64,000 nt of DNA from Psychromonas sp. B3M02. Its GTDB lineage: Bacteria; Pseudomonadota; Gammaproteobacteria; Enterobacterales; Psychromonadaceae. The notes below the pieces were generated by a model. The model did not search any database and was not told where the DNA came from. It was given only the letters and a program-made list of their open reading frames with translations. The stretch lies in the NCBI RefSeq assembly GCF_003318165.1, contig NZ_QOCB01000115.1:1-64000 (forward strand). The letters run 5' to 3'. Of the stretch, positions 1-64,000 are shown piece after piece; the stretch's first letter is position 1; each line of letters begins with the position of its first letter. The translations under genes and the position numbers were made by a program.

Positions 1-5
1 TAATA

Positions 6-167
6 ATACCAATCATAGTAAGTAACTGATCTATTTTACTTGTTAAAACAACTTATTTTTTCGTTGTAAGTTTCGTATAGGGAACAACCATTTACATCAA
101 CTTACGCCTCAAACTAAGCCATTTTTCCGGCGCAAAATTTAGATCAGTTATTTAATACAATTGGTAT
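6..167. repeat. MITE-like element with terminal inverted repeats
   Basis: The first ~28 bases (6-33, beginning ATACCAAT and ending AACTGATCTA) recur as a reverse complement at 140-167 with about four mismatches. The ~160 bp element has no coding capacity and an AT-rich interior, as expected of a non-autonomous mobile element. It lies about 270 bp upstream of the Amt-fusion start codon. A similar end (TACCAATCATAATAAG) appears near 17393. The remaining upstream stretch (168-436) shows no gene. Confidence 0.6.
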
Positions 168-436
168 AACTCCTTCTTTATAAAAACTTACTAATAAACG
201 GTATTCAATCCCCTTGGTTACCTGCTTATTGCGAGCATTTTGTTGGTATCTATTAGTCAAATTCGTGATAGTAAACCTTATCTAAATTCTCCAAACTGGC
301 TCTTTTGTTGTTGTAAATTCCATGTTATTCATATATTTATATAAACTATAAATAGTAATACGCTCTTTTTGATTGTCCAAATTTTGCTGTAGCGTCATGG
401 TGTATTGCTCAATAAATATAAAAAGGGTTAAACAAA

Positions 437-3400
437 ATGGATTTTTCTTGGCTGCTTATTTGCGCATTATTAGTATTTTGTATGCAGGCAGGATTTTTAT
501 GTTTAGAAAGTGGCAAAATTCGTAGTAAAAATAGCATCAATGTTGCCGCTAAAAATATCTCTGACTTTATCTTTTCTAGCGTTATCTTTTGGATCTTTGG
601 TTTTGCTATTATGTTTGGCGATTCCTTCAATGGCATATTAGGTTTTAGTGGTTTCTTTGTTGGCGAACACCAATCCCCTTATCAAATCAGTTTTTTCCTC
701 TTTCAAATGATGTTCTGTGGTACTGCGGCGACTCTACTTTCAGGCGCTGTTGCAGAGCGAATGACCTTTGTCGGTTACCTTTGTATTACCGGTATATTAT
801 CAGCGGCTATCTATCCGGTGATTGGTCATTGGGTGTGGGCCTCGGCTTATCAAGCGGGTAATCAAGGCTGGTTAGAATCACTTGGTTTTGTTGATTTTGC
901 GGGGTCAACCGTGGTGCATTCCGTTGGTGGTTATGTTGCCCTAGCTGCCATTATCATTATTGGGCCAAGGCTAGGCCGCTTTGATGATAAAAAAGATTTC
1001 CCCACGGGCAATAATGTCCCTCTATCAGTACTTGGCGTGTTATTGCTATGGTTCGGTTGGTTTGGCTTTAATGGCGGAAGCACCTTACAGTTAACAGATA
1101 AAGTACCACTAATCATCTTAAACACCTGTTTAGCTGCCGCATGGGGCGGTATTGTCTCTTCTATTTTACATTACTATTTTAAACGCTTTTTTGATGTTGG
1201 TTTTATCTTAAATGGGGTGATTGCTGGATTAGTGTCAATCACTGCAAACTGCCATGTTGTCACTCCATTTCAGGCGATGCTGATTGGTATTGTTGGCGGC
1301 GCTATTTTATATTTTTCTACCCTGTGGTTAGAAAAGTTGAAAATAGATGATGCTTTAGGTGTTGTGCCTTCTCACTTGTTTGCTGGCATATGGGGAACCA
1401 TAGCCGTTGCTTTATTTGCAGATTTATCTGAATTAGGCACTGGGCTTACTCGTTGGGAGCAACTTCAAGCACAGTTAATCGGTGTGGTTAGTATAGGTGT
1501 TTATTGTTTTGCATTAAGCTATCTATTGATTTCATTGCTAAAGCGGTTTATCCCTTTACGTGTTTCTGTTGAGTCTGAGTTTCAGGGCATGAATATTTCA
1601 GAGCATCAAGCTTCTACTGAATTAATTGATTTACTAAGCACCATGCATCAGCAAAAAGAAGCGGGTGCATTTAATAAGCCGGTACCGGTAGAGCCATTCA
1701 CTGAAGTAGGGCAGATCGCTAGTCAATACAATGAGGTGATTGAACGGGTAAACAGTGAGATATCTAAACGTGATAACGCACTTGATGATTTTCGCTCTAG
1801 TGAAAAACGTAAAAGTGCGATCCTCGAATCGTCTATGGATAGTATTATTATCATTAACTTAGCCGGTGAAATCATTGAATTCAACCCTTCTGCAGAGCGT
1901 AATTTTGGTTGTATTAAACAGCAAGTTAAAGGAAAACGTTTTATTGACCTGTTTATACAGGATGCGGATAGAGAGGTGATTGAAGCTAGCTTAGCGTGTA
2001 AGTTCTCAGGTTCAGAAGGTATTTTACGTAATATTCGCAACAGTATTACCTTAGTACGTAATGTGACTGAAACGTTTTCAGCGGAAATTACCGTGACCAG
2101 TGCTAACTTCGGTGGTAGTAAGGATAATGAGTTTACCTTACATATTCGCGATGTGACCCGCCAATTAAAACTACAGGATAATTTACGCCAACTTGCCTAT
2201 AGCGATCCCTTAACCGGTTTATATAATCGTACATACTTAATGGACTCGTTAAGCAAAGCAATTGAGTTAAATCAGTATAAAGATGGCAACATTTTGCTGT
2301 TCTTTATGGATTTAGATAAGTTTAAAAAAATAAACGACACCCTAGGCCATAAAGCCGGTGATGATCTGTTATGTGAAGTGGCAACTCGATTAATTAAAGT
2401 CACGCATGTTAACGATATTATTGCTCGTTGGGGGGGAGATGAGTTTGTTATCTTTATGACGGGTAACTTCACCGCTGAAGTCGCCAATAGAAAAGCCAAT
2501 GATGTATTAACCATCATGCGTAACCCATTACAACTAGCTGGGCGTAACCTCACTATCCCTACCAGTGTCGGGGTTGTAATGACTGAAAAAGGCAAACAAT
2601 ATAAAGCGGAAGAGCTGATTCAGCATGCCGATATCGCGATGTATCATGCCAAAGAGCGTGGGCGTGATAATTACCAAATCTTTAAGATGGAAATGATAGA
2701 TAGTGCTCAACGTAACTTTAACTATGAGCAAGAGATGCTAGTGGGTATTCATTCTGGTGAACAGTTTCATTTAGTGTATCAACCTAAAGTGACACAAACT
2801 GGAGAGTTGTTAGGTTTTGAAGCATTAATGCGTTGGAACCATCCTAAAGAGGGTTTTATCTCGCCTGCGGAGTTTATTCCAATCGCTGAAGAGTCGGATT
2901 TAATTATCAATATTGGTGAGTTTGCCTTAGTAGAAGTGGTTCAACAATTAGGTGAATGGCAGAATAAAGGCTATAAAAATGTACCCGTATCAGTGAATAT
3001 TTCAGGTAAACACCTTGTTTCAGAGCGCTTAGTGCCTTTTATCGAACAGTTATTATCTGAACATAATTTTGATGCTAATTTACTAGAAATTGAAATTACC
3101 GAAGGGGTATTACTCACGGATATTGACCGTTGTATTGATGTGTTGTCACAGCTTAAAGCGTTAAATATTAAAATCTCCATTGATGACTTTGGGACTGGTT
3201 ACTCCTCTTTAAATTACTTAAAACGTTTACCTATTGATGTATTAAAAATCGATAAGTCTTTTGTTGATGATTGTGCCACGTTAGTTGAGGATGGCGAAAT
3301 CTGCGCAACCATTATTAATTTAGCCAAGAGCTTACGTTTAGCCACCGTCGCGGAAGGGGTAGAAGATCACACTCAGTTAGACTTTTTGTTAGCGCATGGC

Positions 3401-3487
3401 TGTCAGGTATTTCAAGGTTACTTTTTCTCAAAACCACAGGTCGCAAAAGAGATAGAGTTACTGTATTTCAATCAGCAAGGTGCTTAG
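437..3487 (+). CDS. Ammonium transporter–PAS–GGDEF–EAL fusion protein
   Basis: The N-terminal ~400 residues are a complete Amt/AmtB domain of about 11 membrane helices. It carries the GHWVW segment, the DFAGSTVVH signature with the first pore histidine, and the second pore histidine in PSHLFAGIWG. A linker (~400-460) leads to a PAS domain (~460-575), a GGDEF domain with intact GGDEF near residue 665, and an EAL domain with EALMRW, DDFGTGYSS and VAEGVE. Both c-di-GMP enzyme motifs look intact, and no RxxD I-site is seen before GGDEF. An AAGGG ribosome site precedes the ATG by 9 bases. No glnK neighbour is present. Amt domains fused to signalling modules are known; the inferred role is an ammonium sensor controlling c-di-GMP. 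Confidence 0.93.
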   Translation: MDFSWLLICALLVFCMQAGFLCLESGKIRSKNSINVAAKNISDFIFSSVIFWIFGFAIMFGDSFNGILGFSGFFVGEHQSPYQISFFLFQMMFCGTAATLLSGAVAERMTFVGYLCITGILSAAIYPVIGHWVWASAYQAGNQGWLESLGFVDFAGSTVVHSVGGYVALAAIIIIGPRLGRFDDKKDFPTGNNVPLSVLGVLLLWFGWFGFNGGSTLQLTDKVPLIILNTCLAAAWGGIVSSILHYYFKRFFDVGFILNGVIAGLVSITANCHVVTPFQAMLIGIVGGAILYFSTLWLEKLKIDDALGVVPSHLFAGIWGTIAVALFADLSELGTGLTRWEQLQAQLIGVVSIGVYCFALSYLLISLLKRFIPLRVSVESEFQGMNISEHQASTELIDLLSTMHQQKEAGAFNKPVPVEPFTEVGQIASQYNEVIERVNSEISKRDNALDDFRSSEKRKSAILESSMDSIIIINLAGEIIEFNPSAERNFGCIKQQVKGKRFIDLFIQDADREVIEASLACKFSGSEGILRNIRNSITLVRNVTETFSAEITVTSANFGGSKDNEFTLHIRDVTRQLKLQDNLRQLAYSDPLTGLYNRTYLMDSLSKAIELNQYKDGNILLFFMDLDKFKKINDTLGHKAGDDLLCEVATRLIKVTHVNDIIARWGGDEFVIFMTGNFTAEVANRKANDVLTIMRNPLQLAGRNLTIPTSVGVVMTEKGKQYKAEELIQHADIAMYHAKERGRDNYQIFKMEMIDSAQRNFNYEQEMLVGIHSGEQFHLVYQPKVTQTGELLGFEALMRWNHPKEGFISPAEFIPIAEESDLIINIGEFALVEVVQQLGEWQNKGYKNVPVSVNISGKHLVSERLVPFIEQLLSEHNFDANLLEIEITEGVLLTDIDRCIDVLSQLKALNIKISIDDFGTGYSSLNYLKRLPIDVLKIDKSFVDDCATLVEDGEICATIINLAKSLRLATVAEGVEDHTQLDFLLAHGCQVFQGYFFSKPQVAKEIELLYFNQQGA

Positions 3488-3734
3488 TCGGTAATAATGA
3501 CTCAATAATAATTGATTGAAAAAAAGGCTATTTATCAAGGCTAGTTTTAATTTTTATACAAGAAATGAAACATTTTTTGATGTAACAAGGATCTATTGCT
3601 GATTTTAATACGAGGTGCTTGGTAATCTGAAAGTTAACTGGTAACGTTAAGCGCAATAAAACCTGCTAGATGGCGTGCCACACACTATCGCCATGCTTTA
3701 TCTCATTAAAATAGCTTACCTAAAGGATTATATT

Positions 3735-4694
3735 ATGAAGCTAAATTCAATTGTTAAAACAACTCTCCTTGCTGCGGCACTTATCTCTTCTGGTTTACAA
3801 GCAAAACCTGTTTATGTTGCGACTACTGCAATTGTTGAACATCCTGCATTAGATGCGGTTCGCGATGGTATTAAAGCGGTATTAGACGAAAGTAAATATA
3901 AAGGTGATGAACTAAAATTTACTTATGAAAGTGCACAAGGTCAGCCAGCTATTGCTGCGCAAATAGCACGTAAATTAGTAGGTGAGCAACCAGACGTGAT
4001 TGTTGCCATTGCTACGCCATCTGCGCAAGCTGCGGTCAGCGTAAGCCGTGATATCCCTGTTGTATTCTCTGCGGTAACAGACCCTATTGGCGCTAAGTTA
4101 GTACAAACACTTGAGCAACCAGGCGGTAACGTGACCGGTTTATCAGACATGGTAAACGTTAAACAACATTTAGAATTAATTAAAGAGTTTGTTCCTAACT
4201 TAAAAACATTAGGCGTACCTTACAATCCAGGTGAAGCGAATTCAGTATCAAGTGTTGCTGCGCTTAAAGAAGCCGCTGCTGAAATGGGTATTAAAGTGAT
4301 TGAATCTGCTGCTCCTAAATCTTCTGATGTGATGATTGCGAGTAAGCAATTAGTCGGTAAAGTGGATGCGATTTACTGTCCAATCGATAACACCATTATC
4401 AGTGCGGTAGAGTCTGTGATTAAAGTGGGTATCGATGCGCAAATTCCAGTATTTGCTGGTGATACAGATACAGTTGCACGTGGTGCAGTTGCGGCGGTTG
4501 GTTACAACTATTTTGATTTAGGCCGTCAGACTGGTGATATCGTTGTGAGTATTTTAGATGGCGAAAAACCAGGTGCAATTGATGTGAAATTAGCTAAGGG
4601 AACTGACTTATTTGTTAACCCTAAAATGGCTGAGCGTATGGGCGTTGAAGTCCCTGAAGCTGTGTTAACACGCGCTACTAAAGTTATTAAATAA
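3735..4694 (+). CDS. ABC transporter substrate-binding protein (ABC_sub_bind family)
   Basis: This is a 319-residue periplasmic binding protein with an N-terminal signal peptide (MKLNSIVKTTLLAAALISSG, cleavage near LQA-KP). The family (PF04392, TrpX-like) includes aromatic amino acid binders, but the ligand cannot be read from sequence. The chosen ATG follows AAAGGA by 7 bases; an upstream in-frame start would put 20 odd residues before the signal peptide. It is first of a three-gene operon with permease and ATPase, 12 bases before the permease. A small inverted repeat (ATGGCG 3670-3675, CGCCAT 3689-3694) lies in the leader and may be regulatory. Confidence 0.88.
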   Translation: MKLNSIVKTTLLAAALISSGLQAKPVYVATTAIVEHPALDAVRDGIKAVLDESKYKGDELKFTYESAQGQPAIAAQIARKLVGEQPDVIVAIATPSAQAAVSVSRDIPVVFSAVTDPIGAKLVQTLEQPGGNVTGLSDMVNVKQHLELIKEFVPNLKTLGVPYNPGEANSVSSVAALKEAAAEMGIKVIESAAPKSSDVMIASKQLVGKVDAIYCPIDNTIISAVESVIKVGIDAQIPVFAGDTDTVARGAVAAVGYNYFDLGRQTGDIVVSILDGEKPGAIDVKLAKGTDLFVNPKMAERMGVEVPEAVLTRATKVIK

Positions 4695-4706
4695 GAACGG
4701 AACACT

Positions 4707-5612
4707 ATGTCACTTTTTTCATTTTTAGGTACCTTAGAAATTGGCCTCATTTATGGTTTAGTTGCCATTGGGGTCTACCTTACTTTTCGTATTTTAGATT
4801 TTCCCGATCTAACCGTTGATGGTAGCTTTACTTTAGGTGCTGCAGTCACTGCAACACTGATTGTAATGGGTGTTAACGTATTATTAGCTACGTTGGCGGG
4901 TACTTTAGCGGCTGCTTGTGCTGGGTTAGTCACTGCATGGTTGAACTTACGTTTTGATATCTTGCACCTGTTAGCCAGTATCTTAACCATGACTGCACTG
5001 TATACCATCAACCTACGTGTAATGGGCAAACCAAATGTAGCGTTAATCATGGAGCCAACCATCTTAACGCCATTTGAAGGGATCTTTGGGTTACCTGATA
5101 TGTACATGCGTGTGATTTTTGTTGCTGTATGTGCGGTTGCTGGTGGTTTGTTAGTGGCTTGGTTCTTAAGGACACAATACGGTCTAGCAATGCGCGCAGT
5201 AGGTTCAAATAAACGTATGGCACAGGCTAATGGTATTGTGGTTAAACAAAAAGTCTACGCAGGTTTAGCTTTGTCCAATGGTCTTGTTGGTTTAGCGGGG
5301 GCATTGTTTGCACAAACTAATGGTTTTGCTGATTCGACCATGGGTATTGGTACTATCGTTGTTGGTTTAGCGGCGGTGATCATTGGTCAATCATTATTCG
5401 CAAGTCGTTCTATGTATGTGATTGTATTAAGTTGTATTGTGGGCTCAGTGTTATATCGCTTAGCGGTTTCTTTAGCATTGAATGCTGACTTCTTAGGATT
5501 CAGTGCCTCAGACCTTAATTTAATTACGGCAGTATTAGTAGCACTCGCATTAATATTCCCTAAATTACGTAAAGAATGGAAAGCCAAACAAGCTGCGAGG
5601 AATGAAGCATGA
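4707..5612 (+). CDS. ABC transporter permease, BPD_transp_2 (LivH-like) family
   Basis: A 301-residue inner-membrane permease with about eight hydrophobic segments. It belongs to the branched-chain-amino-acid/ribose-type permease family that pairs with ABC_sub_bind proteins. DFPDLTVDGSFTLGAA near the N terminus and GLAGALFAQTNGFAD in the centre are typical of this group. It begins 12 bases after the binding-protein gene and ends overlapping the ATPase start by 4 bases (ATGA), so the three are translationally coupled. A single permease gene implies a homodimeric channel. The substrate is unknown. Confidence 0.88.
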   Translation: MSLFSFLGTLEIGLIYGLVAIGVYLTFRILDFPDLTVDGSFTLGAAVTATLIVMGVNVLLATLAGTLAAACAGLVTAWLNLRFDILHLLASILTMTALYTINLRVMGKPNVALIMEPTILTPFEGIFGLPDMYMRVIFVAVCAVAGGLLVAWFLRTQYGLAMRAVGSNKRMAQANGIVVKQKVYAGLALSNGLVGLAGALFAQTNGFADSTMGIGTIVVGLAAVIIGQSLFASRSMYVIVLSCIVGSVLYRLAVSLALNADFLGFSASDLNLITAVLVALALIFPKLRKEWKAKQAARNEA

Positions 5613-6412
5613 TCTGTTGTAAAGATTTACATGTTACCTTTAACCGAGGGTTACCGACGGAAAAGCTAGCATTACGTGGTATCGATTTAACTATCCCCAT
5701 GGGTGAATTTGTTACAGTTATTGGTTCAAACGGTGCCGGTAAATCCACACTGTTAAATACCATTGCTGGTGATATTAATAGCACCAAAGGGCAAATATTA
5801 TTTGGTGACCGTGATGTGACTAAGTTACCTGCGACAGGGCGTACTGCTGATATCGCACGTGTATTCCAAGATCCACTTGCGGGAACTTGTGGTGACTTAA
5901 CTGTTGAAGAAAATATGGCGCTAGCCTATGGTCGAGGTCAAAAAGGGCGTTTGTCTTCTGCGCTTAACAGCAAAATGCGTAAAGTATTCCGCGAACAATT
6001 AAGCCGTTTAAACCTAGGTTTAGAGAATCGTTTGGAAAGTGAAATGGGGCTGTTATCGGGTGGTCAACGCCAATCGGTTAGTTTGTTAATGTCTGCATTA
6101 CAGCCAAGTACTATTTTACTGCTAGACGAACACACAGCAGCATTAGATCCAAAAACCGCTGCATTGATTATGGATATCACATCACAAATTATTGCTGAAA
6201 AGCAGTTAACAGTAATGATGGTCACTCACTCAATGCGTCAAGCCTTAGACCATGGTTCACGTACTATCATGTTGCATGAAGGTAAGATCATCTTTGACTT
6301 AGCGGGTGAAAAACGTGCTGGTTATGAAGTGAAAGACCTTTTGAACCTATTTGCTCAAGCTAAAAGTGACGGTGAAGAGTTAGATGATGATAAGTTGTTA
6401 CTAGGCGCTTAA
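5609..6412 (+). CDS. ABC transporter ATP-binding protein
   Basis: A 267-residue ABC ATPase completing the importer operon. Walker A is GSNGAGKST (~residue 37), the signature is LLSGGQRQ, Walker B is ILLLDEHTA with a catalytic Glu, and the H-loop is VTHSM. It overlaps the permease stop by 4 bases and is followed by a strong terminator at 6437, which closes the operon. The ATPase presumably drives uptake of the ligand delivered by the binding protein encoded at 3735. Confidence 0.9.
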   Translation: MICCKDLHVTFNRGLPTEKLALRGIDLTIPMGEFVTVIGSNGAGKSTLLNTIAGDINSTKGQILFGDRDVTKLPATGRTADIARVFQDPLAGTCGDLTVEENMALAYGRGQKGRLSSALNSKMRKVFREQLSRLNLGLENRLESEMGLLSGGQRQSVSLLMSALQPSTILLLDEHTAALDPKTAALIMDITSQIIAEKQLTVMMVTHSMRQALDHGSRTIMLHEGKIIFDLAGEKRAGYEVKDLLNLFAQAKSDGEELDDDKLLLGA

Positions 6413-6436
6413 TGTTTGCTTAATCTTATCAACACT

Positions 6437-6464
6437 AAAAAGAGCCTAAGGGCTCTTTTTTTAT
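6437..6464 (+). terminator. Rho-independent terminator of the ABC operon
   Basis: A 10-bp stem (AAAAAGAGCC / GGCTCTTTTT) with a TAAG loop is followed by further Ts, 24 bases after the ATPase stop codon. It may also act on the convergent VOC gene. Confidence 0.85.
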
Positions 6465-6489
6465 TTTTATAACTGTTAAAAAGGTTTAA

Positions 6490-6870
6490 CTAAGTCATTG
6501 AATGTAAGCCAATCATATTACCTTCCGAGTCGACCACTAAACTGATAAAGCCATATTCACCTATATCCATTTTAGGCCTTTGAATTGAACCGCCTGCAGC
6601 TGTGACTCTGGCTTCTTCAATGGCACAATCATCACATGAAAAATAAACAAGTGTGCCACCGCCGCCAGCTAATACATGATCCATTTTAACTAAAGCACCC
6701 GTTGCACCATACCTTTCCATATCAGAAGGGAAGGCGAGCATTTGTATGCTGCTATCATTTGGGTCACCAATACTTTCTAAGCTGACCTCAAATACACTTT
6801 CGTAGAAGGTTTTGGCTCGATCTAAATCATTCACATAAACCTCAAACCAACCAATGGGATTGTTAGGCAT
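6490..6870 (-). CDS. VOC family (glyoxalase/bleomycin-resistance-like) protein
   Basis: A 126-residue single-domain VOC protein. It has the usual opening (WFEVYVNDLDRAKTFYESVF) and the second beta-alpha-beta-beta-beta module ending EYGFISLVVDSEGNMIGLHS, with a conserved DSEGN turn and a Glu/His pair that can bind metal in the family. Such proteins act as small-molecule lyases, isomerases or binders; the substrate is unknown. GGAG lies just before the ATG on the minus strand. It converges on the ABC operon terminator. Confidence 0.8.
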   Translation of the reverse strand: MPNNPIGWFEVYVNDLDRAKTFYESVFEVSLESIGDPNDSSIQMLAFPSDMERYGATGALVKMDHVLAGGGGTLVYFSCDDCAIEEARVTAAGGSIQRPKMDIGEYGFISLVVDSEGNMIGLHSMT

Positions 6871-7111
6871 ATTCTTCTCCTCTGACTGTTACATAAACTA
6901 TTTGATTAATACATGAGCGTTATGACAATTCAAGTTGGATAGGGAGAGTTAGATTATAAAAATTGAATTTATAGTCTTGATTGGTAATAAAATGAGAGAG
7001 CGCACATAAAGATAAACTAAAAAGTAGAAGCGAATTTACAAAGCAAGGTTACAGATTCATTAAAACAATAGTATTGTTTGCCCCTCTCTATTAACCAACT
7101 AGGAAAAAATA

Positions 7112-7759
7112 ATGCGCGTAAGTGAACAATTAAAACAAAGTTGTATTAATAACTGGTCTGCCGCGACTACTCATCCTTTTTGTCTTGAATTGGCTGACGG
7201 TAATCTACCCTTAGCTAAAATGCGTGTTTATTTAGCGCAAGATTATACGTTTATCGATAACTTCGTCCGTTTAGCAGCTTCTGCAATACATCATGCACCA
7301 TCTTTACCTGACCGTTTACCTTTAGCGCATTTCCTAGGCAATATCGCAGGCCCTGAAAATACTTACTTTCAACGCTCTTTTGACATGTTGGAGGTGGAAC
7401 AATCTCAGCGCGTTTCTCCTGCCTTATTAAAACCAACCAGTGACTTTCAAGCATTAATGTTAAAAGCGGCTAACAGCGGTGAATATGGCAATATGGTTGC
7501 AGTTTTGTGTGTCGCTGAATGGGTCTACTTAAGTTGGGCCGAGCCGGTTGTTGACTGCGTTGCCTCATTGCCTTTTTACTTTGGGGAATGGATCACCTTA
7601 CATTCAGGAGAGTATTTTGAATCAGTGGTTGAGTATTTACGCACACAACTTGATACTGCTTACCTTGCTGCAGATGTAAGTCAACAAGCAACGATACAAG
7701 CGTACTTTCAGCAGGCAGTGTTATTAGAAAAGCAGTTTTTTGATGCGTGTTATGCATAA
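7112..7759 (+). CDS. TenA/PqqC-like (thiaminase II family) protein
   Basis: A 215-residue all-helical TenA-family protein. The N-terminal HPFCLELADGNLPLAKMRVYLAQDY-like region (residues ~20-45) and the central AEWVYLSWA helix match the family. TenA enzymes hydrolyse aminopyrimidines in thiamine salvage. AEWVYLSW resembles the Glu-type subclass (TenA_E) rather than the Cys-type, although a Cys lies three residues upstream. No TPP riboswitch or other thi gene is seen nearby, so a thiamine role rests on the family alone. AGGAAA precedes the ATG. Confidence 0.8.
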   Translation: MRVSEQLKQSCINNWSAATTHPFCLELADGNLPLAKMRVYLAQDYTFIDNFVRLAASAIHHAPSLPDRLPLAHFLGNIAGPENTYFQRSFDMLEVEQSQRVSPALLKPTSDFQALMLKAANSGEYGNMVAVLCVAEWVYLSWAEPVVDCVASLPFYFGEWITLHSGEYFESVVEYLRTQLDTAYLAADVSQQATIQAYFQQAVLLEKQFFDACYA

Positions 7760-7817
7760 TTTATTAGAATGAGCACGTTACCAGCTCAATGCTTATATTC
7801 AGTGTTGAGCTGTTATT

Positions 7818-8474
7818 TTACCCTCCAAACGTAATATCTTTATGTCCATCAACCCATAACTCATGTTTTGCCATGACTTTAGTAAACATCGCACTTTGCA
7901 AGTAACTATTTAACCAAGCTCTTAGTTTAGGGTAGGGCGATTGTTGATACCATTGTCGTTCTACTTTTGAAAATTGGCGAACAAAAGGCATCAATGCAAT
8001 ATCTAATAACCCCTCACGGTCAGCGGTTAAAAAAGTGTGTTGGGTTAAACGATCTTCTAACTTTTGTAAGTACACCTCGCAGGCTTGACGGCATTCCATA
8101 ATATTTGTCTCTTGATAACGTTTAGCACATTTATAGGCCTCAACAGCAACAAAGAAGCCTTGTTCAAATTCAGTGATAATGGCAATGATATCGGTAAGAG
8201 GTTGCTGACCATGCGCTGTGAGTAATTGGTGTGGGTCGCTGTCGTTTAATACTTTTAAGATAATATCGAGGCTTTCTTCAATCACCTGGTTATCTGGTAA
8301 TACGAGCATCGGCACCGTGCCTTTAGTGGATAACGCTAACATTTCAGGTGGTTTATTATTGAGTTTAATAGCACGTATTAATACCGGTTGCTGTGAACGA
8401 AAAATAGCGACTCGAGCCCGCATTGCATAAGGGCAATGTTGAAGTGAATAAAGAATAGGTAAATCGCTTGGCAT
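7818..8474 (-). CDS. Glutathione S-transferase N-terminal domain protein
   Basis: A thioredoxin-fold GST-like protein of about 218 residues from the chosen start MPSDLPILYSLQHCPYAMRAR. The CPYAMRAR motif, the cis-Pro segment GTVPMLVLPDN and the EESLDI element are typical of GST_N_3 proteins. The C-terminal half is helical. Open frame continues upstream to 8594, but the extra residues have no family match. No strong ribosome site marks 8474 or the alternative ATG at 8486. Substrate unknown. It lies back to back with pnp. Confidence 0.8.
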   Translation of the reverse strand: MPSDLPILYSLQHCPYAMRARVAIFRSQQPVLIRAIKLNNKPPEMLALSTKGTVPMLVLPDNQVIEESLDIILKVLNDSDPHQLLTAHGQQPLTDIIAIITEFEQGFFVAVEAYKCAKRYQETNIMECRQACEVYLQKLEDRLTQHTFLTADREGLLDIALMPFVRQFSKVERQWYQQSPYPKLRAWLNSYLQSAMFTKVMAKHELWVDGHKDITFGG

Positions 8475-8657
8475 TTGAACTCGCATAACAGACGTAAATA
8501 GTTCATATACTACCTGTACAATAAACAACGAACCAGCACAGAAAATGATTGTAGAATTGCTAGGCTGAATTTGTACACTTTTTAAAGGGTTCATTGTTTA
8601 ACGGTTTATTTTTGATGGTGCTGCTGGCTTTCTCTTAAAATTTTTATCTAAAAAATG

Positions 8658-8684
8658 TTCAAACTTATTTGCATCACGTATACT
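8658..8684 (+). promoter_or_regulatory. Possible pnp promoter
   Basis: TTCAAA (8658-8663) and TATACT (8679-8684) are separated by 15 bases, slightly short for sigma-70. The -10 lies about 50 bases before the pnp ATG. Confidence 0.3.
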
Positions 8685-8734
8685 GTCGGCGCGATAAAAA
8701 GCAAAATGAAAATAATACTATTAAAGGAAAAAAA

Positions 8735-10846
8735 ATGACTCCTATTGTTAAAAGTTTCCAGTATGGCGAACATACGGTAACACTAGAAACAGGCGTAATT
8801 GCTCGTCAAGCAACTGCCGCTGTAATGTGTAGCATGGACGATACATGTGTATTCGTTTCTGTTGTTGGTAAAAATGCAGATGATCAAGAGCGTGATTTCT
8901 TCCCTCTGACTGTTAACTACCAAGAAAAAACATACGCTGCAGGTAAAATCCCAGGTGGTTTCTTCAAACGTGAAGGTCGTCCATCTGAAGAAGAAACGTT
9001 AATTGCACGTCTTATTGACCGTCCAGTTCGACCTCTTTTCCCTGAAGGTTTCAAAAACGAAGTACAAGTGATTGCAACTGTTGTTTCAATCAACCCAGAA
9101 GTTAACCCAGATATCGTAGCTATGATCGCAACATCTGCGGCACTATCTATCTCTGGTATGCCTTTTAACGGTCCTATCGGTTGTGCTCGTGTTGGTTATA
9201 AAGATGGTGAATACCTACTTAACCCAACTAAAACAGAACTAGAAACAAGTGAACTAGACTTAGTTGTATCTGGTACAGACAACGCTGTATTAATGGTTGA
9301 ATCTGAAGCTGGTATCTTAAGCGAAGACGTAATGTTAGGCGCGGTAGTATACGGTCACGATGAGCAACAAGCTGTTGTTTCTGCAATTAAAGAATTTGCT
9401 GCTGAAGTAGCTCGCCCTGCATGGGATTGGACTGCTCCAACACGTAACGAAGCACTTGATGCTGCTGTTGCAACTGAAGCGCAAGCGCGTTTTGAAGAAG
9501 CTTACCAAATCAGTGATAAAGGCGAGCGTTACGACGCAATCAAAGCTATCACTGCTGAAGTTAAAGAAAAATTATTAGCTGCTGACGAAGAGCTAGCTGC
9601 TAAACAAGTAGGTGAATACCTACACGATTTAGAGAAAACTGTTGTACGTACTCGCATTATCAAAGGTGAGCCGCGTATCGATGGTCGTGATCCTGAAAGT
9701 GTTCGTGCACTTGACGTTCGTACTGGTGTATTACCACGTACTCACGGTTCTTCTCTATTCACACGTGGTGAAACGCAAGCATTAGTAACAGCTACGCTTG
9801 GTACACAACGTGATGCACAAATCATCGACAGCCTAATGGGTGAGAAGAAAGATCACTTCTTACTACATTATAACTTCCCTCCATACTGTGTAGGTGAAAC
9901 TGGTTTTGTTGGTTCGCCTAAGCGTCGTGAAATTGGTCACGGTCGTCTAGCTAAACGTGGTGTATTAGCTGTAATGCCTACGGTTGAAGAATTCCCATAC
10001 ACAGTACGTGTTGTCTCTGAAATCACTGAATCTAACGGTTCATCTTCAATGGCTTCTGTTTGTGGTTCATCTCTAGCGCTTATGGATGCTGGTGTACCGC
10101 TTAAAGCATCTGTTGCGGGTATCGCGATGGGGCTAGTGAAAGAAGGCGAAGAGTTCGTTGTTCTTTCTGATATCTTAGGTGATGAAGATCATCTTGGTGA
10201 TATGGACTTTAAAGTAGCGGGTACTACAAACGGTATCACTGCTTTACAAATGGATATCAAAATTGAAGGTATCACACGTGAAATCATGCAAATTGCATTA
10301 AACCAAGCAAAAGCTGCACGTTTACACATCCTATCTGTAATGGATGAAGCAATTTCTGAAGGTCGCCAAGATATTTCACAATTTGCTCCACGTATCCACA
10401 CACTGAAAATCAACACGGACAAAATCCGTGATGTTATCGGTAAAGGTGGTGCAGTTATCCGTTCTCTATGTGAAGAGACGGGTACAACGATCGAAATCGA
10501 AGATGACGGTACAGTTAAAATTGCTGCAACTTCTGGTGAGCAAGCTGACGATGCAATCAACCGCATTAAAGCACTTACAGCTGAAGTTGAAGTAGGTACT
10601 ATCTACACAGGTAAGGTTGTTCGTCTAGCTGACTTCGGCGCATTCGTTAACATCCTTCCTGGTAAAGACGGTCTTGTTCACATCTCACAAATCTGTGAAG
10701 AGCGTGTACAAAAAGTATCTGATTACCTGAAAGAAGGTCAAGAAGTTAAAGTTAAAGTACTAGAAGTAGACCGCCAAGGTCGCGTACGTCTTTCTATGAA
10801 AGAAGCTGCAGAGAAGAAAGAAGAAGCGGCACCAGCTGCTGAGTAA
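8735..10846 (+). CDS. pnp: Polyribonucleotide nucleotidyltransferase (PNPase)
   Basis: This 703-residue enzyme degrades RNA 3'-5' by phosphorolysis and forms part of the RNA degradosome. Two RNase PH domains are followed by a KH domain ([12 protein letters not shown], ~567-580) and a C-terminal S1 domain ([20 protein letters not shown], ~620 onward), ending in a charged Ala/Glu/Lys tail. The ATG at 8735 follows AAAGGA by 6 bases; an upstream TTG would add residues absent from the family. The usual neighbour rpsO is not upstream; a GST-like gene is. A terminator follows at 10868, and a decayed copy of the gene's last ~180 bp lies just beyond it. Confidence 0.97.
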
Positions 10847-10867
10847 TCTTTCTTAACTCTTAACTTT

Positions 10868-10897
10868 AAAAAGGAAGCTTCGGCTTCCTTTTTTTAT
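10868..10897 (+). terminator. pnp terminator with TTCG loop
   Basis: An 11-bp stem (AAAAAGGAAGC / GCTTCCTTTTT) closed by a TTCG tetraloop and followed by Ts, 21 bases after the pnp stop. Confidence 0.9.
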
Positions 10898-10917
10898 GAT
10901 TATAAAACGCTAAAAGA

Positions 10918-11187
10918 AGAAAGGCGCTCTTGTTCGCATCTCACAGCTATACCAAAAATAACGGTGAAGAACGTGTATAAAAAGTATCCGTTTCTTCTTC
11001 GCACTGCGAAACTGCGTTTCGGTTACTCATCATTAGCCTCTTATGTATTTGGTGTAATAAAGAAGGTCAAGAAGTTAACGTTAAAGTACTAGAAGCTTAA
11101 GGTTTAAAAGTAAGCCGCCAAGGTCGCGACCATCTTTCTATGAAAGAAGCAGCTGAGAAGAAAGAAGAAGTTCCAGCAGCTGAGTAA
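10918..11187 (+). pseudogene. Decayed duplicate of the pnp 3' end
   Basis: Blocks of this stretch align with pnp 10665-10846. Shared segments include CTCTTGTTCGCATCTCACA, GAAGAACGTGTATAAAAAGT, AAGAAGGTCAAGAAGTTAA, CCGCCAAGGTCGCG, CATCTTTCTATGAAAGAAGC and the final GCAGCTGAGTAA. Internal stops, an ~70 bp unrelated insert (about 10990-11058, with TTCGCACTGCGAA and CGAAACTGCGTTTCG palindromes) and small indels show that it no longer codes. The last ~45 bases still read as the PNPase acidic tail. Origin by tandem duplication is inferred. Confidence 0.85.
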
Positions 11188-11234
11188 TTTTTTAAGGTTT
11201 TCTTTTATTTAAGTAAACCTTTGCATAACTTGAT

Positions 11235-11260
11235 AGAGCAAGCTTCGGCTTACTTTTTTG
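11235..11260 (+). terminator. Second, degenerate copy of the pnp terminator
   Basis: CAAGCTTCGGCTTA followed by TTTTTT mirrors the pnp terminator (same TTCG loop and AAGC/GCTT core) with one stem mismatch. Its place after the pseudogene copy shows that the duplication included the terminator. Confidence 0.6.
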
Positions 11261-11322
11261 TTCCTAAAAAATATCTAGAGAAAAAAGATGACTCACTCTG
11301 TATCTATAGTTGTCCCTTAAGG

Positions 11323-11712
11323 TTATTGCTCGCTTATATATTGGGAATATAAAAGGTCAGCAAACTCTAGTTCAGTTAATTCATCAATCACCAAATCTCG
11401 GACTGCTTCAGCAAAAAGCTCATTATCAGTAGTGAGTTCATAATCATTGAGAGATAAAAATTCTAGGGCTACGGCTAGACCTGTTCGTTTATTTGCATCG
11501 GGAAGGGCATGGGAAATAGCAATACTAACAGTATACTTGGCAGCTATTTCAAAAATATCATCAAGACCTTGGTAAACAATTGCATTATCTACGCGTCCAA
11601 GTGCGCCTTGTAACTTGGCTACATCAACTTCTCCTTTGTAACCAGGTTCGGTTGATAAAATGATATTGTTGATTTCAATTACTCTTTCAAATGGAAAGCA
11701 AATAATATTCAT
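11323..11712 (-). CDS. Death-on-curing (Doc/Fic-fold) family toxin
   Basis: A 129-residue Doc-type protein. The Fic-fold motif reads HALPDANKRTG (~residue 69), close to the Doc form HxFxDANKRT but with Leu in place of Phe. The following helix (LAVALEFLSLNDYELT) matches the family. Doc toxins phosphorylate EF-Tu and block translation until neutralised by an antitoxin. The ATG overlaps the stop of the upstream 56-residue gene by one base (TAATG), as in toxin–antitoxin operons. A chromosomal role is inferred only. Confidence 0.85.
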   Translation of the reverse strand: MNIICFPFERVIEINNIILSTEPGYKGEVDVAKLQGALGRVDNAIVYQGLDDIFEIAAKYTVSIAISHALPDANKRTGLAVALEFLSLNDYELTTDNELFAEAVRDLVIDELTELEFADLLYSQYISEQ

Positions 11713-11882
11713 TACATATTAGCCAACTTTTGAAAGGTTTTTTTGTGCGTTCTCAGTGCTAGTTTAGTTTCAGATTTGACAATTTGCTGACCATATAACC
11801 CTGACAAATCAAGATTTTTTGTCGCTTTAATCGAAGGTCTTTCAACAGCATTTACACCATATCTTTCAATTTTTTTATTCAT
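11712..11882 (-). CDS. Putative antitoxin partner of the Doc-type toxin (56 aa)
   Basis: A short gene reading MNKKIERYGVNAVERPSI... and ending ...KTFQKLANM, whose TAA overlaps the toxin ATG (TAATG). GAGGT lies a few bases before its ATG. The product is small and basic and does not look like a classic Phd of ~73 residues; I do not recognise the family. The position, coupling and size make an antitoxin role likely. A basic N-terminal half could bind DNA and a C-terminal helix (ALRTHKKTFQKLANM) could wrap the toxin; both are guesses. Confidence 0.7.
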   Translation of the reverse strand: MNKKIERYGVNAVERPSIKATKNLDLSGLYGQQIVKSETKLALRTHKKTFQKLANM

Positions 11883-12355
11883 AATTACCTCTATTGTTAA
11901 AGTTGATTATAGCGTAAAGCTAACAATTTAATATACAGAAATATCTGTAAGCGTTAACAACAATTTGGGTTTTTAAAAAACTACTACTATTACCAGCTGT
12001 CACCTAGTTTATTATTGTCTTTGTATATTATTAATACGTTTTTAATTGGTTGGGAAAGCTCAACGGTTTTTTGGGGGGGAGCCACGTTGAGTTATAGCGT
12101 ATCGCTGTTCGTTGTAGTTGTTATTCATTCCATGCTCCGCGTGGGAATGCTGATTTACTCAGATGTTAAGGGGTTAACTTTTCAGCGCTTCTCATTACTA
12201 TCAATGTATTGTGTATTTATAATCATGCGGTGTATTAATATTGTGGGTGTGCTTGTTTACGCTATATCAATATAATACGAGAAAACCGCATAATAACCCT
12301 TCTGCTTTACTTGTTTTGAGCAAAGTATCATTCAATAAAAATTGAGGCTTAAATT
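11883..12355. other. Intergenic stretch with a possible small membrane ORF
   Basis: This region separates the toxin pair from the antiporter. A TTG-initiated frame at 12015-12275 would encode 86 mostly hydrophobic residues with two or three possible membrane helices. It has no clear ribosome site and runs through a palindromic repeat (12127-12147), so it may be spurious. No other gene is visible. Confidence 0.35.
12127..12147. repeat. Imperfect REP-like palindrome
   Basis: ATTCCATGCTCCGCGTGGGAA is an imperfect inverted repeat of the same type as the perfect one at 27149-27169 (TTCCCATGC...GCATGGGAA). This looks like a widespread class of intergenic palindromes. Confidence 0.5.
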
Positions 12356-13606
12356 ATGGCATCAGCAACCAGCTTAAGCGTACTTGAAATAAGTGCGATA
12401 TTTTTATCCATTACCGCGTTACTCACCTATGTAAACCATCGCTTTATTGGCTTACCCACCACCATTGGTGTGATGGTTATTTCAATGCTTTTATCTATTG
12501 GCGCTATATTTTTAGGATTTTTAGGGTTTGATGATTTTATCGATTACGAAGTGAGCTTGCTTGACCAGTTAGATTTTACTGAAGTTTTGCTTGATGGGAT
12601 GCTCTCTATGCTACTTTTTGCTGGAGCGCTGCACGTCAATGTGAGTGATTTAAGGCGATATAAATTACCAATAGGTATTTTGGCGTGTGTTGGTACCTTG
12701 TTATCGACCGTGATTATTGCTAGTGCGCTTTATTTACTACTTCCTTTGCTTGGTTTTGATTTAGCGTTTATTTGGTGCTTACTGTTTGGTGCCTTAATTT
12801 CACCAACGGATCCGATTGCGGTAATGGGGATTTTACAATCCGCGGGCGCCCCCAAAAGTATTGAAACAGTAATCGCAGGCGAATCGTTATTTAACGATGG
12901 TATAGGCGTGGTTATTTTTGTGCTTTTATTGGGGGTGTTATCCAGCGGAGATATTCCTACTACCTACCATGTAGCGCATACGTTCGGAGTTGAAGCGGGC
13001 GGCGGTATTGTTTTTGGTTTGGTATTAGGGGGGATTTTATATTACCTGCTTAAAAGCATTGATAGTTACCAAGAAGAGGTGCTACTGACTTTAGCGGGCG
13101 TTATCGGCGGGTATACACTTGCAAGCCATTGGCATTTGTCGGGACCACTGGCAATGGTCATGATGGGCTTAATGGTGGGTAATCATGGTCGTAGTATGGC
13201 GATGAGCGACAAAACACGCCATTACGTTGATCTGTTTTGGGAACTGATTGACGAAATTTTAAATGCCATTTTGTTTGTACTGATAGGGCTCGAAGTGGTC
13301 ATGATTGCGTTTTCGAGCAATTTGGTTATTGCTGGTGGGGTAACCGTTTTAATCGCGTTACTTGCACGTTTAATCGTTGTCGGGACAACCACCACTATAT
13401 TTAATAAACAATTAGCCTTGCCATCGGGGGCGTGGAAAGTCTTAACATGGGGTGGTTTGCGTGGTGGTATTTCGGTTGCACTGGTATTGCAATTACCTGA
13501 TGGAACAGAGCGCGATATTTTATTGACCCTCACTTATGCGGTTGTGGTGTTTTCTATTTTAATTCAAGGTTTGAGTATTGGTAAAGTGGCTAAAACGATC
13601 GGTTAA
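12356..13606 (+). CDS. CPA1-family Na+/H+ antiporter (NhaP type)
   Basis: A 416-residue cation:proton antiporter with about 12 membrane helices. The CPA1 ion-binding motifs are present: LISPTDPIAVMGIL (~residues 145-158) and GESLFNDGIGVVIF (~178-191) with the essential Asn-Asp pair. The GLRGGISVAL helix is near the C terminus. It lacks a large cytoplasmic C-terminal domain. Such proteins export Na+ or K+ in exchange for protons, which suits a salt-water organism. It is a single gene, with no promoter motif clear enough to name. Confidence 0.9.
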   Translation: MASATSLSVLEISAIFLSITALLTYVNHRFIGLPTTIGVMVISMLLSIGAIFLGFLGFDDFIDYEVSLLDQLDFTEVLLDGMLSMLLFAGALHVNVSDLRRYKLPIGILACVGTLLSTVIIASALYLLLPLLGFDLAFIWCLLFGALISPTDPIAVMGILQSAGAPKSIETVIAGESLFNDGIGVVIFVLLLGVLSSGDIPTTYHVAHTFGVEAGGGIVFGLVLGGILYYLLKSIDSYQEEVLLTLAGVIGGYTLASHWHLSGPLAMVMMGLMVGNHGRSMAMSDKTRHYVDLFWELIDEILNAILFVLIGLEVVMIAFSSNLVIAGGVTVLIALLARLIVVGTTTTIFNKQLALPSGAWKVLTWGGLRGGISVALVLQLPDGTERDILLTLTYAVVVFSILIQGLSIGKVAKTIG

Positions 13607-13897
13607 CTACAAATAACTGGCTTTCGTACGGGGTGTGGGAATGGGTATTTGTTTAAATGGTCATTGTTTAAGAGTTGCCTCGTCTTCGCTTGTCGTAGCT
13701 GGAAGCGCTTTATTGGCTGTGGTTTCGCCTTGTTGGCGACCTCCTTGCTTTTAGAAAAAAGGAGACAAAGAAACTGGCCACCGAATCGCTTTCTCATCCA
13801 GACAATGGGGTAGTTGTAACCGCATTGACTATCAAATTTTTTGGTTTTAATAATAACAAACCGTGAAAGATAAAATGATTAAATAGTGACAAGAGGC
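13607..13897. other. Intergenic region with palindromic repeat remnants
   Basis: It contains an inverted CTCCTT...AAGGAG pair (about 13740-13765) embedded in a phrase ending GGAGACAAAGAAACTGGCC, resembling repeated intergenic palindromes of gammaproteobacteria. No coding frame with a convincing start was seen. Confidence 0.4.
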
Positions 13898-14266
13898 TTA
13901 AATGAAATCTTCTGCTTTATCCAGGGCGGCTCTGGCTTCTGTTAATGTGCAGCCTGTTTCTGCTATTAAACGATTGAGCGTCATGTCGGAGTTTGATTGA
14001 ACGATTGCTGTTAAATCAAAGGTAGGCTTCGCTAAGTCTTTATTAATCGCTTCTGCAATCCACAGCGTTCTTCCCTGCTTTAACTGCTCGCTTATCGTAA
14101 CAAGTTGGCTTTGCGTGCCTGTGAGTGACCAGTTTTTAGAACGACGAATACGTTTTAAACTGCAACCATACTCAGTAACCAATGCTATTAACCTTACCTT
14201 ACAATCAATGCGATGCAGAAAGTTGTCTAACTTAATGGAGAGCCTGGTTGTGGTGTTATTCGGCAC
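13898..14266 (-). CDS. Ribosome-recycling-factor-like RRF_GI family protein
   Basis: A ~122-residue protein matching the gammaproteobacterial RRF_GI family (PF12614). It has an N-terminal strand region, the central EYGCSLKRIRRSKNWSLTG motif, and a C-terminal helical part with ETGCTLTEARAALDKAEDF. Despite the family name it is not the true RRF, and its function is not established. The GTG start at 14266 is preceded by GGAAAAA; an in-frame TTG at 14296 would add 10 residues without a clear ribosome site. It is monocistronic between repeat-bearing spacers. Confidence 0.75.
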   Translation of the reverse strand: MPNNTTTRLSIKLDNFLHRIDCKVRLIALVTEYGCSLKRIRRSKNWSLTGTQSQLVTISEQLKQGRTLWIAEAINKDLAKPTFDLTAIVQSNSDMTLNRLIAETGCTLTEARAALDKAEDFI

Positions 14267-14472
14267 AGATTTTTCCAGCAAGGTTTTGGATAACAATAAA
14301 TAATAACGTCTGTAGAATCATTTGACGAATAAATGAAGCGTTTAAGGAAAGCTTTGCGGCACTCATCCACCATTTTAATTTATATATATGTCCACTAATT
14401 TGACCTATTCTTAACCTGAGCTCGCCGGTTTTTCTCGATTATTATTAGTAGCATTTTGCCTTGTCGGTGACT

Positions 14473-14502
14473 TTACTTTTTCTTGTTCAGAAGAAAAAGT
14501 AA
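14473..14502. repeat. Perfect 12-bp-arm palindrome
   Basis: TTACTTTTTCTT and AAGAAAAAGTAA flank a 6-base spacer in the 14297-14579 spacer. It resembles intergenic palindromes dispersed in related genomes rather than a terminator, as the arms are not G+C rich. Confidence 0.6.
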
Positions 14503-14579
14503 TTAAAAAGACTGACTCTGAATCACTTTTCCCAATCGTAAATACCTTTGTTAATGGGACAATTTATTTATTATTATGA

Positions 14580-15470
14580 TCAATCCCAAGGGTGCTGTTT
14601 AAAATATTCACTTAGGAAGTCAACTAAAGCGCGAACTGTTGGAGGCAAGAATTTCCGAGATGAATATAATGCATATATATTCATGTCATTTGCTTTCCAA
14701 TCAGGTAATACATGTTCTAAATCACCTCTCTTCACAGCTTCGTTGGCCATATAAGTCGGTTGCATTGATAAACCTGCACCACACAAAGTCGCTTCAAGTA
14801 GAGCGGTGGCTTCATTGGCTGTTAATCTACAATTAACATGTAAAGACTTATGTTCATTTTCACGTTTTAAATGCCAAACATGGCGTTCAAAATTAACGTA
14901 ACTAAGACATTCATGTGAGCTGATATCTTCAGGTGTAAAAATGGTTGGTTTTGTTGCTAAATAAGCTCGGCTGGCAACGATGATTGACCGGCATACTGCA
15001 ATAGGTTTCCCTATCAAAGCAGGATCTGGTGCAGAGGCAATTCGAATCGCTAAGTCAATTTGACCCTCTATTAAATCGATAGCGGTATCTTGTAGATTCA
15101 CATCAATTTTAACTTTGGGGTGTAACGACATAAACGCACAAATAGCAGCCATAAATTGAGAGTGAGCGAAAGACATGCTGGTGGCTATTTTTATTGAACC
15201 TGACAACTCTTTTGAAGATTTAATATTAGAAACAAGCTTATCAGCAACGCTGAGCCATTGCTCTACATCTTCAAGACACTCTTCACCTATCGTCGTTAGT
15301 GTTACCTTTCGAGTTGTACGGTGAAGTAAGCGTGCCCCAAACCAGTTTTCCATTGTCTCTACATAACGAGTAACCATTGGTCTCGACATCTCTAGTCTGT
15401 CAGCCGTTGCAGTAAAACTGCCGGAACGTGTCACATCAATAAATACTTGAGCTGCTTTTATTCTATCCAT
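14580..15470 (-). CDS. LysR-family transcriptional regulator
   Basis: A 296-residue LTTR with an N-terminal winged helix-turn-helix (DRIKAAQVFIDVTRSGSFTA then ADRLEMSRPMVTRYVETMEN) and a substrate-binding domain from ~residue 90. It is divergent from the MBL-fold/DsbA-like pair, with a 106-base spacer that holds a perfect ACAATATTGT palindrome. By LTTR convention it probably regulates that pair and itself. The inducer is unknown. Confidence 0.9.
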   Translation of the reverse strand: MDRIKAAQVFIDVTRSGSFTATADRLEMSRPMVTRYVETMENWFGARLLHRTTRKVTLTTIGEECLEDVEQWLSVADKLVSNIKSSKELSGSIKIATSMSFAHSQFMAAICAFMSLHPKVKIDVNLQDTAIDLIEGQIDLAIRIASAPDPALIGKPIAVCRSIIVASRAYLATKPTIFTPEDISSHECLSYVNFERHVWHLKRENEHKSLHVNCRLTANEATALLEATLCGAGLSMQPTYMANEAVKRGDLEHVLPDWKANDMNIYALYSSRKFLPPTVRALVDFLSEYFKQHPWD

Positions 15471-15490
15471 TTATATGTCCGATCTATGAA

Positions 15491-15500
15491 ACAATATTGT
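15491..15500. promoter_or_regulatory. Candidate LysR operator palindrome
   Basis: ACAATATTGT is a perfect 10-bp palindrome in the divergent spacer, 21 bases upstream of the LysR start. An AT-rich region follows toward the MBL gene. It is an operator by position only. Confidence 0.35.
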
Positions 15501-15576
15501 ACATTATTGTGTATATAAACGTACCAATCAATCATTCATAATTATCCCCACTTCAATAAATGACATGGGTAACAGA

Positions 15577-16443
15577 ATGAACAAAATTATATTAATTATC
15601 GCCTCGATACTATTTGCTAATACAGCATATGCAACTAGTGAAACAGCACTATCATTAAAAGTATATAACGCAGATAGTCATAGCTTTCACGTTAACTCAA
15701 CCTTGATATACGGTGAGACAGAGGCTGCTATCATAGATGCTGGTTTTACTAAGGCTGATGCTTTAAGAATTGCAGCTAACGTACTTGATTCAGGTAAAAA
15801 ACTCACGACCATTTTCATTAGTCAGGCGGATCCTGATTATTATTTTGGTACAGAAATGCTAAAGCAGATATTTCCTAATGCACAAATAATCACAACACCA
15901 GCAGTTCAAAAAGTGATCCAAAGTAAAATGGCTGGAAAGTTAGCTTTTTGGGGACCTAAAATGGGTAACAATGCCCCTCATTCACCAATATTACCTAAAG
16001 CAATCACCGACAGTGCTTTTACTATAGATGGATATAAAGTAGAGATTCACGGGACATCAGGTTTACTTGCATATCGACCTTACCTTTGGATCCCATCAAT
16101 AAAAGCAATAGTGGGGAATATTGGAATATTTGGTAATTTGCATGTGTGGACTGCAGATACTCAAAGCCAACAGAAATTGGATGCATGGCAGGCACAATTA
16201 GCTGAAATGCAAAGATTAAATCCACTTATTGCAGTACCTGGGCATATGACTCCTAATACCAGTCTAACACCAGATAACATCAACTATACCGCTTTATACT
16301 TAAAGAAATTCGAACAAGAAAAACAACACAGCACAAATGCTGAAGAGTTGATCAATAAAATGTCGGAAGCTTACCCTAATGCCTCATTTCCACTTGCGTT
16401 GAATATAGGTGCAAAGGTTCATATGGGGGAGATGAAATGGTAA
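15577..16443 (+). CDS. MBL-fold protein with altered metal-binding motif
   Basis: A 288-residue exported metallo-beta-lactamase-fold protein with an N-terminal signal peptide (MNKIILIIASILFANTAYA). The position of the usual HxHxDH zinc motif reads SQADPDYYFG, so both His residues of the first pair and the last His are replaced. The later PGHMTPN loop keeps a His. The fold is clear from VNSTLIYGETEAAIIDAGF. The start at 15577 gives a clean signal peptide; an in-frame ATG lies at 15565. It overlaps the DsbA-like gene by 7 bases. Either a noncanonical metal site or a non-hydrolytic role is possible. Confidence 0.85.
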   Translation: MNKIILIIASILFANTAYATSETALSLKVYNADSHSFHVNSTLIYGETEAAIIDAGFTKADALRIAANVLDSGKKLTTIFISQADPDYYFGTEMLKQIFPNAQIITTPAVQKVIQSKMAGKLAFWGPKMGNNAPHSPILPKAITDSAFTIDGYKVEIHGTSGLLAYRPYLWIPSIKAIVGNIGIFGNLHVWTADTQSQQKLDAWQAQLAEMQRLNPLIAVPGHMTPNTSLTPDNINYTALYLKKFEQEKQHSTNAEELINKMSEAYPNASFPLALNIGAKVHMGEMKW

Positions 16444-17054
16444 AAATTCACTATTTATATGATCCAATGTGCGGGTGGTGCTTCGGAGCAACTCCCCTTG
16501 TAGAAATGATGTATGAAATGACATCTATTCAATTAGTTATGCACCCTGGAGGCATGATCAAAAGAAGAGAAATAGATAGTGGGTTTAGGAAAATGGCGCA
16601 GAGTCATGATCAAAAAATCGCATTGAGTACTGGGCAGGTATTTTCTCAAGCTTATCATGAAAGACTGAGTGGTAATGAATCGATCATACTGGATTCATAT
16701 ATAACGGCTCAAGCTATTTGGGTTATGGAAAAACATTATGACAAGGGCTTTTTGATGCTGAAGTCGATTCAGCAAGCTCATTATCAATCAGCACTTGATA
16801 CAAGTAATCCTAACGTATTAGCTGAAATTGCGATTAGGCTGGGGGCAGATAAACATCACTGGTTTGATTTGATGTCAGCAGAGGGGGGGCACTCTTCTAA
16901 TGCGATTCAGAAGAGCCATATGTTAATGCAACAATGGAGCCTTCAAGGTTTTCCCTCTTTTATAGTAGAAAAAGAAGGTAAATATACTCGATTACCTCAT
17001 GCTCAATTTTATAACAACATCACAGGATGGAGAGCGTTATTAGAAAGCTTATAG
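16437..17054 (+). CDS. DsbA-family thioredoxin-fold protein (CGWC)
   Basis: A 205-residue protein with a DsbA/FrnE-like fold. The active site MCGWCFGATP lies at residue ~12 and the cis-Pro loop near QGFPSFIVEKEG. No signal peptide is seen, so it is probably cytosolic. Its start overlaps the end of the MBL gene by 7 bases, indicating co-translation under the divergent LysR. AGA and AGG arginine codons are frequent here compared with the core genes, a hint of recent acquisition. A role in thiol redox or detoxification is plausible; the substrate is unknown. Confidence 0.85.
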   Translation: MVKIHYLYDPMCGWCFGATPLVEMMYEMTSIQLVMHPGGMIKRREIDSGFRKMAQSHDQKIALSTGQVFSQAYHERLSGNESIILDSYITAQAIWVMEKHYDKGFLMLKSIQQAHYQSALDTSNPNVLAEIAIRLGADKHHWFDLMSAEGGHSSNAIQKSHMLMQQWSLQGFPSFIVEKEGKYTRLPHAQFYNNITGWRALLESL

Positions 17055-17103
17055 CATATAGCTTATTTGGCATCTAGTTATTACGCTGGATAAAGAGAGT
17101 GAC

Positions 17104-17187
17104 TCGAGCTTATAAGTACTTAATTCATTAAGCTCGTGCCACTTATGTTTTATAACCTAAACACTAGGCTCATATTGACCTAGTGTT
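17104..17187. repeat. Two tandem hairpins downstream of the DsbA-like gene
   Basis: CGAGCTT...AAGCTCG (about 17104-17136) is followed by AACACTAGG...CCTAGTGTT (17160-17187). They may end the operon, but neither has a T-run. Confidence 0.4.
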
Positions 17188-17920
17188 ATATTGTCGTTAA
17201 AGGAGATTTGATATTGACGAATCTTGAGATTATTAATGTGTAGGAAAGTGCTTATTGAGGGTTAAAATTGGGTTTATGTTTAATCAAATCTACCGCAGTA
17301 AATGGGCGGAGGTTAAAAAGGGCACCGCGCTATCAAATGATGCTGATAGTGTGCTTATTTATGATGTTCACGACTGGGCCGTTAGTAAACAGTACCAATC
17401 ATAATAAGATCGCGGTCACCTATTCACTTTCTGTAACCATGTTCAATAAAAAGATAATTAGCATTCGTTGATGGCCTGCATGCGCAGATTCTCTGATTTG
17501 TCTGAAAATGAGCATTATTCTTTATCTTTACACACTAAAAAGTGTATTCGTTAATACTCGCGATGATGTGGGCAATCATATAGGTCTGTTTTATATTTTA
17601 AAAACATTGGCTGTCCTGCATAAGTTGTTTTTGCCTGACTGGTCTGTTGTGCGCAGTTTATATATTAATTATTTCTTAATTTGTCAGTTATCTAAAGATA
17701 GTAAAGGTTATTAAAAAATTAATAACTTACTAGAGCCAGTTTAACTAACATAGAGCGTGTAAAAATTATAATAACTGATGTAAAGCTTACACGTAAACCT
17801 ATTTTAGCAATGAAGCAATGAAGCAATACACAATAATATTGATTTCTAATAATAAGTATTAAATTTTAAGTTGCTGATAATTAATGTTATTTTATTTTTT
17901 GAACGCGCAAAGGTTCATGC
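17188..17920. other. Long noncoding stretch with an ORF fragment
   Basis: No full gene is visible. A 42-codon frame at 17276-17404 (MFNQIYRSKWAEVKKG..., ending SKQYQS) has protein-like composition but no good ribosome site. It ends exactly in a TACCAATCATAATAA sequence resembling the end of the element at 6-167, so it may be the stump of a gene cut by that element. Frames nearer 17508 look random. Confidence 0.35.
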
Positions 17921-17936
17921 TGGCACAGTGATTGCT
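17921..17936 (+). promoter_or_regulatory. Sigma-54 (-24/-12) promoter
   Basis: TGGCAC-AGTGA-TTGCT matches the RpoN consensus TGGCAC-N5-TTGCW at every position, with exactly 10 bases between the invariant GG and GC. Transcription would start near 17947, about 50 bases before the glycine-zipper stress gene. Confidence 0.75.
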
Positions 17937-17995
17937 GATACCACTATAGCTAAGGTAATAAATTAGCTAGTTTTTAACTAACAAGAGGTTTCATT

Positions 17996-18490
17996 ATGAG
18001 CAAAGTAATTACTGGATTATTCGAAAATTCATCAAAAGCAAGTGCTGCAATTCATAGATTAGAAGCAATTGGCGTTAAACAAGATGACATAAGTGTAATA
18101 GCTAATGACTCATATTCTACAGATGACTTTGCTGTAGACGAAGGTACAAAAGCCGCTGAAGGTGGCATTGTAGGTGCCGCATCTACAGGTATATTAGCAG
18201 CAGTTATTGCAGGGTTTACAACTGTTGGTGCCGTTGCAACAGGCGGCACAGGTTTACTCGTTGCAGGTCCATTAGTCGCAGCATTTTCAGCGGGTGGCGC
18301 TGGCGCAGCAGTAGGCGGTAGTTTAGGTGCTGTTATCGGTGCATTTATTCCTGAACACGAAGTTAAATATTACGAAGATGCTATCGAGAAAGGCTCTGTA
18401 CTTATCGGTGTGCAATACAATAGCGATAACAAAGATAAAGTTAAAGATATCCTAGAAGGTATGAATGCTGAAAAAGTAGCTACAGCATAA
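17996..18490 (+). CDS. General-stress (YflT-like) glycine-zipper protein
   Basis: A 164-residue protein. The N terminus (SKVITGLFENSSKASAAIHR, ~1-50) resembles the heat-induced/general-stress 17M (YflT) domain. The centre (~55-120) is very rich in Gly and Ala with a glycine-zipper membrane pattern (GGIVGAAS..., GGAGAAVGGSLGAVIG). The tail is charged. Family members are stress-induced, but their biochemistry is unknown. AGAGG precedes the ATG, and a consensus sigma-54 promoter lies ~60 bases upstream. It opens the stress cluster. Confidence 0.75.
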   Translation: MSKVITGLFENSSKASAAIHRLEAIGVKQDDISVIANDSYSTDDFAVDEGTKAAEGGIVGAASTGILAAVIAGFTTVGAVATGGTGLLVAGPLVAAFSAGGAGAAVGGSLGAVIGAFIPEHEVKYYEDAIEKGSVLIGVQYNSDNKDKVKDILEGMNAEKVATA

Positions 18491-18594
18491 AAGTAGCTAT
18501 AGCGTAATCGGTACCATTAAATGGCAAATGACGTTGTGTAATAGGTAATAAAGATTGAATAACTATTATAGAAACGTTGATTGACATTTAACTT

Positions 18595-18620
18595 AAGGGG
18601 CAAGAATGCTATTGCCCCTT
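18595..18620 (+). terminator. Hairpin after the glycine-zipper gene
   Basis: AAGGGGCAA and TTGCCCCTT form a perfect 9-bp stem about 100 bases downstream of the stop. The T-run is short, so termination is probable rather than certain. Nothing else is visible up to 18892. Confidence 0.5.
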
Positions 18621-18892
18621 TACAAACCCAATTTACCAAAAATAAACCATTCATTTACCTATAATCTCTATACTTATGTCTGTTTTTTGTAAAAGAGTCT
18701 TTCTAAAAAACATCGTAAATAAGGTATTAATTTTTAAGCGATATTCAGCTAATACGTGTTCATTAATGCGTAAAAGGGATGCTTAATGTCAACATCTCTG
18801 ATTGCCAATCTTATTAACTTCTTTACTGTTCTTCTTTAGGCTGTTTTTCTTGTTAATGTAACTTTTATTTATGTTAAATATAAAAGAGTAAA

Positions 18893-19840
18893 ATGATGAC
18901 AAATAAAACGATACTCAAGAAAAAAAACATCACAGATCAACATGATACTTATCATATCGATAAGATTAAAAAACGTATTGGTCAGCACAATATTGAACAA
19001 GGTAAAAGTGAAAGAGGCAAAGAACGAAAAATAGAAGCTGAACACTATAAAGAAGTCATTGTAAAACGCATTGACGGTACCTTCAGGCATGCTGACGATA
19101 TATTACAACTTGCAATACATGAGGGTAAAAGCCAAATAGAGAGGCCTATTTTAGGCTTACTATTATCCTCGGTTGCTGCAGGGATGATCATCGGGTTTAC
19201 AGTATTAGCTGTCGCGGTGATGACAAGTATTGTGGGGAGCACGGAAGGTATTAACCGTGTATTTATGGCGTTAGTTTATCCTCTTGGCTTTGTTTTATGC
19301 ATATTAAGCCGTACGCAGCTCTTTACTGAACACACCGCCACAGCTGTTTATCCTTTACTTGATGGTAGTACTGATATTGCTGGTGCATTAAAACTTTGGG
19401 TCATTGTTATTTTAGGTAATCTGGCCGGTGGTTTTACCATTTCAGTCTTATTGAATGCTGCCGAACCTGTTATTCATGCTAAAGAGGGATATTTATTAGT
19501 TGCTGAGCATGTTTTACAGTATGACTCAATTAGTTTACTTATTAGTGCTGTATTAGCAGGGTGGTTAATGGCCATTGGTGCTTGGACAATTCTTTCTACA
19601 CATTCAACTTCCAGTCAAATTCTTTGTATTTATATTGCTACATTTCTTATCGGTATTGGGGGTCTTCATCATTCTATTGCCGGATCTGTAGAATTATTTA
19701 TTGGTTATCTAATGTCTCCTGAGATTACATTAATGACGATTACACCGGTTATCTTATTAGCTTTATTAGGGAATGCGATTGGCGGCAGCATTTTTGTTGC
19801 CCTATTGAATTATGGGCATATTAGAGGTCTTAATAAATGA
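18893..19840 (+). CDS. Formate/nitrite transporter (FNT) family protein, YfdC-like
   Basis: A 315-residue membrane protein. A charged, Lys-rich cytosolic N terminus (~1-80, longer than in FocA) precedes six FNT-type helices. Family elements include ILSRTQLFTEHTA, ILGNLAGG and the second-half GIGGLHHSIAGS. It resembles YfdC-type FNT proteins of unknown substrate rather than FocA or NirC. A second in-frame ATG lies at 18896. It sits between stress-protein genes, so a role in anion or weak-acid traffic under stress is an inference. Confidence 0.85.
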   Translation: MMTNKTILKKKNITDQHDTYHIDKIKKRIGQHNIEQGKSERGKERKIEAEHYKEVIVKRIDGTFRHADDILQLAIHEGKSQIERPILGLLLSSVAAGMIIGFTVLAVAVMTSIVGSTEGINRVFMALVYPLGFVLCILSRTQLFTEHTATAVYPLLDGSTDIAGALKLWVIVILGNLAGGFTISVLLNAAEPVIHAKEGYLLVAEHVLQYDSISLLISAVLAGWLMAIGAWTILSTHSTSSQILCIYIATFLIGIGGLHHSIAGSVELFIGYLMSPEITLMTITPVILLALLGNAIGGSIFVALLNYGHIRGLNK

Positions 19841-19949
19841 GAAAACGACTGTAAATAATGTCTATATCCCATTCTGTATTTAAAGCATATTATCAATGTA
19901 GCGTAAATCATTGGTTATTTTACAATGTTATCTATTAACTAAAAGTAGC

Positions 19950-19966
19950 GGACACCCATAAACTTT
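19950..19966. repeat. Dispersed repeat GGACACCCATAAACTTT (copy 1)
   Basis: The same 17-base word occurs at 27269 and, with one change, at 28464. Each copy lies just beyond the 3' end of a minus-strand gene. Confidence 0.6.
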
Positions 19967-20032
19967 GACGACTCGTTATTGATCAGTAATACTTTTTTAA
20001 ATATTTATGACTGTCCAGTTTGTTTTCTTTAC

Positions 20033-21763
20033 CTAATTGGAAAAAATGAACACACTGTATTTAGGTATGTTGATAGAGCCATTCTTTACGCTAACCTCTT
20101 CAGTCACTATGCCATCAGACCACGCAAATAAACAGGTGGCCTCTTCATGTAGTTCACTTAATACATACTCCTCTATTTCAACATCAGATAGATTCAGGTA
20201 AACATTAATTTGTTCATCATCAACACCATTTGAACGGCTGAATCCAATAATCTTATGCGCGTCATCTCGGTGAATAATGTGTGTTTGGTCACCTGTTAAC
20301 CCTGCTGAATGACCCTCACTATTTTTACGTAATGCAATTAATTGTTGGAAGGCTGTGTAATATTCATTAAATTGCTCTTTTTTTTGCCAATTAAGGGCTT
20401 CATTGTCATCAAACCAACCACTTTCTTTCATCTCCTGCCCTTGAAACAGCATTGGGATTCCAGCCGTTGTTAACACTAACGTGGCTGCAATAATCCCTTT
20501 TTGACGAGCAAAAAAATCATCGTCAACGTGGCCGGGGGCAATTTCTTCTACTATTCTAGCCTGTCCGTTAGCAACTTCATCATGTGATTCTGTGTATATA
20601 ACCCGTGAATAAATATTACCACTGTAACTATGCAGTAGGGCGCCTACTATTTTATCAAGGTCTATATCTTCAGCGGTTGGTTGAGTTAACGCTGCTCGTA
20701 TTGGGTGTACAAATTCTGCATCCCACTGCGATGTAAAACCACATCCACCTTGTTCTACTGGATCGGTGATGAAATCATGTTTATGTAGATCTTCGGCTAT
20801 ACACACTTTATTAGGAAAGTGTTGTTTGATGGTTGAATTGATATCCTGGATAAGCTCGTAGGCTTCTGGGATATCATCTTGTCCGTTGTCTGCCCCAGAA
20901 ATACAGCGCATAAAGGGCAACATATCTACTCTCAACCCATCGGCTTTAAACTCTCGCAACCACATCAATGCATTGTCTTTAATGTAGTCGCGCACTTCGA
21001 TGCGACCATAGTCAGGTCGGGTCTCGCCCCAGGGGGTTGAGCTTCGTTGGTCATTGTAAAAGTAAATGCCGCCTTTATCGTTTTCGCTCCAACCATCGAA
21101 TTGCCATATGTTCAAATCACTTGGTCCTAAATGATTATAAACAACATCTAAAATGACACCCATGCCTCGCTGATGTGCTGCATCTATAAATTGCTTTAAA
21201 CCATCGGGACCACCATAAGCTTCTTCAATAGCAAAGGGCGCTGCTGGGTTATAACCCCAGCTAATATCTCCGGCGAATTCATTAACTGGCATTATTTCTA
21301 ATACATTTACGCCTAATTCAACTAAATCATCCAGCTTTTCGATTGCAGAGTTAAAGGTGCCACGTTCGCCTGATAGTTGATTAAAGGTGCCGATATGCAT
21401 TTCGTAAATGATTCTTTGATGGACAGGAGGTAATTCAAAATCGTCTATTTTCCAATTAAAATCATCATCGTATATGATTGAATTGCCTACGCTGTTAGTC
21501 ATTTTTCTAGCGCGAGGATCGTTTTTTTTGTTGTTTTTATTATCGGCAGATTCAATACAAAATTTATACTCATCATTATTAGCGGCTGTTGGAATATCGA
21601 CCCACCAAATCCCGTTATCTGCTTGTTGCATTGTATTTTGGTCTTCGTCCCAGTCATTAAAGTCTCCCACTAAAGAAACGGATTTAGCATTGGGTGCCCA
21701 TACTGAAAATTGGTAACCTTTATCAATTTTATTCACACCTAAAACACCTTGATATGTTGACAT
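20033..21763 (-). CDS. GH13 alpha-glucan enzyme, branching-enzyme type
   Basis: A 576-residue protein. An N-terminal CBM48/E-set domain (VSLVGDFNDWDED, ~residues 30-45) precedes a GH13 barrel. Conserved regions are DVVYNHLGPSD (I), GLRVDMLPFM with the Asp nucleophile (II), CIAEDLHK with the acid/base Glu (III) and YTESHDEVANG (IV). Regions III and IV favour 1,4-alpha-glucan branching enzymes, but the protein is shorter than standard GlgB. A TTGGAG ribosome site before the ATG at 21763 fixes the start. No other glg gene is present; its place near katE suggests stress-related glucan or trehalose metabolism. Confidence 0.8.
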   Translation of the reverse strand: MSTYQGVLGVNKIDKGYQFSVWAPNAKSVSLVGDFNDWDEDQNTMQQADNGIWWVDIPTAANNDEYKFCIESADNKNNKKNDPRARKMTNSVGNSIIYDDDFNWKIDDFELPPVHQRIIYEMHIGTFNQLSGERGTFNSAIEKLDDLVELGVNVLEIMPVNEFAGDISWGYNPAAPFAIEEAYGGPDGLKQFIDAAHQRGMGVILDVVYNHLGPSDLNIWQFDGWSENDKGGIYFYNDQRSSTPWGETRPDYGRIEVRDYIKDNALMWLREFKADGLRVDMLPFMRCISGADNGQDDIPEAYELIQDINSTIKQHFPNKVCIAEDLHKHDFITDPVEQGGCGFTSQWDAEFVHPIRAALTQPTAEDIDLDKIVGALLHSYSGNIYSRVIYTESHDEVANGQARIVEEIAPGHVDDDFFARQKGIIAATLVLTTAGIPMLFQGQEMKESGWFDDNEALNWQKKEQFNEYYTAFQQLIALRKNSEGHSAGLTGDQTHIIHRDDAHKIIGFSRSNGVDDEQINVYLNLSDVEIEEYVLSELHEEATCLFAWSDGIVTEEVSVKNGSINIPKYSVFIFSN

Positions 21764-21873
21764 AGTTTTATGCTCCAATGATGTACTCGAAAAGATGAAA
21801 GTAGCGAGTTATCTATTATTTAATTTTTTGAAACTATCATTAATATGCCCTCTGAATTACTTGGGGTGATTAA

Positions 21874-22137
21874 CTAATGGGATCTTAACGCTTCAATTAA
21901 TGCTGCTTTATTCATTTTAGAGCGGCCATTAATGGTTAATGTTTGCGCTCGCTTGTACAATTCTGCTTTAGTCCAGCTTTCATATGGCTGCGCTTTCCCG
22001 CCTTTTTTAGATGGATGCATCTCTGGATTTGCTTGCGCATTGGCAATGCGGGCCGATTTTTCTTTACTGTTTCCTTGGTTAATTAAGGCTTCGTAAACAC
22101 TATCATTTTTAATTTGTTTACCATGTTGATGAGACAT
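21874..22137 (-). CDS. Small Rho_N/SAP-like domain stress protein
   Basis: An 87-residue basic protein. The N-terminal half (DSVYEALINQGNSKEKSARI) is a motif of small stress-linked proteins. The C-terminal ~40 residues (SWTKAELYKRAQTL...SKMNKAALIEALR) match a Rho N-terminal/SAP-like nucleic-acid-binding helix-extended-loop-helix. AGGGGGA stands before the ATG. It lies between katE and the branching enzyme on the same strand, a combination known from stress islands of other Proteobacteria. Its function is unknown. Confidence 0.75.
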   Translation of the reverse strand: MSHQHGKQIKNDSVYEALINQGNSKEKSARIANAQANPEMHPSKKGGKAQPYESWTKAELYKRAQTLTINGRSKMNKAALIEALRSH

Positions 22138-22161
22138 AATTTTCCCCCTTTAGTGGTGAGA

Positions 22162-22185
22162 AAACGACCGAGTTAACGGTCGTTT
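22162..22185 (-). terminator. Hairpin between katE and the Rho_N gene
   Basis: AAACGACCG / CGGTCGTTT form a 9-bp stem around AGTTAA. On the minus strand it is followed by TTTTC, so it may attenuate read-through from katE. Confidence 0.55.
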
Positions 22186-22230
22186 ATTATTCATTCATAG
22201 GTCTTGCTTAGTGATAACTGTCTAATTGAC

Positions 22231-24294
22231 CTAGCGTTGCCAGAAACGCAATGAGCGAAGTGTGTTAATAAATGAATCCGCTTCTTTATCTTCTAGGTTA
22301 ATCATCCCGTTATCTTCTACCTCATCTAACCCTACGGCTTTGAGTAAAGCTTGTGCTTCAGGCGTATAACCAATGAATTTTTTGTGGGCATAAGCATCAC
22401 TAATAAAATCTTTAGCTTCGGGCACTGTTGCAAAATAGTCAGCTCCGTCATTACTCACTAGGACTAATACTGCATCGTATAAGACAGATGGACCACCGGC
22501 AATAGCTTGCTGTGCTTTAACGTGATTACCTTTAGAACAAGCTGCGCCGCCTATGTCTGCTGCAACCACTTCGTATCGAGCACCTTCATCAGCTAATGCA
22601 TCAGTAACTGATTTAAATAATGCACCGTCAAAACCTTCTGATATTAATATACCCAATTTTCTACCTTTGAAAGTATTTTTTGAATTTTTTAATATACTCA
22701 AAGCATCTGATACAGGTAAATCGGTACGTGTTGCTTTTGCTGCTTCAGCGGCTTCTGGCATGGTTTCTAAACCTAAACCTGTAGCGACGTTTTCAGCTAA
22801 CTTTTTATCGATATTGATGAGGTGTGATACTAAACGTTCTCGGATAGCTAATTTTTCGACTTTTGATAATTCAAACACAAGTGCAGATTGAATGTGTTTC
22901 TGCTCTACGCCTGTTTGGCTGAGATAGAACTGGCGAGCTTGGCTATAATGATCTGAAAACGTTTCAGAACGATAGCGTGTTTTATCTCCGGTCATTTGCT
23001 CTGTACTACTTTTAAAACCTTGTTCAGGACAAGCGCGAGGATTATTTTCATCTGCATCCCAAGAGTTAGGTTCATAATTAACACGACCCTTTGGATTTTT
23101 CATTGCCATGTGCCCATCTTGTTGAAAATGATGCATTGGACATTTTGGTGCATTAATCGGAATGTCAGTGAAGTTGGGGCCACCAAGTCGTTTAGTTTGA
23201 GTATCTAAATAAGAGAAATTACGGCCTTGTAATAAAGGATCTGGTGTAAAATCAACACCCGGCACTATGTTTTGGGTACAGAATGCGACTTGTTCAGTTT
23301 CAGCAAAAAAGTTGTCGACTAAGCGATCAAGAACCATACGGCCAACAATTTTAATCGGTACTTGCTCTTCAGGAATTAGCTTAGTGGGGTCAAAAACATC
23401 AAACTCAAAATCGTCAGCAAATTGCTGGTCAAACACTTGCAGGCCTAATTCCCATTCAGGATAATCTCCCGCTAAAATCGACTCCCAAATATCTCTACGA
23501 TGAAAATCAGGATCTGCACCGTTTATTTTGAGTGCTTCATTCCAAACCACTGATTGCATACCGAGTTTAGGTTTCCAATGAAACTTAACAAATTTTTCTT
23601 CACCCTTAGCATTAATCAATTTAAAGGTGTGCACTCCAAAACCTTCCATAAAACGCAATGAACGGGGGATCGCACGGTCGGACATTGTCCACATCACCAT
23701 ATTCATTGCTTCAGGTGTTAGGCTGGCAAAGTCCCAGAAATTATCATGTGCTGTTTGTGCTTGCGGAAAGCCTCTGTCAGGCTCTTCTTTTGCTGCATGT
23801 ATTAAATCAGGAAATTTCATGGCATCTTGAATGAAGAAGACAGGAATATTATTACCTACAAGATCCCAATTGCCTTTTTTAGTGTAAAACTTAACAGCAA
23901 AACCTCGCACATCACGAGCCAAATCGCCTGAGCCTTTGTTACCTGCTACCGTTGAGATTCGTGTAAATAAAGGTGTTTTTTCACCTGCTCGCTGAAAGAT
24001 ATCTGCACAAGTTATATCAGATAATGATTCGTAGGTTTCAAAGTAACCATGCGCACCATATCCTCTAGCATGTACCACTCGCTCTGGAATTCTTTCATGA
24101 TCGAAATGAAACAGTTTTTCCCTTAATACATGATCTTCCATCAAGGTAGGGCCATTTGCTCCGGCTTTTAAAGAGTTTTGATCATCACTGATTGGACAAC
24201 CTTGGCTGGTGGTCATGGTGGGGTAATCATCATTTGATTGGTGAAGTTCTCCGCCTTTGCCTTTACCGCCTGAGTATTTAAATGATTCTGTCAT
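22231..24294 (-). CDS. katE: Large-subunit catalase HPII type
   Basis: A 687-residue clade-2 catalase that disproportionates H2O2. The active-site His lies in [12 protein letters not shown] (~residue 75), the Asn segment is [16 protein letters not shown], and the haem-ligand Tyr is in RNFSYLDTQ (~363). The C-terminal ~150 residues form the DJ-1/PfpI-like flavodoxin domain ([15 protein letters not shown]) specific to large catalases. AAGGATT precedes the ATG. It sits mid-way in a run of minus-strand stress genes and may be read both from its own promoter and from the DJ-1 promoter upstream. Confidence 0.97.
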
Positions 24295-24416
24295 ATCTAA
24301 TCCTTAATCTTTGGGTTAAAAATTAATGTTTAGAGGTTAACAATTGAACACTTACCTCATTGATTAATAGTAATAAAAATGCCAAATACTGATCTTTTTT
24401 TGTCAGTAAGTATTTA

Positions 24417-24875
24417 TTAAATATCATGCATTTCATTGATCTCGATGGAGAGTTGTTTCTTTTTTTGTTCAGTATGTTGATGAAGGTTATCAAATACTTT
24501 TTCTACTTCTTGGGATTCATTTGATTTAGCAATGCCTTGGTAAATATCTGATAAATATTGGTTAAATCGTCCAGCTAATGCTTCAACCTGTTCGCTTGTG
24601 ACTTGTGCGTGGTTAAAATCAGTTGAAAATAAAGAATCAATATTTTGCTCAGGATCAAATTGAATAAATGCTTCTTGAGTTTTATTCGATGCTTTATCAA
24701 GGTAGGCGCTGACAAAATCGAGTAATTCAAGTTCGTGTTTTATCAGAATATCCAATAATAATTTGGTTCGTTGACTTTCAGCTTCCATTGATAATGAACG
24801 ATAAAATTCTGCAATACGTGAGTGCAATTTTTGATTTTGTTTTAAGAAGTCGTGCACGTTATTAAAGTTATTCAT
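24417..24875 (-). CDS. Helical (ferritin-like/hemerythrin-like) hypothetical protein
   Basis: A 152-residue protein predicted to be almost wholly helical. Its spaced acidic and His residues (LKQNQKLHSRIAEFYRSL; ILIKHELELLDFVSAYLDKA) suggest a four-helix bundle, but no metal motif is certain. The C terminus is charged (HQHTEQKKKQL). I do not recognise a named family with confidence; it is reminiscent of small proteins found beside catalase genes. It lies between an SDR gene (111 bases) and katE (122 bases) on the same strand. Confidence 0.65.
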   Translation of the reverse strand: MNNFNNVHDFLKQNQKLHSRIAEFYRSLSMEAESQRTKLLLDILIKHELELLDFVSAYLDKASNKTQEAFIQFDPEQNIDSLFSTDFNHAQVTSEQVEALAGRFNQYLSDIYQGIAKSNESQEVEKVFDNLHQHTEQKKKQLSIEINEMHDI

Positions 24876-24986
24876 TAAGTGGCTTCCTTTAAATTTTTAC
24901 TTACTTTTTAATGTTGATTGATAGGCCTATTGAGAGAGTTAAATAGGTCTAGCTATGCAATAAGTCATATAAATCAGTAATGTAAA

Positions 24987-25667
24987 TTAGTTTGTTGGCA
25001 TGAGTGTTATTTCTCTAACATCACAACGTGGAGTGGCAGAAATGGCATAAACAACTGCTTCTGCAACATCTGTTGGATCTAATTTGTCGGGCTTAGCTTC
25101 ATCAAAGAAAGGGGTGTTGACCATGCCTGGACAGATGGTGGTGCAACGACCTTTCCATTCTGCCATCTCAATAGCTAAGTTTTGCGCAAAACCATAAGCA
25201 AACCATTTTGAAGCACCGTACACTGAACCTTTAAGTGAAATTTTTCCTGCTATGGAGCTAGTGACGATGAAGTGTCCTTGCGTTTTTTTTAGTGCAGGAA
25301 GGCTTGCTTTAGCGGTATACAGTAAAGCGTTTATATTGACATCTAGCATGGTTTTCCATTGATCTGGATCGCCATGTTCAATACCAGGTGTACTGGCACC
25401 CATGCCAGCATTGGCAAATACAACGTCTACTCTGCCAAACTTCTGGTTAGCTTTTTTGATGACGTTACTTATTGCATCCAAGTTTGTGACATCTGCGGTG
25501 ACAGCTAATACTTTATCTTCACCCCAACGTTGTACTATTTTGTTAAGTTTTTCTGTGCTTCTTGCGGTGACTACTGCTTTGTGTCCAGCTTCGAGCACTT
25601 TATCTACCGTCGCTGCGCCTATGCCACTTGAAGCGCCTGTTACGACTATTATTTTTTGATTATTCAT
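24987..25667 (-). CDS. Short-chain dehydrogenase/reductase (classical SDR)
   Basis: A 226-residue Rossmann-fold NAD(P)-dependent oxidoreductase. The cofactor motif TGASSGIGAAT is at residue ~10, NAGMG near residue 87, the catalytic Ser is in IVTSSIAGK and the catalytic YGASK is near 152. The tail PTDVAEAVVYAIS is common in stress-associated SDRs. The substrate is unknown. It begins 34 bases after the DJ-1 gene, so the two are probably co-transcribed. Confidence 0.88.
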   Translation of the reverse strand: MNNQKIIVVTGASSGIGAATVDKVLEAGHKAVVTARSTEKLNKIVQRWGEDKVLAVTADVTNLDAISNVIKKANQKFGRVDVVFANAGMGASTPGIEHGDPDQWKTMLDVNINALLYTAKASLPALKKTQGHFIVTSSIAGKISLKGSVYGASKWFAYGFAQNLAIEMAEWKGRCTTICPGMVNTPFFDEAKPDKLDPTDVAEAVVYAISATPRCDVREITLMPTN

Positions 25668-25701
25668 GTTTGATCCTCTATTTATCTTTCACGTAAGCAA
25701 T

Positions 25702-26256
25702 TTAATGTGTCAATTGGTATGCAATCGCGTCGACAAAAGCAGGAATGTCATCGGGGTTACGGCTAGTGATTAATTTTCCATCTACGACTACTTTTTTATT
25801 TTCCCAGAGTGCCCCCGCATTTTTTAAGTCTGTTCTGATACTTGGAAAAGAGGTGACCTTTCTATTATTTACAATGTCAGCTTCTGCTAATAACCAAGGA
25901 CCATGGCAAATAGCAGCGATAACTTTTATGTTGTCTTCTTTTGTTGCTTTTTGAGTCAACGACACGACCTGTTGATTGGCGCGTAATATGTCTGGATTGA
26001 TTTGACCACCAGGGAAAGTAATACCGTCATAATCTGAAAGGGTTATATCGCCAACTTGTTTATCGACGTTAATTTTATCGCCCCATTTATTGACATCCCA
26101 TCCACAAATTTCTTGATTGTTATCGATTGATACAACATCTACTTCTGCACCCAGTGCCGCTAAACTTTGTTTGGGTTGAAGTAATTCGCTTTGCTCAAAA
26201 CCATCGGTTGCAATCATTGCTATTTTTTTATTTTTAAGTGAATTGTTGTTATTCAT
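25702..26256 (-). CDS. DJ-1/PfpI family protein
   Basis: A ~184-residue protein of the YhbO/PfpI subgroup. The nucleophile-elbow Cys lies in AAICHGPWLLAEA, with a Glu in DGFEQSELLQP and GGQINPDILR nearby. Relatives have been described as deglycases or chaperone-like stress proteins. The start at 26256 is fixed by GGGAGG just upstream; an in-frame ATG at 26268 lies before that ribosome site. It is the first gene of the minus-strand run toward katE, with a sigma-54-like promoter about 107 bases upstream. Confidence 0.88.
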   Translation of the reverse strand: MNNNNSLKNKKIAMIATDGFEQSELLQPKQSLAALGAEVDVVSIDNNQEICGWDVNKWGDKINVDKQVGDITLSDYDGITFPGGQINPDILRANQQVVSLTQKATKEDNIKVIAAICHGPWLLAEADIVNNRKVTSFPSIRTDLKNAGALWENKKVVVDGKLITSRNPDDIPAFVDAIAYQLTH

Positions 26257-26334
26257 TCTGCCTCCCATTCAAAGAGATTAATGAGTAATCGCTAGTGCTT
26301 GATGTGTGTAGCGTCTATTCTGGTTGTTTAGTTA

Positions 26335-26370
26335 CTTTTGACATTGCAATAGCTTTTGACATTGCAATAG
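26335..26370. repeat. Perfect 18-bp tandem duplication
   Basis: CTTTTGACATTGCAATAG occurs twice without a gap. It overlaps the -12 part of the sigma-54-like promoter at 26363-26378 and duplicates its TGCAA element. Confidence 0.85.
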
Positions 26371-26378
26371 CAATACCA
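26363..26378 (-). promoter_or_regulatory. Sigma-54-like promoter for the DJ-1 gene
   Basis: On the minus strand this reads TGGTAT-TGCTA-TTGCA. The spacing of exactly 10 bases between GG and GC and the TTGCA box fit RpoN; the -24 box departs at two pyrimidine positions. It points at the DJ-1–SDR–katE run. Confidence 0.45.
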
Positions 26379-26797
26379 TGTTGTAGAAAAATGGTATATA
26401 TCAATTAAAACAGTTGTTTGGAGTATTTATAGGCGTTGCAGAGTAATGAATACATTGAAATGAATGATGTAATATTTTTATTTATAAATGTAATATTTTC
26501 ATGGTGTGGTTACTTTTACCAATCTTGAAATGTTTGTATTTCAGTAAATAAATACCCTTATTATTTTTTTAAATAGTGCGATAAATACGCATAAGAGTAT
26601 TAATTTTTTAAGGGGGGAATGTTAGCTTTGAATCATATTGATATAGAGTTAAAAGCCTTATAAACACTTGCTCCAGATTCATCTCTATTATAGATGAAAG
26701 TTGTCTGTTTCAATCTGTTAACTCAACCTATTTCCTGATGCAATACTTTGTATCTGCCTCCATAAAAAACACTGCCTATTTTTGAACTGTAAACCCA

Positions 26798-26813
26798 TGG
26801 CATGTTATTTGCT
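26798..26813 (+). promoter_or_regulatory. Sigma-54 promoter for the Pmp3 gene
   Basis: TGGCAT-GTTAT-TTGCT matches the RpoN consensus with one pyrimidine change and exact GG-N10-GC spacing. Transcription would start near 26824, about 100 bases before the Pmp3/YqaE ATG. The rest of the 26257-26922 spacer holds no gene. Confidence 0.6.
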
Positions 26814-26922
26814 CTAATGTTTACTGTTACACGAATATGTTAACCGTGGAAAGTGGGTACTAGGTTGTTGAAATCATCGCTTAGCCCTTTCCAAAGACTC
26901 ATTTACATTTAAGGATTAACCA

Positions 26923-27081
26923 ATGGATATCATTAGAATCATTTTTGCTGTTTTATTGCCACCACTAGGTGTTTTTTTACAAGTCGGATTCTCATGGACA
27001 TTAGTCTTGAATATCATTTTGACGCTTTTCGGTTATATCCCGGGGATTATCCATGCGATTTGGGTTATCGCAAGAAAGTAA
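26923..27081 (+). CDS. Pmp3/YqaE family membrane peptide (52 aa)
   Basis: A 52-residue proteolipid-like peptide (MDIIRIIFAVLLPPLGVFLQ... ending AIWVIARK) with two hydrophobic helices and the family PPLGV motif. Pmp3/YqaE peptides are stress-induced membrane proteins linked to salt and cold tolerance and to membrane-potential control. AAGGA lies 7 bases before the ATG. A sigma-54 promoter is readable upstream, and it flanks the stress cluster. The gene is short but unmistakable. Confidence 0.92.
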   Translation: MDIIRIIFAVLLPPLGVFLQVGFSWTLVLNIILTLFGYIPGIIHAIWVIARK

Positions 27082-27148
27082 CAAAATAGATTCGGTTTAA
27101 TACTTACCGGTTGGGATGGTCAGTAGGTGGACACCGAAACTTAGCTCG

Positions 27149-27169
27149 TTCCCATGCTGTGCATGGGAA
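27149..27169. repeat. REP-like palindrome TTCCCATGC–GCATGGGAA
   Basis: Perfect 9-bp arms around TGT, of the same class as the imperfect copy at 12127-12147. Confidence 0.7.
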
Positions 27170-27268
27170 TGCATATGTACTTAGATAAGTTGGTGTTAAG
27201 AGTTTGGTTCAACTGCGCTTAGGCAGAGAGGGTGAAGAGGCAAAGGGTTGAGAGAGTAGGTTGAGAGA

Positions 27269-27345
27269 GGACACCCATAAACTTTATTGTTTACTTAACT
27301 CCCTCAAAACAATATTTCCTTACCAATAACTTATCGTAGAAAGTA
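27269..27345. repeat. Dispersed ~75-bp repeat (copy 2)
   Basis: It starts GGACACCCATAAACTTTATT and stays alignable with 28464-28540 over about 75 bases (shared ATAACTTA near the end). It lies beyond the 3' end of the hydroxyacid dehydrogenase gene. Confidence 0.65.
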
Positions 27346-27398
27346 CCGAAAATAGTTAGTTTCGTTATTTAAAATAGTGGTGTGGCCTACTTTTTTAT

Positions 27399-28364
27399 TC
27401 AACTAATAACACAATTTTTTGTTAAATCTCCAATGTAAGCTGCTTTGAGGTTTTCTATTGCACATGTAATCATTGCAACTCTTGTTTCTGAGGTTGCAGA
27501 GCCAATATGGGGGAAGAGTGTTACATTTTTTAACTCCATTAAAGGAGAGCTTTGTGGAAGTGGCTCGACTTGGTAAACATCCAAACCTGCGGCTCTTATT
27601 GTTTGATTTTTTAATGCGATGGCGAGTGCATCTTGGTCAACTACATTTCCTCGTCCACCATTAATGAAAATGGCTGAACTTTTCATTAATTCAAGCTCTC
27701 TTTGGCCAATGAGTAGGTCTGTTTGTTGATTAGCGGGTAATATTGAGCAAACAAAATCTGAATCAACTAATAATTCGTCAAGCTCCATTTTTTGTGCGTT
27801 GAAGTTTTTTTCTGCTTTTGAGTTTACACTGCGGTTATAGTAATTTATTGGCATGTCAAACCCCAAATTCGCTCGTTTAGCAACGGCATAACCTATGCGC
27901 CCCATACCTAATATGCCGAGTTTTTTACCATGAATATCGACACCAAAATAATCATCTTTTAAGTTATTAGACCATTTGCCGGATGTCACGAAGTTATTTA
28001 ACTCAGTGGTTCGTCTTGCTGAGCACATGATTAAAGTAAAAATAGTGTCAGCAGTAGTATCAGTTAAGACATCGGGAGTGTGCATTAATGCAATGTTGCG
28101 TGATTTCAGGTACTCAAGATCAAAGTGATCATAGCCAACTGAGATGGTTGATATTACTTTTAAATTCAGAGCGTGCTGTAAAATTTCTTGAGGTAATTTA
28201 ACGCCAGAGCCAATTAAGCCAATGGCATCTTTAATTTCATGGATAAATTCTTGTAAATTACTTTCATCAATTTTATCAAAACAGATAAGGTTAAACATTT
28301 GGCTTAATAATAACTGCTGTTGTTCTGGGATTTTTTTATATAACACAACTTTATCTTTCATCAT
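27399..28364 (-). CDS. D-2-hydroxyacid dehydrogenase (GhrB-like)
   Basis: A 321-residue NAD(P)H-dependent 2-ketoacid reductase. The dinucleotide fold is GILGMGRIGYAVAKRA (~residue 150). The catalytic Arg is in NGGRGNVVDQDAL, the Glu in LDVYQVEPLP and the His in LFPHIGSAT. The overall pattern resembles glyoxylate/hydroxypyruvate/2-ketogluconate reductases (GhrB) rather than SerA. AAAAGGA precedes two adjacent ATGs. It is a single gene flanked by dispersed repeats on both sides; physiological substrate not determined. Confidence 0.88.
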   Translation of the reverse strand: MMKDKVVLYKKIPEQQQLLLSQMFNLICFDKIDESNLQEFIHEIKDAIGLIGSGVKLPQEILQHALNLKVISTISVGYDHFDLEYLKSRNIALMHTPDVLTDTTADTIFTLIMCSARRTTELNNFVTSGKWSNNLKDDYFGVDIHGKKLGILGMGRIGYAVAKRANLGFDMPINYYNRSVNSKAEKNFNAQKMELDELLVDSDFVCSILPANQQTDLLIGQRELELMKSSAIFINGGRGNVVDQDALAIALKNQTIRAAGLDVYQVEPLPQSSPLMELKNVTLFPHIGSATSETRVAMITCAIENLKAAYIGDLTKNCVIS

Positions 28365-28463
28365 TTTTCCTTTTAAACCGTTTTGATAGGGAGGCAGACT
28401 AAAGTGTTAAATTAATTATTCATGGCTAAAAATGATATAAATAGATCATGGAAAGTAGATCTT

Positions 28464-28540
28464 GGGCACCCATAAACTTTATTGGTTGATTCACTCTCCA
28501 AAAACAAGACTTACTTAGAAATAACTTACTGTTAACAAGG
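28464..28540. repeat. Dispersed ~75-bp repeat (copy 3)
   Basis: GGGCACCCATAAACTTTATT and following bases match copy 2. It lies 85 bases or fewer beyond the stop of the TPR lipoprotein gene. Confidence 0.65.
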
Positions 28541-28548
28541 TTATATCT

Positions 28549-28962
28549 CTATTTAGTCTCAAGGTTTTTCAATAATAATTCTGCTTTCTCTGTGATTGTA
28601 TCATTCGGATTAAAGCTGAGTGCTTTTTCAGCGAATGACTCTGCTTGAGAATTTCTGCCTTGGCGGTAGTTTAATTCAGCTAATTGTAAATAGATTTCAG
28701 GGTTACGTGGAGAGATTCTGATTGCTCGCTCTAAGGTTCGTGTTGCTCCCTGTAAGTTCCCTTGACTTTCTTGTTGCTCTGCAAGGTTTAATAATGAGTT
28801 TAATGCGGAGCGTCGCTTAACGTTATTATCATTACTGTCTGTGGTCGTGCTGCTTGAGTTGGGTGTTATCGGGTCTGTTACCGGTGCGGTGACAGTCGGT
28901 TTGGTGCTACAGGCCCATAAAAAACTAGATAAACAAACAATAGCAATTTTGTGATGCTTCAT
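28549..28962 (-). CDS. TPR lipoprotein, LpoP-like PBP1b activator candidate
   Basis: A 137-residue lipoprotein. The signal peptide ends in the lipobox LWAC (Cys ~18), followed by a Thr/Ser/Pro/Asn linker (~20-50) and TPR-type helices (SALNSLLNLAEQQESQGNLQ, then ERAIRISPRNPEIYLQLAEL and AEKALSFNPND). The gene starts 12 bases after the mrcB stop, with AGGGAGA overlapping that junction, so it is the second gene of an mrcB operon. This arrangement matches LpoP, the TPR lipoprotein reported to activate PBP1b in Pseudomonas. The functional assignment is inferred from domain and position. Confidence 0.75.
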   Translation of the reverse strand: MKHHKIAIVCLSSFLWACSTKPTVTAPVTDPITPNSSSTTTDSNDNNVKRRSALNSLLNLAEQQESQGNLQGATRTLERAIRISPRNPEIYLQLAELNYRQGRNSQAESFAEKALSFNPNDTITEKAELLLKNLETK

Positions 28963-28974
28963 TATTTTCTCCCT

Positions 28975-31245
28975 TTAATCGGTTAAATTACGGAACCAGT
29001 CGATGACTTTATCCGTTGCTCCGCAACGTTTCTCTTGTGTTGGTTCACTGCCACTTATAAATGGTAATTGAATTGCGTTATTACAATTATCTTCTCTGCC
29101 AACACCTGTTTCGCTATCAACCCAACTTAGGGTGATATTTTGGGGTGGCGTATTTTGTAGAGGTTGATAAGCGCGTGCTTTGAAAATATCTGCCCAAACA
29201 CGTAGCGCACCACTTGAGCCTGTTAACCCTGTTGATTTGTTATCATCACGGCCAAGCCAGACGACTGCTTGCATATCTTCTGAAAACCCTGCAAACCAGC
29301 TGTCTCGTAAATCATTTGTTGTGCCTGTTTTTCCTGCAACAGCAAAGTCTGGTAATAACCACTCTAACGCTTTAGCTGAGCCTTCGTGCGTAACAGCCTG
29401 TAATGCGTGGCGTAAGGTATAAATAGAACTGGAATTGAATCGTTTTTCAATATCAATAGGGTAGCTAGTGAGTAATTCTCCGTGTGCATCCACAACTGAG
29501 CTGATTGCTAATAACGGTGTGTAAAATCCACCGGATGAGATGGTTTGATACATTTTAGCCACATCAAGCGGGCTTAATTCTGCGGCTCCTAATGTAATAG
29601 CGGGGACAGCGGGAATATCACTATCAACGCCGAGTTGTTTGATGGTTGATAATATATTATCTAAGCCTAAGTCATTACCTAAACGAGCCGTTGCTTGGTT
29701 GTATGAATGTGCTAATGCTTTATATAAAAGCACATCACCATGATCTTTTAAGTCATAATTTTTAGGTGTCCAACTGGTGCCGTTAGGTAATTTCTGTTCG
29801 TAGGCATCATCACTGATCAGGGTAGCTAAAGTATATTCTTCACTTTTTTGTAATGCGGTTAAATATACTGCGGGTTTCATTAATGAGCCGATTTGTCGAC
29901 GCGCATCTATAGCGCGGTTAAACCCTGCATATTGAGTGTCGGTGCCGCCTACGATTGAAGTAACTGCACCTGTATTTGGTTGTGTAACAATCACGGCTCC
30001 CTGTAACTTATGATCAGGATCTGACTGTTTTTGTTTCTCCATTGCTTTAACTAAGCTAGCTTCAGCGGTTTCTTGAATTAGCGGGTTAAAGTGGGTGAAA
30101 ATAGACAAACCATTTGAGCTTAAATCTTCTGCTTTATAATCATTCTGTAATTGTCTACGCACTAGGTCTAAATAAGCTGGGTAACGTTTATGGCCACTGG
30201 CACTTCGTTCACCAACTTCTAGTGGCGCTTGCTTAGCTAATTCAGCTGCATCTTGATCGAGGCGATCCTCTCTTACGGCAATATCTAACACCAAATTACG
30301 GCGTTTTAATGCGCGTTCAGGGTTACGCCATGGGTTGTAAAAACTTGCGCCACGTACTAATGCCACTAACAGGGCTTGTTGTGAAAGAGATAAATCCTTT
30401 AGATCTTTTTTGAAGTAATACTGACTGGCTAAACCAAAGCCATGAATGGCACGCGGACCATCTTGACCAAGGTATATTTCATTCATGTATCCTTCTAAAA
30501 TATCGGCTTTGCTAGCATGAAACTCCAATAATAACGCCATCAGCGCTTCTTGTGCTTTACGAATTAATGTGCGCTCTGGTGTGAGGTAATAGTTTTTAAT
30601 CAATTGTTGCGTTAGTGTTGATGCACCTTGTGAGAATCCACCATTTTTAATATTGGTCACCATTGCTCGTGCAATACCACGCGGTGAAATCCCGTGATGG
30701 TCATAAAAGTCTTTATCTTCAACTGCCACTAACATTCCTTGTAAAGAATCAGGAACATCTGCCAGTTGTACTAAGATTCTATCTTCATTGTGTGAAGGGT
30801 AGATGCCACCGATCACCAAGGGCTGTAAACGTACTAACGCTTTATTTTCTTCGCTTTCTAGTTTTGATACAAAGCCATTATTTAAGGTGATGTTGATTTT
30901 TTGTGCTGGCGCTAACTCATCACTAAACTGAAATTTAGGGATAAATATTGTGACCTTGTTGCCATTGAACAATGCCTGACCTGGTTTCTTAACGTCTTGA
31001 ACAAAACGATAACCAAGCATGGTCATCTCTTCACGAAGGTCTGTCAACTTGAGTGGTAAGCCTTCATATATCTCTAGAGGTCGAGCATAAACGGTAGATG
31101 CAACTGACCACTGTTTATCTTTAAACGTTGAATTAACGAGGGAGTCTAAGTAGAGGAGGATACCGCTGGCGATGATGACTAATATTATTAATATAGCCCA
31201 TTTTTTATTCAATTTTTGACGAGTTTTCGCGTGTTTATCAACCAA
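28975..31245 (-). CDS. mrcB: Bifunctional penicillin-binding protein 1b
   Basis: A 756-residue inner-membrane peptidoglycan synthase. A short cytosolic tail and one membrane helix (~16-36) precede a UB2H-like region (~60-150), the GT51 glycosyltransferase with catalytic EDKDFYDHHG (~176), and the transpeptidase with GSLMKP (SxxK, ~452), SYN and GKTGTTN (KTG, ~638). It polymerises and cross-links lipid II. The start is TTG with AAGGT upstream. It is followed directly by the TPR lipoprotein gene. Confidence 0.95.
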   Translation of the reverse strand: MVDKHAKTRQKLNKKWAILIILVIIASGILLYLDSLVNSTFKDKQWSVASTVYARPLEIYEGLPLKLTDLREEMTMLGYRFVQDVKKPGQALFNGNKVTIFIPKFQFSDELAPAQKINITLNNGFVSKLESEENKALVRLQPLVIGGIYPSHNEDRILVQLADVPDSLQGMLVAVEDKDFYDHHGISPRGIARAMVTNIKNGGFSQGASTLTQQLIKNYYLTPERTLIRKAQEALMALLLEFHASKADILEGYMNEIYLGQDGPRAIHGFGLASQYYFKKDLKDLSLSQQALLVALVRGASFYNPWRNPERALKRRNLVLDIAVREDRLDQDAAELAKQAPLEVGERSASGHKRYPAYLDLVRRQLQNDYKAEDLSSNGLSIFTHFNPLIQETAEASLVKAMEKQKQSDPDHKLQGAVIVTQPNTGAVTSIVGGTDTQYAGFNRAIDARRQIGSLMKPAVYLTALQKSEEYTLATLISDDAYEQKLPNGTSWTPKNYDLKDHGDVLLYKALAHSYNQATARLGNDLGLDNILSTIKQLGVDSDIPAVPAITLGAAELSPLDVAKMYQTISSGGFYTPLLAISSVVDAHGELLTSYPIDIEKRFNSSSIYTLRHALQAVTHEGSAKALEWLLPDFAVAGKTGTTNDLRDSWFAGFSEDMQAVVWLGRDDNKSTGLTGSSGALRVWADIFKARAYQPLQNTPPQNITLSWVDSETGVGREDNCNNAIQLPFISGSEPTQEKRCGATDKVIDWFRNLTD

Positions 31246-31569
31246 TGTAAGACCTTATGAGAACGAGAAATAAAAAGTAGTCGCATGGTCACTTACAGAG
31301 AAGGTGAATTGCGATTTTTCATTGAAGTAAAGGTCTAGGACAGCTAGCTAGATAAGAAAGTTCACGAGCATTTTAAATCTTGTAAATCTTGACCATATAT
31401 GTCCTTAACTATCTTGCCTTAATATTAAACATGCCTGCATTTACTACTAACCATCTAATCAGCTTTAATTTTTTTATTTTTGAATATAAAGGGAGTGCTT
31501 CGTTAATATTTTCGGTTATCATTTACCTTTATATTTCTATTCTCAATATATGGCTGTCCTAAACTCTTT
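31246..31569. other. Divergent spacer mrcB/glsA
   Basis: AT-rich, with no ORF, clear promoter pair or repeat that I can support. Confidence 0.5.
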
Positions 31570-32493
31570 ATGAAAGATATTAACTTTAAAACGGTATTTA
31601 ACGATATTTTTATTGAACTGCAACCTTTGGAAAATAAAGGGGTTGCGGCTTCTTATATTCCTGAGCTGGCGAAGATTGAACCTGATAAATTAGGGATTCA
31701 TCTAGTACATATTGATAAAGGTAATTTTTATCAAGGTGATAGCCAAGAGCGCTTCTCGATTCAGAGTATCTCTAAAGTATTTTCGCTTACCTTAGCGATG
31801 CGTATTCTTGGTGGTGAGTTGTGGTCACGTGTTGGTGTGGAGCCATCGGGTACGGCGTTTAACTCTTTAATACAATTAGAAGTTGAGAATGGTATTCCTC
31901 GTAATCCATTCATTAACGCTGGGGCCATTGTTATTTGTGATGTCTTGATGTCTTATCTGGATGACCCTAAAGCTGATCTATTAAATTTTGTAAGAAAAAT
32001 AGCCAATAACCAAAGCTTACAATATAACGAAAAAGTAGCTGAATCTGAGAAGCTCACTAGTGATAGAAATAAAGCGCTGATCTATTTAATGCGTGATTTT
32101 GGAAATATTCACAATGATGTGGATGAAGTCTTAGATCTGTATTTTTATCTTTGTTCGATTGAAATGAATTGCTGTGAATTAGCACATTCATTTATGTTTT
32201 TAGTGAGTGGTGGTGTTGACCTGACAACGGGAGAGATGATTGTCAATCCAAGTCAGGCTAAGCGTATCAATGCGGTGATGCAGTTATGCGGGTTTTATGA
32301 TGAAGCAGGGGAGTTTGCTTTTAAAGTTGGGTTACCTGGTAAAAGTGGTGTCGGTGGCGGCATTGTTGCATTACATCCGGGAAAATATGCTGTAGCGGTA
32401 TGGAGTCCTCGATTAAATAAAAAAGGGAATTCATATATGGGAATGAAGGTGTTGGAATTGTTAACCACTAAAATGGAAGACTCCATTTTCTAG
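31570..32493 (+). CDS. glsA: Glutaminase A
   Basis: A 307-residue serine-dependent glutaminase that converts glutamine to glutamate and ammonia. The catalytic SISKVF (Ser-x-x-Lys, ~residue 65), the INAGAIVICD segment (~116) and the GLPGKSGVGGGI loop (~255) are diagnostic of the beta-lactamase-like glutaminase family. Length is normal. The ribosome site is weak. It is monocistronic and divergent from mrcB. It might contribute to acid tolerance by ammonia release, an inference from other bacteria. Confidence 0.95.
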   Translation: MKDINFKTVFNDIFIELQPLENKGVAASYIPELAKIEPDKLGIHLVHIDKGNFYQGDSQERFSIQSISKVFSLTLAMRILGGELWSRVGVEPSGTAFNSLIQLEVENGIPRNPFINAGAIVICDVLMSYLDDPKADLLNFVRKIANNQSLQYNEKVAESEKLTSDRNKALIYLMRDFGNIHNDVDEVLDLYFYLCSIEMNCCELAHSFMFLVSGGVDLTTGEMIVNPSQAKRINAVMQLCGFYDEAGEFAFKVGLPGKSGVGGGIVALHPGKYAVAVWSPRLNKKGNSYMGMKVLELLTTKMEDSIF

Positions 32494-32697
32494 TCTTTAT
32501 CGTGCCGTTTTAGACTTTGGATTTAACCTAAATTAATCTGTTAAATTTGGGCTAAATTATTTTTAAATTTATGAGAAATATTGCTATCTATTTTTAATTG
32601 TTAGGAACATAATCTCGCCGTTAGCAGAGTGCTCAATGCCTCGTATAACGTACGTCAAAGGGTTAGTAGTTGTTTATCTTAATGAAAGGAAAGCATC

Positions 32698-32814
32698 GTG
32701 AGTAAAGGCCAAGACAGTAAAAAAGACGGCAAGAAAAAACCGCTTTTAACAGCCAAAGAAAAAAGAGCAGTAAAAGTTGCTAAAAATGCCAAAGTTGGAT
32801 TTTTAGGTAGATAG
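32698..32814 (+). CDS. Small basic protein (38 aa)
   Basis: A GTG-initiated frame reading MSKGQDSKKDGKKKPLLTAK... and ending AKVGFLGR, with a strong AAAGGA 7 bases upstream and a good terminator at 32825. About a third of the residues are Lys or Arg, suggesting nucleic-acid or membrane-surface binding. I do not recognise a characterised family. The ribosome site, terminator and composition argue that it is real. Confidence 0.65.
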   Translation: MSKGQDSKKDGKKKPLLTAKEKRAVKVAKNAKVGFLGR

Positions 32815-32824
32815 ATATTAGATG

Positions 32825-32854
32825 AAAGGTCATCAATTTAACGATGACCTTTTT
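32825..32854 (+). terminator. Terminator after the 38-aa gene
   Basis: AAAGGTCATC / GATGACCTTT with an 8-base loop followed by Ts. It may also serve the convergent HPP gene. Confidence 0.8.
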
Positions 32855-32887
32855 ACATGATATTCAAGCTTTCTACTGCCTTGTTAG

Positions 32888-33790
32888 TCAACCTTTTGGG
32901 CGCATTTTTTCATTTGCCCACTCTGCAAACTCTTGTAATGTACAACTATCAGTTGTCCCTTTTCTGTCACCATCTGCAATACGATATATGACTAGATAAC
33001 GAGATGGATCTTGATGCTCTCGCTGGTCGATTATTTGGCGCACAGACCACTGCCTCCCGGGTTTGCTATTGGTATAGTAAGCACCAAGTTCCAATACAAA
33101 CTGTTTAATCAATTCTTCGTGGTAAATTGCATCAGCTAAATCAACCACGCGTTTTATTTGTTCGTCACTGGCATCAATCACTAAATCTGAGCGTTTTATG
33201 GCTTGATGAATATGTTGCATCTTAATGCGTCTTGTATCGGGGTGATAGCCAGCGCTTTGGTAGTGCATAAAACTTTGTGGATAGCGCCTCCAATGAAATA
33301 GGTTATTAAAAATCATCGCGATTAAGAATAATATGCTGCAATTGATTAGCGTTGGTGTGATCACATACCAATAACCAAGTCCATGGATAGTTGGTCCACC
33401 GATTACTGCTGCTAATGCTGTTGCTCCACCTGGTGGGTGTAAACTTCTCGTTAAGTGCATGACTAAAATAGATAATGCTACGGCAACTGGTGCTGCGATC
33501 AACATAGGCTCTATCAAGGTTGCACAAGTTACACCAACAATAGCGGAAAAAATATTACCTCCTAAAAAAGCCCAAGGCGTCGATAGCTGACCGTGAGGAA
33601 CTGCAAAAAGCAATACTGCGGAAGCGCCCATCGAAGGCAAGATAGCCACTGAACCCGCATCCCCTGTAAAGTAGACGGTTGCATAAAAACAACAAAATAT
33701 AGCTAACATGCCACCTATTGTTGCGACGGTTTTTTCTGAGTTAACGACGCTACTTTGAATTCCTAAAAATCGAATAATTGCCTGAATCAT
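32888..33790 (-). CDS. HPP family membrane protein
   Basis: A 300-residue protein. The N-terminal ~175 residues form an HPP domain of four to five membrane helices with the name-giving SLHPPGGATAL motif (~115). The C-terminal ~120 residues are soluble and charged (DLVIDASDEQIKRVVDLADA; RQWSVRQIIDQREHQDPSRY), unlike the CBS domains found in some relatives. HPP proteins include nitrite transporters in plastids and cyanobacteria, but bacterial roles vary. It is monocistronic. Confidence 0.85.
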   Translation of the reverse strand: MIQAIIRFLGIQSSVVNSEKTVATIGGMLAIFCCFYATVYFTGDAGSVAILPSMGASAVLLFAVPHGQLSTPWAFLGGNIFSAIVGVTCATLIEPMLIAAPVAVALSILVMHLTRSLHPPGGATALAAVIGGPTIHGLGYWYVITPTLINCSILFLIAMIFNNLFHWRRYPQSFMHYQSAGYHPDTRRIKMQHIHQAIKRSDLVIDASDEQIKRVVDLADAIYHEELIKQFVLELGAYYTNSKPGRQWSVRQIIDQREHQDPSRYLVIYRIADGDRKGTTDSCTLQEFAEWANEKMRPKG

Positions 33791-34100
33791 TTGTTATCAC
33801 TTATGTTATTTATTTTTATTATGATTTGCAGCTGGATACTATTAATCCAAACCTCCCACAAGACGATGGAGGATATAGGGTGAAGTCTTTAAATCAAAGT
33901 AAACTATTTGAATAAGGTATGTTAAATTTGATGGGTATATATGTTAATAGGATTCAATGGTGAACATTTGAGGTATACGCTTGGATAAACTTCGTTAGGC
34001 GTGTTATTTCTGTTACCTTTATTTCAAACTATTCACAAATATCATTAATATAGGGCTGCACCTTACAACGACAATTATAATGATAAGGATTACTGATTTT

Positions 34101-34823
34101 ATGAACAAAACGATTGAGACTATGTTAAGTCACCGTTCGATTCGCCAATATACTGATCAGCCTATAGAGAAATCACAACTGGATACGATTATTCAAGCTG
34201 GATTAGCGGCTTCTTCTTCAAGTATGCTGCAGGTTGTGTCTATCATTAGAGTGACAGATAAAAGTAAACGTAAGTTGTTAGCTGAATACGCAGGTAATCA
34301 AGTGTATGTTGAAAAGGCGACGGAATTTTTAGTTTTTTGTATTGATTACCAACGTCATGCGAGCATTAACCCTGAGGTACAAGCGGACTTTACAGAGCTG
34401 ACACTGATTGGCGCTGTTGATAGTGGCATTATGGCGCAAAATTGTTTGTTAGCAGCTGAATCAATGGGGTTAGGTGGTGTTTATATTGGCGGGTTACGTA
34501 ACAAAATTGAGCTGGTGGATGAATTGCTAGAATTGCCACAGAATACATCAGTATTATTTGGGATGTGTTTAGGTTATCCTGCCCAAGATCCTGAAGTTAA
34601 GCCACGTTTGCCTGCTAATGTGATTATGCATGAAAATCAATATCAGCCGCTTAATATGGACGATATTAAAGGTTACGATCAAGTGATTCATGACTACTAT
34701 GCAAGTCGTAGCAGTAACCAAAAACAAAGCACTTGGTCAGAGCAAGTAACAGGGCAGTTATCTAAAGAATCTCGCCCACATATCCTGCCATACTTAAATA
34801 AAAAAGGGCTAACGAAGCGTTAA
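34101..34823 (+). CDS. nfsA: Oxygen-insensitive NADPH nitroreductase, NfsA-like
   Basis: A 240-residue flavoprotein of the nitroreductase family, the length typical of NfsA. The N-terminal LSHRSIRQYTDQPI binds FMN phosphate; AASSSSMLQ and GGVYIGGLRN are further family segments. It reduces nitro compounds and quinones by two electrons. The ATG at 34101 fits the family length and has AAGGA 11 bases upstream; an earlier in-frame ATG at 34080 has no ribosome site. The 33791-34100 spacer shows nothing else. Confidence 0.88.
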   Translation: MNKTIETMLSHRSIRQYTDQPIEKSQLDTIIQAGLAASSSSMLQVVSIIRVTDKSKRKLLAEYAGNQVYVEKATEFLVFCIDYQRHASINPEVQADFTELTLIGAVDSGIMAQNCLLAAESMGLGGVYIGGLRNKIELVDELLELPQNTSVLFGMCLGYPAQDPEVKPRLPANVIMHENQYQPLNMDDIKGYDQVIHDYYASRSSNQKQSTWSEQVTGQLSKESRPHILPYLNKKGLTKR

Positions 34824-34834
34824 TGATTAGCCAT

Positions 34835-34865
34835 ACTCGCGTGATAAGTAAATAATCACGCGAGT
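34835..34865. terminator. Bidirectional hairpin between nfsA and the DKNYY gene
   Basis: ACTCGCGTGAT / ATCACGCGAGT form a perfect 11-bp stem with a 9-base loop between convergent genes. T-runs are weak. Confidence 0.6.
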
Positions 34866-34885
34866 CAGTTATTGCTAGTATTAGG

Positions 34886-36199
34886 TTAGTATTCTACTGT
34901 TTTTAAAACAAACTCTCCGGCTTCATTTTCATCTGCAAATAACCTTTCATCATATTCAAAGTTTGAGGGGTTGGCGTCTATTACCTTATGCTCCCCCCAA
35001 TAAATATGCTCTGCATCTTGTGAAAAACGATCTGCAATGAGTTCAAAGGTGTTGGCATCTACACCTTCAATAGGGCTTCCAAAATAAAAAACTTGATCGC
35101 CAATTCTTGTAAACTCTTTGCTGTCTCGATCCAGAACAATCACTTGATCGGCGGTGACACCCTCTAATTTTTGGGTTCTTGAGTAGACGTCGTTATTGTA
35201 AGCAAAGTATTCGTAGGCAATATCTTCAACCTTATCACTTGGCACAACAATAACCGTTGTTGGCGATAAATGTAGCTCTCTCCACTTCCACCTTTTAGCT
35301 AACTCATTCGCTTCTGATCGATTAACCTCTGCTGCAGTTTTATTGTCTACGATATAACCATTGTAATAGAGGTGGTGCTGATCCTTTGCAATCGTATCAT
35401 TTAACACTTTGAATGTGTTTGGGTCACTTTCTGGAATAGGGTTGTTGAAATAATATGCTTGGTTTTTATCTTTTCGGTAATAAGGCGAGATAACAGTAAA
35501 GCCTTCTGGTGTCATTACTTTTATTATTTCACCGTGTGAATAAACATGAACTGCATCCTTTGAGTATTGGTCATCAATAATCTCAAATTGACTACCCAGC
35601 ACACTGATTAGCTCACCTTGATAAAATATTTGGTCGCCGTGTTTCAAATACTGAAAGTTTGTATGGTCGACTAAAGTTGGTTCAACTTCACGCGGAATTT
35701 TGATATTAGTATCATAATAAAGGTAGTTTTTATCCATAGCATATAATCCAACTAGGAAGCTAAATGTGTCTGTATCAGCTCTTTGGATAACTTCTCCGTA
35801 ACAAAATACTTTCCCATTGCTAATGAGGTAACCTGAGTTCTTCGCATTTTTACCAAAGGTCGAGGTGACATTGACGATAGAATCTGGCGTGACATCACTA
35901 ATCGGTTTGCCGTTGTAATAGAGGCGGTTGCTATCTTTTGCGTATGATTGGTCGATAACCTCAAAGCTATTAGGGTCAGCACCTTCTATATCAACCCCTC
36001 CAATTTGAAAGAAGTTACCATCTAACACAAAGATAACTTTATCTTCTTGCAGGTAATATTGGTTACTTAAATTAGCGTTTAATACCGTCGCATTATGTGT
36101 GCGAGGGCTGCTAACATAATAGGAGAAAACTGACACTATTAATGCATAAAGCACAAATATCACAAGTAACACTAAGCCTATCCACATAAGTATTTTCAT
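34886..36199 (-). CDS. DKNYY-repeat protein, membrane-anchored
   Basis: A 437-residue protein with one N-terminal membrane helix (~3-28) followed by at least six copies of a DKNYY-type repeat. Core forms are YAKDSNRLYYNGKPI, YAMDKNYLYYD, YSKDAVHVYSHGEII, YRKDKNQAYYFNNPI, IAKDQHHLYYNGYIV and FSQDAEHIYWGEHKV, each followed by a D..(S/T)F..I segment. It is probably anchored in the inner membrane facing the periplasm. The DKNYY family has no established function. It is a single gene. Confidence 0.8.
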   Translation of the reverse strand: MKILMWIGLVLLVIFVLYALIVSVFSYYVSSPRTHNATVLNANLSNQYYLQEDKVIFVLDGNFFQIGGVDIEGADPNSFEVIDQSYAKDSNRLYYNGKPISDVTPDSIVNVTSTFGKNAKNSGYLISNGKVFCYGEVIQRADTDTFSFLVGLYAMDKNYLYYDTNIKIPREVEPTLVDHTNFQYLKHGDQIFYQGELISVLGSQFEIIDDQYSKDAVHVYSHGEIIKVMTPEGFTVISPYYRKDKNQAYYFNNPIPESDPNTFKVLNDTIAKDQHHLYYNGYIVDNKTAAEVNRSEANELAKRWKWRELHLSPTTVIVVPSDKVEDIAYEYFAYNNDVYSRTQKLEGVTADQVIVLDRDSKEFTRIGDQVFYFGSPIEGVDANTFELIADRFSQDAEHIYWGEHKVIDANPSNFEYDERLFADENEAGEFVLKTVEY

Positions 36200-36597
36200 T
36201 TATCTACCCCATTTATTATTAATTATTATTAGTTGTATATAAAATAATATATTTATATAAATTTTAGATGTGATTGTCTATGTTTGACTTCATCTAAATT
36301 TGTTTAATACGCTAATCTAAATATTAAACCCTTCCTTTCTTTACTTTGCTTGATGTGACTATTTGACTCTATAAAGGTATCGATTTTATCACTGTAAGCA
36401 AGGACAGGTATCACATGTTTATATTCAATAATGGTGTTTTTAGTGATGAATATTTTATTTGTATGCTATATTAAGCTATATTTTATGGATTTTTCATTAA
36501 ATTCATCATGTTCAGTTCATGCTCTCAACTATACTTGTAGACGAAGCACTTTTTATCTGTTCTTATTATTTTATGGATATTAAATGAGGGGGCTTAT
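36200..36597. other. Spacer before the second GGDEF–EAL gene
   Basis: AT-rich and about 400 bp long. No gene, repeat or regulatory motif that I can support, apart from the GAGGGGG ribosome site at its end. Confidence 0.5.
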
Positions 36598-38193
36598 TTG
36601 AGCGAATTTTTTATTGCGACCATCATTGCTGGAACTATTTTTTTATTAGCGAGTTTAGTAAGTACGTTGCGTATTTGTAGAAAAACATCGTTAGCATCTT
36701 GGTATCTTCTTTTTTATTTCATTATCTTATTTATTATCGGTTATGTCGGTATCCTCTACTACTTTGTCTCTTTCCCGATAGACACAATGCTTGTTTCTAT
36801 TGTTGCTTGTATCTTGTTTGGCGGCGGAGCATTTGTTTTTTTGGTGATCAAACTAAGTTATGGCAGCTTATTGAGTATTGAAAAAGCGGTTGAAGTACAG
36901 CGTTATCAGGCGGAGCATGATGCATTAACCGGATTACCTAACCGTAAAATGTTTTTTAAAAACCTGGCTAAAACGCTGGCAGATGATACGTCTTGTTCGG
37001 TTTTATTTATTGATTTAAATGACTTTAAACAAGTTAATGACACCTTTGGGCATCATTTTGGGGATCAATTATTAATTGCTACTGCACGGGGGATACAACA
37101 AAATATAAGTAATTATGCATCACTATATCGAATCGGTGGTGATGAGTTTGCGGTATTGACCACCTATCAAAGCGCCAATGGTTTAGAACAATGTGTTGAT
37201 ATTATTACCAAAGTAGCAAAGCAACCGGTGGAGATTGATGAACAGTTTATTAATGTTCGCTTGAGTATTGGTGTTAGTCATTACCCGCAAGATAGCGTTG
37301 ATATGCATGAATTAGTAAGGTTTGCTGACCTCGCTATGTATGAAGCTAAAAATACCAAGCAAACACTGATTTTTTATCATGATAAATTAATTCAAAAAGA
37401 GAGTAACTTCTTATTGATGACCACTAAAATTCAAACTGCTATTGAAGCAGGGGAGTTTCTTTTATTTTATCAACCGGTTATTTGCGCAAAAAGTGGCGAA
37501 GAGCATGGCTTGGAAGCCCTGATTCGATGGCCTCAGCCTGATGGTAGTTATCTTTCACCTGAGTACTTCATTAAGATTGCAGAGCGCAGTACACTTATTT
37601 TGTCTCTTACTAAATGGGTGATTTTTGAAGCCTTGAACAATTTACCCCGTTTATATGAAGCGGGTTTTAGTGGTTCGCTGCATATTAATTTATCTGCTCA
37701 AGATTTAAAAAGTCACGACTTTTATGAGTTTATTTGTTCATTACATGAAAATGACACGACGATAACCGATGTACTGGTTTTTGAGATCACTGAAAGTGCG
37801 ATGATGACGGATATAAAGTGCGCAAGAGAGATAATTTTAGCGCTGACTGAAAAAGGTTTTCAATTTAGTATTGATGATTTTGGGACAGGTTTCTCCTCGT
37901 TCTCTTTATTAAGAGAGTTATCGATCAATCAGATCAAAATAGATCGCTCCTTTGTGAGTGGAATGCTTACTCAAAAAGCGGATTATGCCATCGTGAAGTC
38001 TATTGTTTTTTTAGCTGAGCAATTAGATTGTAGTGTGGTTGCAGAAGGGGTTGAAGATTATGAAACAGAGCAAGCCTTGATCAGCTTAAATTGTGATTAT
38101 GTACAGGGTTTTTATTATAGCCGACCTTTACCCATAGAAAATTTAAGAATGAATATAAACCATTTTAAAAAATCCATTAATGAGTTTAATTAA
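36598..38193 (+). CDS. Membrane GGDEF–EAL c-di-GMP protein
   Basis: A 531-residue protein with about three N-terminal membrane helices (~4-90), a GGDEF domain with intact YRIGGDEF (~185), and an EAL domain with GLEALIRW (~300), FEITESAM, DDFGTGFSS and VAEGVED. Both catalytic sets look intact, and no RxxD inhibitory site precedes GGDEF. The start is TTG with GAGGGGG six bases upstream. It is followed closely by a GNAT gene (1-base gap) and three further small genes, suggesting an operon. Confidence 0.92.
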   Translation: MSEFFIATIIAGTIFLLASLVSTLRICRKTSLASWYLLFYFIILFIIGYVGILYYFVSFPIDTMLVSIVACILFGGGAFVFLVIKLSYGSLLSIEKAVEVQRYQAEHDALTGLPNRKMFFKNLAKTLADDTSCSVLFIDLNDFKQVNDTFGHHFGDQLLIATARGIQQNISNYASLYRIGGDEFAVLTTYQSANGLEQCVDIITKVAKQPVEIDEQFINVRLSIGVSHYPQDSVDMHELVRFADLAMYEAKNTKQTLIFYHDKLIQKESNFLLMTTKIQTAIEAGEFLLFYQPVICAKSGEEHGLEALIRWPQPDGSYLSPEYFIKIAERSTLILSLTKWVIFEALNNLPRLYEAGFSGSLHINLSAQDLKSHDFYEFICSLHENDTTITDVLVFEITESAMMTDIKCAREIILALTEKGFQFSIDDFGTGFSSFSLLRELSINQIKIDRSFVSGMLTQKADYAIVKSIVFLAEQLDCSVVAEGVEDYETEQALISLNCDYVQGFYYSRPLPIENLRMNINHFKKSINEFN

Positions 38194-38194
38194 G

Positions 38195-38677
38195 ATGCAG
38201 CCGTTTTCGATAAAATTAGATGATTTGTTAGGCAATGAGATTATTTTCTTGTTACAAGAACACCTACAAGATATGCATGCAACTTCTCCACCTGAGAGTT
38301 TACACGCCCTAGATTTGGAAGGGTTAAAAGATCCTTCTGTGAAATTTTGGACCATCTGGGATGGCGAAAATTTAGCTGGGTGTGCAGCGCTTAAGCAGTT
38401 AAATGAGCAACAAGCAGAAATAAAATCAATGAGAACGGCTAAACATTATAAACATCGAGGTGTCGCTTCACGCTTGTTACAGCATATTATTACTCAAGCT
38501 AAACTGAAAGAATTTAACCAGTTAAGTCTTGAAACGGGGTCAATGGATTATTTTTTACCTGCCCATGCTTTATATTTAAAACATGGTTTTACTTTTTGTG
38601 GTCCATTCTCTGATTACCAGGCAGATCCTAATAGTAAATTTATGTCTTTAGATTTAACGTGTAGAGTATCGTATTAA
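38195..38677 (+). CDS. GNAT family N-acetyltransferase (YsnE-like)
   Basis: A ~160-residue acetyltransferase. The acetyl-CoA motif A is IKSMRTAKHYKHRGVASRLL (with HRGVAS, ~83-97), followed by LSLETGSMDYFLPAHALYLKHGF. The N-terminal HLQDMHATSPPES segment is typical of the YsnE/PhnO-like subgroup. The ATG at 38195 matches relatives; an alternative at 38180 would overlap the GGDEF–EAL gene. The acceptor substrate is unknown. Probably co-transcribed with its neighbours. Confidence 0.82.
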   Translation: MQPFSIKLDDLLGNEIIFLLQEHLQDMHATSPPESLHALDLEGLKDPSVKFWTIWDGENLAGCAALKQLNEQQAEIKSMRTAKHYKHRGVASRLLQHIITQAKLKEFNQLSLETGSMDYFLPAHALYLKHGFTFCGPFSDYQADPNSKFMSLDLTCRVSY

Positions 38678-38697
38678 CTTTACCTAACTGAGCCTTA

Positions 38698-38988
38698 ATG
38701 CTGATGAATAAAATAGAAATTAAATATTGTAAAAAATGCCGCTGGTTAATGCGTTCTTCATGGATGGCGCAAGAGTTACTAAGTACCTTCGAAAATGAGT
38801 TAGATGAGGTTGCCTTACAACCAGGAGAAGGTGGGATTTTTGAAATGTATGCAAATGGCACGCTCATTTGGTCACGTAAAGAGATGGGCGGTTTCCCTGA
38901 AATCACTGAGCTTAAACAATTAGTGAGAAATGTGATTGCACCTGATAAAGATCTTGGCTGTATCGATCGTAAAAGTAATAAGAGCTAG
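38698..38988 (+). CDS. SelT/SelW/SelH (Rdx) family selenoprotein-like thioredoxin fold
   Basis: A 96-residue Rdx protein. The redox motif is YCKKCRW (CxxC, a Cys form of the selenoprotein CxxU), near residue 10, followed by the conserved GGIFEMYANGTLIWSRKEMGGFPE. Members are proposed to act in thiol redox reactions. The start could be the ATG at 38698 or at 38704; the difference is two residues. It is part of a run of small genes after the GGDEF–EAL protein. Confidence 0.85.
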   Translation: MLMNKIEIKYCKKCRWLMRSSWMAQELLSTFENELDEVALQPGEGGIFEMYANGTLIWSRKEMGGFPEITELKQLVRNVIAPDKDLGCIDRKSNKS

Positions 38989-39000
38989 GTTATTACTACA

Positions 39001-39330
39001 ATGTCATTAATTGCTGATACACCCAAACCACCTTATTACGCGGTTATTTTCACCTCAACACGCACTGAAGGCAATAACGGCTATGCAACGACTGCGGACC
39101 GTATGGTGGAACTTGCTTTACAACAACCCGGTTTTTTAGGGATTGAATCAGCACGAGAAGAGGTTGGGATAACTATCTCTTACTGGTCTGATTTAGCGTC
39201 TATCAAACAGTGGAAAGAAAATGTTGAGAATAGAGTAGCCCAGAAAATGGGGCATCAACATTGGTATAGTGAGTTTAAGGTACGTATCAGCAAAGTAGAG
39301 CGAGATTATGGTGCTGAGTTTGAGCGTTAA
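39001..39330 (+). CDS. Antibiotic-biosynthesis-monooxygenase (ABM) family protein
   Basis: A 109-residue ferredoxin-like-fold protein. YYAVIFTSTR, LQQPGFLGIESARE and ISYWSDLASIKQWKENVENR match the ABM/YgiN-like pattern of small cofactor-free oxygenases or related binders. It follows the Rdx gene by 12 bases and ends the small-gene run. Substrate unknown. Confidence 0.8.
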   Translation: MSLIADTPKPPYYAVIFTSTRTEGNNGYATTADRMVELALQQPGFLGIESAREEVGITISYWSDLASIKQWKENVENRVAQKMGHQHWYSEFKVRISKVERDYGAEFER

Positions 39331-39393
39331 GTACGGTAGCTTTTAGTACTGTATTGGCTATCGTTACTTTATAATGCTAAATCAAATGAGCGG

Positions 39394-39858
39394 TTACTCC
39401 TCAATATCTAACATATTCAATTCTTCGTTATTTAAATCGTGTACCACTAAGTCCAGTAAGTGCATTAACTGTTCTGCTTGTGTGCTATCAATACTATTAA
39501 ACTTACACTGTATTTTATTTGGTATATCACTGGCTTGCTGTTTAAGAGACTGCCCCTGTTTAGTTAATTGAATAAGACGTTTACGTTTATCTGATTCATC
39601 TTTAATCACCATTAAGAGTGCTTTGTCTGTCATCTTTTTTAAGATTTGTGTCAAGGCACTGCCATCAATCGCAGTTTTCTCAATCAAAGCGGCAATAGTT
39701 ATTTTATCTTCTTCCCATAGTGCCATCATTACCACATACTGAGGGTATGTCAGGTTAATGTCGGCTAATAGAGGTCGATAAGTGCGGGCAATGCTATTCG
39801 ATGCCATGTACAAACGGTGACATAATTGGTTTTTTAATTGTAGTTGTGCATATGACAT
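39394..39858 (-). CDS. ohrR: OhrR, MarR-family organic-peroxide sensor
   Basis: A 154-residue MarR-type repressor. The N-terminal LCHRLYMASNSIARTYRPLL with the reactive Cys (~residue 13) and LTYPQYVVMMALWEED are diagnostic of OhrR. The winged helix includes TAIDGSALTQILKKM and DKRKRLIQLT. The ATG at 39858 is fixed by GGAG just upstream. It is divergent from ohr across a spacer with two shared palindromic sites. Cys oxidation is known to release OhrR and induce ohr. Confidence 0.9.
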   Translation of the reverse strand: MSYAQLQLKNQLCHRLYMASNSIARTYRPLLADINLTYPQYVVMMALWEEDKITIAALIEKTAIDGSALTQILKKMTDKALLMVIKDESDKRKRLIQLTKQGQSLKQQASDIPNKIQCKFNSIDSTQAEQLMHLLDLVVHDLNNEELNMLDIEE

Positions 39859-39885
39859 GGCGACTCCTTTTATCAAACATTTTAA

Positions 39886-39897
39886 TTTGCATGCAAA
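39886..39897. promoter_or_regulatory. OhrR operator-like site 1
   Basis: TTTGCATGCAAA is a perfect 12-bp palindrome in the ohrR/ohr spacer. It shares the form TTTGYRTGCAAA with the site at 39931. Confidence 0.6.
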
Positions 39898-39926
39898 GTA
39901 TTTGCAATTGCTATTTATTCTAGTTA

Positions 39927-39946
39927 TTATTTTGTGTGCAAAATAA
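39927..39946. promoter_or_regulatory. OhrR operator-like site 2
   Basis: A 20-bp site with TTATTTTG / CAAAATAA arms around TGTG, containing TTTGTGTGCAAA. It lies 34 bases before the ohr ATG and would overlap its promoter. Confidence 0.6.
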
Positions 39947-39980
39947 ATAAATTTTATTAATCTCAACGTTGGAGTTCATT

Positions 39981-40409
39981 ATGAATGTATTACAAGAAGT
40001 CGCTTACACAGCTAACGCTACAGCAACAGGTGGCCGTGAAGGTATCGCTAAGTCTGATGACGGTCGTTTAGATGTTAAACTATCTACTCCTAAAAACTTA
40101 GGTGGTGATGACGGTCAAGGTACTAACCCTGAGCAACTATTTGGTGCAGGTTACGCAGCATGTTTCATCGGTGCTCTTAAGCACGTTGCTGGTGCTGAAA
40201 AAATCGCATTACCAAGCGACTTATACATCAACTCTGAAGTATCTATCGGTCCAATCGAAGGTGGTTTTGGTATCGCTGTTAAATTATCTATCTCATTAGG
40301 CGACATGGATAAAGCACAAGCTGAAACATTAGTAGAAAAAGCTGATTTAGTATGTCCATACTCAAATGCAACACGTGGCAACATTGCTAAAGAACTAGTG
40401 ATCATCTAA
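39981..40409 (+). CDS. ohr: Organic hydroperoxide resistance protein
   Basis: A 142-residue OsmC/Ohr-fold thiol peroxidase that reduces organic hydroperoxides, with its two catalytic Cys in AACFIGAL (~58) and VCPYSNATRGN (~122). GREGIAKSDDGRLDVKLS near the N terminus is typical of Ohr. TTGGAG eight bases before the ATG at 39981 sets the start; an ATG at 39969 precedes the ribosome site. A strong terminator follows. Regulation by the divergent OhrR is expected. Confidence 0.95.
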   Translation: MNVLQEVAYTANATATGGREGIAKSDDGRLDVKLSTPKNLGGDDGQGTNPEQLFGAGYAACFIGALKHVAGAEKIALPSDLYINSEVSIGPIEGGFGIAVKLSISLGDMDKAQAETLVEKADLVCPYSNATRGNIAKELVII

Positions 40410-40455
40410 TCACAGTGTTCATTCGTATTAAGTGTTAATACGAATAGTAGATAAG

Positions 40456-40489
40456 AACCGCTGATCGTTTAACGATCAGCGGTTTTTTT
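40456..40489 (+). terminator. ohr terminator
   Basis: AACCGCTGATCGTT / AACGATCAGCGGTT form a near-perfect 14-bp stem followed by a T-run. It overlaps the end of the convergent MFS gene. Confidence 0.9.
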
Positions 40490-41690
40490 ATGCAGAATGT
40501 ACCACTGGTTTTTTTTGGCTGTTATATTTCACCTGATATACTACTAATAATAACAAGCAAATAATTAATGCGAGACTAGTACTGCCTAATACACCTTGCC
40601 ATCCCCATTGCTCATAAAAAGGCGCGATGAAGAATACACCTAAGCTAGCACCGCTGTAATAAAATAAGCTGTATAACGCCTGCGCGCTACCTTTACCTTT
40701 TTTCACTGAGCGACCCACTAAAGTACTTGCTTGTGCATGACAAAAGAAAAAACCAAAAGCTATTAAGATCATGCCTAGGGTCATGACTGATAAGTTTTGA
40801 TGACTTAATAAAAGGTTAGCGGCCAACATAATGAAAATACCTGTTGCAACACCTGCAAGCTGCCCATAACGATTACCAAATTTACCTGCCAATGAAGCGC
40901 TCATTGTGCCACCTAAGAAGGTTACAAAGATCAAACTACGTAGTGCACTAGGTAATTCATAAGGTGCCGCTTCTAAGACACTCATTAAGTAACTAAATAG
41001 GTTAACAAAACAGCCAAAACCAAGACCAATGATGATGTAGATAATAAGAAGCTGTGGAGTTTGTATATGTTTAGCAAACATATTTAAGCTAGGTTTTAGT
41101 TGGAGTTTTTGTTTGGTGAAGTGACGTTGTTTTGGCAACGCAACATAAACGCCAATAAATAAAATTGCCGTGACAATTGCCATTCCAAAGCCCGTTGCCT
41201 GCCAGCTGCCTAGTAAGTCAACAGATGCGCCACCAATTAAACGACTGCTGATGCCACCAATGGTGTTAGAAGCGATATAAAAGCCAACAGCCGTTGGTAG
41301 CCAGCTTTTTCTTAACTCTTCTCCTAATAACGGAATAGCCACAGCAGGGCATACTGATAGCAAAGCACCTTGAATAAAACGTAATGATAAAAATACCGTG
41401 TAGTTTTCTACCATAGGGAGCATGAATGAAATAGATAAGCCTGCAATCATGCCTTTTAAAAGAATAGGGCCTCGTCCAATTGAGTCGGAAATGCTGGCAA
41501 AGACTAATAACCCCAAGCCCATACCTAACAAAGGGGCTGACATCGCTAAGTTAGCTGCTAACAGGCTAACATTAAATTCCTGCTGTAAGGTTGGAAGTAA
41601 TGGTTGTAACCAGTAGATATTAGAAAATGTCACCACTGAGCATAGACAAACAGCGATAACTAAACGATTGTAATGTGTGAATTTTTTCAT
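40488..41690 (-). CDS. Major facilitator superfamily transporter (YnfM-like)
   Basis: A 400-residue transporter with 12 predicted helices. The MFS motif between helices 2 and 3 is FASISDSIGRGPILLKG. WLQPLLPTLQQEFNVS at the N terminus and FFFCHAQASTLVGRSV later resemble the YnfM/Bcr-like branch. Substrate unknown; drug or metabolite export is the usual inference. It is divergent from a LysR gene that probably regulates it. Confidence 0.85.
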   Translation of the reverse strand: MKKFTHYNRLVIAVCLCSVVTFSNIYWLQPLLPTLQQEFNVSLLAANLAMSAPLLGMGLGLLVFASISDSIGRGPILLKGMIAGLSISFMLPMVENYTVFLSLRFIQGALLSVCPAVAIPLLGEELRKSWLPTAVGFYIASNTIGGISSRLIGGASVDLLGSWQATGFGMAIVTAILFIGVYVALPKQRHFTKQKLQLKPSLNMFAKHIQTPQLLIIYIIIGLGFGCFVNLFSYLMSVLEAAPYELPSALRSLIFVTFLGGTMSASLAGKFGNRYGQLAGVATGIFIMLAANLLLSHQNLSVMTLGMILIAFGFFFCHAQASTLVGRSVKKGKGSAQALYSLFYYSGASLGVFFIAPFYEQWGWQGVLGSTSLALIICLLLLVVYQVKYNSQKKPVVHSA

Positions 41691-41821
41691 TTTTTTGACA
41701 GAAGCCCCTTGTTTGATACGCGCATAATAACCGCCTAATTTAAATAAATAAATTCTGTTGTTTTTATGTTATCCATAGATATAATTTATGGGTGTTTAGA
41801 TCAATTTATAGGGATAAAAAA

Positions 41822-42703
41822 GTGGAATTTAGACAACTACAACACTTTGTTGCGATCGTGGAAACGGGAAGTATTTCTGCAGCCGCTCGTCACCTTTTTT
41901 TGGCACAACCGGCGATTAGTGCAAGTATTAAAAAACTAGAAAATGAATTGAATATGCCCTTATTGCATAGACGTGAGCGTGGTGTGTCGTTAACTGAAGC
42001 AGGGGCCAAATTTTTACAGCATGCTAAACAGATTCTACAGCAAGCTAGTGATGCGAAGTTAGCGATGCAAGCAATTGAAGGCTTAGATCAAGGTGAAGTA
42101 GATATCGGTGTACCACCTATGCTCGGATCCTATTTTTTACCCCCTTTATTAATGGCCTTTAAACATCAATATCCTGCATTAGGTATGAATATCATCGATA
42201 CTGGCACACGTAACATCCGTAAGCGTTTGTTAGAAGGTGATTTGGAACTAGGTGTTGTAGCTGACCACGATTTACCACCTGAATTTGAAACCGGTAAACT
42301 GATGCGAGAGGAGATGGTGGTATGTATGGCTGCCGATCACCCTTTAGCGAAGTTTGATAAAATTGAATATGCTGAGTTTCTGAAGTATGAATTAATACTG
42401 TTTGGTAAAGGTTATTACCATCATTCATTAATTGAAAGGATCAGTCAGAAAGAGAAAGCCAGCCCTCAGATAGCATTTACCAGTAATCTACTGCCTTTGA
42501 TTAAGTCGATTATTCGTAAAGGTTATGCGATCTCTCCGATGTGGAAAGTGGCGATTCAAGATGACGATGAAATTATTACTCGTCCTTTTGTAGAGCCTTT
42601 CTGTATTGACCTTAGTTTGGCATGGCGAAAGGACAGTTATCTTTCTCGTGCGAATCAGGTATTTCGAGATTTTATTTTAGAAGAGGTTAAAAATAAGCGA
42701 TAG
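41822..42703 (+). CDS. LysR-family regulator, CynR/CbbR-like
   Basis: A 293-residue LTTR. The helix-turn-helix (VETGSISAAARHLFLAQPAI then SASIKKLENELNMPLL) is textbook, and the effector domain starts near residue 90. The GTG at 41822 gives the canonical MEFRQLQHFVAIVE opening and has ATAGGGAT upstream; a longer frame from 41792 adds residues absent from the family. It is divergent from the MFS gene, which is its likely target. Confidence 0.88.
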   Translation: MEFRQLQHFVAIVETGSISAAARHLFLAQPAISASIKKLENELNMPLLHRRERGVSLTEAGAKFLQHAKQILQQASDAKLAMQAIEGLDQGEVDIGVPPMLGSYFLPPLLMAFKHQYPALGMNIIDTGTRNIRKRLLEGDLELGVVADHDLPPEFETGKLMREEMVVCMAADHPLAKFDKIEYAEFLKYELILFGKGYYHHSLIERISQKEKASPQIAFTSNLLPLIKSIIRKGYAISPMWKVAIQDDDEIITRPFVEPFCIDLSLAWRKDSYLSRANQVFRDFILEEVKNKR

Positions 42704-42706
42704 TAG

Positions 42707-42732
42707 TGAGGTACCTACGATTAGGTACCTCA
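42707..42732. terminator. Bidirectional terminator hairpin
   Basis: TGAGGTACCTA / TAGGTACCTCA form an 11-bp stem with a CGAT loop between the convergent LysR and chemoreceptor genes. Confidence 0.65.
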
Positions 42733-42753
42733 TTAACTGATTAATAGCTTTAT

Positions 42754-44832
42754 TTATTGCAACTTAAACTTCTTAACTAATAGGTCTAGCTGATTGTTAG
42801 CTGAACTTAGCTCTTCAGTACTATCTAGTGTTTCTTGGCCATTCATTTTCAATTGTTGTACCATCTCGTTGATAGTCGTCATATTACAACTTACCTCTTC
42901 GGTAACAACACTTTGTTGTTCCGATGCTGTTGCGATTTGAGTACTTAAGTCATTGATATGAATTATAAAGTTAGTCATGTTATCTAGGCTGTCTGTTACC
43001 TTCGCTGTATTTTCAGCCGTTCGTTGACAGCTACTTCTAGTGATATCCATTGCTGCGACTGCATTGTCAGCATCTTTACTTAATATTGTAAGTATTTGGT
43101 TGATTTCACCTGTACTGCTTTGTGTACGTGCAGCTAAAGAACGCACTTCATCAGCAACCACTGCAAAGCCTCGTCCTTGTTCTCCTGCTCTGGCTGCTTC
43201 TATCGCTGCATTTAGGGCTAATAAGTTGGTTTGATCTGCTATTTCGCCAATAACACTCAATGCTTTAATAATTTCTTGGGTATTGTTACTCATGGTATTA
43301 ATGCTTGCTGAAGCAGAATCAACCTCGTCTACTAATGCAATAACACTATTTGAAGCCTCTGTGACAATTTGTTTTGATAATATCGCTTCATCATTAGCTT
43401 TTTGTGTATTCGTTGATGTATCTGCTGCGTTTTGTGCAACACTTTCAGAAGTGCTACTCATTTCTGTAATAGCACTGACTACTTGATCTGTTTCACTTGC
43501 ATGAGTGAGTAAGGCATTATTTGATTTTATTGACTGCTCATTTAATTGTTTTGTTGTAGCTGTGATATTTGAGGAAGCTTGTGAAATATCAAGCATCATA
43601 GATTGCAGATAAATAATAAAATTATTTACAGATCGACTAATATCACTTAATTCATCGTTATTCATAATCGTTATGCGTGATGTTAAGTCTGCTTCACCAG
43701 TGGATAGCGTATCAATACGATCTTTTAATATACGTAAATTTTTCATAATCGCCGTAATGATCCAAACAACTATTACAAATGATAAGAGGATTAACACACT
43801 TGCTGTAGTGATCATTGAGGTGACTTGTTGATCAAATATATTTTCAGTAACTTCTGTTAAGCTGTTTTGAACTTCAATAATATCGTTTTCATATACACCT
43901 GTAACAATAGTCCACCCCCAATCTGGGAAGATATTTCGAGAATAGGTTATTTTGTTTTCATGTTGCTTTGTTGCCGGGTTTTCATAAACGACTTTTACTA
44001 TTGCTTCTGTTTTACCTTTAATACCATTTGCAATTAATTTAGTACTGTCTGTTGCTGTATTTATGATTGATTTTTTAGGGTGAGCAATGATCTCCCCCTC
44101 TTTATCTTGAATCCAGAAGTATCCATTTTTTCCATATTTAGCAACGACCACTGCATGCAAGGCGTCGCTTATCTTATCTGCTCGTAACGTACTTATATAT
44201 TCTCCACTAGCAATAACAAGGTCTAAAGGTGCAAAATAAAAAGAAGCCGTAATTTTATCTTCTTGAGTATTTGTTGTTGGGTTGGTAAAAGCATATTCGC
44301 TAAAGCCTATCTCATTATCTTTAGCGGCTTTAACAATATCTCGGACAAAATATTTACCGTCTCCACTGACCTTATTGTAATCATTTACACCTATGTTATT
44401 TAAATTACTCCCGTAAGCTTTTGCTATATAAGATGACGCATTATAAGCAAATAAATAACGGCCATTATTCCAGCGGTATTGGTTTATAAAGTTATAAATA
44501 CTTGTTTCAGCTTCTGCTTTAGAATTGCTATTTTCATAGATATTGTTGAAGGTTGAGCTGAATTCAGACATTTCATCAGCGAGGCCTTTTTTAATATTCT
44601 CAATTTTTGAATCGTTATAAAAACCAGTTATTGCATAGGTGATGGTATCTATTTGACCTTTAAGGTTATTGTTGAGTACTTCAGCTAGTTGTACTTGTAC
44701 ATTTTCTTTTTCTTTATCGAGTACATAATTTTCAGTCTCAATAGAAGAATAGATAAAAAATGCCGCCATAATTAATAGCGGCGCACATAGTGTAATCACT
44801 AGCTTTGTTTTGATAGTTAATGATACGGACAT
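42754..44832 (-). CDS. Methyl-accepting chemotaxis protein with dCache-type sensor
   Basis: A 692-residue chemoreceptor. A first helix (~9-29) leads to a periplasmic region (~30-340) with two Cache-like modules ([15 protein letters not shown] and [20 protein letters not shown], each followed by an F/W..SGEY or W.IVTGVYE element). A second helix (~345-365), HAMP and a signalling domain follow, with the hairpin tip [26 protein letters not shown] precedes the ATG. It probably senses a small organic ligand and acts on CheA; the ligand is unknown. Confidence 0.92.
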
Positions 44833-45050
44833 TTATATTCCTTGCTTTAGATATTTAATTACAGGAATTATAGACCAGAAAGAAGGGGATATTTTTAATA
44901 GTTACTACTTTAGTGATATTTATCAATTCTGCTGATATTTCCCAAAAAATAGCTTAATTTTAGATGTTTAGGTGAGAAGGAAGTGTTGATTTTTTAGAGG
45001 GAAGGGGCCTTAGGTATTTATTTAGTATAGGTTTGTGTTGGTTTTAGATT

Positions 45051-45075
45051 AAAAAAAGGGACTCAATGAGTCCCT
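45051..45075 (-). terminator. serA terminator
   Basis: GGGACTCA / TGAGTCCC form an 8-bp stem. On the minus strand it is followed by seven Ts, 22 bases after the serA stop. Confidence 0.85.
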
Positions 45076-45096
45076 ATGTAATAGGTTATTCGGCGC

Positions 45097-46326
45097 TTAG
45101 TTTAATAAACGTGCGCGGATAGTACCTTCAATTTGTTTCAGTTTTTCTAATGCTGTATCTGCATCTTCACTGTTTACATCAATAACTACGTAACCAATAT
45201 TTTCATTCGTTTGTAAGTATTGTGCTGCGATGTTGATGTCGTTGTCAGCAAACGCCAAGTTGATCTTAGTTAAGATACCTGGTTGGTTACGGTGAATATG
45301 TAGTAGACGGCTTGCACCTTTATGTGCTGGTAAAGAGACTTCAGGGAAGTTCTTAGAAGACAATGTTGAACCGTTATCAGAGTACTTAACCAGTTTACCC
45401 GCTACTTCGTAACCGATATTTTCTTGTGCTTCTTGCGTACTACCACCAACGTGTGGCGTTAGGATCACGTTATCAAATTCACGTAGAGGAGATTCAAACT
45501 CTTCTGTGTTTGATTTTGGCTCAGTTGGGAATACATCAACCGCTGCGCCCGCTAATTTTTTGCTACGTAATGCATCACAAAGTGCAGGGATGTCAACAAC
45601 AGTACCACGTGCAGCATTCATGAATATCGCACCATCTTTCATTTGTGCGAATTCTTCAGCACCCATCATATTCTTTGTTGAATCAACTTCAGGTACGTGC
45701 AAGCTAACAACATCTGATTTAGCTAATAACTCTTTCATGCTTGCTACTTGCGTTGCATTACCTAATGTCAGTTTGTTTTCAATGTCGTAGAAAGAAACAT
45801 TAAAACCTAAACCTTCAGCAAGAATACCAAACTGTGTACCGATATGACCGTAACCGATAATACCTAGATTTTTACCACGCGCTTCGTATGATGCAGTTGC
45901 AGACTTATCCCACTCACCACGGTGAGCTTTAGCGTTACGCTCTGGAACACCACGTAATAATAGTAATGCTTGACCAAGTACTAATTCAGCAACACTACGT
46001 GTATTAGAGAAAGGCGCGTTAAATACAGCAACACCTTTTGCTTGTGCTGCGTCTAGATCCACTTGGTTAGTACCGATACAGAAACAACCGATAGCCACTA
46101 GTTTCTCTGCTGCTGCTAATACTTTTGCATTTAGGTTAGAGCGAGAACGGATACCGATGAAATGTACGTCTTTAATTTTTTCAATTAAATCTTCTTCACT
46201 TAATGAAGTCTTAATACTTTCAATGTTTGTGTAACCCGCATCAGTGAATGTTGCCACTGAACTAGGGTGTAAACCTTCTAGTAGAAGAACTTTAATTTTA
46301 TCTTTATTGAGTGAATACTTAGTCAT
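45097..46326 (-). CDS. serA: D-3-phosphoglycerate dehydrogenase
   Basis: A 409-residue enzyme for the first step of serine biosynthesis. NAD fold GIIGYGHIGTQFGILAE (~155), catalytic Arg in NAARGTVVDI (~240), Glu in VDVFPTEP, His in LTPHVGGSTQ (~292), and a C-terminal ACT domain (LHIHRNQPGILTKINLAF) that binds serine for feedback inhibition. The length matches E. coli SerA. AAGGA precedes the ATG. It lies downstream of rpiA on the same strand. Confidence 0.97.
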   Translation of the reverse strand: MTKYSLNKDKIKVLLLEGLHPSSVATFTDAGYTNIESIKTSLSEEDLIEKIKDVHFIGIRSRSNLNAKVLAAAEKLVAIGCFCIGTNQVDLDAAQAKGVAVFNAPFSNTRSVAELVLGQALLLLRGVPERNAKAHRGEWDKSATASYEARGKNLGIIGYGHIGTQFGILAEGLGFNVSFYDIENKLTLGNATQVASMKELLAKSDVVSLHVPEVDSTKNMMGAEEFAQMKDGAIFMNAARGTVVDIPALCDALRSKKLAGAAVDVFPTEPKSNTEEFESPLREFDNVILTPHVGGSTQEAQENIGYEVAGKLVKYSDNGSTLSSKNFPEVSLPAHKGASRLLHIHRNQPGILTKINLAFADNDINIAAQYLQTNENIGYVVIDVNSEDADTALEKLKQIEGTIRARLLN

Positions 46327-46535
46327 TGTATTTCCTTGAGCCTTATTTAAAGGTGAATGGACAATTTTGCGAATAATTTTAGTGCGCGTAAAATAGCAAA
46401 AATAGTCGTCATTGTGAATCTGAGAGTGCTGTTTCCTATATGCTAAAATGAAACAACTTATTACTGACGACTGTTGTGCGATTACGCTAGATTGACTCTC
46501 ACTGTATTGAATCTAGCCGAGAGCCAACTTTACAT

Positions 46536-47192
46536 TTATTTTAAGGTATCTACACCGCTATCTGTACCAACGAGTACCACGTTAGCTGCGCGGTTTGCGA
46601 ATAAACCATTCGTTACAACACCAACAATTGAATTGATTTGGTTTTCTAACGTTAATGGTTCAGCAATTTTAAGATTATATACATCTAAAATAACATTACC
46701 GTTATCTGTTACTACGCCTTCACGGTATACCGGGTCACCGCCTAATTTAACTAATTCACGTGCAACGTAACTACGCGCCATTGGAATCACTTCAACAGGT
46801 AGCGGAAATTCACCCAGAATATCGACATTTTTAGTATCATCGACGATACAAATAAACTTATCAGCAACGGCTGATACTATTTTTTCACGTGTTAATGCAG
46901 CACCACCACCTTTAATCATGTGGTTGTATGGGTTAATTTCATCTGCCCCATCAACATAGATGCTCAACTCTGACACTTCATTAAGGTCGAACACTTCAAT
47001 GCCAAACCCTTTTAATTTTTCAGTGGACGCTTCTGAACTGGATACTGCACCAACAATGTCGTTTTTGATGGTTGCTAATGCATCAATAAAATGATTAACC
47101 GTTGAACCTGTACCAACACCGACAATGGTATCTTTTTCTACATATTCTAGGGCTGCATAAGCGGCTGCTTTTTTCTTGTCGTCTTGCGTCAT
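46536..47192 (-). CDS. rpiA: Ribose-5-phosphate isomerase A
   Basis: A 218-residue enzyme interconverting ribose 5-phosphate and ribulose 5-phosphate. [16 protein letters not shown] (~25-40), [38 protein letters not shown] (Asp/Glu/Lys active site, ~82-104) and VDTLK at the end are all as in E. coli RpiA. AGGA precedes the ATG. The rpiA–serA neighbourhood is conserved in gammaproteobacteria. Confidence 0.97.
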
Positions 47193-47304
47193 GACTTTTA
47201 ATCCTGTTCTGTGAGAGTGAGTCTTGAAAGTGGCGCGATTATACCCTTAATTACGCTGTTAATTTAAGCTAAATTTATGAAAAACCGTGAATTAATTGTG
47301 GGGT

Positions 47305-47961
47305 TTATTTTTTGTCTGAAAAAAGTAAATGTTGTTGCGGTGTTATTATCTCTGGTAAGGGCACATCCCAAGCTGCAATGGGCAATGATTTTACGCATTG
47401 ACAGTCATGTGCTAAACCGATTGGATAAGGCCCTGATTGGTCTGTAAACCAAGGGGCTAACAGACGATCATAATAACCACCGCCCATACCAATACGGTTA
47501 CCTTGTGTATCAAAGGCAACTAAAGGTGTGCATACAATATCTAATTTCTCAGCGGGGAAAATTTCAGGGTGCTCTGCAAGGTGAGTTAACTGTTCAGGAG
47601 CTTGATTAAATAAGCTAGCCAGTTTGGGCTCTTTGATACCATAGCGGTTGATGATCATCTCTGTATCTGCTTGATAAGCTAAAAAGAATAAATGGCCTGT
47701 TTGCGTTGGATGCACCATAGGTAAATAGACTTGTTTACCTTGTTGCCAACACCACTCAATAAACGGTGTTAGGTCTATCTCTCCATCATAAGCTAAGGTC
47801 ACTGAAATATGTTGCGCTTGTGCAATACGAGTATGTTGTTGCAAACGTAAAAATAAATCGGCAGAGGCAATTTGTTGCTGTTCTTCACTTAATGCTTTTC
47901 GTGCTTGGCGCACGGTTTTTCGAATCTTGTCACGCTGAGAAGTAATAATAACCGTCACCAA
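47305..47961 (-). CDS. fau: 5-formyltetrahydrofolate cyclo-ligase
   Basis: A ~218-residue ATP-dependent enzyme converting 5-formyl-THF to 5,10-methenyl-THF. RDKIRKTVRQARKALSEEQQ at the N terminus, VYLPMVHP in the middle and the phosphate loop GMGGGYYDRLL (~173) identify it. The start is unclear: TTG at 47961 or the next codon GTG, neither with a strong ribosome site. It lies downstream of the 6S RNA gene, the classic ssrS–ygfA arrangement, so it is probably read through from ssrS. Confidence 0.92.
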   Translation of the reverse strand: MVTVIITSQRDKIRKTVRQARKALSEEQQQIASADLFLRLQQHTRIAQAQHISVTLAYDGEIDLTPFIEWCWQQGKQVYLPMVHPTQTGHLFFLAYQADTEMIINRYGIKEPKLASLFNQAPEQLTHLAEHPEIFPAEKLDIVCTPLVAFDTQGNRIGMGGGYYDRLLAPWFTDQSGPYPIGLAHDCQCVKSLPIAAWDVPLPEIITPQQHLLFSDKK

Positions 47962-48142
47962 TAAGTTGTGTTGAGATAGCTAATACTTTATCAACAATAC
48001 AGTTATACACACAACCAAAGAGATTGATTAAATTCAGTGTGGGAAAATTTATATAGGGATGTTTTTAGGGACGTAAAATACTGAATTTGAAACGCTGAGT
48101 TATTGTTATAAAAACAATGAAAAAATCAACTGGAAATGAGTT

Positions 48143-48322
48143 AACCCAAGGATACCGCTGTTGACTGTGACCTTGAACCCGAAGGTCAAGGTGGTGTATC
48201 AGTGCTTACCGCAGGTTTCTCGATACTAGTCGAGTTTACACAATAGTAATCAACCTAATTCACCAGGGTAATACTTATCGGCTCAGGGACTTAGTCAAGA
48301 TTAACGGGTACCCGAGGGTTAA
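48143..48322 (-). ncRNA. ssrS: 6S RNA
   Basis: On the minus strand the ~180-nt transcript opens with AACCCTCGGGTACC and ends GGTATCCTTGGGTT, which pair as the closing stem. It contains the conserved TCCCTGAGCCGATA and CACCTTGACCTTCGGGTTCA hairpin segments known from 6S RNA. It lies between zapA and fau, the canonical place. 6S RNA binds sigma-70 RNA polymerase in stationary phase. Confidence 0.9.
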
Positions 48323-48483
48323 ATAAACTGTACCTACTTTAATTGGGTTTTTAAAGGCTTTTTAAGAAAAAATGGGAAGTTTGTGACTGCTTGATGTTTT
48401 TTTACACACAATATTTACCACGCTAATTAATGGCGTTATTTTGTGTACGATCTTTGCTTGATAACTAGACTTAAGGAGTAGGC

Positions 48484-48558
48484 TTGGGAAAATGGTTTAT
48501 GTTTCAATTCTTTGTCTTTCATTTGCTATTTTTCATTAAAATTAGCCGACTAACTTAA
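48484..48558 (+). CDS. Possible 24-residue hydrophobic peptide
   Basis: A TTG-started frame with AAGGAG five bases upstream reads MGKWFMFQFFVFHLLFFIKI and four more residues. The strong ribosome site and one-helix composition resemble small membrane peptides, but the length makes chance possible. An imperfect inverted repeat (TACACACAATA / TATTTTGTGTA, roughly 48405-48450) lies upstream. Confidence 0.25.
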   Translation: MGKWFMFQFFVFHLLFFIKISRLT

Positions 48559-48560
48559 GG

Positions 48561-48620
48561 ACGATTAAGAGGTATTAAGAGGTATTAAGAGGTATTAAGA
48601 GTGATTAAGTGGAATTAAAA
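48561..48620. repeat. 10-bp tandem repeat (about six units)
   Basis: Three exact GGTATTAAGA units (48571-48600) are flanked by related units ACGATTAAGA, GTGATTAAGT and GGAATTAAAA. The period equals about one DNA helical turn. It lies between zapA and the 6S RNA gene. Confidence 0.85.
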
Positions 48621-48734
48621 TAAAAATTGTTATAAATACCGAAACCGTTAATTTTTTATGTTAAGTGGTGTCGGTATGTTTTTAAGGCTGGATATAAAAC
48701 CAAATGAATAAGGCGTTATTAATTCTGTGTGAGA

Positions 48735-49037
48735 TTACTCTTCGCTTGTAGGTGTTTTATCTAAAGCACCATTAATTGCATCTTGTAATTGTTGAATACG
48801 GTTATTTAATTGGTCTGTCTGTGCTTGCATTTCTGCTTTGATCGTATTGAGTTGATGGCGATAGTTTAATGCAGCCATCACCACTAATTGATCATTACGT
48901 AGATGTCTGGTGTTGCTTTTCATCTCTTTAAGATGCTCATCAACTTGAGCAACAGTCCCTAGCAGGTTGTCTTGCTCACCGTCAGGGCAGCCGATTTTAT
49001 ACTGTTGGCCTAAAATAGTGATATCAAGATGTGCCAT
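48735..49037 (-). CDS. zapA: Cell division protein ZapA
   Basis: A 100-residue protein that cross-links FtsZ filaments at the Z ring. The N-terminal domain (LDITILGQQYKIGCPDGEQDNLLGTV-type) is followed by a C-terminal coiled coil (~55-95, ITIKAE..QTDQLNNRIQQLQDA-like heptads). Its position beside ygfB (divergent) and ssrS–fau downstream is the standard gammaproteobacterial order. Confidence 0.95.
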   Translation of the reverse strand: MAHLDITILGQQYKIGCPDGEQDNLLGTVAQVDEHLKEMKSNTRHLRNDQLVVMAALNYRHQLNTIKAEMQAQTDQLNNRIQQLQDAINGALDKTPTSEE

Positions 49038-49197
49038 AATGCCCCCGTTAAATTGATTAAATAAGGGAGTGGTCTGTTTCCCTAAAAAAAATGTTGTATT
49101 GTGCGCGAACTATATCGACCTAGCTATCAAGTTTCAAGTACTTACTGGCGACGAGATCCCGTGGATGATAGAATAAGTTAACTATCTTTCGTTTATT

Positions 49198-49779
49198 ATG
49201 AGTGTCGCTATGAATTCTGCTGTATTACCAAGTTTTGATAAAATTTCGCAAGCCCTTGAACAGGCGGAGCTATTCACTAATGCCGCGGAGACCCATGGGG
49301 TACTATCTGGCTTTGTATGCGGTGGCATCGCATTGGATGATAAAAGCTGGCAGCCATTGTTTAATGATGTGGTGAATGAAGGGATGGGGTTACCCTCTGA
49401 GCTGAAAAAACTGATCGCTGAAATCTACGCTGACGTAGTAAAACAATGTACAGATGATGGACTAGGATTTCATTTATTACTTCCAGCGGACGATAAACCC
49501 TTAGATGAGCGTGCAGAAGCAATGGCGCAATGGGCTCAAGGTTTTTTAGTTGGTTTTGGTATGGTGCAACAGTCTCTGAATCAAGCATCGGAAGATGTTC
49601 AAGAAGTGATTCGTGATATTCGCGATATTTCTCAACTATCTCTTGATTTCGAACAAGAAGATGAAGAGTCAGAAATTGCATTTACAGAAATTGTTGAGTA
49701 CCTTCGAGTGAGTGCGATGTTATGTTTTAATACTTTTTCTCGTCAAACATCGTCACCTGTTTCTAACACACTGCATTAA
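49198..49779 (+). CDS. ygfB: YgfB/UPF0149 family protein
   Basis: A 193-residue, mostly helical protein of the UPF0149 family. Conserved segments include ETHGVLSGFVCGG (~31-43), WAQGFLVGFGM (~109) and TEIVEYLRVSAMLCF (~167). YgfB-type proteins have been linked to regulation in Pseudomonas, but the molecular role here is unknown. An ATG at 49210 is an alternative start with slightly better spacing to GAGTG. It is first of ygfB–pepP–ubiH–ubiI; pepP begins 11 bases later. Confidence 0.92.
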   Translation: MSVAMNSAVLPSFDKISQALEQAELFTNAAETHGVLSGFVCGGIALDDKSWQPLFNDVVNEGMGLPSELKKLIAEIYADVVKQCTDDGLGFHLLLPADDKPLDERAEAMAQWAQGFLVGFGMVQQSLNQASEDVQEVIRDIRDISQLSLDFEQEDEESEIAFTEIVEYLRVSAMLCFNTFSRQTSSPVSNTLH

Positions 49780-49790
49780 TCTGAGAGCTT

Positions 49791-51089
49791 ATGACTGAAT
49801 TTATAAAACGCCGTCAACAATTTGCCGATAGCATGCTAGATAACAGCATGGCTATTTTCCCTGCTAATCAAGAACTAACCCGAAGCAATGATACTGAATT
49901 CCGCTTTCGTCAAAACAGTGATTTCTATTACCTGTGCGGGTTTAATGAACCTGATGCATGCCTGTTATTGATTAAACAAGATGCGCAACTAACCACGGTT
50001 TTATTTAATCGTAAAAAAGATAAAACAGCTGAGATTTGGCATGGTTACCGTATGGGACAAGCTGAGGCAATTAACACTCTCGCAGTTGATCAAGCTTATG
50101 TTATCGATGAATTCGAAAGTAAATTAAGTGAGCTGTTGGTAGGCATTGAAAATTTATATTACCCAACGTTAAGCGGTTTTGCTTTAGACCAGTCTTTAGA
50201 AAAAGTACTAAATGGATTGCGTAGTCAATCTCGTAGTGGCGTGATCAGTACTAATCAATTTTTAGATTGGCGACCTGCTTTACATGAGATGCGTTTATTT
50301 AAGAGTGAAGCTGAGCAAGCGATAATGCGTAAAGCCGGTGTAATATCAGCATTAGGTCATGTTCGTGCCATGCAACAGTGCCAACCTGGTATGTTTGAGT
50401 TTCAACTACAATTAGAAGTGGAATACGAGTTTGCACGTCAAGGTACACGTGATGTAGCTTATAACAGCATTGTTGCTGGCGGTAATAACGCTTGTATCTT
50501 ACATTACACGGAAAATGACCAAGTATTACAAGATGGCGATTTGGTATTAATTGATGCCGGTGCTGAATATCAGGGCTATGCAGGTGATATCACTCGTACT
50601 TTTCCTGTGAATGGCCGTTTCTCTGAAGAGCAAGCAACTATTTACCAGTTAGTATTAGACTGCCAGTTATTAGCTTTAGCGTTGGTTAAACCTGGGATTA
50701 GTGTCTTAGAGATCAATCAACAGGTTGTGACTAAAATGACTGAAGATTTATTAGCGTTAGGACTGTTAAAAGGCGATTTAAGCAGTTTGCTTGAAGAACA
50801 AGCTTATCGCGCTTTTTACATGCATGGTTTAGGGCATCCTATCGGTTTAGATGTGCATGATGTGGGCAATACTGGCACCATTAAATCGCCGCGCGCGCTA
50901 CAAGCCGGCATGGCTATTACCATTGAGCCTGGTTTATATATTAGCCAAGATGCAGATGTTGATGACCGCTGGAAAGGTATTGGTGTACGTATCGAAGATG
51001 ATGTCATTGTGACAGAGACTGGCTGTGAAATTTTAACGTCTGCTGTGCCAAAAGAGATTAAAGCAATTGAAGCGTTAATGAATGGCTAA
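49791..51089 (+). CDS. pepP: Xaa-Pro aminopeptidase P
   Basis: A 432-residue metallopeptidase removing N-terminal residues before proline. The N-terminal creatinase-like domain (FRQNSDFYYLCGFNEPDA) is followed by the pita-bread domain. Metal ligands are in LIDAGAEYQGYAGDITRTF (two Asp), HGLGHPIGLDVHD (His), ITIEPGLY (Glu) and GVRIEDDVIV (Glu). Its end overlaps ubiH by 8 bases. Operon position is as in E. coli. Confidence 0.96.
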   Translation: MTEFIKRRQQFADSMLDNSMAIFPANQELTRSNDTEFRFRQNSDFYYLCGFNEPDACLLLIKQDAQLTTVLFNRKKDKTAEIWHGYRMGQAEAINTLAVDQAYVIDEFESKLSELLVGIENLYYPTLSGFALDQSLEKVLNGLRSQSRSGVISTNQFLDWRPALHEMRLFKSEAEQAIMRKAGVISALGHVRAMQQCQPGMFEFQLQLEVEYEFARQGTRDVAYNSIVAGGNNACILHYTENDQVLQDGDLVLIDAGAEYQGYAGDITRTFPVNGRFSEEQATIYQLVLDCQLLALALVKPGISVLEINQQVVTKMTEDLLALGLLKGDLSSLLEEQAYRAFYMHGLGHPIGLDVHDVGNTGTIKSPRALQAGMAITIEPGLYISQDADVDDRWKGIGVRIEDDVIVTETGCEILTSAVPKEIKAIEALMNG

Positions 51090-52353
51090 ATTATCTCAAC
51101 CACATCTACCAATACTTGATACGGCAGAGCCGCTTGACGCTATCATCTACGATGTAGTGATTGTCGGGGCGGGGATGTCGGGGTCGTTATTAGCGCTAAC
51201 CTTGTTAACGCAAAACCCACAATTGAAGGTCTTGTTATTAGACGAAAATGCACAACGTCTAGAGTCCACACAAGAGAAAGAGTTTGAGTACCACCCCAGT
51301 TTCGATGCGCGTTGCATTGCATTAAATGCTGGCTCTGTTGATATTTTAAGTGGTTTATCTTTATGGGGGGATATTAAAGCCCATGCTCAGCCGATTGAAA
51401 GCATTCAAGTTTCAGATAAGGGCTACTTTGGTGGTGCTGAGTTAACACCTGAATTATCAGGAGAGGCTTTTGGCTATGTGGTGGAGTTACGTCGCGTAGG
51501 TAAAGTTCTGTCACGTACATTAGCGGCTTTTTCCTCTTTAACTACTTTACATCAAGTCAAATTAACAGACTTAAATCAACAACCCGAGCTGATCCAATGT
51601 GTTTTGGATAATGGCCAAACGGTGAGTGCAAAATTATGTGTTGGGGCCGATGGCTGCCATAGTCAGGTGCGAAAATTAGCGCGTATTAGTAGTAGCTTGT
51701 CTGACTATCAGCGCAGTGCGATTATTTGTAATGTGCGATGTAATAAAGTCCACAAAAATATCGCCTATGAACGCTTTACTAAAAGTGGGCCGATCGCTTT
51801 GTTGCCACTTACGGATAACCGTTTCTCATTAGTGTATTGTGTTGAGAAACAGCAAGCGGAACAGATTGCTGATCTATCTGACAGTGAGTTCTTAGCGCAA
51901 TTACAGAAAAAGTTTGGTTATCGTGCAGGATTATTTGAGCAAACTGGTAAGCGTGATATCTATCCTTTAAATCTATTAAAAACCACTAAACCACTTTCTC
52001 ATCGCACTGTTTGTATTGGTAATGCGGCGCATAGTTTACATCCTGTGGCTGGGCAAGGTTTTAACTTAGGGTTAAGAGATCTGTTTGTACTTGCGACTAT
52101 TATTGCTGCGTCTGATGATGTTGGATCGTTTTCCATGCTAAATGATTATTGGCAATGTCGTGAAAAAGATCACCACAGTACAATTTGGATGACCGATAGC
52201 CTAGTGCGTATCTTTAGTAACCATTATCCAATGTTAAGTATTCCTCGTAACATTGGTCTAAAAGCAATGAATCTTTTTCCATTTTTATCTACGCCTATTA
52301 TCGAACAGTCTAAAGGGCAGTTTGATTTGTTTAACAGAGAGAAATTATCATGA
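51082..52353 (+). CDS. ubiH: 2-octaprenyl-6-methoxyphenol hydroxylase
   Basis: A 423-residue FAD monooxygenase of ubiquinone biosynthesis. The FAD motif IVGAGMSGSLLALTL is at ~residue 27, the DG motif GADGCHSQVRKLA ~residue 190 and the second FAD motif CIGNAAHSLHPVAGQGFNLGLRD ~residue 311. The GNAA form, rather than GDAA, is characteristic of UbiH versus UbiI. It overlaps pepP by 8 bases and ubiI by 4, so it is translationally coupled. Confidence 0.94.
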   Translation: MAKLSQPHLPILDTAEPLDAIIYDVVIVGAGMSGSLLALTLLTQNPQLKVLLLDENAQRLESTQEKEFEYHPSFDARCIALNAGSVDILSGLSLWGDIKAHAQPIESIQVSDKGYFGGAELTPELSGEAFGYVVELRRVGKVLSRTLAAFSSLTTLHQVKLTDLNQQPELIQCVLDNGQTVSAKLCVGADGCHSQVRKLARISSSLSDYQRSAIICNVRCNKVHKNIAYERFTKSGPIALLPLTDNRFSLVYCVEKQQAEQIADLSDSEFLAQLQKKFGYRAGLFEQTGKRDIYPLNLLKTTKPLSHRTVCIGNAAHSLHPVAGQGFNLGLRDLFVLATIIAASDDVGSFSMLNDYWQCREKDHHSTIWMTDSLVRIFSNHYPMLSIPRNIGLKAMNLFPFLSTPIIEQSKGQFDLFNREKLS

Positions 52354-53567
52354 TGCAATCCTATGATGTCACCATTGTTGGTGGCGGTATGGTTGGCTTA
52401 ACGCTAGCCCGCTGTTTAGCGAATAGCACATTGTCGATTGCGATCATAGAGTCTAAGCAACCTGTTGTATTGACAGCAGAACCTGAAAATCGTGTCAGCG
52501 CATTAAGTTTTGCGAGTAAAACCTTATTTGAAAATTTAGATGTCTGGTCACATTTATCTGCGCAACGCGTTACGCCATACCATCAGATGCAAGTATGGGA
52601 AAAAGACAGTTTTGGAAAAATTGCTTTTGATGCCAAACAGGTTAATCAGTCTGATCTAGGTTATATTGTTGAAAATACTAATCTACAACAAGCTTTGTTA
52701 ACTAGCGTGCAAAAGCAGACGAATGTGAGCTTCTTTTGTCCTGATGCTTTGCAAAATATGGCGATTGGTGACGGCGAAGCTTGGTTAACCTTAGAAAGTG
52801 GCAAACAGCTTACTTCTAAATTAGTGGTGGCTGCCGATGGTGCTAATTCATGGGTACGCCAGCAATTAAATATTCCATTAACCCAGTGGGATTATCAGCA
52901 TAATGCGATTGTTGCTACTATTAAAACTGCAGATCCCCATCAAGCTTGTGCTCGACAAATCTTTACCGCACAAGGGCCGTTAGCCTTTTTACCTCTATAT
53001 GGTCAACACACGAGTTCGATAGTGTGGTCATTACCTCCAGAGCAAGCTAATTTATTGATGGCCTTAGATGATCAAGCTTTCAATCAAGTTTTAGCGCGTA
53101 CCTTTGATAACCGTTTAGGCTTGTGTGAAGTGCAAGGTAAGCGTCATTGTATTCCGTTAACCATGCGCTATGCACGTGACTTTGCAAAACACCGCGTAGC
53201 TTTGATTGGAGATGCAGCACATACAATTCATCCTTTAGCTGGGCAGGGTGTTAACTTGGGGTTACTCGATGCCGCTTGTTTAGCTGAAGAGATCCTCAAA
53301 CAGGTTGAGCAAGGCAGTGATATTGGCTTGTACCAAAACTTGCGCCACTTTGAACGTTGGCGTAAGACTGAAGCGACTGAAATGATTGCTTCAATGGAGT
53401 TATTAAAACAATTGTTCGACGGTGATAATCCAGTTAAAAAAATATTAAGAGATACCGCCTTGTTAATGGCCGATACTATTTCGCCATTAAAAAAACAATT
53501 TATTAAACAAGCAATGGGGGTCAATGGCCATAAACCTGCCATCTGTTTACCTAAAGCGCTTGTTTAA
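52350..53567 (+). CDS. ubiI: 2-octaprenylphenol hydroxylase (UbiI/VisC)
   Basis: A 405-residue FAD monooxygenase that hydroxylates the ubiquinone ring precursor at C5. FAD motifs are IVGGGMVGLTLARCL (~10), VAADGANSWVRQQL (~160) and LIGDAAHTIHPLAGQGVNLGLLD (~287), with the GDAAHTIHP form typical of UbiI. Overlap ATGA with ubiH; a second ATG follows directly. It is the last gene of the ygfB–pepP–ubiH–ubiI set, after which a 156-base spacer leads to fabV. Confidence 0.93.
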   Translation: MMQSYDVTIVGGGMVGLTLARCLANSTLSIAIIESKQPVVLTAEPENRVSALSFASKTLFENLDVWSHLSAQRVTPYHQMQVWEKDSFGKIAFDAKQVNQSDLGYIVENTNLQQALLTSVQKQTNVSFFCPDALQNMAIGDGEAWLTLESGKQLTSKLVVAADGANSWVRQQLNIPLTQWDYQHNAIVATIKTADPHQACARQIFTAQGPLAFLPLYGQHTSSIVWSLPPEQANLLMALDDQAFNQVLARTFDNRLGLCEVQGKRHCIPLTMRYARDFAKHRVALIGDAAHTIHPLAGQGVNLGLLDAACLAEEILKQVEQGSDIGLYQNLRHFERWRKTEATEMIASMELLKQLFDGDNPVKKILRDTALLMADTISPLKKQFIKQAMGVNGHKPAICLPKALV

Positions 53568-53723
53568 AGGCTAAATCATTAACTTGTAACCTTGTTTTTT
53601 GGCATTTGCTAAGAGAACAGGTATATTAGCGATAATTTTACTTACGCCTTTGATTAAATACCTCGTTTATTAATAAAACGAGTCTATGATTGAAGGTTTC
53701 TAATACCATAAGAGCGAAATAAT

Positions 53724-54920
53724 ATGATCATTAAACCAAAGATTCGTGGCTTTATTTGTACGACTACACACCCAACGGGTTGTGAAAAAAACATTCAAGC
53801 ACAAATTGAATACACTAAAGAACAAGGCAAAATTGAAAAAGGCCCTAAACGTGTATTAGTGATTGGTTCTTCTGCTGGTTACGGCATGTCATCACGTATT
53901 GCTGCGGCATACGGTAGTGACGCATCAACGATTGGTGTTTTCTTTGAAAAACCGGCTACTGATCGTAAACCTGGTTCTGCTGGTTGGTACAACAGTGCTG
54001 CTTTTGATAAGCAAGCAAAGGCAGATGGCCTATACGCTAAAAGCGTTAACGGTGATGCATTCTCTAACGAAACTAAACAATTAGTTATCGATACAATCAA
54101 AGCTGACCTAGGTCAAATTGATGCGGTTATCTACTCAGTTGCTGCGCCAGTTCGTAAACTACCTGATACAGGTGAAGTAGTACGTTCAAGCCTAAAACCA
54201 ATTGGTGAGACTTACACATCAACGGCTATCGATACTAACAAAGATACGATCATTGAAGCGTCTGTAGAGCCTGCAACTGAAGAAGAGATTGCTAATACTG
54301 TTACTGTAATGGGTGGACAAGATTGGGAACTTTGGATGAATGCATTAGCAGACGCTGGTGTGTTAGCTGAAGGTGTTAAAACCGTTGCTTACTCTTACAT
54401 CGGTACTGAAATTACCTGGCCAATCTACTGGGATGGTGCATTAGGTAAAGCAAAAATCGATTTAGATCGTGCTTCTACAGCTATCCAAGCACAACTTGAT
54501 TCGCTAGGTGGTGAAGCTTACGTATCAGTACAGAAGAGTGTTGTTACGCAAGCAAGTGCTGCGATCCCTGTTATGCCTTTATACCTATCAATGGTATTTA
54601 GAATCATGAAAGAGAAAGGTTTACATGAAGGTTGTATGGAACAGATTCACCGTCTATTCACGACACAACTATTCAAAGCTGATGGTACTGCGCCAACAAC
54701 TGATGAAGCGCGTCGTCTTCGTCTTGATGATTGGGAATTACGTGATGAAGTACAACAAGCTTGTGCAGAATTATGGCCACAAATCACCACAGAAAACCTG
54801 TTTGACTTGACTGATTACCAAGACTACAAAGATGAGTTTTTACAACTGTTTGGTTTTGGTGTTGACGGTGTTGATTACGAAGCTGATGTGGACACATTGG
54901 TAGAGTTTGATTGCCTATAA
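53724..54920 (+). CDS. fabV: Trans-2-enoyl-ACP reductase FabV
   Basis: A 398-residue NADH-dependent enoyl-ACP reductase for the last step of the fatty-acid elongation cycle. The N terminus ([19 protein letters not shown]) and the cofactor-binding [12 protein letters not shown] (~49) are diagnostic. The FabV Tyr-x8-Lys active site appears as [10 protein letters not shown] (~236-245). FabV is naturally insensitive to triclosan in other bacteria. AAGAG precedes the ATG. A terminator follows at 54948. Confidence 0.96.
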
Positions 54921-54947
54921 TTACTTATTCAATCATTGAATAAATTG

Positions 54948-54981
54948 AAAATGCCCGCTTTATGCGGGTATTTTTTTAGCA
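54948..54981 (+). terminator. fabV terminator
   Basis: AAAATGCCCGC / GCGGGTATTTT with a TTTAT loop and a T-run, 28 bases after the stop. Confidence 0.85.
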
Positions 54982-55067
54982 AAGCGTTAAGCTTTAGTAT
55001 TTGGGAGTAACAAACAGATGACTTTTTTGTTGCAACTTCTCACTAAATAATTAGAATTATGCACCAT

Positions 55068-55144
55068 CGGTATGTAGCGCAGCTTGGTAGCGCACTGTCA
55101 TGGGGTGTCAGGGGTCAGAAGTTCGAATCTTCTCATACCGACCA
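55068..55144 (+). tRNA. tRNA-Pro (anticodon GGG)
   Basis: A 77-nt cloverleaf: acceptor CGGTATG/CATACCG, D stem GCGC/GCGC, anticodon loop ATGGGGT with GGG, T arm AGAAG-TTCGAAT-CTTCT, and an encoded 3' ACCA. The anticodon stem CTGTC/GTCAG has a T·T mismatch that I recall also being present in E. coli tRNA-Pro(GGG), so it is not a sign of decay. Confidence 0.95.
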
Positions 55145-55191
55145 ATTTCCTCGTTTATTAATTACCTTTCCTCTCATATAAAGGAAGTTTC

Positions 55192-56151
55192 ATGTCTCGC
55201 TTTTCATTGCCAGAATCTCAACTATTAAAAGAAGTTAAAACTGTTTTTGAAGTACAAAGTGCTGCAATCACGGATCATAGTAATCAAGTGGGTGAAGCTT
55301 ACTTACAAGCTTTAGCATTGATGAAAAACTGCCAAGGTCGTGTGATTGTATGTGGTATGGGGAAGTCTGGACATATCGGTACTAAGATTGCTGCAACACT
55401 TGCATCTGTTGGTACACCTTCATTCTTTATGCACCCTGGTGAAGCCTTTCATGGTGACCTAGGTATGGTCACTAAAGATGACGTATTACTGCTTATTTCT
55501 TACAGTGGTGAGACAGATGAGTTATTAAAAATCATCCCATCATTACAACACTTTGGTAATAAAATCATCTCTATTACTGGCGGCAAAGACTCAACATTAG
55601 CCAAGCACTCTGATGTGGTATTGGATGCTAGTGTAGAAAAAGAGACCTGCCCAAACAACTTAGCACCAAGTACGTCTACCACCTTAACCTTAGTGATTGG
55701 TGATGCATTAGCGAATACATTAACCTTAGAAAAAGACTTTAGCCCAATGGATTTTGCGCGTTTTCATCCGGGAGGCAGCTTAGGTAAACGATTACTGACT
55801 TTTGTTCGTGATGAGATGCGCAGTGATAACTTACCGATTGTTAGTGCACAAACGTCAGTAACAGATGTGTTAATGGTGATGACTGAAACGCGTACTGGCT
55901 TAGCTTTAGTGTTAGACGGTGATAACTTACAAGGTGTGATCACAGATGGTGACGTTCGTCGTTTCTTGATTTCTGGTGAAAGTATTGTGGATAGCCAAGC
56001 ATCAAACTTAATGAATACAACACCTCGTTTAATTTCTGCATCTGCTCGCTTAACCGAAGCGGAAGAGTTAATGCGTGAAAAGCATATTAAATGGCTGGTG
56101 GTCAGTGAAGATGGTAAAAAAGTGGATGGTATTATCGAGTGGGGGCAGTAG
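55192..56151 (+). CDS. kdsD: Arabinose-5-phosphate isomerase (KdsD/KpsF)
   Basis: A 319-residue sugar-phosphate isomerase converting ribulose 5-phosphate to arabinose 5-phosphate for the Kdo sugar of LPS. The SIS domain includes CGMGKSGHIGTKIAATLAS (~53), HPGEAFHGDLGM and SYSGETDELL (~103); two CBS domains fill the C-terminal third. AAGGAAG precedes the ATG. Unlike E. coli it is not followed by kdsC/lptC, so it may be a stand-alone or second copy; a terminator follows at 56178. Confidence 0.93.
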   Translation: MSRFSLPESQLLKEVKTVFEVQSAAITDHSNQVGEAYLQALALMKNCQGRVIVCGMGKSGHIGTKIAATLASVGTPSFFMHPGEAFHGDLGMVTKDDVLLLISYSGETDELLKIIPSLQHFGNKIISITGGKDSTLAKHSDVVLDASVEKETCPNNLAPSTSTTLTLVIGDALANTLTLEKDFSPMDFARFHPGGSLGKRLLTFVRDEMRSDNLPIVSAQTSVTDVLMVMTETRTGLALVLDGDNLQGVITDGDVRRFLISGESIVDSQASNLMNTTPRLISASARLTEAEELMREKHIKWLVVSEDGKKVDGIIEWGQ

Positions 56152-56177
56152 AGCTCGCTAGCCAAAGACTTTAAAAC

Positions 56178-56212
56178 AAAAAAGGATGAACTTGTGTTCA
56201 TCCTTTTTTGTT
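56178..56212 (+). terminator. kdsD terminator
   Basis: AAAAAAGGATGAAC / GTTCATCCTTTTTT form a 14-bp stem with a TTGT loop. The flanking A and T runs may make it work for the convergent yhhL too. Confidence 0.9.
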
Positions 56213-56243
56213 TTTAAGGCATCTACATTAAGAGTGCTAGTAA

Positions 56244-56507
56244 TTACATTAAACGGTCTTTAAGTTGCCACATTTTGAACACACCAAAAAAGAAAATCTC
56301 AACTCCTTCTTTTTTGGTTAATTTTAATTTTTCAGCAAAAGCCCCATAAATCACTAATAATTGGATTGCATGCATAACGACAACAAAGGCTAATAAAAAG
56401 TAGAAAGCCATGGCTGCTTTACCCGGGAAAGGCAATACTAAATTAACCAGTAATAAGCCCCAAATAATCACCATTAAGCCTTTTGCAAAGGGGATAAAAT
56501 AAGCCAT
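56244..56507 (-). CDS. DUF1145 family membrane protein (YhhL-like)
   Basis: An 87-residue protein with two to three membrane helices (MAYFIPFAKGLMVIIWGLLL; FYFLLAFVVVMHAIQLLVIY) and a charged C terminus ending FFGVFKMWQLKDRLM. It matches the YhhL/DUF1145 family found next to rsmD in gammaproteobacteria. Its ATG at 56507 overlaps the rsmD stop by one base; a longer in-frame start would lie within rsmD and adds non-family residues. Function unknown. Confidence 0.85.
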   Translation of the reverse strand: MAYFIPFAKGLMVIIWGLLLVNLVLPFPGKAAMAFYFLLAFVVVMHAIQLLVIYGAFAEKLKLTKKEGVEIFFFGVFKMWQLKDRLM

Positions 56508-57115
56508 TATTTTTCTCTCTTGAATAATTGATAGCGAACTTGTCCGGCATTTTTCTCTTTTAGTAGCACCCAATTATGTGGGAAGTTCAAGTTAGTTAAG
56601 GTATTTTCAACTTCTACATAAATAAGGCTGTTGTCGGTTAAGTAACCTTGTGCTTCTAATTGGTCAATACAAGGTTGTGCCAAGCCAAGGTTAAAAGGTG
56701 GATCAACAAAGACTACATCATATTGTTGCTCGGCTGTTTGGGTTAAATAGCGTAAAGAGTCACCCTGTATCACCTGGGCATTTTCTGCTTTTAATGTGCC
56801 GATATTATTTTTTAATTGCGTTGCGACTTGCTTATCTAACTCTAAAAATGTGCAAGATTGGCAGTAACGAGATAAAGCTTCAAAGCCTAAACTACCACTG
56901 CCACTGAAACAATCGAGGCAGTTTGCATCACGAATATCATGCATTAGCCAATTAAACAGGGTTTCTTTGGTGCGGTCTGTAGTGGGTCTTAATCCTTGTT
57001 TATCTTTGACTGGCAGCTTTTTTCCACGCCATTGGCCTGATATTAATCGGATAAATCCATCGGAGTTGGGCTTTTTGCCTTTTTCTTGGCTTGAAGCTCG
57101 TTGATTTTTACGCAT
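56507..57115 (-). CDS. rsmD: 16S rRNA m2G966 methyltransferase
   Basis: A 202-residue SAM-dependent enzyme methylating G966 of 16S rRNA. ISGQWRGKKLPV and RPTTDRTKETLFNWL (~44-58) are RsmD signatures. The SAM site is DCFSGSGSLGFEAL (~71) and the catalytic motif is VFVDPPF (~132). It is divergent from ftsY across a 97-base spacer, the usual arrangement, and coupled to yhhL. Confidence 0.95.
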   Translation of the reverse strand: MRKNQRASSQEKGKKPNSDGFIRLISGQWRGKKLPVKDKQGLRPTTDRTKETLFNWLMHDIRDANCLDCFSGSGSLGFEALSRYCQSCTFLELDKQVATQLKNNIGTLKAENAQVIQGDSLRYLTQTAEQQYDVVFVDPPFNLGLAQPCIDQLEAQGYLTDNSLIYVEVENTLTNLNFPHNWVLLKEKNAGQVRYQLFKREK

Positions 57116-57212
57116 ATTATTTTAAGTCCGGGAAGCAATAGTGTTAATATAGCAGTTCAGTATGCTCGCTATTTTAGCAGGGTAATCAGCTTGTTAGTAA
57201 GGTTTTTAATTA

Positions 57213-58886
57213 ATGTCTAAAAAGAAAGGGTTGTTTTCATGGTTTTCTAAAAAACCAGCCAAGAAAACAGAGCAAGAGATACAGTCAGAAGTATTAGCTC
57301 AACAAGAAGCACAAGAAGCGGCGCAACAAGCCGAATTAGCTGAACAGGAAAAAGCGGCACAGGCAGAACAGCAAGCCAAGTTAGCTGCTGAACAAGCTGA
57401 ACAAGAGCGTCTTGCTATTGAAGCTAAATTAGCTGAACAGGAAAAAGCGGCACAGGCAGAACAGCAAGCCAAGTTAGCTGCTGAACAAGCTGAACAAGAG
57501 CGTCTTGCTATTGAAGCTAAATTAGCAGCAGAAAAAGCCGAAGCAGATAAGCAAGCTCAACTAGCGGCCGAGAAAGCTGAGCAGGAACGTCTTACTGTAG
57601 AAGCTAAGTTAGCGGAAGAGAAAGCAGAAGCAGATAAGCAAGCTCAACTAGCGGCCGAGAAAGCTGAGCAAGAGCGTCTTGCAGCAGAAGCTAAACTAGC
57701 GGCTGAGAAAGCTGAGCAAGAGCGTCTTGCAGCAGAAGCTAAATTAGCGGCTGAAAAAGCAGAGCAAGAAAAGCTAGCGTTAGCGGTAGAGCAAGCCAAA
57801 AAAGAGCAAGCAGAGAAAGCGCGTTTAGCATACCAAGAAGCTCAGCGAAATGCAGAGTTAGCTCGCCAACAGGTAGAGCAAGATGTTGTTGAGGAAATTG
57901 AACAAGAGCAACAAGTTGAACCTGTTAGTGAAACTGTTGCCCCACAGGAAGATAAAAAATTAGGCTTCTTTGCTCGTTTTGCTCAAGGGTTAAAGAAAAC
58001 ACGTCTGAGTATTGGTAGCGGTTTATTATCTTTATTCAAAGGTAAAAAAATCGATGATGATCTGTTTGAGGAGCTAGAAGAACAACTGATCGTTGCCGAT
58101 ATTGGTGTGGAAACAACCTTACGTATCATTAATAACTTAACTGATCATGCAAATAGAAAACAGTTAAAAGATGCAGAAGTACTGTATGACCTATTAAAGA
58201 AAGATCTGTCTGATATCCTAGATGAAGTTGAGCAACCGCTAGTCATTGACCAAACCAAAAAACCTTACGTTATTTTAATGGTAGGAGTAAACGGTGTGGG
58301 TAAAACTACCACCATTGGTAAGCTAGCGAAAAAATACCAAAACGAAGGAAAATCAGTGATGCTTGCTGCGGGTGATACATTCCGTGCCGCTGCGGTAGAA
58401 CAGTTACAAGTATGGGGGGAACGAAACGATATCCCAGTGATTGCCCAACAAACAGGTGCAGATAGTGCATCGGTTTTATTTGATGCAATGGATGCCGCAC
58501 AAGCACGTGGCGCTGATGTATTAATTGCTGATACGGCAGGGCGTTTACAAAATAAAGATCACTTGATGACCGAGCTAGCTAAAGTGGTGCGTATCATGCG
58601 TAAAAAAGATGAGACTGCGCCACATGAGATCATGTTAACCATTGATGCAGGTACCGGACAAAATGCCATTAGCCAAGTTAAATTATTTAACGAAGCGGTA
58701 GGGTTAACCGGCGTTACCTTCACTAAATTAGATGGTACAGCGAAAGGCGGGATTATCTTCTCTATTGCCGATCAGTTTAAATTACCTATTCGTTATATAG
58801 GCGTAGGTGAAGGCATTGATGATCTAAGAGAGTTTAATGCCAAAGAGTTTATTGATGCACTTTTCTCAAAAGAAGAAGAATCATAA
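57213..58886 (+). CDS. ftsY: Signal recognition particle receptor FtsY
   Basis: A 557-residue SRP receptor GTPase that docks ribosome–nascent-chain complexes at the membrane. Residues ~20-245 are a long Ala/Glu/Gln/Lys-rich acidic coiled region built of repeats. The NG domain follows with VNGVGKTTTIGKLAKKY (G1, ~363), DTAGRLQNKDHLM (G3, ~443) and TKLDGTAKGG (G4/G5, ~507). The repeat section contains an exact 93-bp DNA duplication. First gene of ftsY–ftsE–ftsX; ftsE starts 17 bases later. Confidence 0.96.
   Translation: MSKKKGLFSWFSKKPAKKTEQEIQSEVLAQQEAQEAAQQAELAEQEKAAQAEQQAKLAAEQAEQERLAIEAKLAEQEKAAQAEQQAKLAAEQAEQERLAIEAKLAAEKAEADKQAQLAAEKAEQERLTVEAKLAEEKAEADKQAQLAAEKAEQERLAAEAKLAAEKAEQERLAAEAKLAAEKAEQEKLALAVEQAKKEQAEKARLAYQEAQRNAELARQQVEQDVVEEIEQEQQVEPVSETVAPQEDKKLGFFARFAQGLKKTRLSIGSGLLSLFKGKKIDDDLFEELEEQLIVADIGVETTLRIINNLTDHANRKQLKDAEVLYDLLKKDLSDILDEVEQPLVIDQTKKPYVILMVGVNGVGKTTTIGKLAKKYQNEGKSVMLAAGDTFRAAAVEQLQVWGERNDIPVIAQQTGADSASVLFDAMDAAQARGADVLIADTAGRLQNKDHLMTELAKVVRIMRKKDETAPHEIMLTIDAGTGQNAISQVKLFNEAVGLTGVTFTKLDGTAKGGIIFSIADQFKLPIRYIGVGEGIDDLREFNAKEFIDALFSKEEES
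57336..57521 (+). repeat. Exact 93-bp tandem duplication in ftsY
   Basis: 57336-57428 and 57429-57521 are identical and each encodes 31 residues beginning LAEQEKAAQAEQQAKLAAEQ. Shorter related units (KAEQERLAAEAKLAA) follow downstream. Identity at synonymous sites implies recent duplication or conversion. Confidence 0.9.
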
Positions 58887-58903
58887 CAAGGTAAAAATAG
58901 ACG

Positions 58904-59575
58904 ATGATATTATTTGAAGAAGTCAGTAAGGTTTATAGTGATGACCATATCGCATTAAATTCCGTTAACTTTCACTTAAAACAAGGTGAAATGGCCTTCT
59001 TAACAGGGCACTCTGGTTCCGGTAAAAGTACGTTACTAAAATTAGTTAGCCTAATGGAAAGACCAACGGCGGGGCGAATTGTATTAAATGGTAATGATAT
59101 CAGTCATATTAAAGGCAACGATATTCCCTATTTACGTCGCCATATTGGAATGATTTTTCAAGATCATCGTCTGTTAATGAATAGAACCGTATTAGATAAT
59201 GTTGGTTTACCTTTATTGATTGAAGGTTATAGCCGTTTTGAAATTAAACGTCGTAGCCTAGCAGCATTAGAGAAAGTTGGTCTGTCAGGCAAAGAAGATG
59301 CCTTCCCAATCAACTTGTCGGGCGGTGAACAACAACGTGTTGGTATTGCGCGCGCTATTATCAACCAACCTCCATTATTACTTGCCGATGAGCCTACCGG
59401 TAATCTAGACCCTAAATTGTCATTAGAAATTTTAACGCTATTTGAATCATTAAATAAGTTCGGTATGTCAGTCTTAATCGCCACCCATGATTTAGGACTA
59501 ATTGCTAAAATGCGTTATCGTACCTTGACCTTGCGTGAAGGTCATATGATTAATGATGGTCTACTAAGGGATTGA
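58904..59575 (+). CDS. ftsE: Cell division ATP-binding protein FtsE
   Basis: A 223-residue ABC ATPase that with FtsX controls septal peptidoglycan hydrolases. Walker A GHSGSGKST (~36), signature LSGGEQQR (~137), Walker B LLLADEPTGNLD (~158) and H-loop ATHD (~194) are intact. It lies 17 bases after ftsY and one base before the ftsX start, a conserved division operon. Confidence 0.96.
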   Translation: MILFEEVSKVYSDDHIALNSVNFHLKQGEMAFLTGHSGSGKSTLLKLVSLMERPTAGRIVLNGNDISHIKGNDIPYLRRHIGMIFQDHRLLMNRTVLDNVGLPLLIEGYSRFEIKRRSLAALEKVGLSGKEDAFPINLSGGEQQRVGIARAIINQPPLLLADEPTGNLDPKLSLEILTLFESLNKFGMSVLIATHDLGLIAKMRYRTLTLREGHMINDGLLRD

Positions 59576-59576
59576 T

Positions 59577-60569
59577 ATGAATAACAGTTTGGGTGCAAGC
59601 AAAAGAAAATTATCAGGCTCTCCAAAGATTAATAAAGTCTCATTTTTTGGACGTGTCAAAGCCACTATCAGTCAACACATTCATCAACTTGTTCATAACT
59701 TTATGGAGTTATGGAAAACCCCATTTGCTACATCGATGACCATTTTAGTATTAGGGTTAGCACTGTCATTACCCACAGTATTTCATGTTGTTTATAAAAA
59801 CGTTGATCGTGTTGGTGGACAATGGGAAAGCGCATCAGAAATCAGTTTATTCTTGAAAAAGGATCTCTCTGAAGAACAGATACAAGTATTAATCAATAAA
59901 TTAGGCTTGTATGAAAATATTGAAACCGTTACCTATATCTCTCGTCATCAAGCCTTACAAGAGTTTAAAGAGATGTCGGGTTTCTCTAAAGCCTTAAACT
60001 ATTTAGATGAAAATCCATTACCCGCCGTATTGATTGTGGTGCCCGTTGAATCAGCAATGAATTCCGCAGGTACTAAGTTGTTAGTGGCTAATTTAGAGCG
60101 TGAACAAGATATAGATTTAGTGCGTATTGATATTGATTGGATTGAGAAACTACAGGCTATCTTCTATTTAGTGGTGGACATTGTAATTGCCATTGCCACC
60201 TTATTACTATTGTCAGTGTTATTAATCGTAAGTAATACTATTCGCCTTAATATCCTTAATCAACGTGCAGAAATAGAAGTATTAAAGCTAGTGGGGGCAA
60301 CTAACCGCTTTATCCAATTGCCTTACCTTTACATTGGTGCCTGGTATGGTTTCTTAGGTGGGGTGATTGCGTGGTTATTTTCAACCATTATGGTTATCTG
60401 GTTAGAGTCTGGTGTTGTTAACTTAACAGGGCTTTATAAAGCTAAGTTTGAGATTATCTCTTTGACCTTTAATGAGTCTATTATGTTATTGTTTATAGGT
60501 GCTTTATTGGGGCTTATTGCCTCATTTATATCGGTCAAACAGTACCTAGTGACGATAGAGCCTAAATAA
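59577..60569 (+). CDS. ftsX: Cell division protein FtsX
   Basis: A 330-residue membrane partner of FtsE with a cytosolic N terminus, a first helix (~55-75), a periplasmic domain (~80-205; ISLFLKKDLSEEQIQVLINK) and three C-terminal helices (SVLLIVSNTIRLNILNQRAE then EVLKLVGATNRFI). It relays FtsE ATP hydrolysis to murein hydrolase activators. It is the last gene of the operon before the terminator at 60618. Confidence 0.95.
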   Translation: MNNSLGASKRKLSGSPKINKVSFFGRVKATISQHIHQLVHNFMELWKTPFATSMTILVLGLALSLPTVFHVVYKNVDRVGGQWESASEISLFLKKDLSEEQIQVLINKLGLYENIETVTYISRHQALQEFKEMSGFSKALNYLDENPLPAVLIVVPVESAMNSAGTKLLVANLEREQDIDLVRIDIDWIEKLQAIFYLVVDIVIAIATLLLLSVLLIVSNTIRLNILNQRAEIEVLKLVGATNRFIQLPYLYIGAWYGFLGGVIAWLFSTIMVIWLESGVVNLTGLYKAKFEIISLTFNESIMLLFIGALLGLIASFISVKQYLVTIEPK

Positions 60570-60578
60570 TACGGATTA

Positions 60579-60605
60579 AAAAACATCAAAAACATCAAAA
60601 ACATC
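60579..60605. repeat. 9-bp triplet repeat AAAAACATC
   Basis: Three consecutive exact units between the ftsX stop and its terminator; probably a simple slippage expansion. Confidence 0.8.
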
Positions 60606-60617
60606 TGAATTTAAATT

Positions 60618-60648
60618 AAAGAGATCTGCTTGATCTCTTTTTTTTTGC
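60618..60648 (+). terminator. ftsX terminator
   Basis: AAAGAGATC / GATCTCTTT with a TGCTT loop and a long T-run. Confidence 0.9.
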
Positions 60649-60705
60649 CTGTAAACTGTGAGTTAGTTCACAAAATGGATTGTGAAAAAGGAGCACAGGT
60701 GTTTT

Positions 60706-61026
60706 ATGAAAGTTGTTGATATTAAATTGTTACCAGTCTCTTCACCTACTTTTCAAGCGTTAATTCAAGAACAGATAGCGGTTCAAAAAGAGACAAAATT
60801 AATCGATCTAATTGCTGAATGTAAGGAAATATTAGCAATTCGTCTGGATGGGAGGTTAATTGCCTATGCAACTTTTGACTTAATTGATGGTCAAATGATG
60901 CGAGTTAACTCTCTACATTTTAGAGATCTATTCCAACATCATGTGTTGGCCCAATATTGGCTATCACGTTATGTTAAGCGAAAAATAGCAGATAAATGTT
61001 ATTTAAATTTTTTGATAGCCAGTTAA
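60706..61026 (+). CDS. PanZ/PanM-like protein with degenerate GNAT motif
   Basis: A ~106-residue protein. By eye its middle (EILAIRLDGRLIAYATFDLI then MMRVNSLHFRDLFQHHVLAQ) follows the pattern of E. coli PanZ (RIYAARFNERLLAA..., DSLRVREVTRRRGVGQYLL), the acetyl-CoA sensor that matures and inhibits PanD. The acetyl-CoA-binding RRRGVG is replaced by FQHHVL, and the C terminus is ~20 residues short. It lies between ftsX and rpoH; panZ is also near rpoH in E. coli. AAGGAG is 12 bases before the ATG. The homology needs an alignment search to be secure. Confidence 0.5.
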   Translation: MKVVDIKLLPVSSPTFQALIQEQIAVQKETKLIDLIAECKEILAIRLDGRLIAYATFDLIDGQMMRVNSLHFRDLFQHHVLAQYWLSRYVKRKIADKCYLNFLIAS

Positions 61027-61071
61027 CGCTTTTTAGCGGCTTAAAATATTTTTATTTTTATTTTGCTACTG

Positions 61072-61099
61072 TATAATAAGTTGTTTCTTGTTAAGAAAC
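61072..61099 (+). promoter_or_regulatory. Possible rpoH promoter -10 and leader hairpin
   Basis: TATAAT at 61072-61077 lies about 60 bases before the rpoH ATG. A perfect 7-bp hairpin (GTTTCTT-GTT-AAGAAAC, 61083-61099) follows where the transcript would begin. No convincing -35 box is seen. Confidence 0.4.
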
Positions 61100-61137
61100 A
61101 TTTATTAACAAAAACTTAAAGTATTCAAAGGTGAATC

Positions 61138-61986
61138 ATGAGTGAAACAATAAATTCGATGAGTCTCGTTCCTCAAGGAAGTATTGGAGCCTATGTTCAA
61201 TCTGTTAATTCATTCTCCAAGCTAAGCGCTGAAGAAGAGCAAGAGTTAGCAGAACGTCTATTTTACCAAGGTGATTTAGAAGCCGCTAAAAAACTAGTTA
61301 TGTCGCACCTGCGTTTTGTTGCGTATATTGCTAAAAGTTATGCTGGTTACGGTTTAGCACAGGCGGATCTGATTCAAGAAGGTAATGTCGGCTTAATGAA
61401 AGCTGTAAAACGCTTTGACCCAACTGTGGGTGTGCGTCTGGTTTCTTTTGCTGTGCATTGGATAAAAGCTGAAATTCATGAATACGTTATTCGTAACTGG
61501 CGTGTGGTTAAAATTGCCACTACAAAAGCACAACGAAAATTATTCTTTAATCTGCGCAAATCTAAAAAACGTTTGGGTTGGTTTAAGCAGGAAGAAGTGG
61601 AAGCTGTAGCGGAAGAACTTAATGTAAGTACTAAAGATGTACTTGAAATGGAGTCTCGTTTAAATGCACAGGATCATTCATTTGATTTAAGTGTTAACGA
61701 TGATGACGATAATAACTTCGCACCAATGCACTTTCTTGAAGATAAAACAGCAAGTGTTGAAAATCAGATAGAACAGGAAAATACAGAGTCTCATACTAAG
61801 AACAAACTGTATTCAGCCTTATCGACGTTAGATACACGTAGCCAAGACATTCTAAGTTCACGCTGGTTAAGCGAGCCTAAAGCAACACTGCATGATTTAG
61901 CTGCTCGTTATGATATTTCAGCTGAACGTGTTCGCCAATTAGAGGCCAACGCCCTGAAAAAATTAAAAACCAATATGGATTTTTAA
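61138..61986 (+). CDS. rpoH: RNA polymerase sigma-32 (heat-shock) factor
   Basis: A 282-residue sigma-70-family factor. Region 1.2/2.1 starts near [20 protein letters not shown]; region 2 contains [20 protein letters not shown] and [19 protein letters not shown]; the RpoH box is [16 protein letters not shown] (~133-148); region 4.2 is [19 protein letters not shown]. It directs heat-shock transcription. GGTGA precedes the ATG. The ftsYEX–rpoH order is standard, and the gene is closed by a terminator at 61998. Confidence 0.97.
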
Positions 61987-61997
61987 TTAGTTAAATT

Positions 61998-62025
61998 AAA
62001 GGTGAGCAACTAGCTCACCTTTTTT
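61998..62025 (+). terminator. rpoH terminator
   Basis: AAAGGTGAGC / GCTCACCTTT with an AACTA loop followed by Ts, 12 bases after the stop. Confidence 0.9.
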
Positions 62026-62093
62026 ATGTAAAACTCATTATTTATTGAATATAATCCCTAGCCAATTTCCTTTTCTATTATTCTCGGTATTTT

Positions 62094-62939
62094 ATGCTTA
62101 CTATTGCAACGCTTGGCCCTAAAGATACATTTTCTGATTTAGCTACAAAGCGCTACATACAAGCAATCCAAGCCAAACAACCTGTACAAACTGCCGATAT
62201 TAAATACTACGGCACCTTAACCCAGACTTTTCAGGCAGTGGGTAAAGAGTGTCAATTAGGTGTTTTACCTATTGAGAATTTATCGGAAGGTTATGTTCAA
62301 GTGGTATTAGACCAACTGTTAGATACTAAATTATCAGTGATTTCTGAGCTGTTATTACCTATTCAGTTTTCCTTTGCGGGTTTTTGTGAAGAGATGTCTG
62401 ACTTAACAGACCTATATGTGCAATTTGTGGCACATGGACAGTGTGCTGAGTTTATTAATAGTTTGGAAGGGGTAAAAATTCATAACACTCAGAGCAATAT
62501 AGAGTCTTTAGTATTGGCTAAAAAGCATGGTAAAAATGCGGGGGCGATTATTCCTCAACATGCACTTGCTCATGCACAAGATGCCAATATCATTAATAAC
62601 GATGTAACTAATTACGCGAATAATCAAACACGTTTTTTAGTGCTTTCAGAAACACCGCAGGCGCGTATTGCTGACAAAGAGTATAAAACCACTTTAGTGG
62701 TTAATAACAAGCAAGACTGTCCTGGTGTGTTAGGTAATATTGTGAGCGCCTTTGCATTACAGAAAGTAAATTTAACCTCAATAATGTCTCGACCAACACG
62801 TTCACAAATTGGTAATTATCACTTTTTCATCGATATTGATGGTCACCAAGAAGATCAGCATATTGCGACAGCCTTAGCAGAGATACAGTCATCCTATGAC
62901 GTGACCGTGATTGGATCATATATTAAGGCGCTTAATTAA
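62094..62939 (+). CDS. Prephenate dehydratase (monofunctional, with ACT domain)
   Basis: A 281-residue enzyme making phenylpyruvate for phenylalanine synthesis. The PDT domain has ATLGPKDTFSDLATKRY (~4), GVLPIENLSEG (~61) and the NNQTRFLVL motif (~180, the TRF catalytic Thr). The C-terminal ACT domain (NKQDCPGVLGNIVSAFALQK then NLTSIMSRPTRSQIGNYHFF) binds Phe for feedback control. There is no chorismate mutase domain, unlike E. coli PheA, so it is a stand-alone PDT; NLSEG replaces the more usual NSxEG. ATG fits the family start. Confidence 0.88.
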   Translation: MLTIATLGPKDTFSDLATKRYIQAIQAKQPVQTADIKYYGTLTQTFQAVGKECQLGVLPIENLSEGYVQVVLDQLLDTKLSVISELLLPIQFSFAGFCEEMSDLTDLYVQFVAHGQCAEFINSLEGVKIHNTQSNIESLVLAKKHGKNAGAIIPQHALAHAQDANIINNDVTNYANNQTRFLVLSETPQARIADKEYKTTLVVNNKQDCPGVLGNIVSAFALQKVNLTSIMSRPTRSQIGNYHFFIDIDGHQEDQHIATALAEIQSSYDVTVIGSYIKALN

Positions 62940-63111
62940 GCGTCAAAACTCAACCTTTCCAAGTTTGTGAAAACTAAAATATTCCTCTCTTTTAGACAAT
63001 TCCTTAATAATATAATGGTTATTAATTAATTTACACTTGCTTAAAAAATAGTTATGTTTTGAACGATCGTTTCTTTATTTCTAATAAATTTTAAATAATG
63101 AGAGTGTTAAT

Positions 63112-64000
63112 ATGACTAAATCTACACAGTTAAAATCGGAAACAGAAGAGCAAAGCACAGTGCAAATACCGCAGGAAGCCTTCGATTGGTATGACGAATA
63201 TGCACACGGTGATATTGATAGACGTACTTTCTTAAGACGTTTAGCGGGTATTGCTGGCGCAGGTGTTACGCTTGCGACATTATCAACAGCACTAACTCCT
63301 AATTATGCACTAGCAGAGCAAGTCTCTTTTAATGATGATGATATTACTGCAACCTATGAAAAATTTGCATCACCAGACGGACACGGTGAAGGGCAAGGTT
63401 ACTTTGTGACGCCAAAAACTGTTGAAGGTAAGTTACCTGTTGTATTAGTCATTCACGAAAACCGCGGTCTTAACCCTTACATCAAAGATGTTGCTCGCCG
63501 TCTTGCTAAAGCAGGCTTTATTGCCTTTGCGCCTGATGCTTTATATTCCTTAGGTGGTTATCCGGGGAATGATGATGAAGGTAAAGTAATGCAAAAATCA
63601 TTGGATAAAGAGAAGATCGAGCAAGACTTTATCGCTGCTGCTGATTTCCTGAAAACACATCCATTAAGTACAGGTAAATTAGGCGCGGTTGGTTTCTGTT
63701 TTGGTGGTTATATCGTTAATTTCCTTGCCGCCACTGTGCCAGATAAGTTAGATGCTGGTGTGCCTTTTTATGGAACACCTGCCGCCGCAGAAATCAGAAA
63801 AAACATTAAAGCCCCGTTAGTGATTCAACTGGCAGAGTTAGATAAAAGGGTGAATGCTTATTGGCCTGAGTATGAAGCTGACTTGAAAAAATACGATGTG
63901 GACTACGAGATGTTTATGTATGAAAAAGCCAACCATGGTTTCCATAATGACTCTACAGCGCGTTATGTACCGACTATGGCTGAATTAGCTTGGAAACGAA
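63112..64000 (+). CDS. Dienelactone hydrolase family protein with Tat-type signal (3' end outside window)
   Basis: At least 296 residues, open to the window edge. A twin-arginine leader (DRRTFLRRLAGIAGAG, RR at ~37-38, hydrophobic stretch to ALA ~67) marks export in folded form. The alpha/beta-hydrolase fold follows: VIHENRGLNPYIKDVARRLA, nucleophile Cys in GFCFGGYI, Asp in AELDKRVNAYW and His in NHGFHND, the Cys-Asp-His triad of dienelactone hydrolases. Physiological substrate unknown. GAGAG is seven bases before the ATG. Only the last residues should be missing. Confidence 0.9.
   Translation, partial: MTKSTQLKSETEEQSTVQIPQEAFDWYDEYAHGDIDRRTFLRRLAGIAGAGVTLATLSTALTPNYALAEQVSFNDDDITATYEKFASPDGHGEGQGYFVTPKTVEGKLPVVLVIHENRGLNPYIKDVARRLAKAGFIAFAPDALYSLGGYPGNDDEGKVMQKSLDKEKIEQDFIAAADFLKTHPLSTGKLGAVGFCFGGYIVNFLAATVPDKLDAGVPFYGTPAAAEIRKNIKAPLVIQLAELDKRVNAYWPEYEADLKKYDVDYEMFMYEKANHGFHNDSTARYVPTMAELAWKR

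Follow-up and report, generated by a model that had tools for sequence, protein, structure and literature searches.

Stress-protection genes of the type described here are usually pictured under the control of RpoS, SigB or EcfG. The cargo of those responses overlaps with the present one in OsmY/BON, csbD, YflT-like, DUF1328, catalase and Pmp3 genes, but their switch is a sigma-70-family factor, whereas the promoters considered here have the form of activator-dependent sigma-54 promoters. A sigma-54-dependent stress response of gammaproteobacteria is known in the PspF/phage-shock system, and the sigma-54 activators FleQ and VpsR have degenerate receivers and bind c-di-GMP. The TyrR box has the form TGTAAA-N6-TTTACA. 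In Desulfovibrio, the sigma-54 enhancer-binding protein (EBP) DVU3305 has a regulon labelled 'General stress response' (PMC4641369); that source classes the protein as a response regulator of the two-component type, gives its motif as GAFSGA and its targets as DVU3302-DVU3298 and DVU3303-DVU3305, and also names the phage-shock sigma-54 response.

Here we describe a stress island of Psychromonas sp. B3M02 that is likely to belong to a stress regulon dispersed over the genome, dependent on sigma-54 (RpoN) and driven by an EBP encoded at G000:C91:22436-23776 (C91 EBP). On this reading C91 EBP resembles DVU3305 as a sigma-54 EBP for general stress genes, a likeness at the level of the label. The elements are of known kinds, and their combination appears to be new: no description of this regulon was found among the titles and abstract openings searched, a coverage that largely excludes subscription papers and preprints.

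Gene content of the island

The island lies within the window, the whole 64,000-nucleotide stretch of DNA analysed. Its plus strand carries a glycine-rich (glycine-zipper-like) stress protein of 164 residues with a YflT domain (17996-18490; PF11181), a formate/nitrite transporter (FNT) family channel (18893-19840; PF01226) and a 52-residue Pmp3 family membrane protein (26923-27081; PF01679). The minus-strand gene run is opened by a DJ-1/PfpI family protein (25702-26256) and also comprises a short-chain dehydrogenase (SDR; 24987-25667), a long-form catalase with a Catalase_C domain (22231-24294), a DUF7218 protein (21874-22137) and a branching-enzyme-like GH13 alpha-glucan enzyme with CBM48 (20033-21763). 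Pfam thereby assigns families to the catalase, DJ-1, SDR, glucan enzyme, FNT, Pmp3 and YflT/glycine-zipper genes listed in the first-pass annotation; the Rho_N-like tail named there, which belongs to the DUF7218 gene, has no Pfam match. A 152-residue protein without a Pfam match, encoded between the SDR and the catalase (24417-24875, minus strand), was absent from that list.

Sigma-54 sites border the island

Matches to the strict consensus TGGCAY-N5-TTGCW, in which GG and GC are conserved, are exact before YflT (TGGCACAGTGATTGCT, 17921-17936, plus strand, 59 bases from the site end to the ATG) and before Pmp3 (TGGCATGTTATTTGCT, 26798-26813, plus strand). The site before DJ-1 (TGGTATTGCTATTGCA, 26363-26378, minus strand) has one mismatch and keeps GG and GC, and the catalase site (TGGCATTTTTATTACT, 24369-24384, minus strand) is weak, has lost the GC of the -12 element and has probably decayed in this genome. 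Where three sites, two strong and one weaker, were first proposed, the count is four. No other site of the 64-kb window that lies outside open reading frames (ORFs) of at least 100 residues has fewer than two mismatches.

In 500 shuffles of the 2,199 intergenic bases of the island, the two exact sites compare with a mean of 0.002 and the four sites with at most one mismatch with a mean of 0.10 and a maximum of 2. Genome-wide, the strict pattern gives 22 matches, 8 of which fall within ORFs of at least 150 residues, against 4 for the reversed pattern as control, and the looser pattern TGGYNYN5TTGCW gives at least 182 matches against 59 in controls. A loose scan of the window (up to three mismatches) shows no excess, with 278 matches seen and 285.8 expected. 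Given the island shuffles and the strict genome counts, the background frequency on which the first-pass annotation had staked its reading is therefore not similar to that of the island. That sigma-54 sites border the stress island is confirmed, and is firmer than first claimed.

Conservation of the sites

The YflT site is kept in 3/3 genus copies and the Pmp3 site in 5/6 close copies (own genome counted in both), the sixth Pmp3 copy sitting directly behind YflT; orthologous YflT sites occur in P. arctica (G003), G023 and G338. The DJ-1 site is kept in all three islands, again with the own genome counted, and reads TGGTATTGGTATTGCA at the matching place in P. arctica and G021. Both other long catalases, from these same two genomes, have a perfect site preceded by a pair of the upstream repeats described below. 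By contrast, no site with at most one mismatch was found for 12 distant Pmp3 paralogues scanned (the 12 include the poorly placed L054, close to the edge of its contig; the partial L050 was left out) or for 13 short catalases scanned (L073 left out).

More distant YflT relatives give a mixed picture. L076 and L077 (44-45% identity) have only two- to three-mismatch sites, and in Pseudoalteromonas seven YflT promoters show a weaker site, with one to two mismatches, and no clear repeat. Four genomes outside the genus have closer YflT relatives (at least 44% identity): G338 has a C91-type EBP, and none was found at E <= 1e-100 in G205, G275 or G311. Only two- to three-mismatch sites precede YflT in G275 and G311; the G205 upstream region was left out. 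L074 and nine weak matches (L078-L086, 21-36% identity) were excluded from the set; one of the latter, L081, has a one-mismatch site at -213 with TTTC at -12.

Upstream repeats and IHF-like sequences

Mostly 65-165 bp upstream of the sigma-54 sites lie inverted repeats TGTAA-N3-TTACA, in many cases as tandem pairs with a spacing of 20-21 bp. They share a half-site with the TyrR box, but here a single base separates TGTAAA and TTTACA. The candidate tandem upstream activating sequence of the YflT promoter (17758-17791, plus strand) consists of TGTAAAAATTATA (17758-17770) and TGTAAAGCTTACA (17779-17791), 21 bp apart, and is present in P. arctica. The DJ-1 and Pmp3 promoters diverge, and the gap between them holds a second candidate tandem (26468-26501), at -123/-102 from the DJ-1 site and -330/-309 from the Pmp3 site. 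Since the Pmp3 promoter has no repeat within 260 bp, it would rely on the DJ-1 pair some 310-330 bp away.

With the tandem alone as query, a scan of 24 genomes led to csbD, DUF1328, BON, acnA and aldehyde-dehydrogenase promoters. Tandems exceed the control by 27 to 6 in the seven genomes with either of the candidate EBP types introduced below (one-sided binomial p = 1.6e-4), as against 10 to 10 in the other 17. Among 23 of these 27 places (G017:C45, G017:C2, G016:C2 and G023:C6 were left out), 19 precede BON, DUF1328, csbD, YflT, DJ-1/Pmp3, acnA or aldehyde-dehydrogenase genes. At the csbD promoters the base after TTG is A, T or G instead of the C of TTGC, and the BON promoter of the own genome has the repeats only in two-mismatch form. 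In G020, a genome 51% complete, tandems precede csbD and DUF1328, yet no EBP of either type was found there.

An exact IHF consensus occurs within 100 bp upstream of 17/42 regulon promoters (300 shuffling rounds gave a mean of 0.85 and at most 5), as against 0/11 other sigma-54 sites of the own genome; within the own genome, only 1/7 regulon promoters has one. Eleven of the 42 promoters were found through the repeat itself; 23 of the remaining 31 have a repeat with at most one mismatch within 180 bp, a count in which orthologues are not independent and from some of which the motif was derived. The kept sites, the site-free paralogues scanned, the common upstream repeats and the IHF-like sequences at many related promoters all argue for the RpoN control of the island that was proposed at the outset. 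All 16 bases of the YflT site recur at G000:C66:30189, before a gene that reads as oxygenase-like; this second occurrence lacks the repeat and is therefore treated as the target of another regulator.

A candidate activator in a second stress island

The RpoN domain (PF04552) is found at G000:C65 and in 24/24 genus genomes. Seven proteins of the own genome match Sigma54_activat above 200 bits, none on the contig of the window, and the best candidate among them for the dedicated activator that the first-pass annotation had placed outside the window is C91 EBP. It combines an AAA+ domain (PF00158), a C-terminal Fis-type helix-turn-helix (PF02954) and a degenerate receiver without a Response_reg match in the Pfam search. 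The phospho-acceptor column contains no Asp in 25/25 aligned orthologues (13 Glu, 6 Gly, 4 Gln and 2 Ala); 24 of the 25 have GAFTGA and one GSFTGA.

In its AAA+ domain, Fis-type helix-turn-helix, GAFTGA loop and receiver-like N terminus lacking the phospho-Asp, C91 EBP resembles FlrA/FleQ and VpsR, and the FleQ and VpsR structures are among its PDB sequence matches. It differs in having stress genes rather than flagellar or exopolysaccharide genes as neighbours, and it falls below every NCBIfam equivalog cut-off (25 models listed). PspF was rejected as the activator, all seven EBPs scoring under the TIGR02974 cut-off; C91 EBP reaches 277.6 against 443.55 bits, has other candidate targets and has no psp genes noticed beside it. 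None of the seven exceeds the TyrR cut-off either (L027, 243.6 against 576 bits).

Around C91 EBP lies a second stress island, encoding ElaB/YqjD-like small proteins, an AI-2E family permease, a YegS/phosphatase fusion, hemerythrin, DUF1328 and a BON/OsmY-like protein. Both flanking operons have sigma-54 sites, and their promoters carry the repeat or its two-mismatch form. Orthologues of C91 EBP occur in 28/394 genomes of the order, across seven family-level groups. Outside the genus there are 23 such genomes (G037, G240 and G381 were left out); BON or DUF1328 lies beside the EBP in 18/20 loci examined, with a BON gene within the examined stretch in 17/20. Across these 20 loci, a sigma-54 site lies within 300 bp upstream of 14/28 BON, DUF1328 or ElaB-like genes, compared with 8/227 other genes (Fisher 2e-10). 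Co-occurrence and neighbourhood make C91 EBP a strong candidate for acting at the repeats and sites, the genome's other six EBPs being further possibilities.

Proposed mechanism and alternatives

We propose that the -24/-12 sites serve the YflT, Pmp3 and DJ-1 transcription units, and that of the catalase where the site has not decayed. C91 EBP would recognise the repeats with its conserved LGISVKTLYNKL helix, touch RpoN with its GAFTGA loop and, together with a bend in the DNA that IHF would make at promoters with an IHF site, open the promoters. What gates C91 EBP is probably its amount, a partner or a ligand rather than a kinase, since its receiver-like domain has no Asp to accept a phosphate. 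Its gene comes last in the same-strand run BON-DUF1328-hemerythrin-YegS-EBP, so the protein may increase its own level. The regulon probably protects the cell against oxidative, envelope or osmotic stress.

Such a regulon may cover the island only in part. Under mixed control, sigma-54 would answer one cue and RpoS or sigma-70 provide basal expression, with the FNT, DUF7218 and glucan enzyme genes outside the sigma-54 regulon. We rate this slightly short of an even chance; it is compatible with control by C91 EBP and limits its extent. These three genes lack a strict sigma-54 site of their own and would be tied to sigma-54 by position only, the last two also by possible read-through from DJ-1, and the catalase gene is intact while its promoter appears decayed. 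Against mixed control, no alternative promoter was found to be conserved or active in the present analysis.

The sigma-54 promoters could also be real and driven by another EBP, most plausibly PrsR (G000:C146), the PEP-CTERM/exosortase response regulator. PrsR scores 679 bits in the own genome (cut-off 502.6) and occurs in each of the five genus genomes that have a close Pmp3 copy. A PEP-CTERM-like gene of the own genome does have a sigma-54 site (L014), but this one promoter has no repeat with up to two mismatches within 350 bp. The recognition helix of PrsR also differs (LGITRPTLYDLM), and the protein exceeds its cut-off in 16/24 genomes, nine of them outside the tandem-excess group. On these grounds we ranked PrsR low and consider it an unlikely regulator; C91 EBP sits between operons with the repeat or its two-mismatch form in their promoters.

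Least credible is the reading of the island as a stress island of the ordinary kind, under RpoS or sigma-70, with chance or relic -24/-12 matches: similar gene sets are under RpoS, SigB or EcfG elsewhere, the catalase site of the window appears decayed and the P. ingrahamii genome paper (PMC2405808) lists RpoS, but the strict-site excess, the conservation, the scanned paralogues without sites, the common repeats also found before stress genes elsewhere and the stress genes neighbouring the EBP orthologues oppose it. A sigma-70-like scan gave 27 sites where shuffling predicts 38.6, which speaks neither for nor against any given promoter.

A possible exchange of the activator

P. arctica and G017 lack a C91-type EBP and have, in the equivalent BON/DUF1328 island, a true response-regulator EBP whose DNA-reading helix is closely similar. 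By possession of a phospho-accepting Asp the P. arctica protein classes as a two-component response regulator, and C91 EBP does not. The response-regulator EBP appears to act at the same DNA sites in these two genomes.

We lean narrowly towards a wider reading, in which gammaproteobacteria of several families have a sigma-54 stress response under an orphan, phosphorylation-independent EBP, parallel to RpoS, and in which this activator was replaced in the P. arctica lineage by a response regulator that is fed by a kinase and reads DNA with a closely similar helix, the target promoters staying in place. If true, this sigma-54 version of stress protection would be strictly activator-gated, the EBP family of those 28 genomes would gain a function, the cue sensed by an EBP without a phospho-Asp would become a testable question, and the P. 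arctica lineage would offer a natural case of activator replacement over conserved DNA sites. A response-regulator EBP is also encoded in G023, at a distance of 7-9 kb from YflT.

Strict sigma-54 sites in the stress island

Two sites in the stress island (17921-27081) match the -24/-12 pattern TGGCAYN5TTGCW exactly, one before the YflT gene (17921-17936) and one before the Pmp3 gene (26798-26813), and two on the minus strand, before the catalase (24369-24384) and DJ-1 (26363-26378) genes, carry one mismatch each. The first-pass annotation had placed three sigma-54-like sites at the borders of the island; such sites are indeed present, but they number four. They are the only sites with at most one mismatch in the window outside ORFs of at least 100 aa (11,465 bases examined). 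Because the island's 2,199 intergenic bases, dinucleotide-shuffled 500 times, give a mean of 0.10 such sites and a maximum of 2, the four are not background-like, which was the check that the annotation had named. At up to three mismatches the window shows no excess (278 sites versus 285.8 expected), so the strict sites are the only informative ones. Across the 3.86-Mb genome there are 22 exact sites, versus 4 with the reversed pattern as control. Eight of the 22 fall within ORFs of at least 150 aa and may be chance matches; among the others are sites ahead of flagellar-type genes (L015-L017), a purine-type cluster (L009-L011) and a PEP-CTERM-like gene (L014), as labelled from reading translations without a family search.

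The annotated gene content of the island is borne out by Pfam, which identifies YflT, a formate/nitrite transporter (FNT), a GH13/CBM48 enzyme, DUF7218, a long catalase, an SDR, DJ-1/PfpI and Pmp3; a 152-aa unnamed protein has no family in the Pfam search. Among the named relatives seen, the closest is Psychromonas arctica DSM 14288, whose YflT copy (NZ_KI519480.1) is 91% identical; we take genome G003 to be this strain, and the genus to be Psychromonas. Between its FNT and glucan enzyme genes (L095:1613-5920), G003 encodes three proteins that the window does not have at that position: a PAS/GAF hybrid kinase, a 72-aa protein, and a REC-GGDEF protein whose gene has a sigma-54-like site of its own.

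The YflT site is kept in all three genus copies, including our own (L035-L037), at -75, -76 and -96 relative to the start codon with 0-1 mismatch. It is perfect, at -63, in a genome of another family (G338), and seven Pseudoalteromonas orthologues have a site with 1-2 mismatches at -56/-57 that includes TGG and TTGCT. Five of six close Pmp3 copies keep their site (our own, one each in the related genomes G021 and G017, and two in G003), and the sixth, in G023, lies directly 3′ of YflT. The DJ-1 site occupies the corresponding position in all three islands compared (our own, G003 and G021). Sites with at most one mismatch were found at none of 12 distant Pmp3 paralogues (one of them not properly placed) and none of the 13 short catalases scanned.

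Repeats upstream of the sites

An inverted repeat, TGTAA-N3-TTACA (0-2 mismatches), lies upstream of the sites, often twice at a spacing of 20-21 bp. Such pairs occur at YflT (-163/-142), acnA (-165/-144), DJ-1 (-123/-102), the G021 catalase (-85/-65), and the G003 DUF1328 (-97/-76) and BON (-100/-79) genes. The catalase promoter (24295-24416) has probably decayed in the window, judging from the sequence, because AC replaces the -12 GC and an alignment gap removes the repeat-bearing stretch; G003 and G021 retain the repeats and the -12 GC within a perfect site. Transcription of the window catalase may rely on read-through from DJ-1.

A repeat with at most one mismatch lies within 180 bp of 34 of 42 regulon promoters (shuffle mean 1.18); 11 of the 42 were picked through the repeat itself, and the other 31 have it in 23 cases. 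Among 11 other sigma-54 sites of our genome it occurs once, at an aldehyde-dehydrogenase promoter (L007) that may be a regulon member, since its counterpart in G016 bears the tandem. The exact IHF consensus, WATCAANNNNTTR, is found within 100 bp upstream of 17 of the 42 promoters (shuffle mean 0.85, maximum 5 in 300 rounds), one of the seven in our own genome, and none of the 11 other sites.

The acnA genes of our genome (G000:C84, L106:8811-9280) and G021 (C42, L166:4502-5230) have a YflT-like promoter with the repeat pair and an identical 16-base -24/-12 element. In G021 an apparent FNT gene tail sits between acnA and this promoter, which suggests capture from a YflT-FNT locus. A 16-base site identical to that of YflT, without the repeat, lies upstream of an oxygenase-like gene (G000:C66:30189-30204).

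A candidate activator in a second stress island

RpoN is present in all 24 genus genomes. Our genome encodes seven Sigma54_activat proteins scoring above 200 bits, none on C56, the contig of the window. NCBIfam cut-offs name two of these enhancer-binding proteins (EBPs), NtrC (C70) and PrsR (C146); two adjoining EBPs on C86 probably represent FlrA and FlrC, and three of the seven are unnamed. The first-pass annotation had predicted a dedicated EBP outside the window, and an unnamed one at C91:22436-23776, within a second stress island, is a good candidate. On one side, oriented towards the EBP, is an operon of small ElaB/YqjD-like proteins (our reading; no Pfam match) and an AI-2E family permease, which starts after the sigma-54 site TGGCACGACTTTCGCA with repeats at -121/-91. 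On the other, BON, DUF1328, hemerythrin and YegS/phosphatase fusion genes are co-directional with the EBP, which comes last, and this operon starts after TGGCACACTATTCGCA with two-mismatch repeats. Three small proteins without Pfam matches, two of them ElaB/YqjD-like by our reading, accompany the EBP in several genomes (L102:6207-7191).

Orthologues of 77-93% identity occur in G009, G016, G021 and G023. G003 and G017 lack one (best match 48%). Instead they have an EBP that carries a true receiver domain and adjoins histidine kinases, in an equivalent BON/DUF1328 island with sigma-54-like sites and repeats. The last DNA-reading helix of the C91-type EBP is LGISVKTLYNKL in 18 of 25 orthologues, with 1-2 changes in the other seven; that of the G003 EBP is LGISTKTLYNRL, and those of PrsR and NtrC differ from the C91 type. 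GAFTGA is present in 24 of the 25 and GSFTGA in one. All 25 lack the phospho-accepting Asp of the receiver-like domain (13 have Glu), which suggests that activity is set by the amount of the protein, a partner or a ligand.

In a scan of the 24 genomes of the genus, the only query was the 34-base tandem (at most three mismatches), with no sigma-54 condition imposed. The seven genomes bearing either candidate EBP type have 27 tandems versus 6 reversed controls (one-sided binomial p 1.6e-4), whereas the remaining 17 have 10 versus 10 (p 0.59). We read 23 of the 27 places: 19 stand before DUF1328, BON, YflT, csbD, DJ-1/Pmp3, acnA or aldehyde-dehydrogenase genes, another stands before an NmrA-like gene (our reading) with a one-mismatch site, and three look like chance. 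G020, in which neither EBP type was found, has tandems before csbD and DUF1328, which its incompleteness (51% complete) may explain. The csbD promoters read TGGCAT-N5-TTG with the -12 C replaced by A, T or G. In G009 (C25, L149), where the repeat and promoter are conserved, an in-frame stop early in the csbD gene appears to have disrupted it.

Proposed activation and precedents

Most likely, an EBP multimer would bind the repeats, the intervening DNA would be bent, by IHF where sites exist, and the AAA+ ring would remodel RpoN holoenzyme poised at -24/-12. The sequence shows the DNA elements and their conservation as well as the gene neighbourhoods; binding, bending, activation and the cue are inferred. 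In G003 and G017 the replacement EBP would receive its input from the adjoining kinases. Ahead of the G003 REC-GGDEF gene are a one-mismatch site and a repeat at -116, a hint, no more, of c-di-GMP involvement. Taken together, the strict sites, their conservation, the repeats and the C91 EBP suggest that the proposal of an RpoN-wired stress island was right in substance, as far as sequence can tell.

PspF is one precedent of sigma-54 stress control. Another is the Desulfovibrio sigma-54 regulome, in which one EBP regulon is labelled 'General stress response' (PMC4641369), so such control is not in itself new. For P. ingrahamii, the published genome description records RpoS as well as several sigma-54 genes (PMC2405808), and 'Psychromonas' and 'catalase' are absent from the main text of a comparative sigma-54 study (PMC3162934). 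Judged from the listings of results, nothing that literature searches returned describes this regulon. Systems of this kind are known; the regulon and activator appear new.

Distribution across the order

Among 394 genomes of the order, 28 carry the C91-type EBP at E <= 1e-100; they belong to 11 of 115 genera and to seven family codes (f1, f6, f7, f8, f10, f15 and f21). YflT and this EBP do not always co-occur. Closer YflT relatives exist in four genomes outside the genus; the EBP is present in G338 and, at that threshold, absent from G205, G275 and G311. Twenty of 23 loci outside the genus were obtained and read; 17 have a BON gene within the stretch, one has DUF1328 and two a small lipoprotein. 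Sites with GG and GC kept and at most one mismatch lie within 300 bp upstream of 14 of 28 BON, DUF1328 or ElaB-like genes, the other half being without one, versus 8 of 227 other genes (at least 100 aa) from these loci (Fisher 2e-10). Repeats with at most one mismatch accompany 11 of the 28 versus 13 of the 227 (4e-6).
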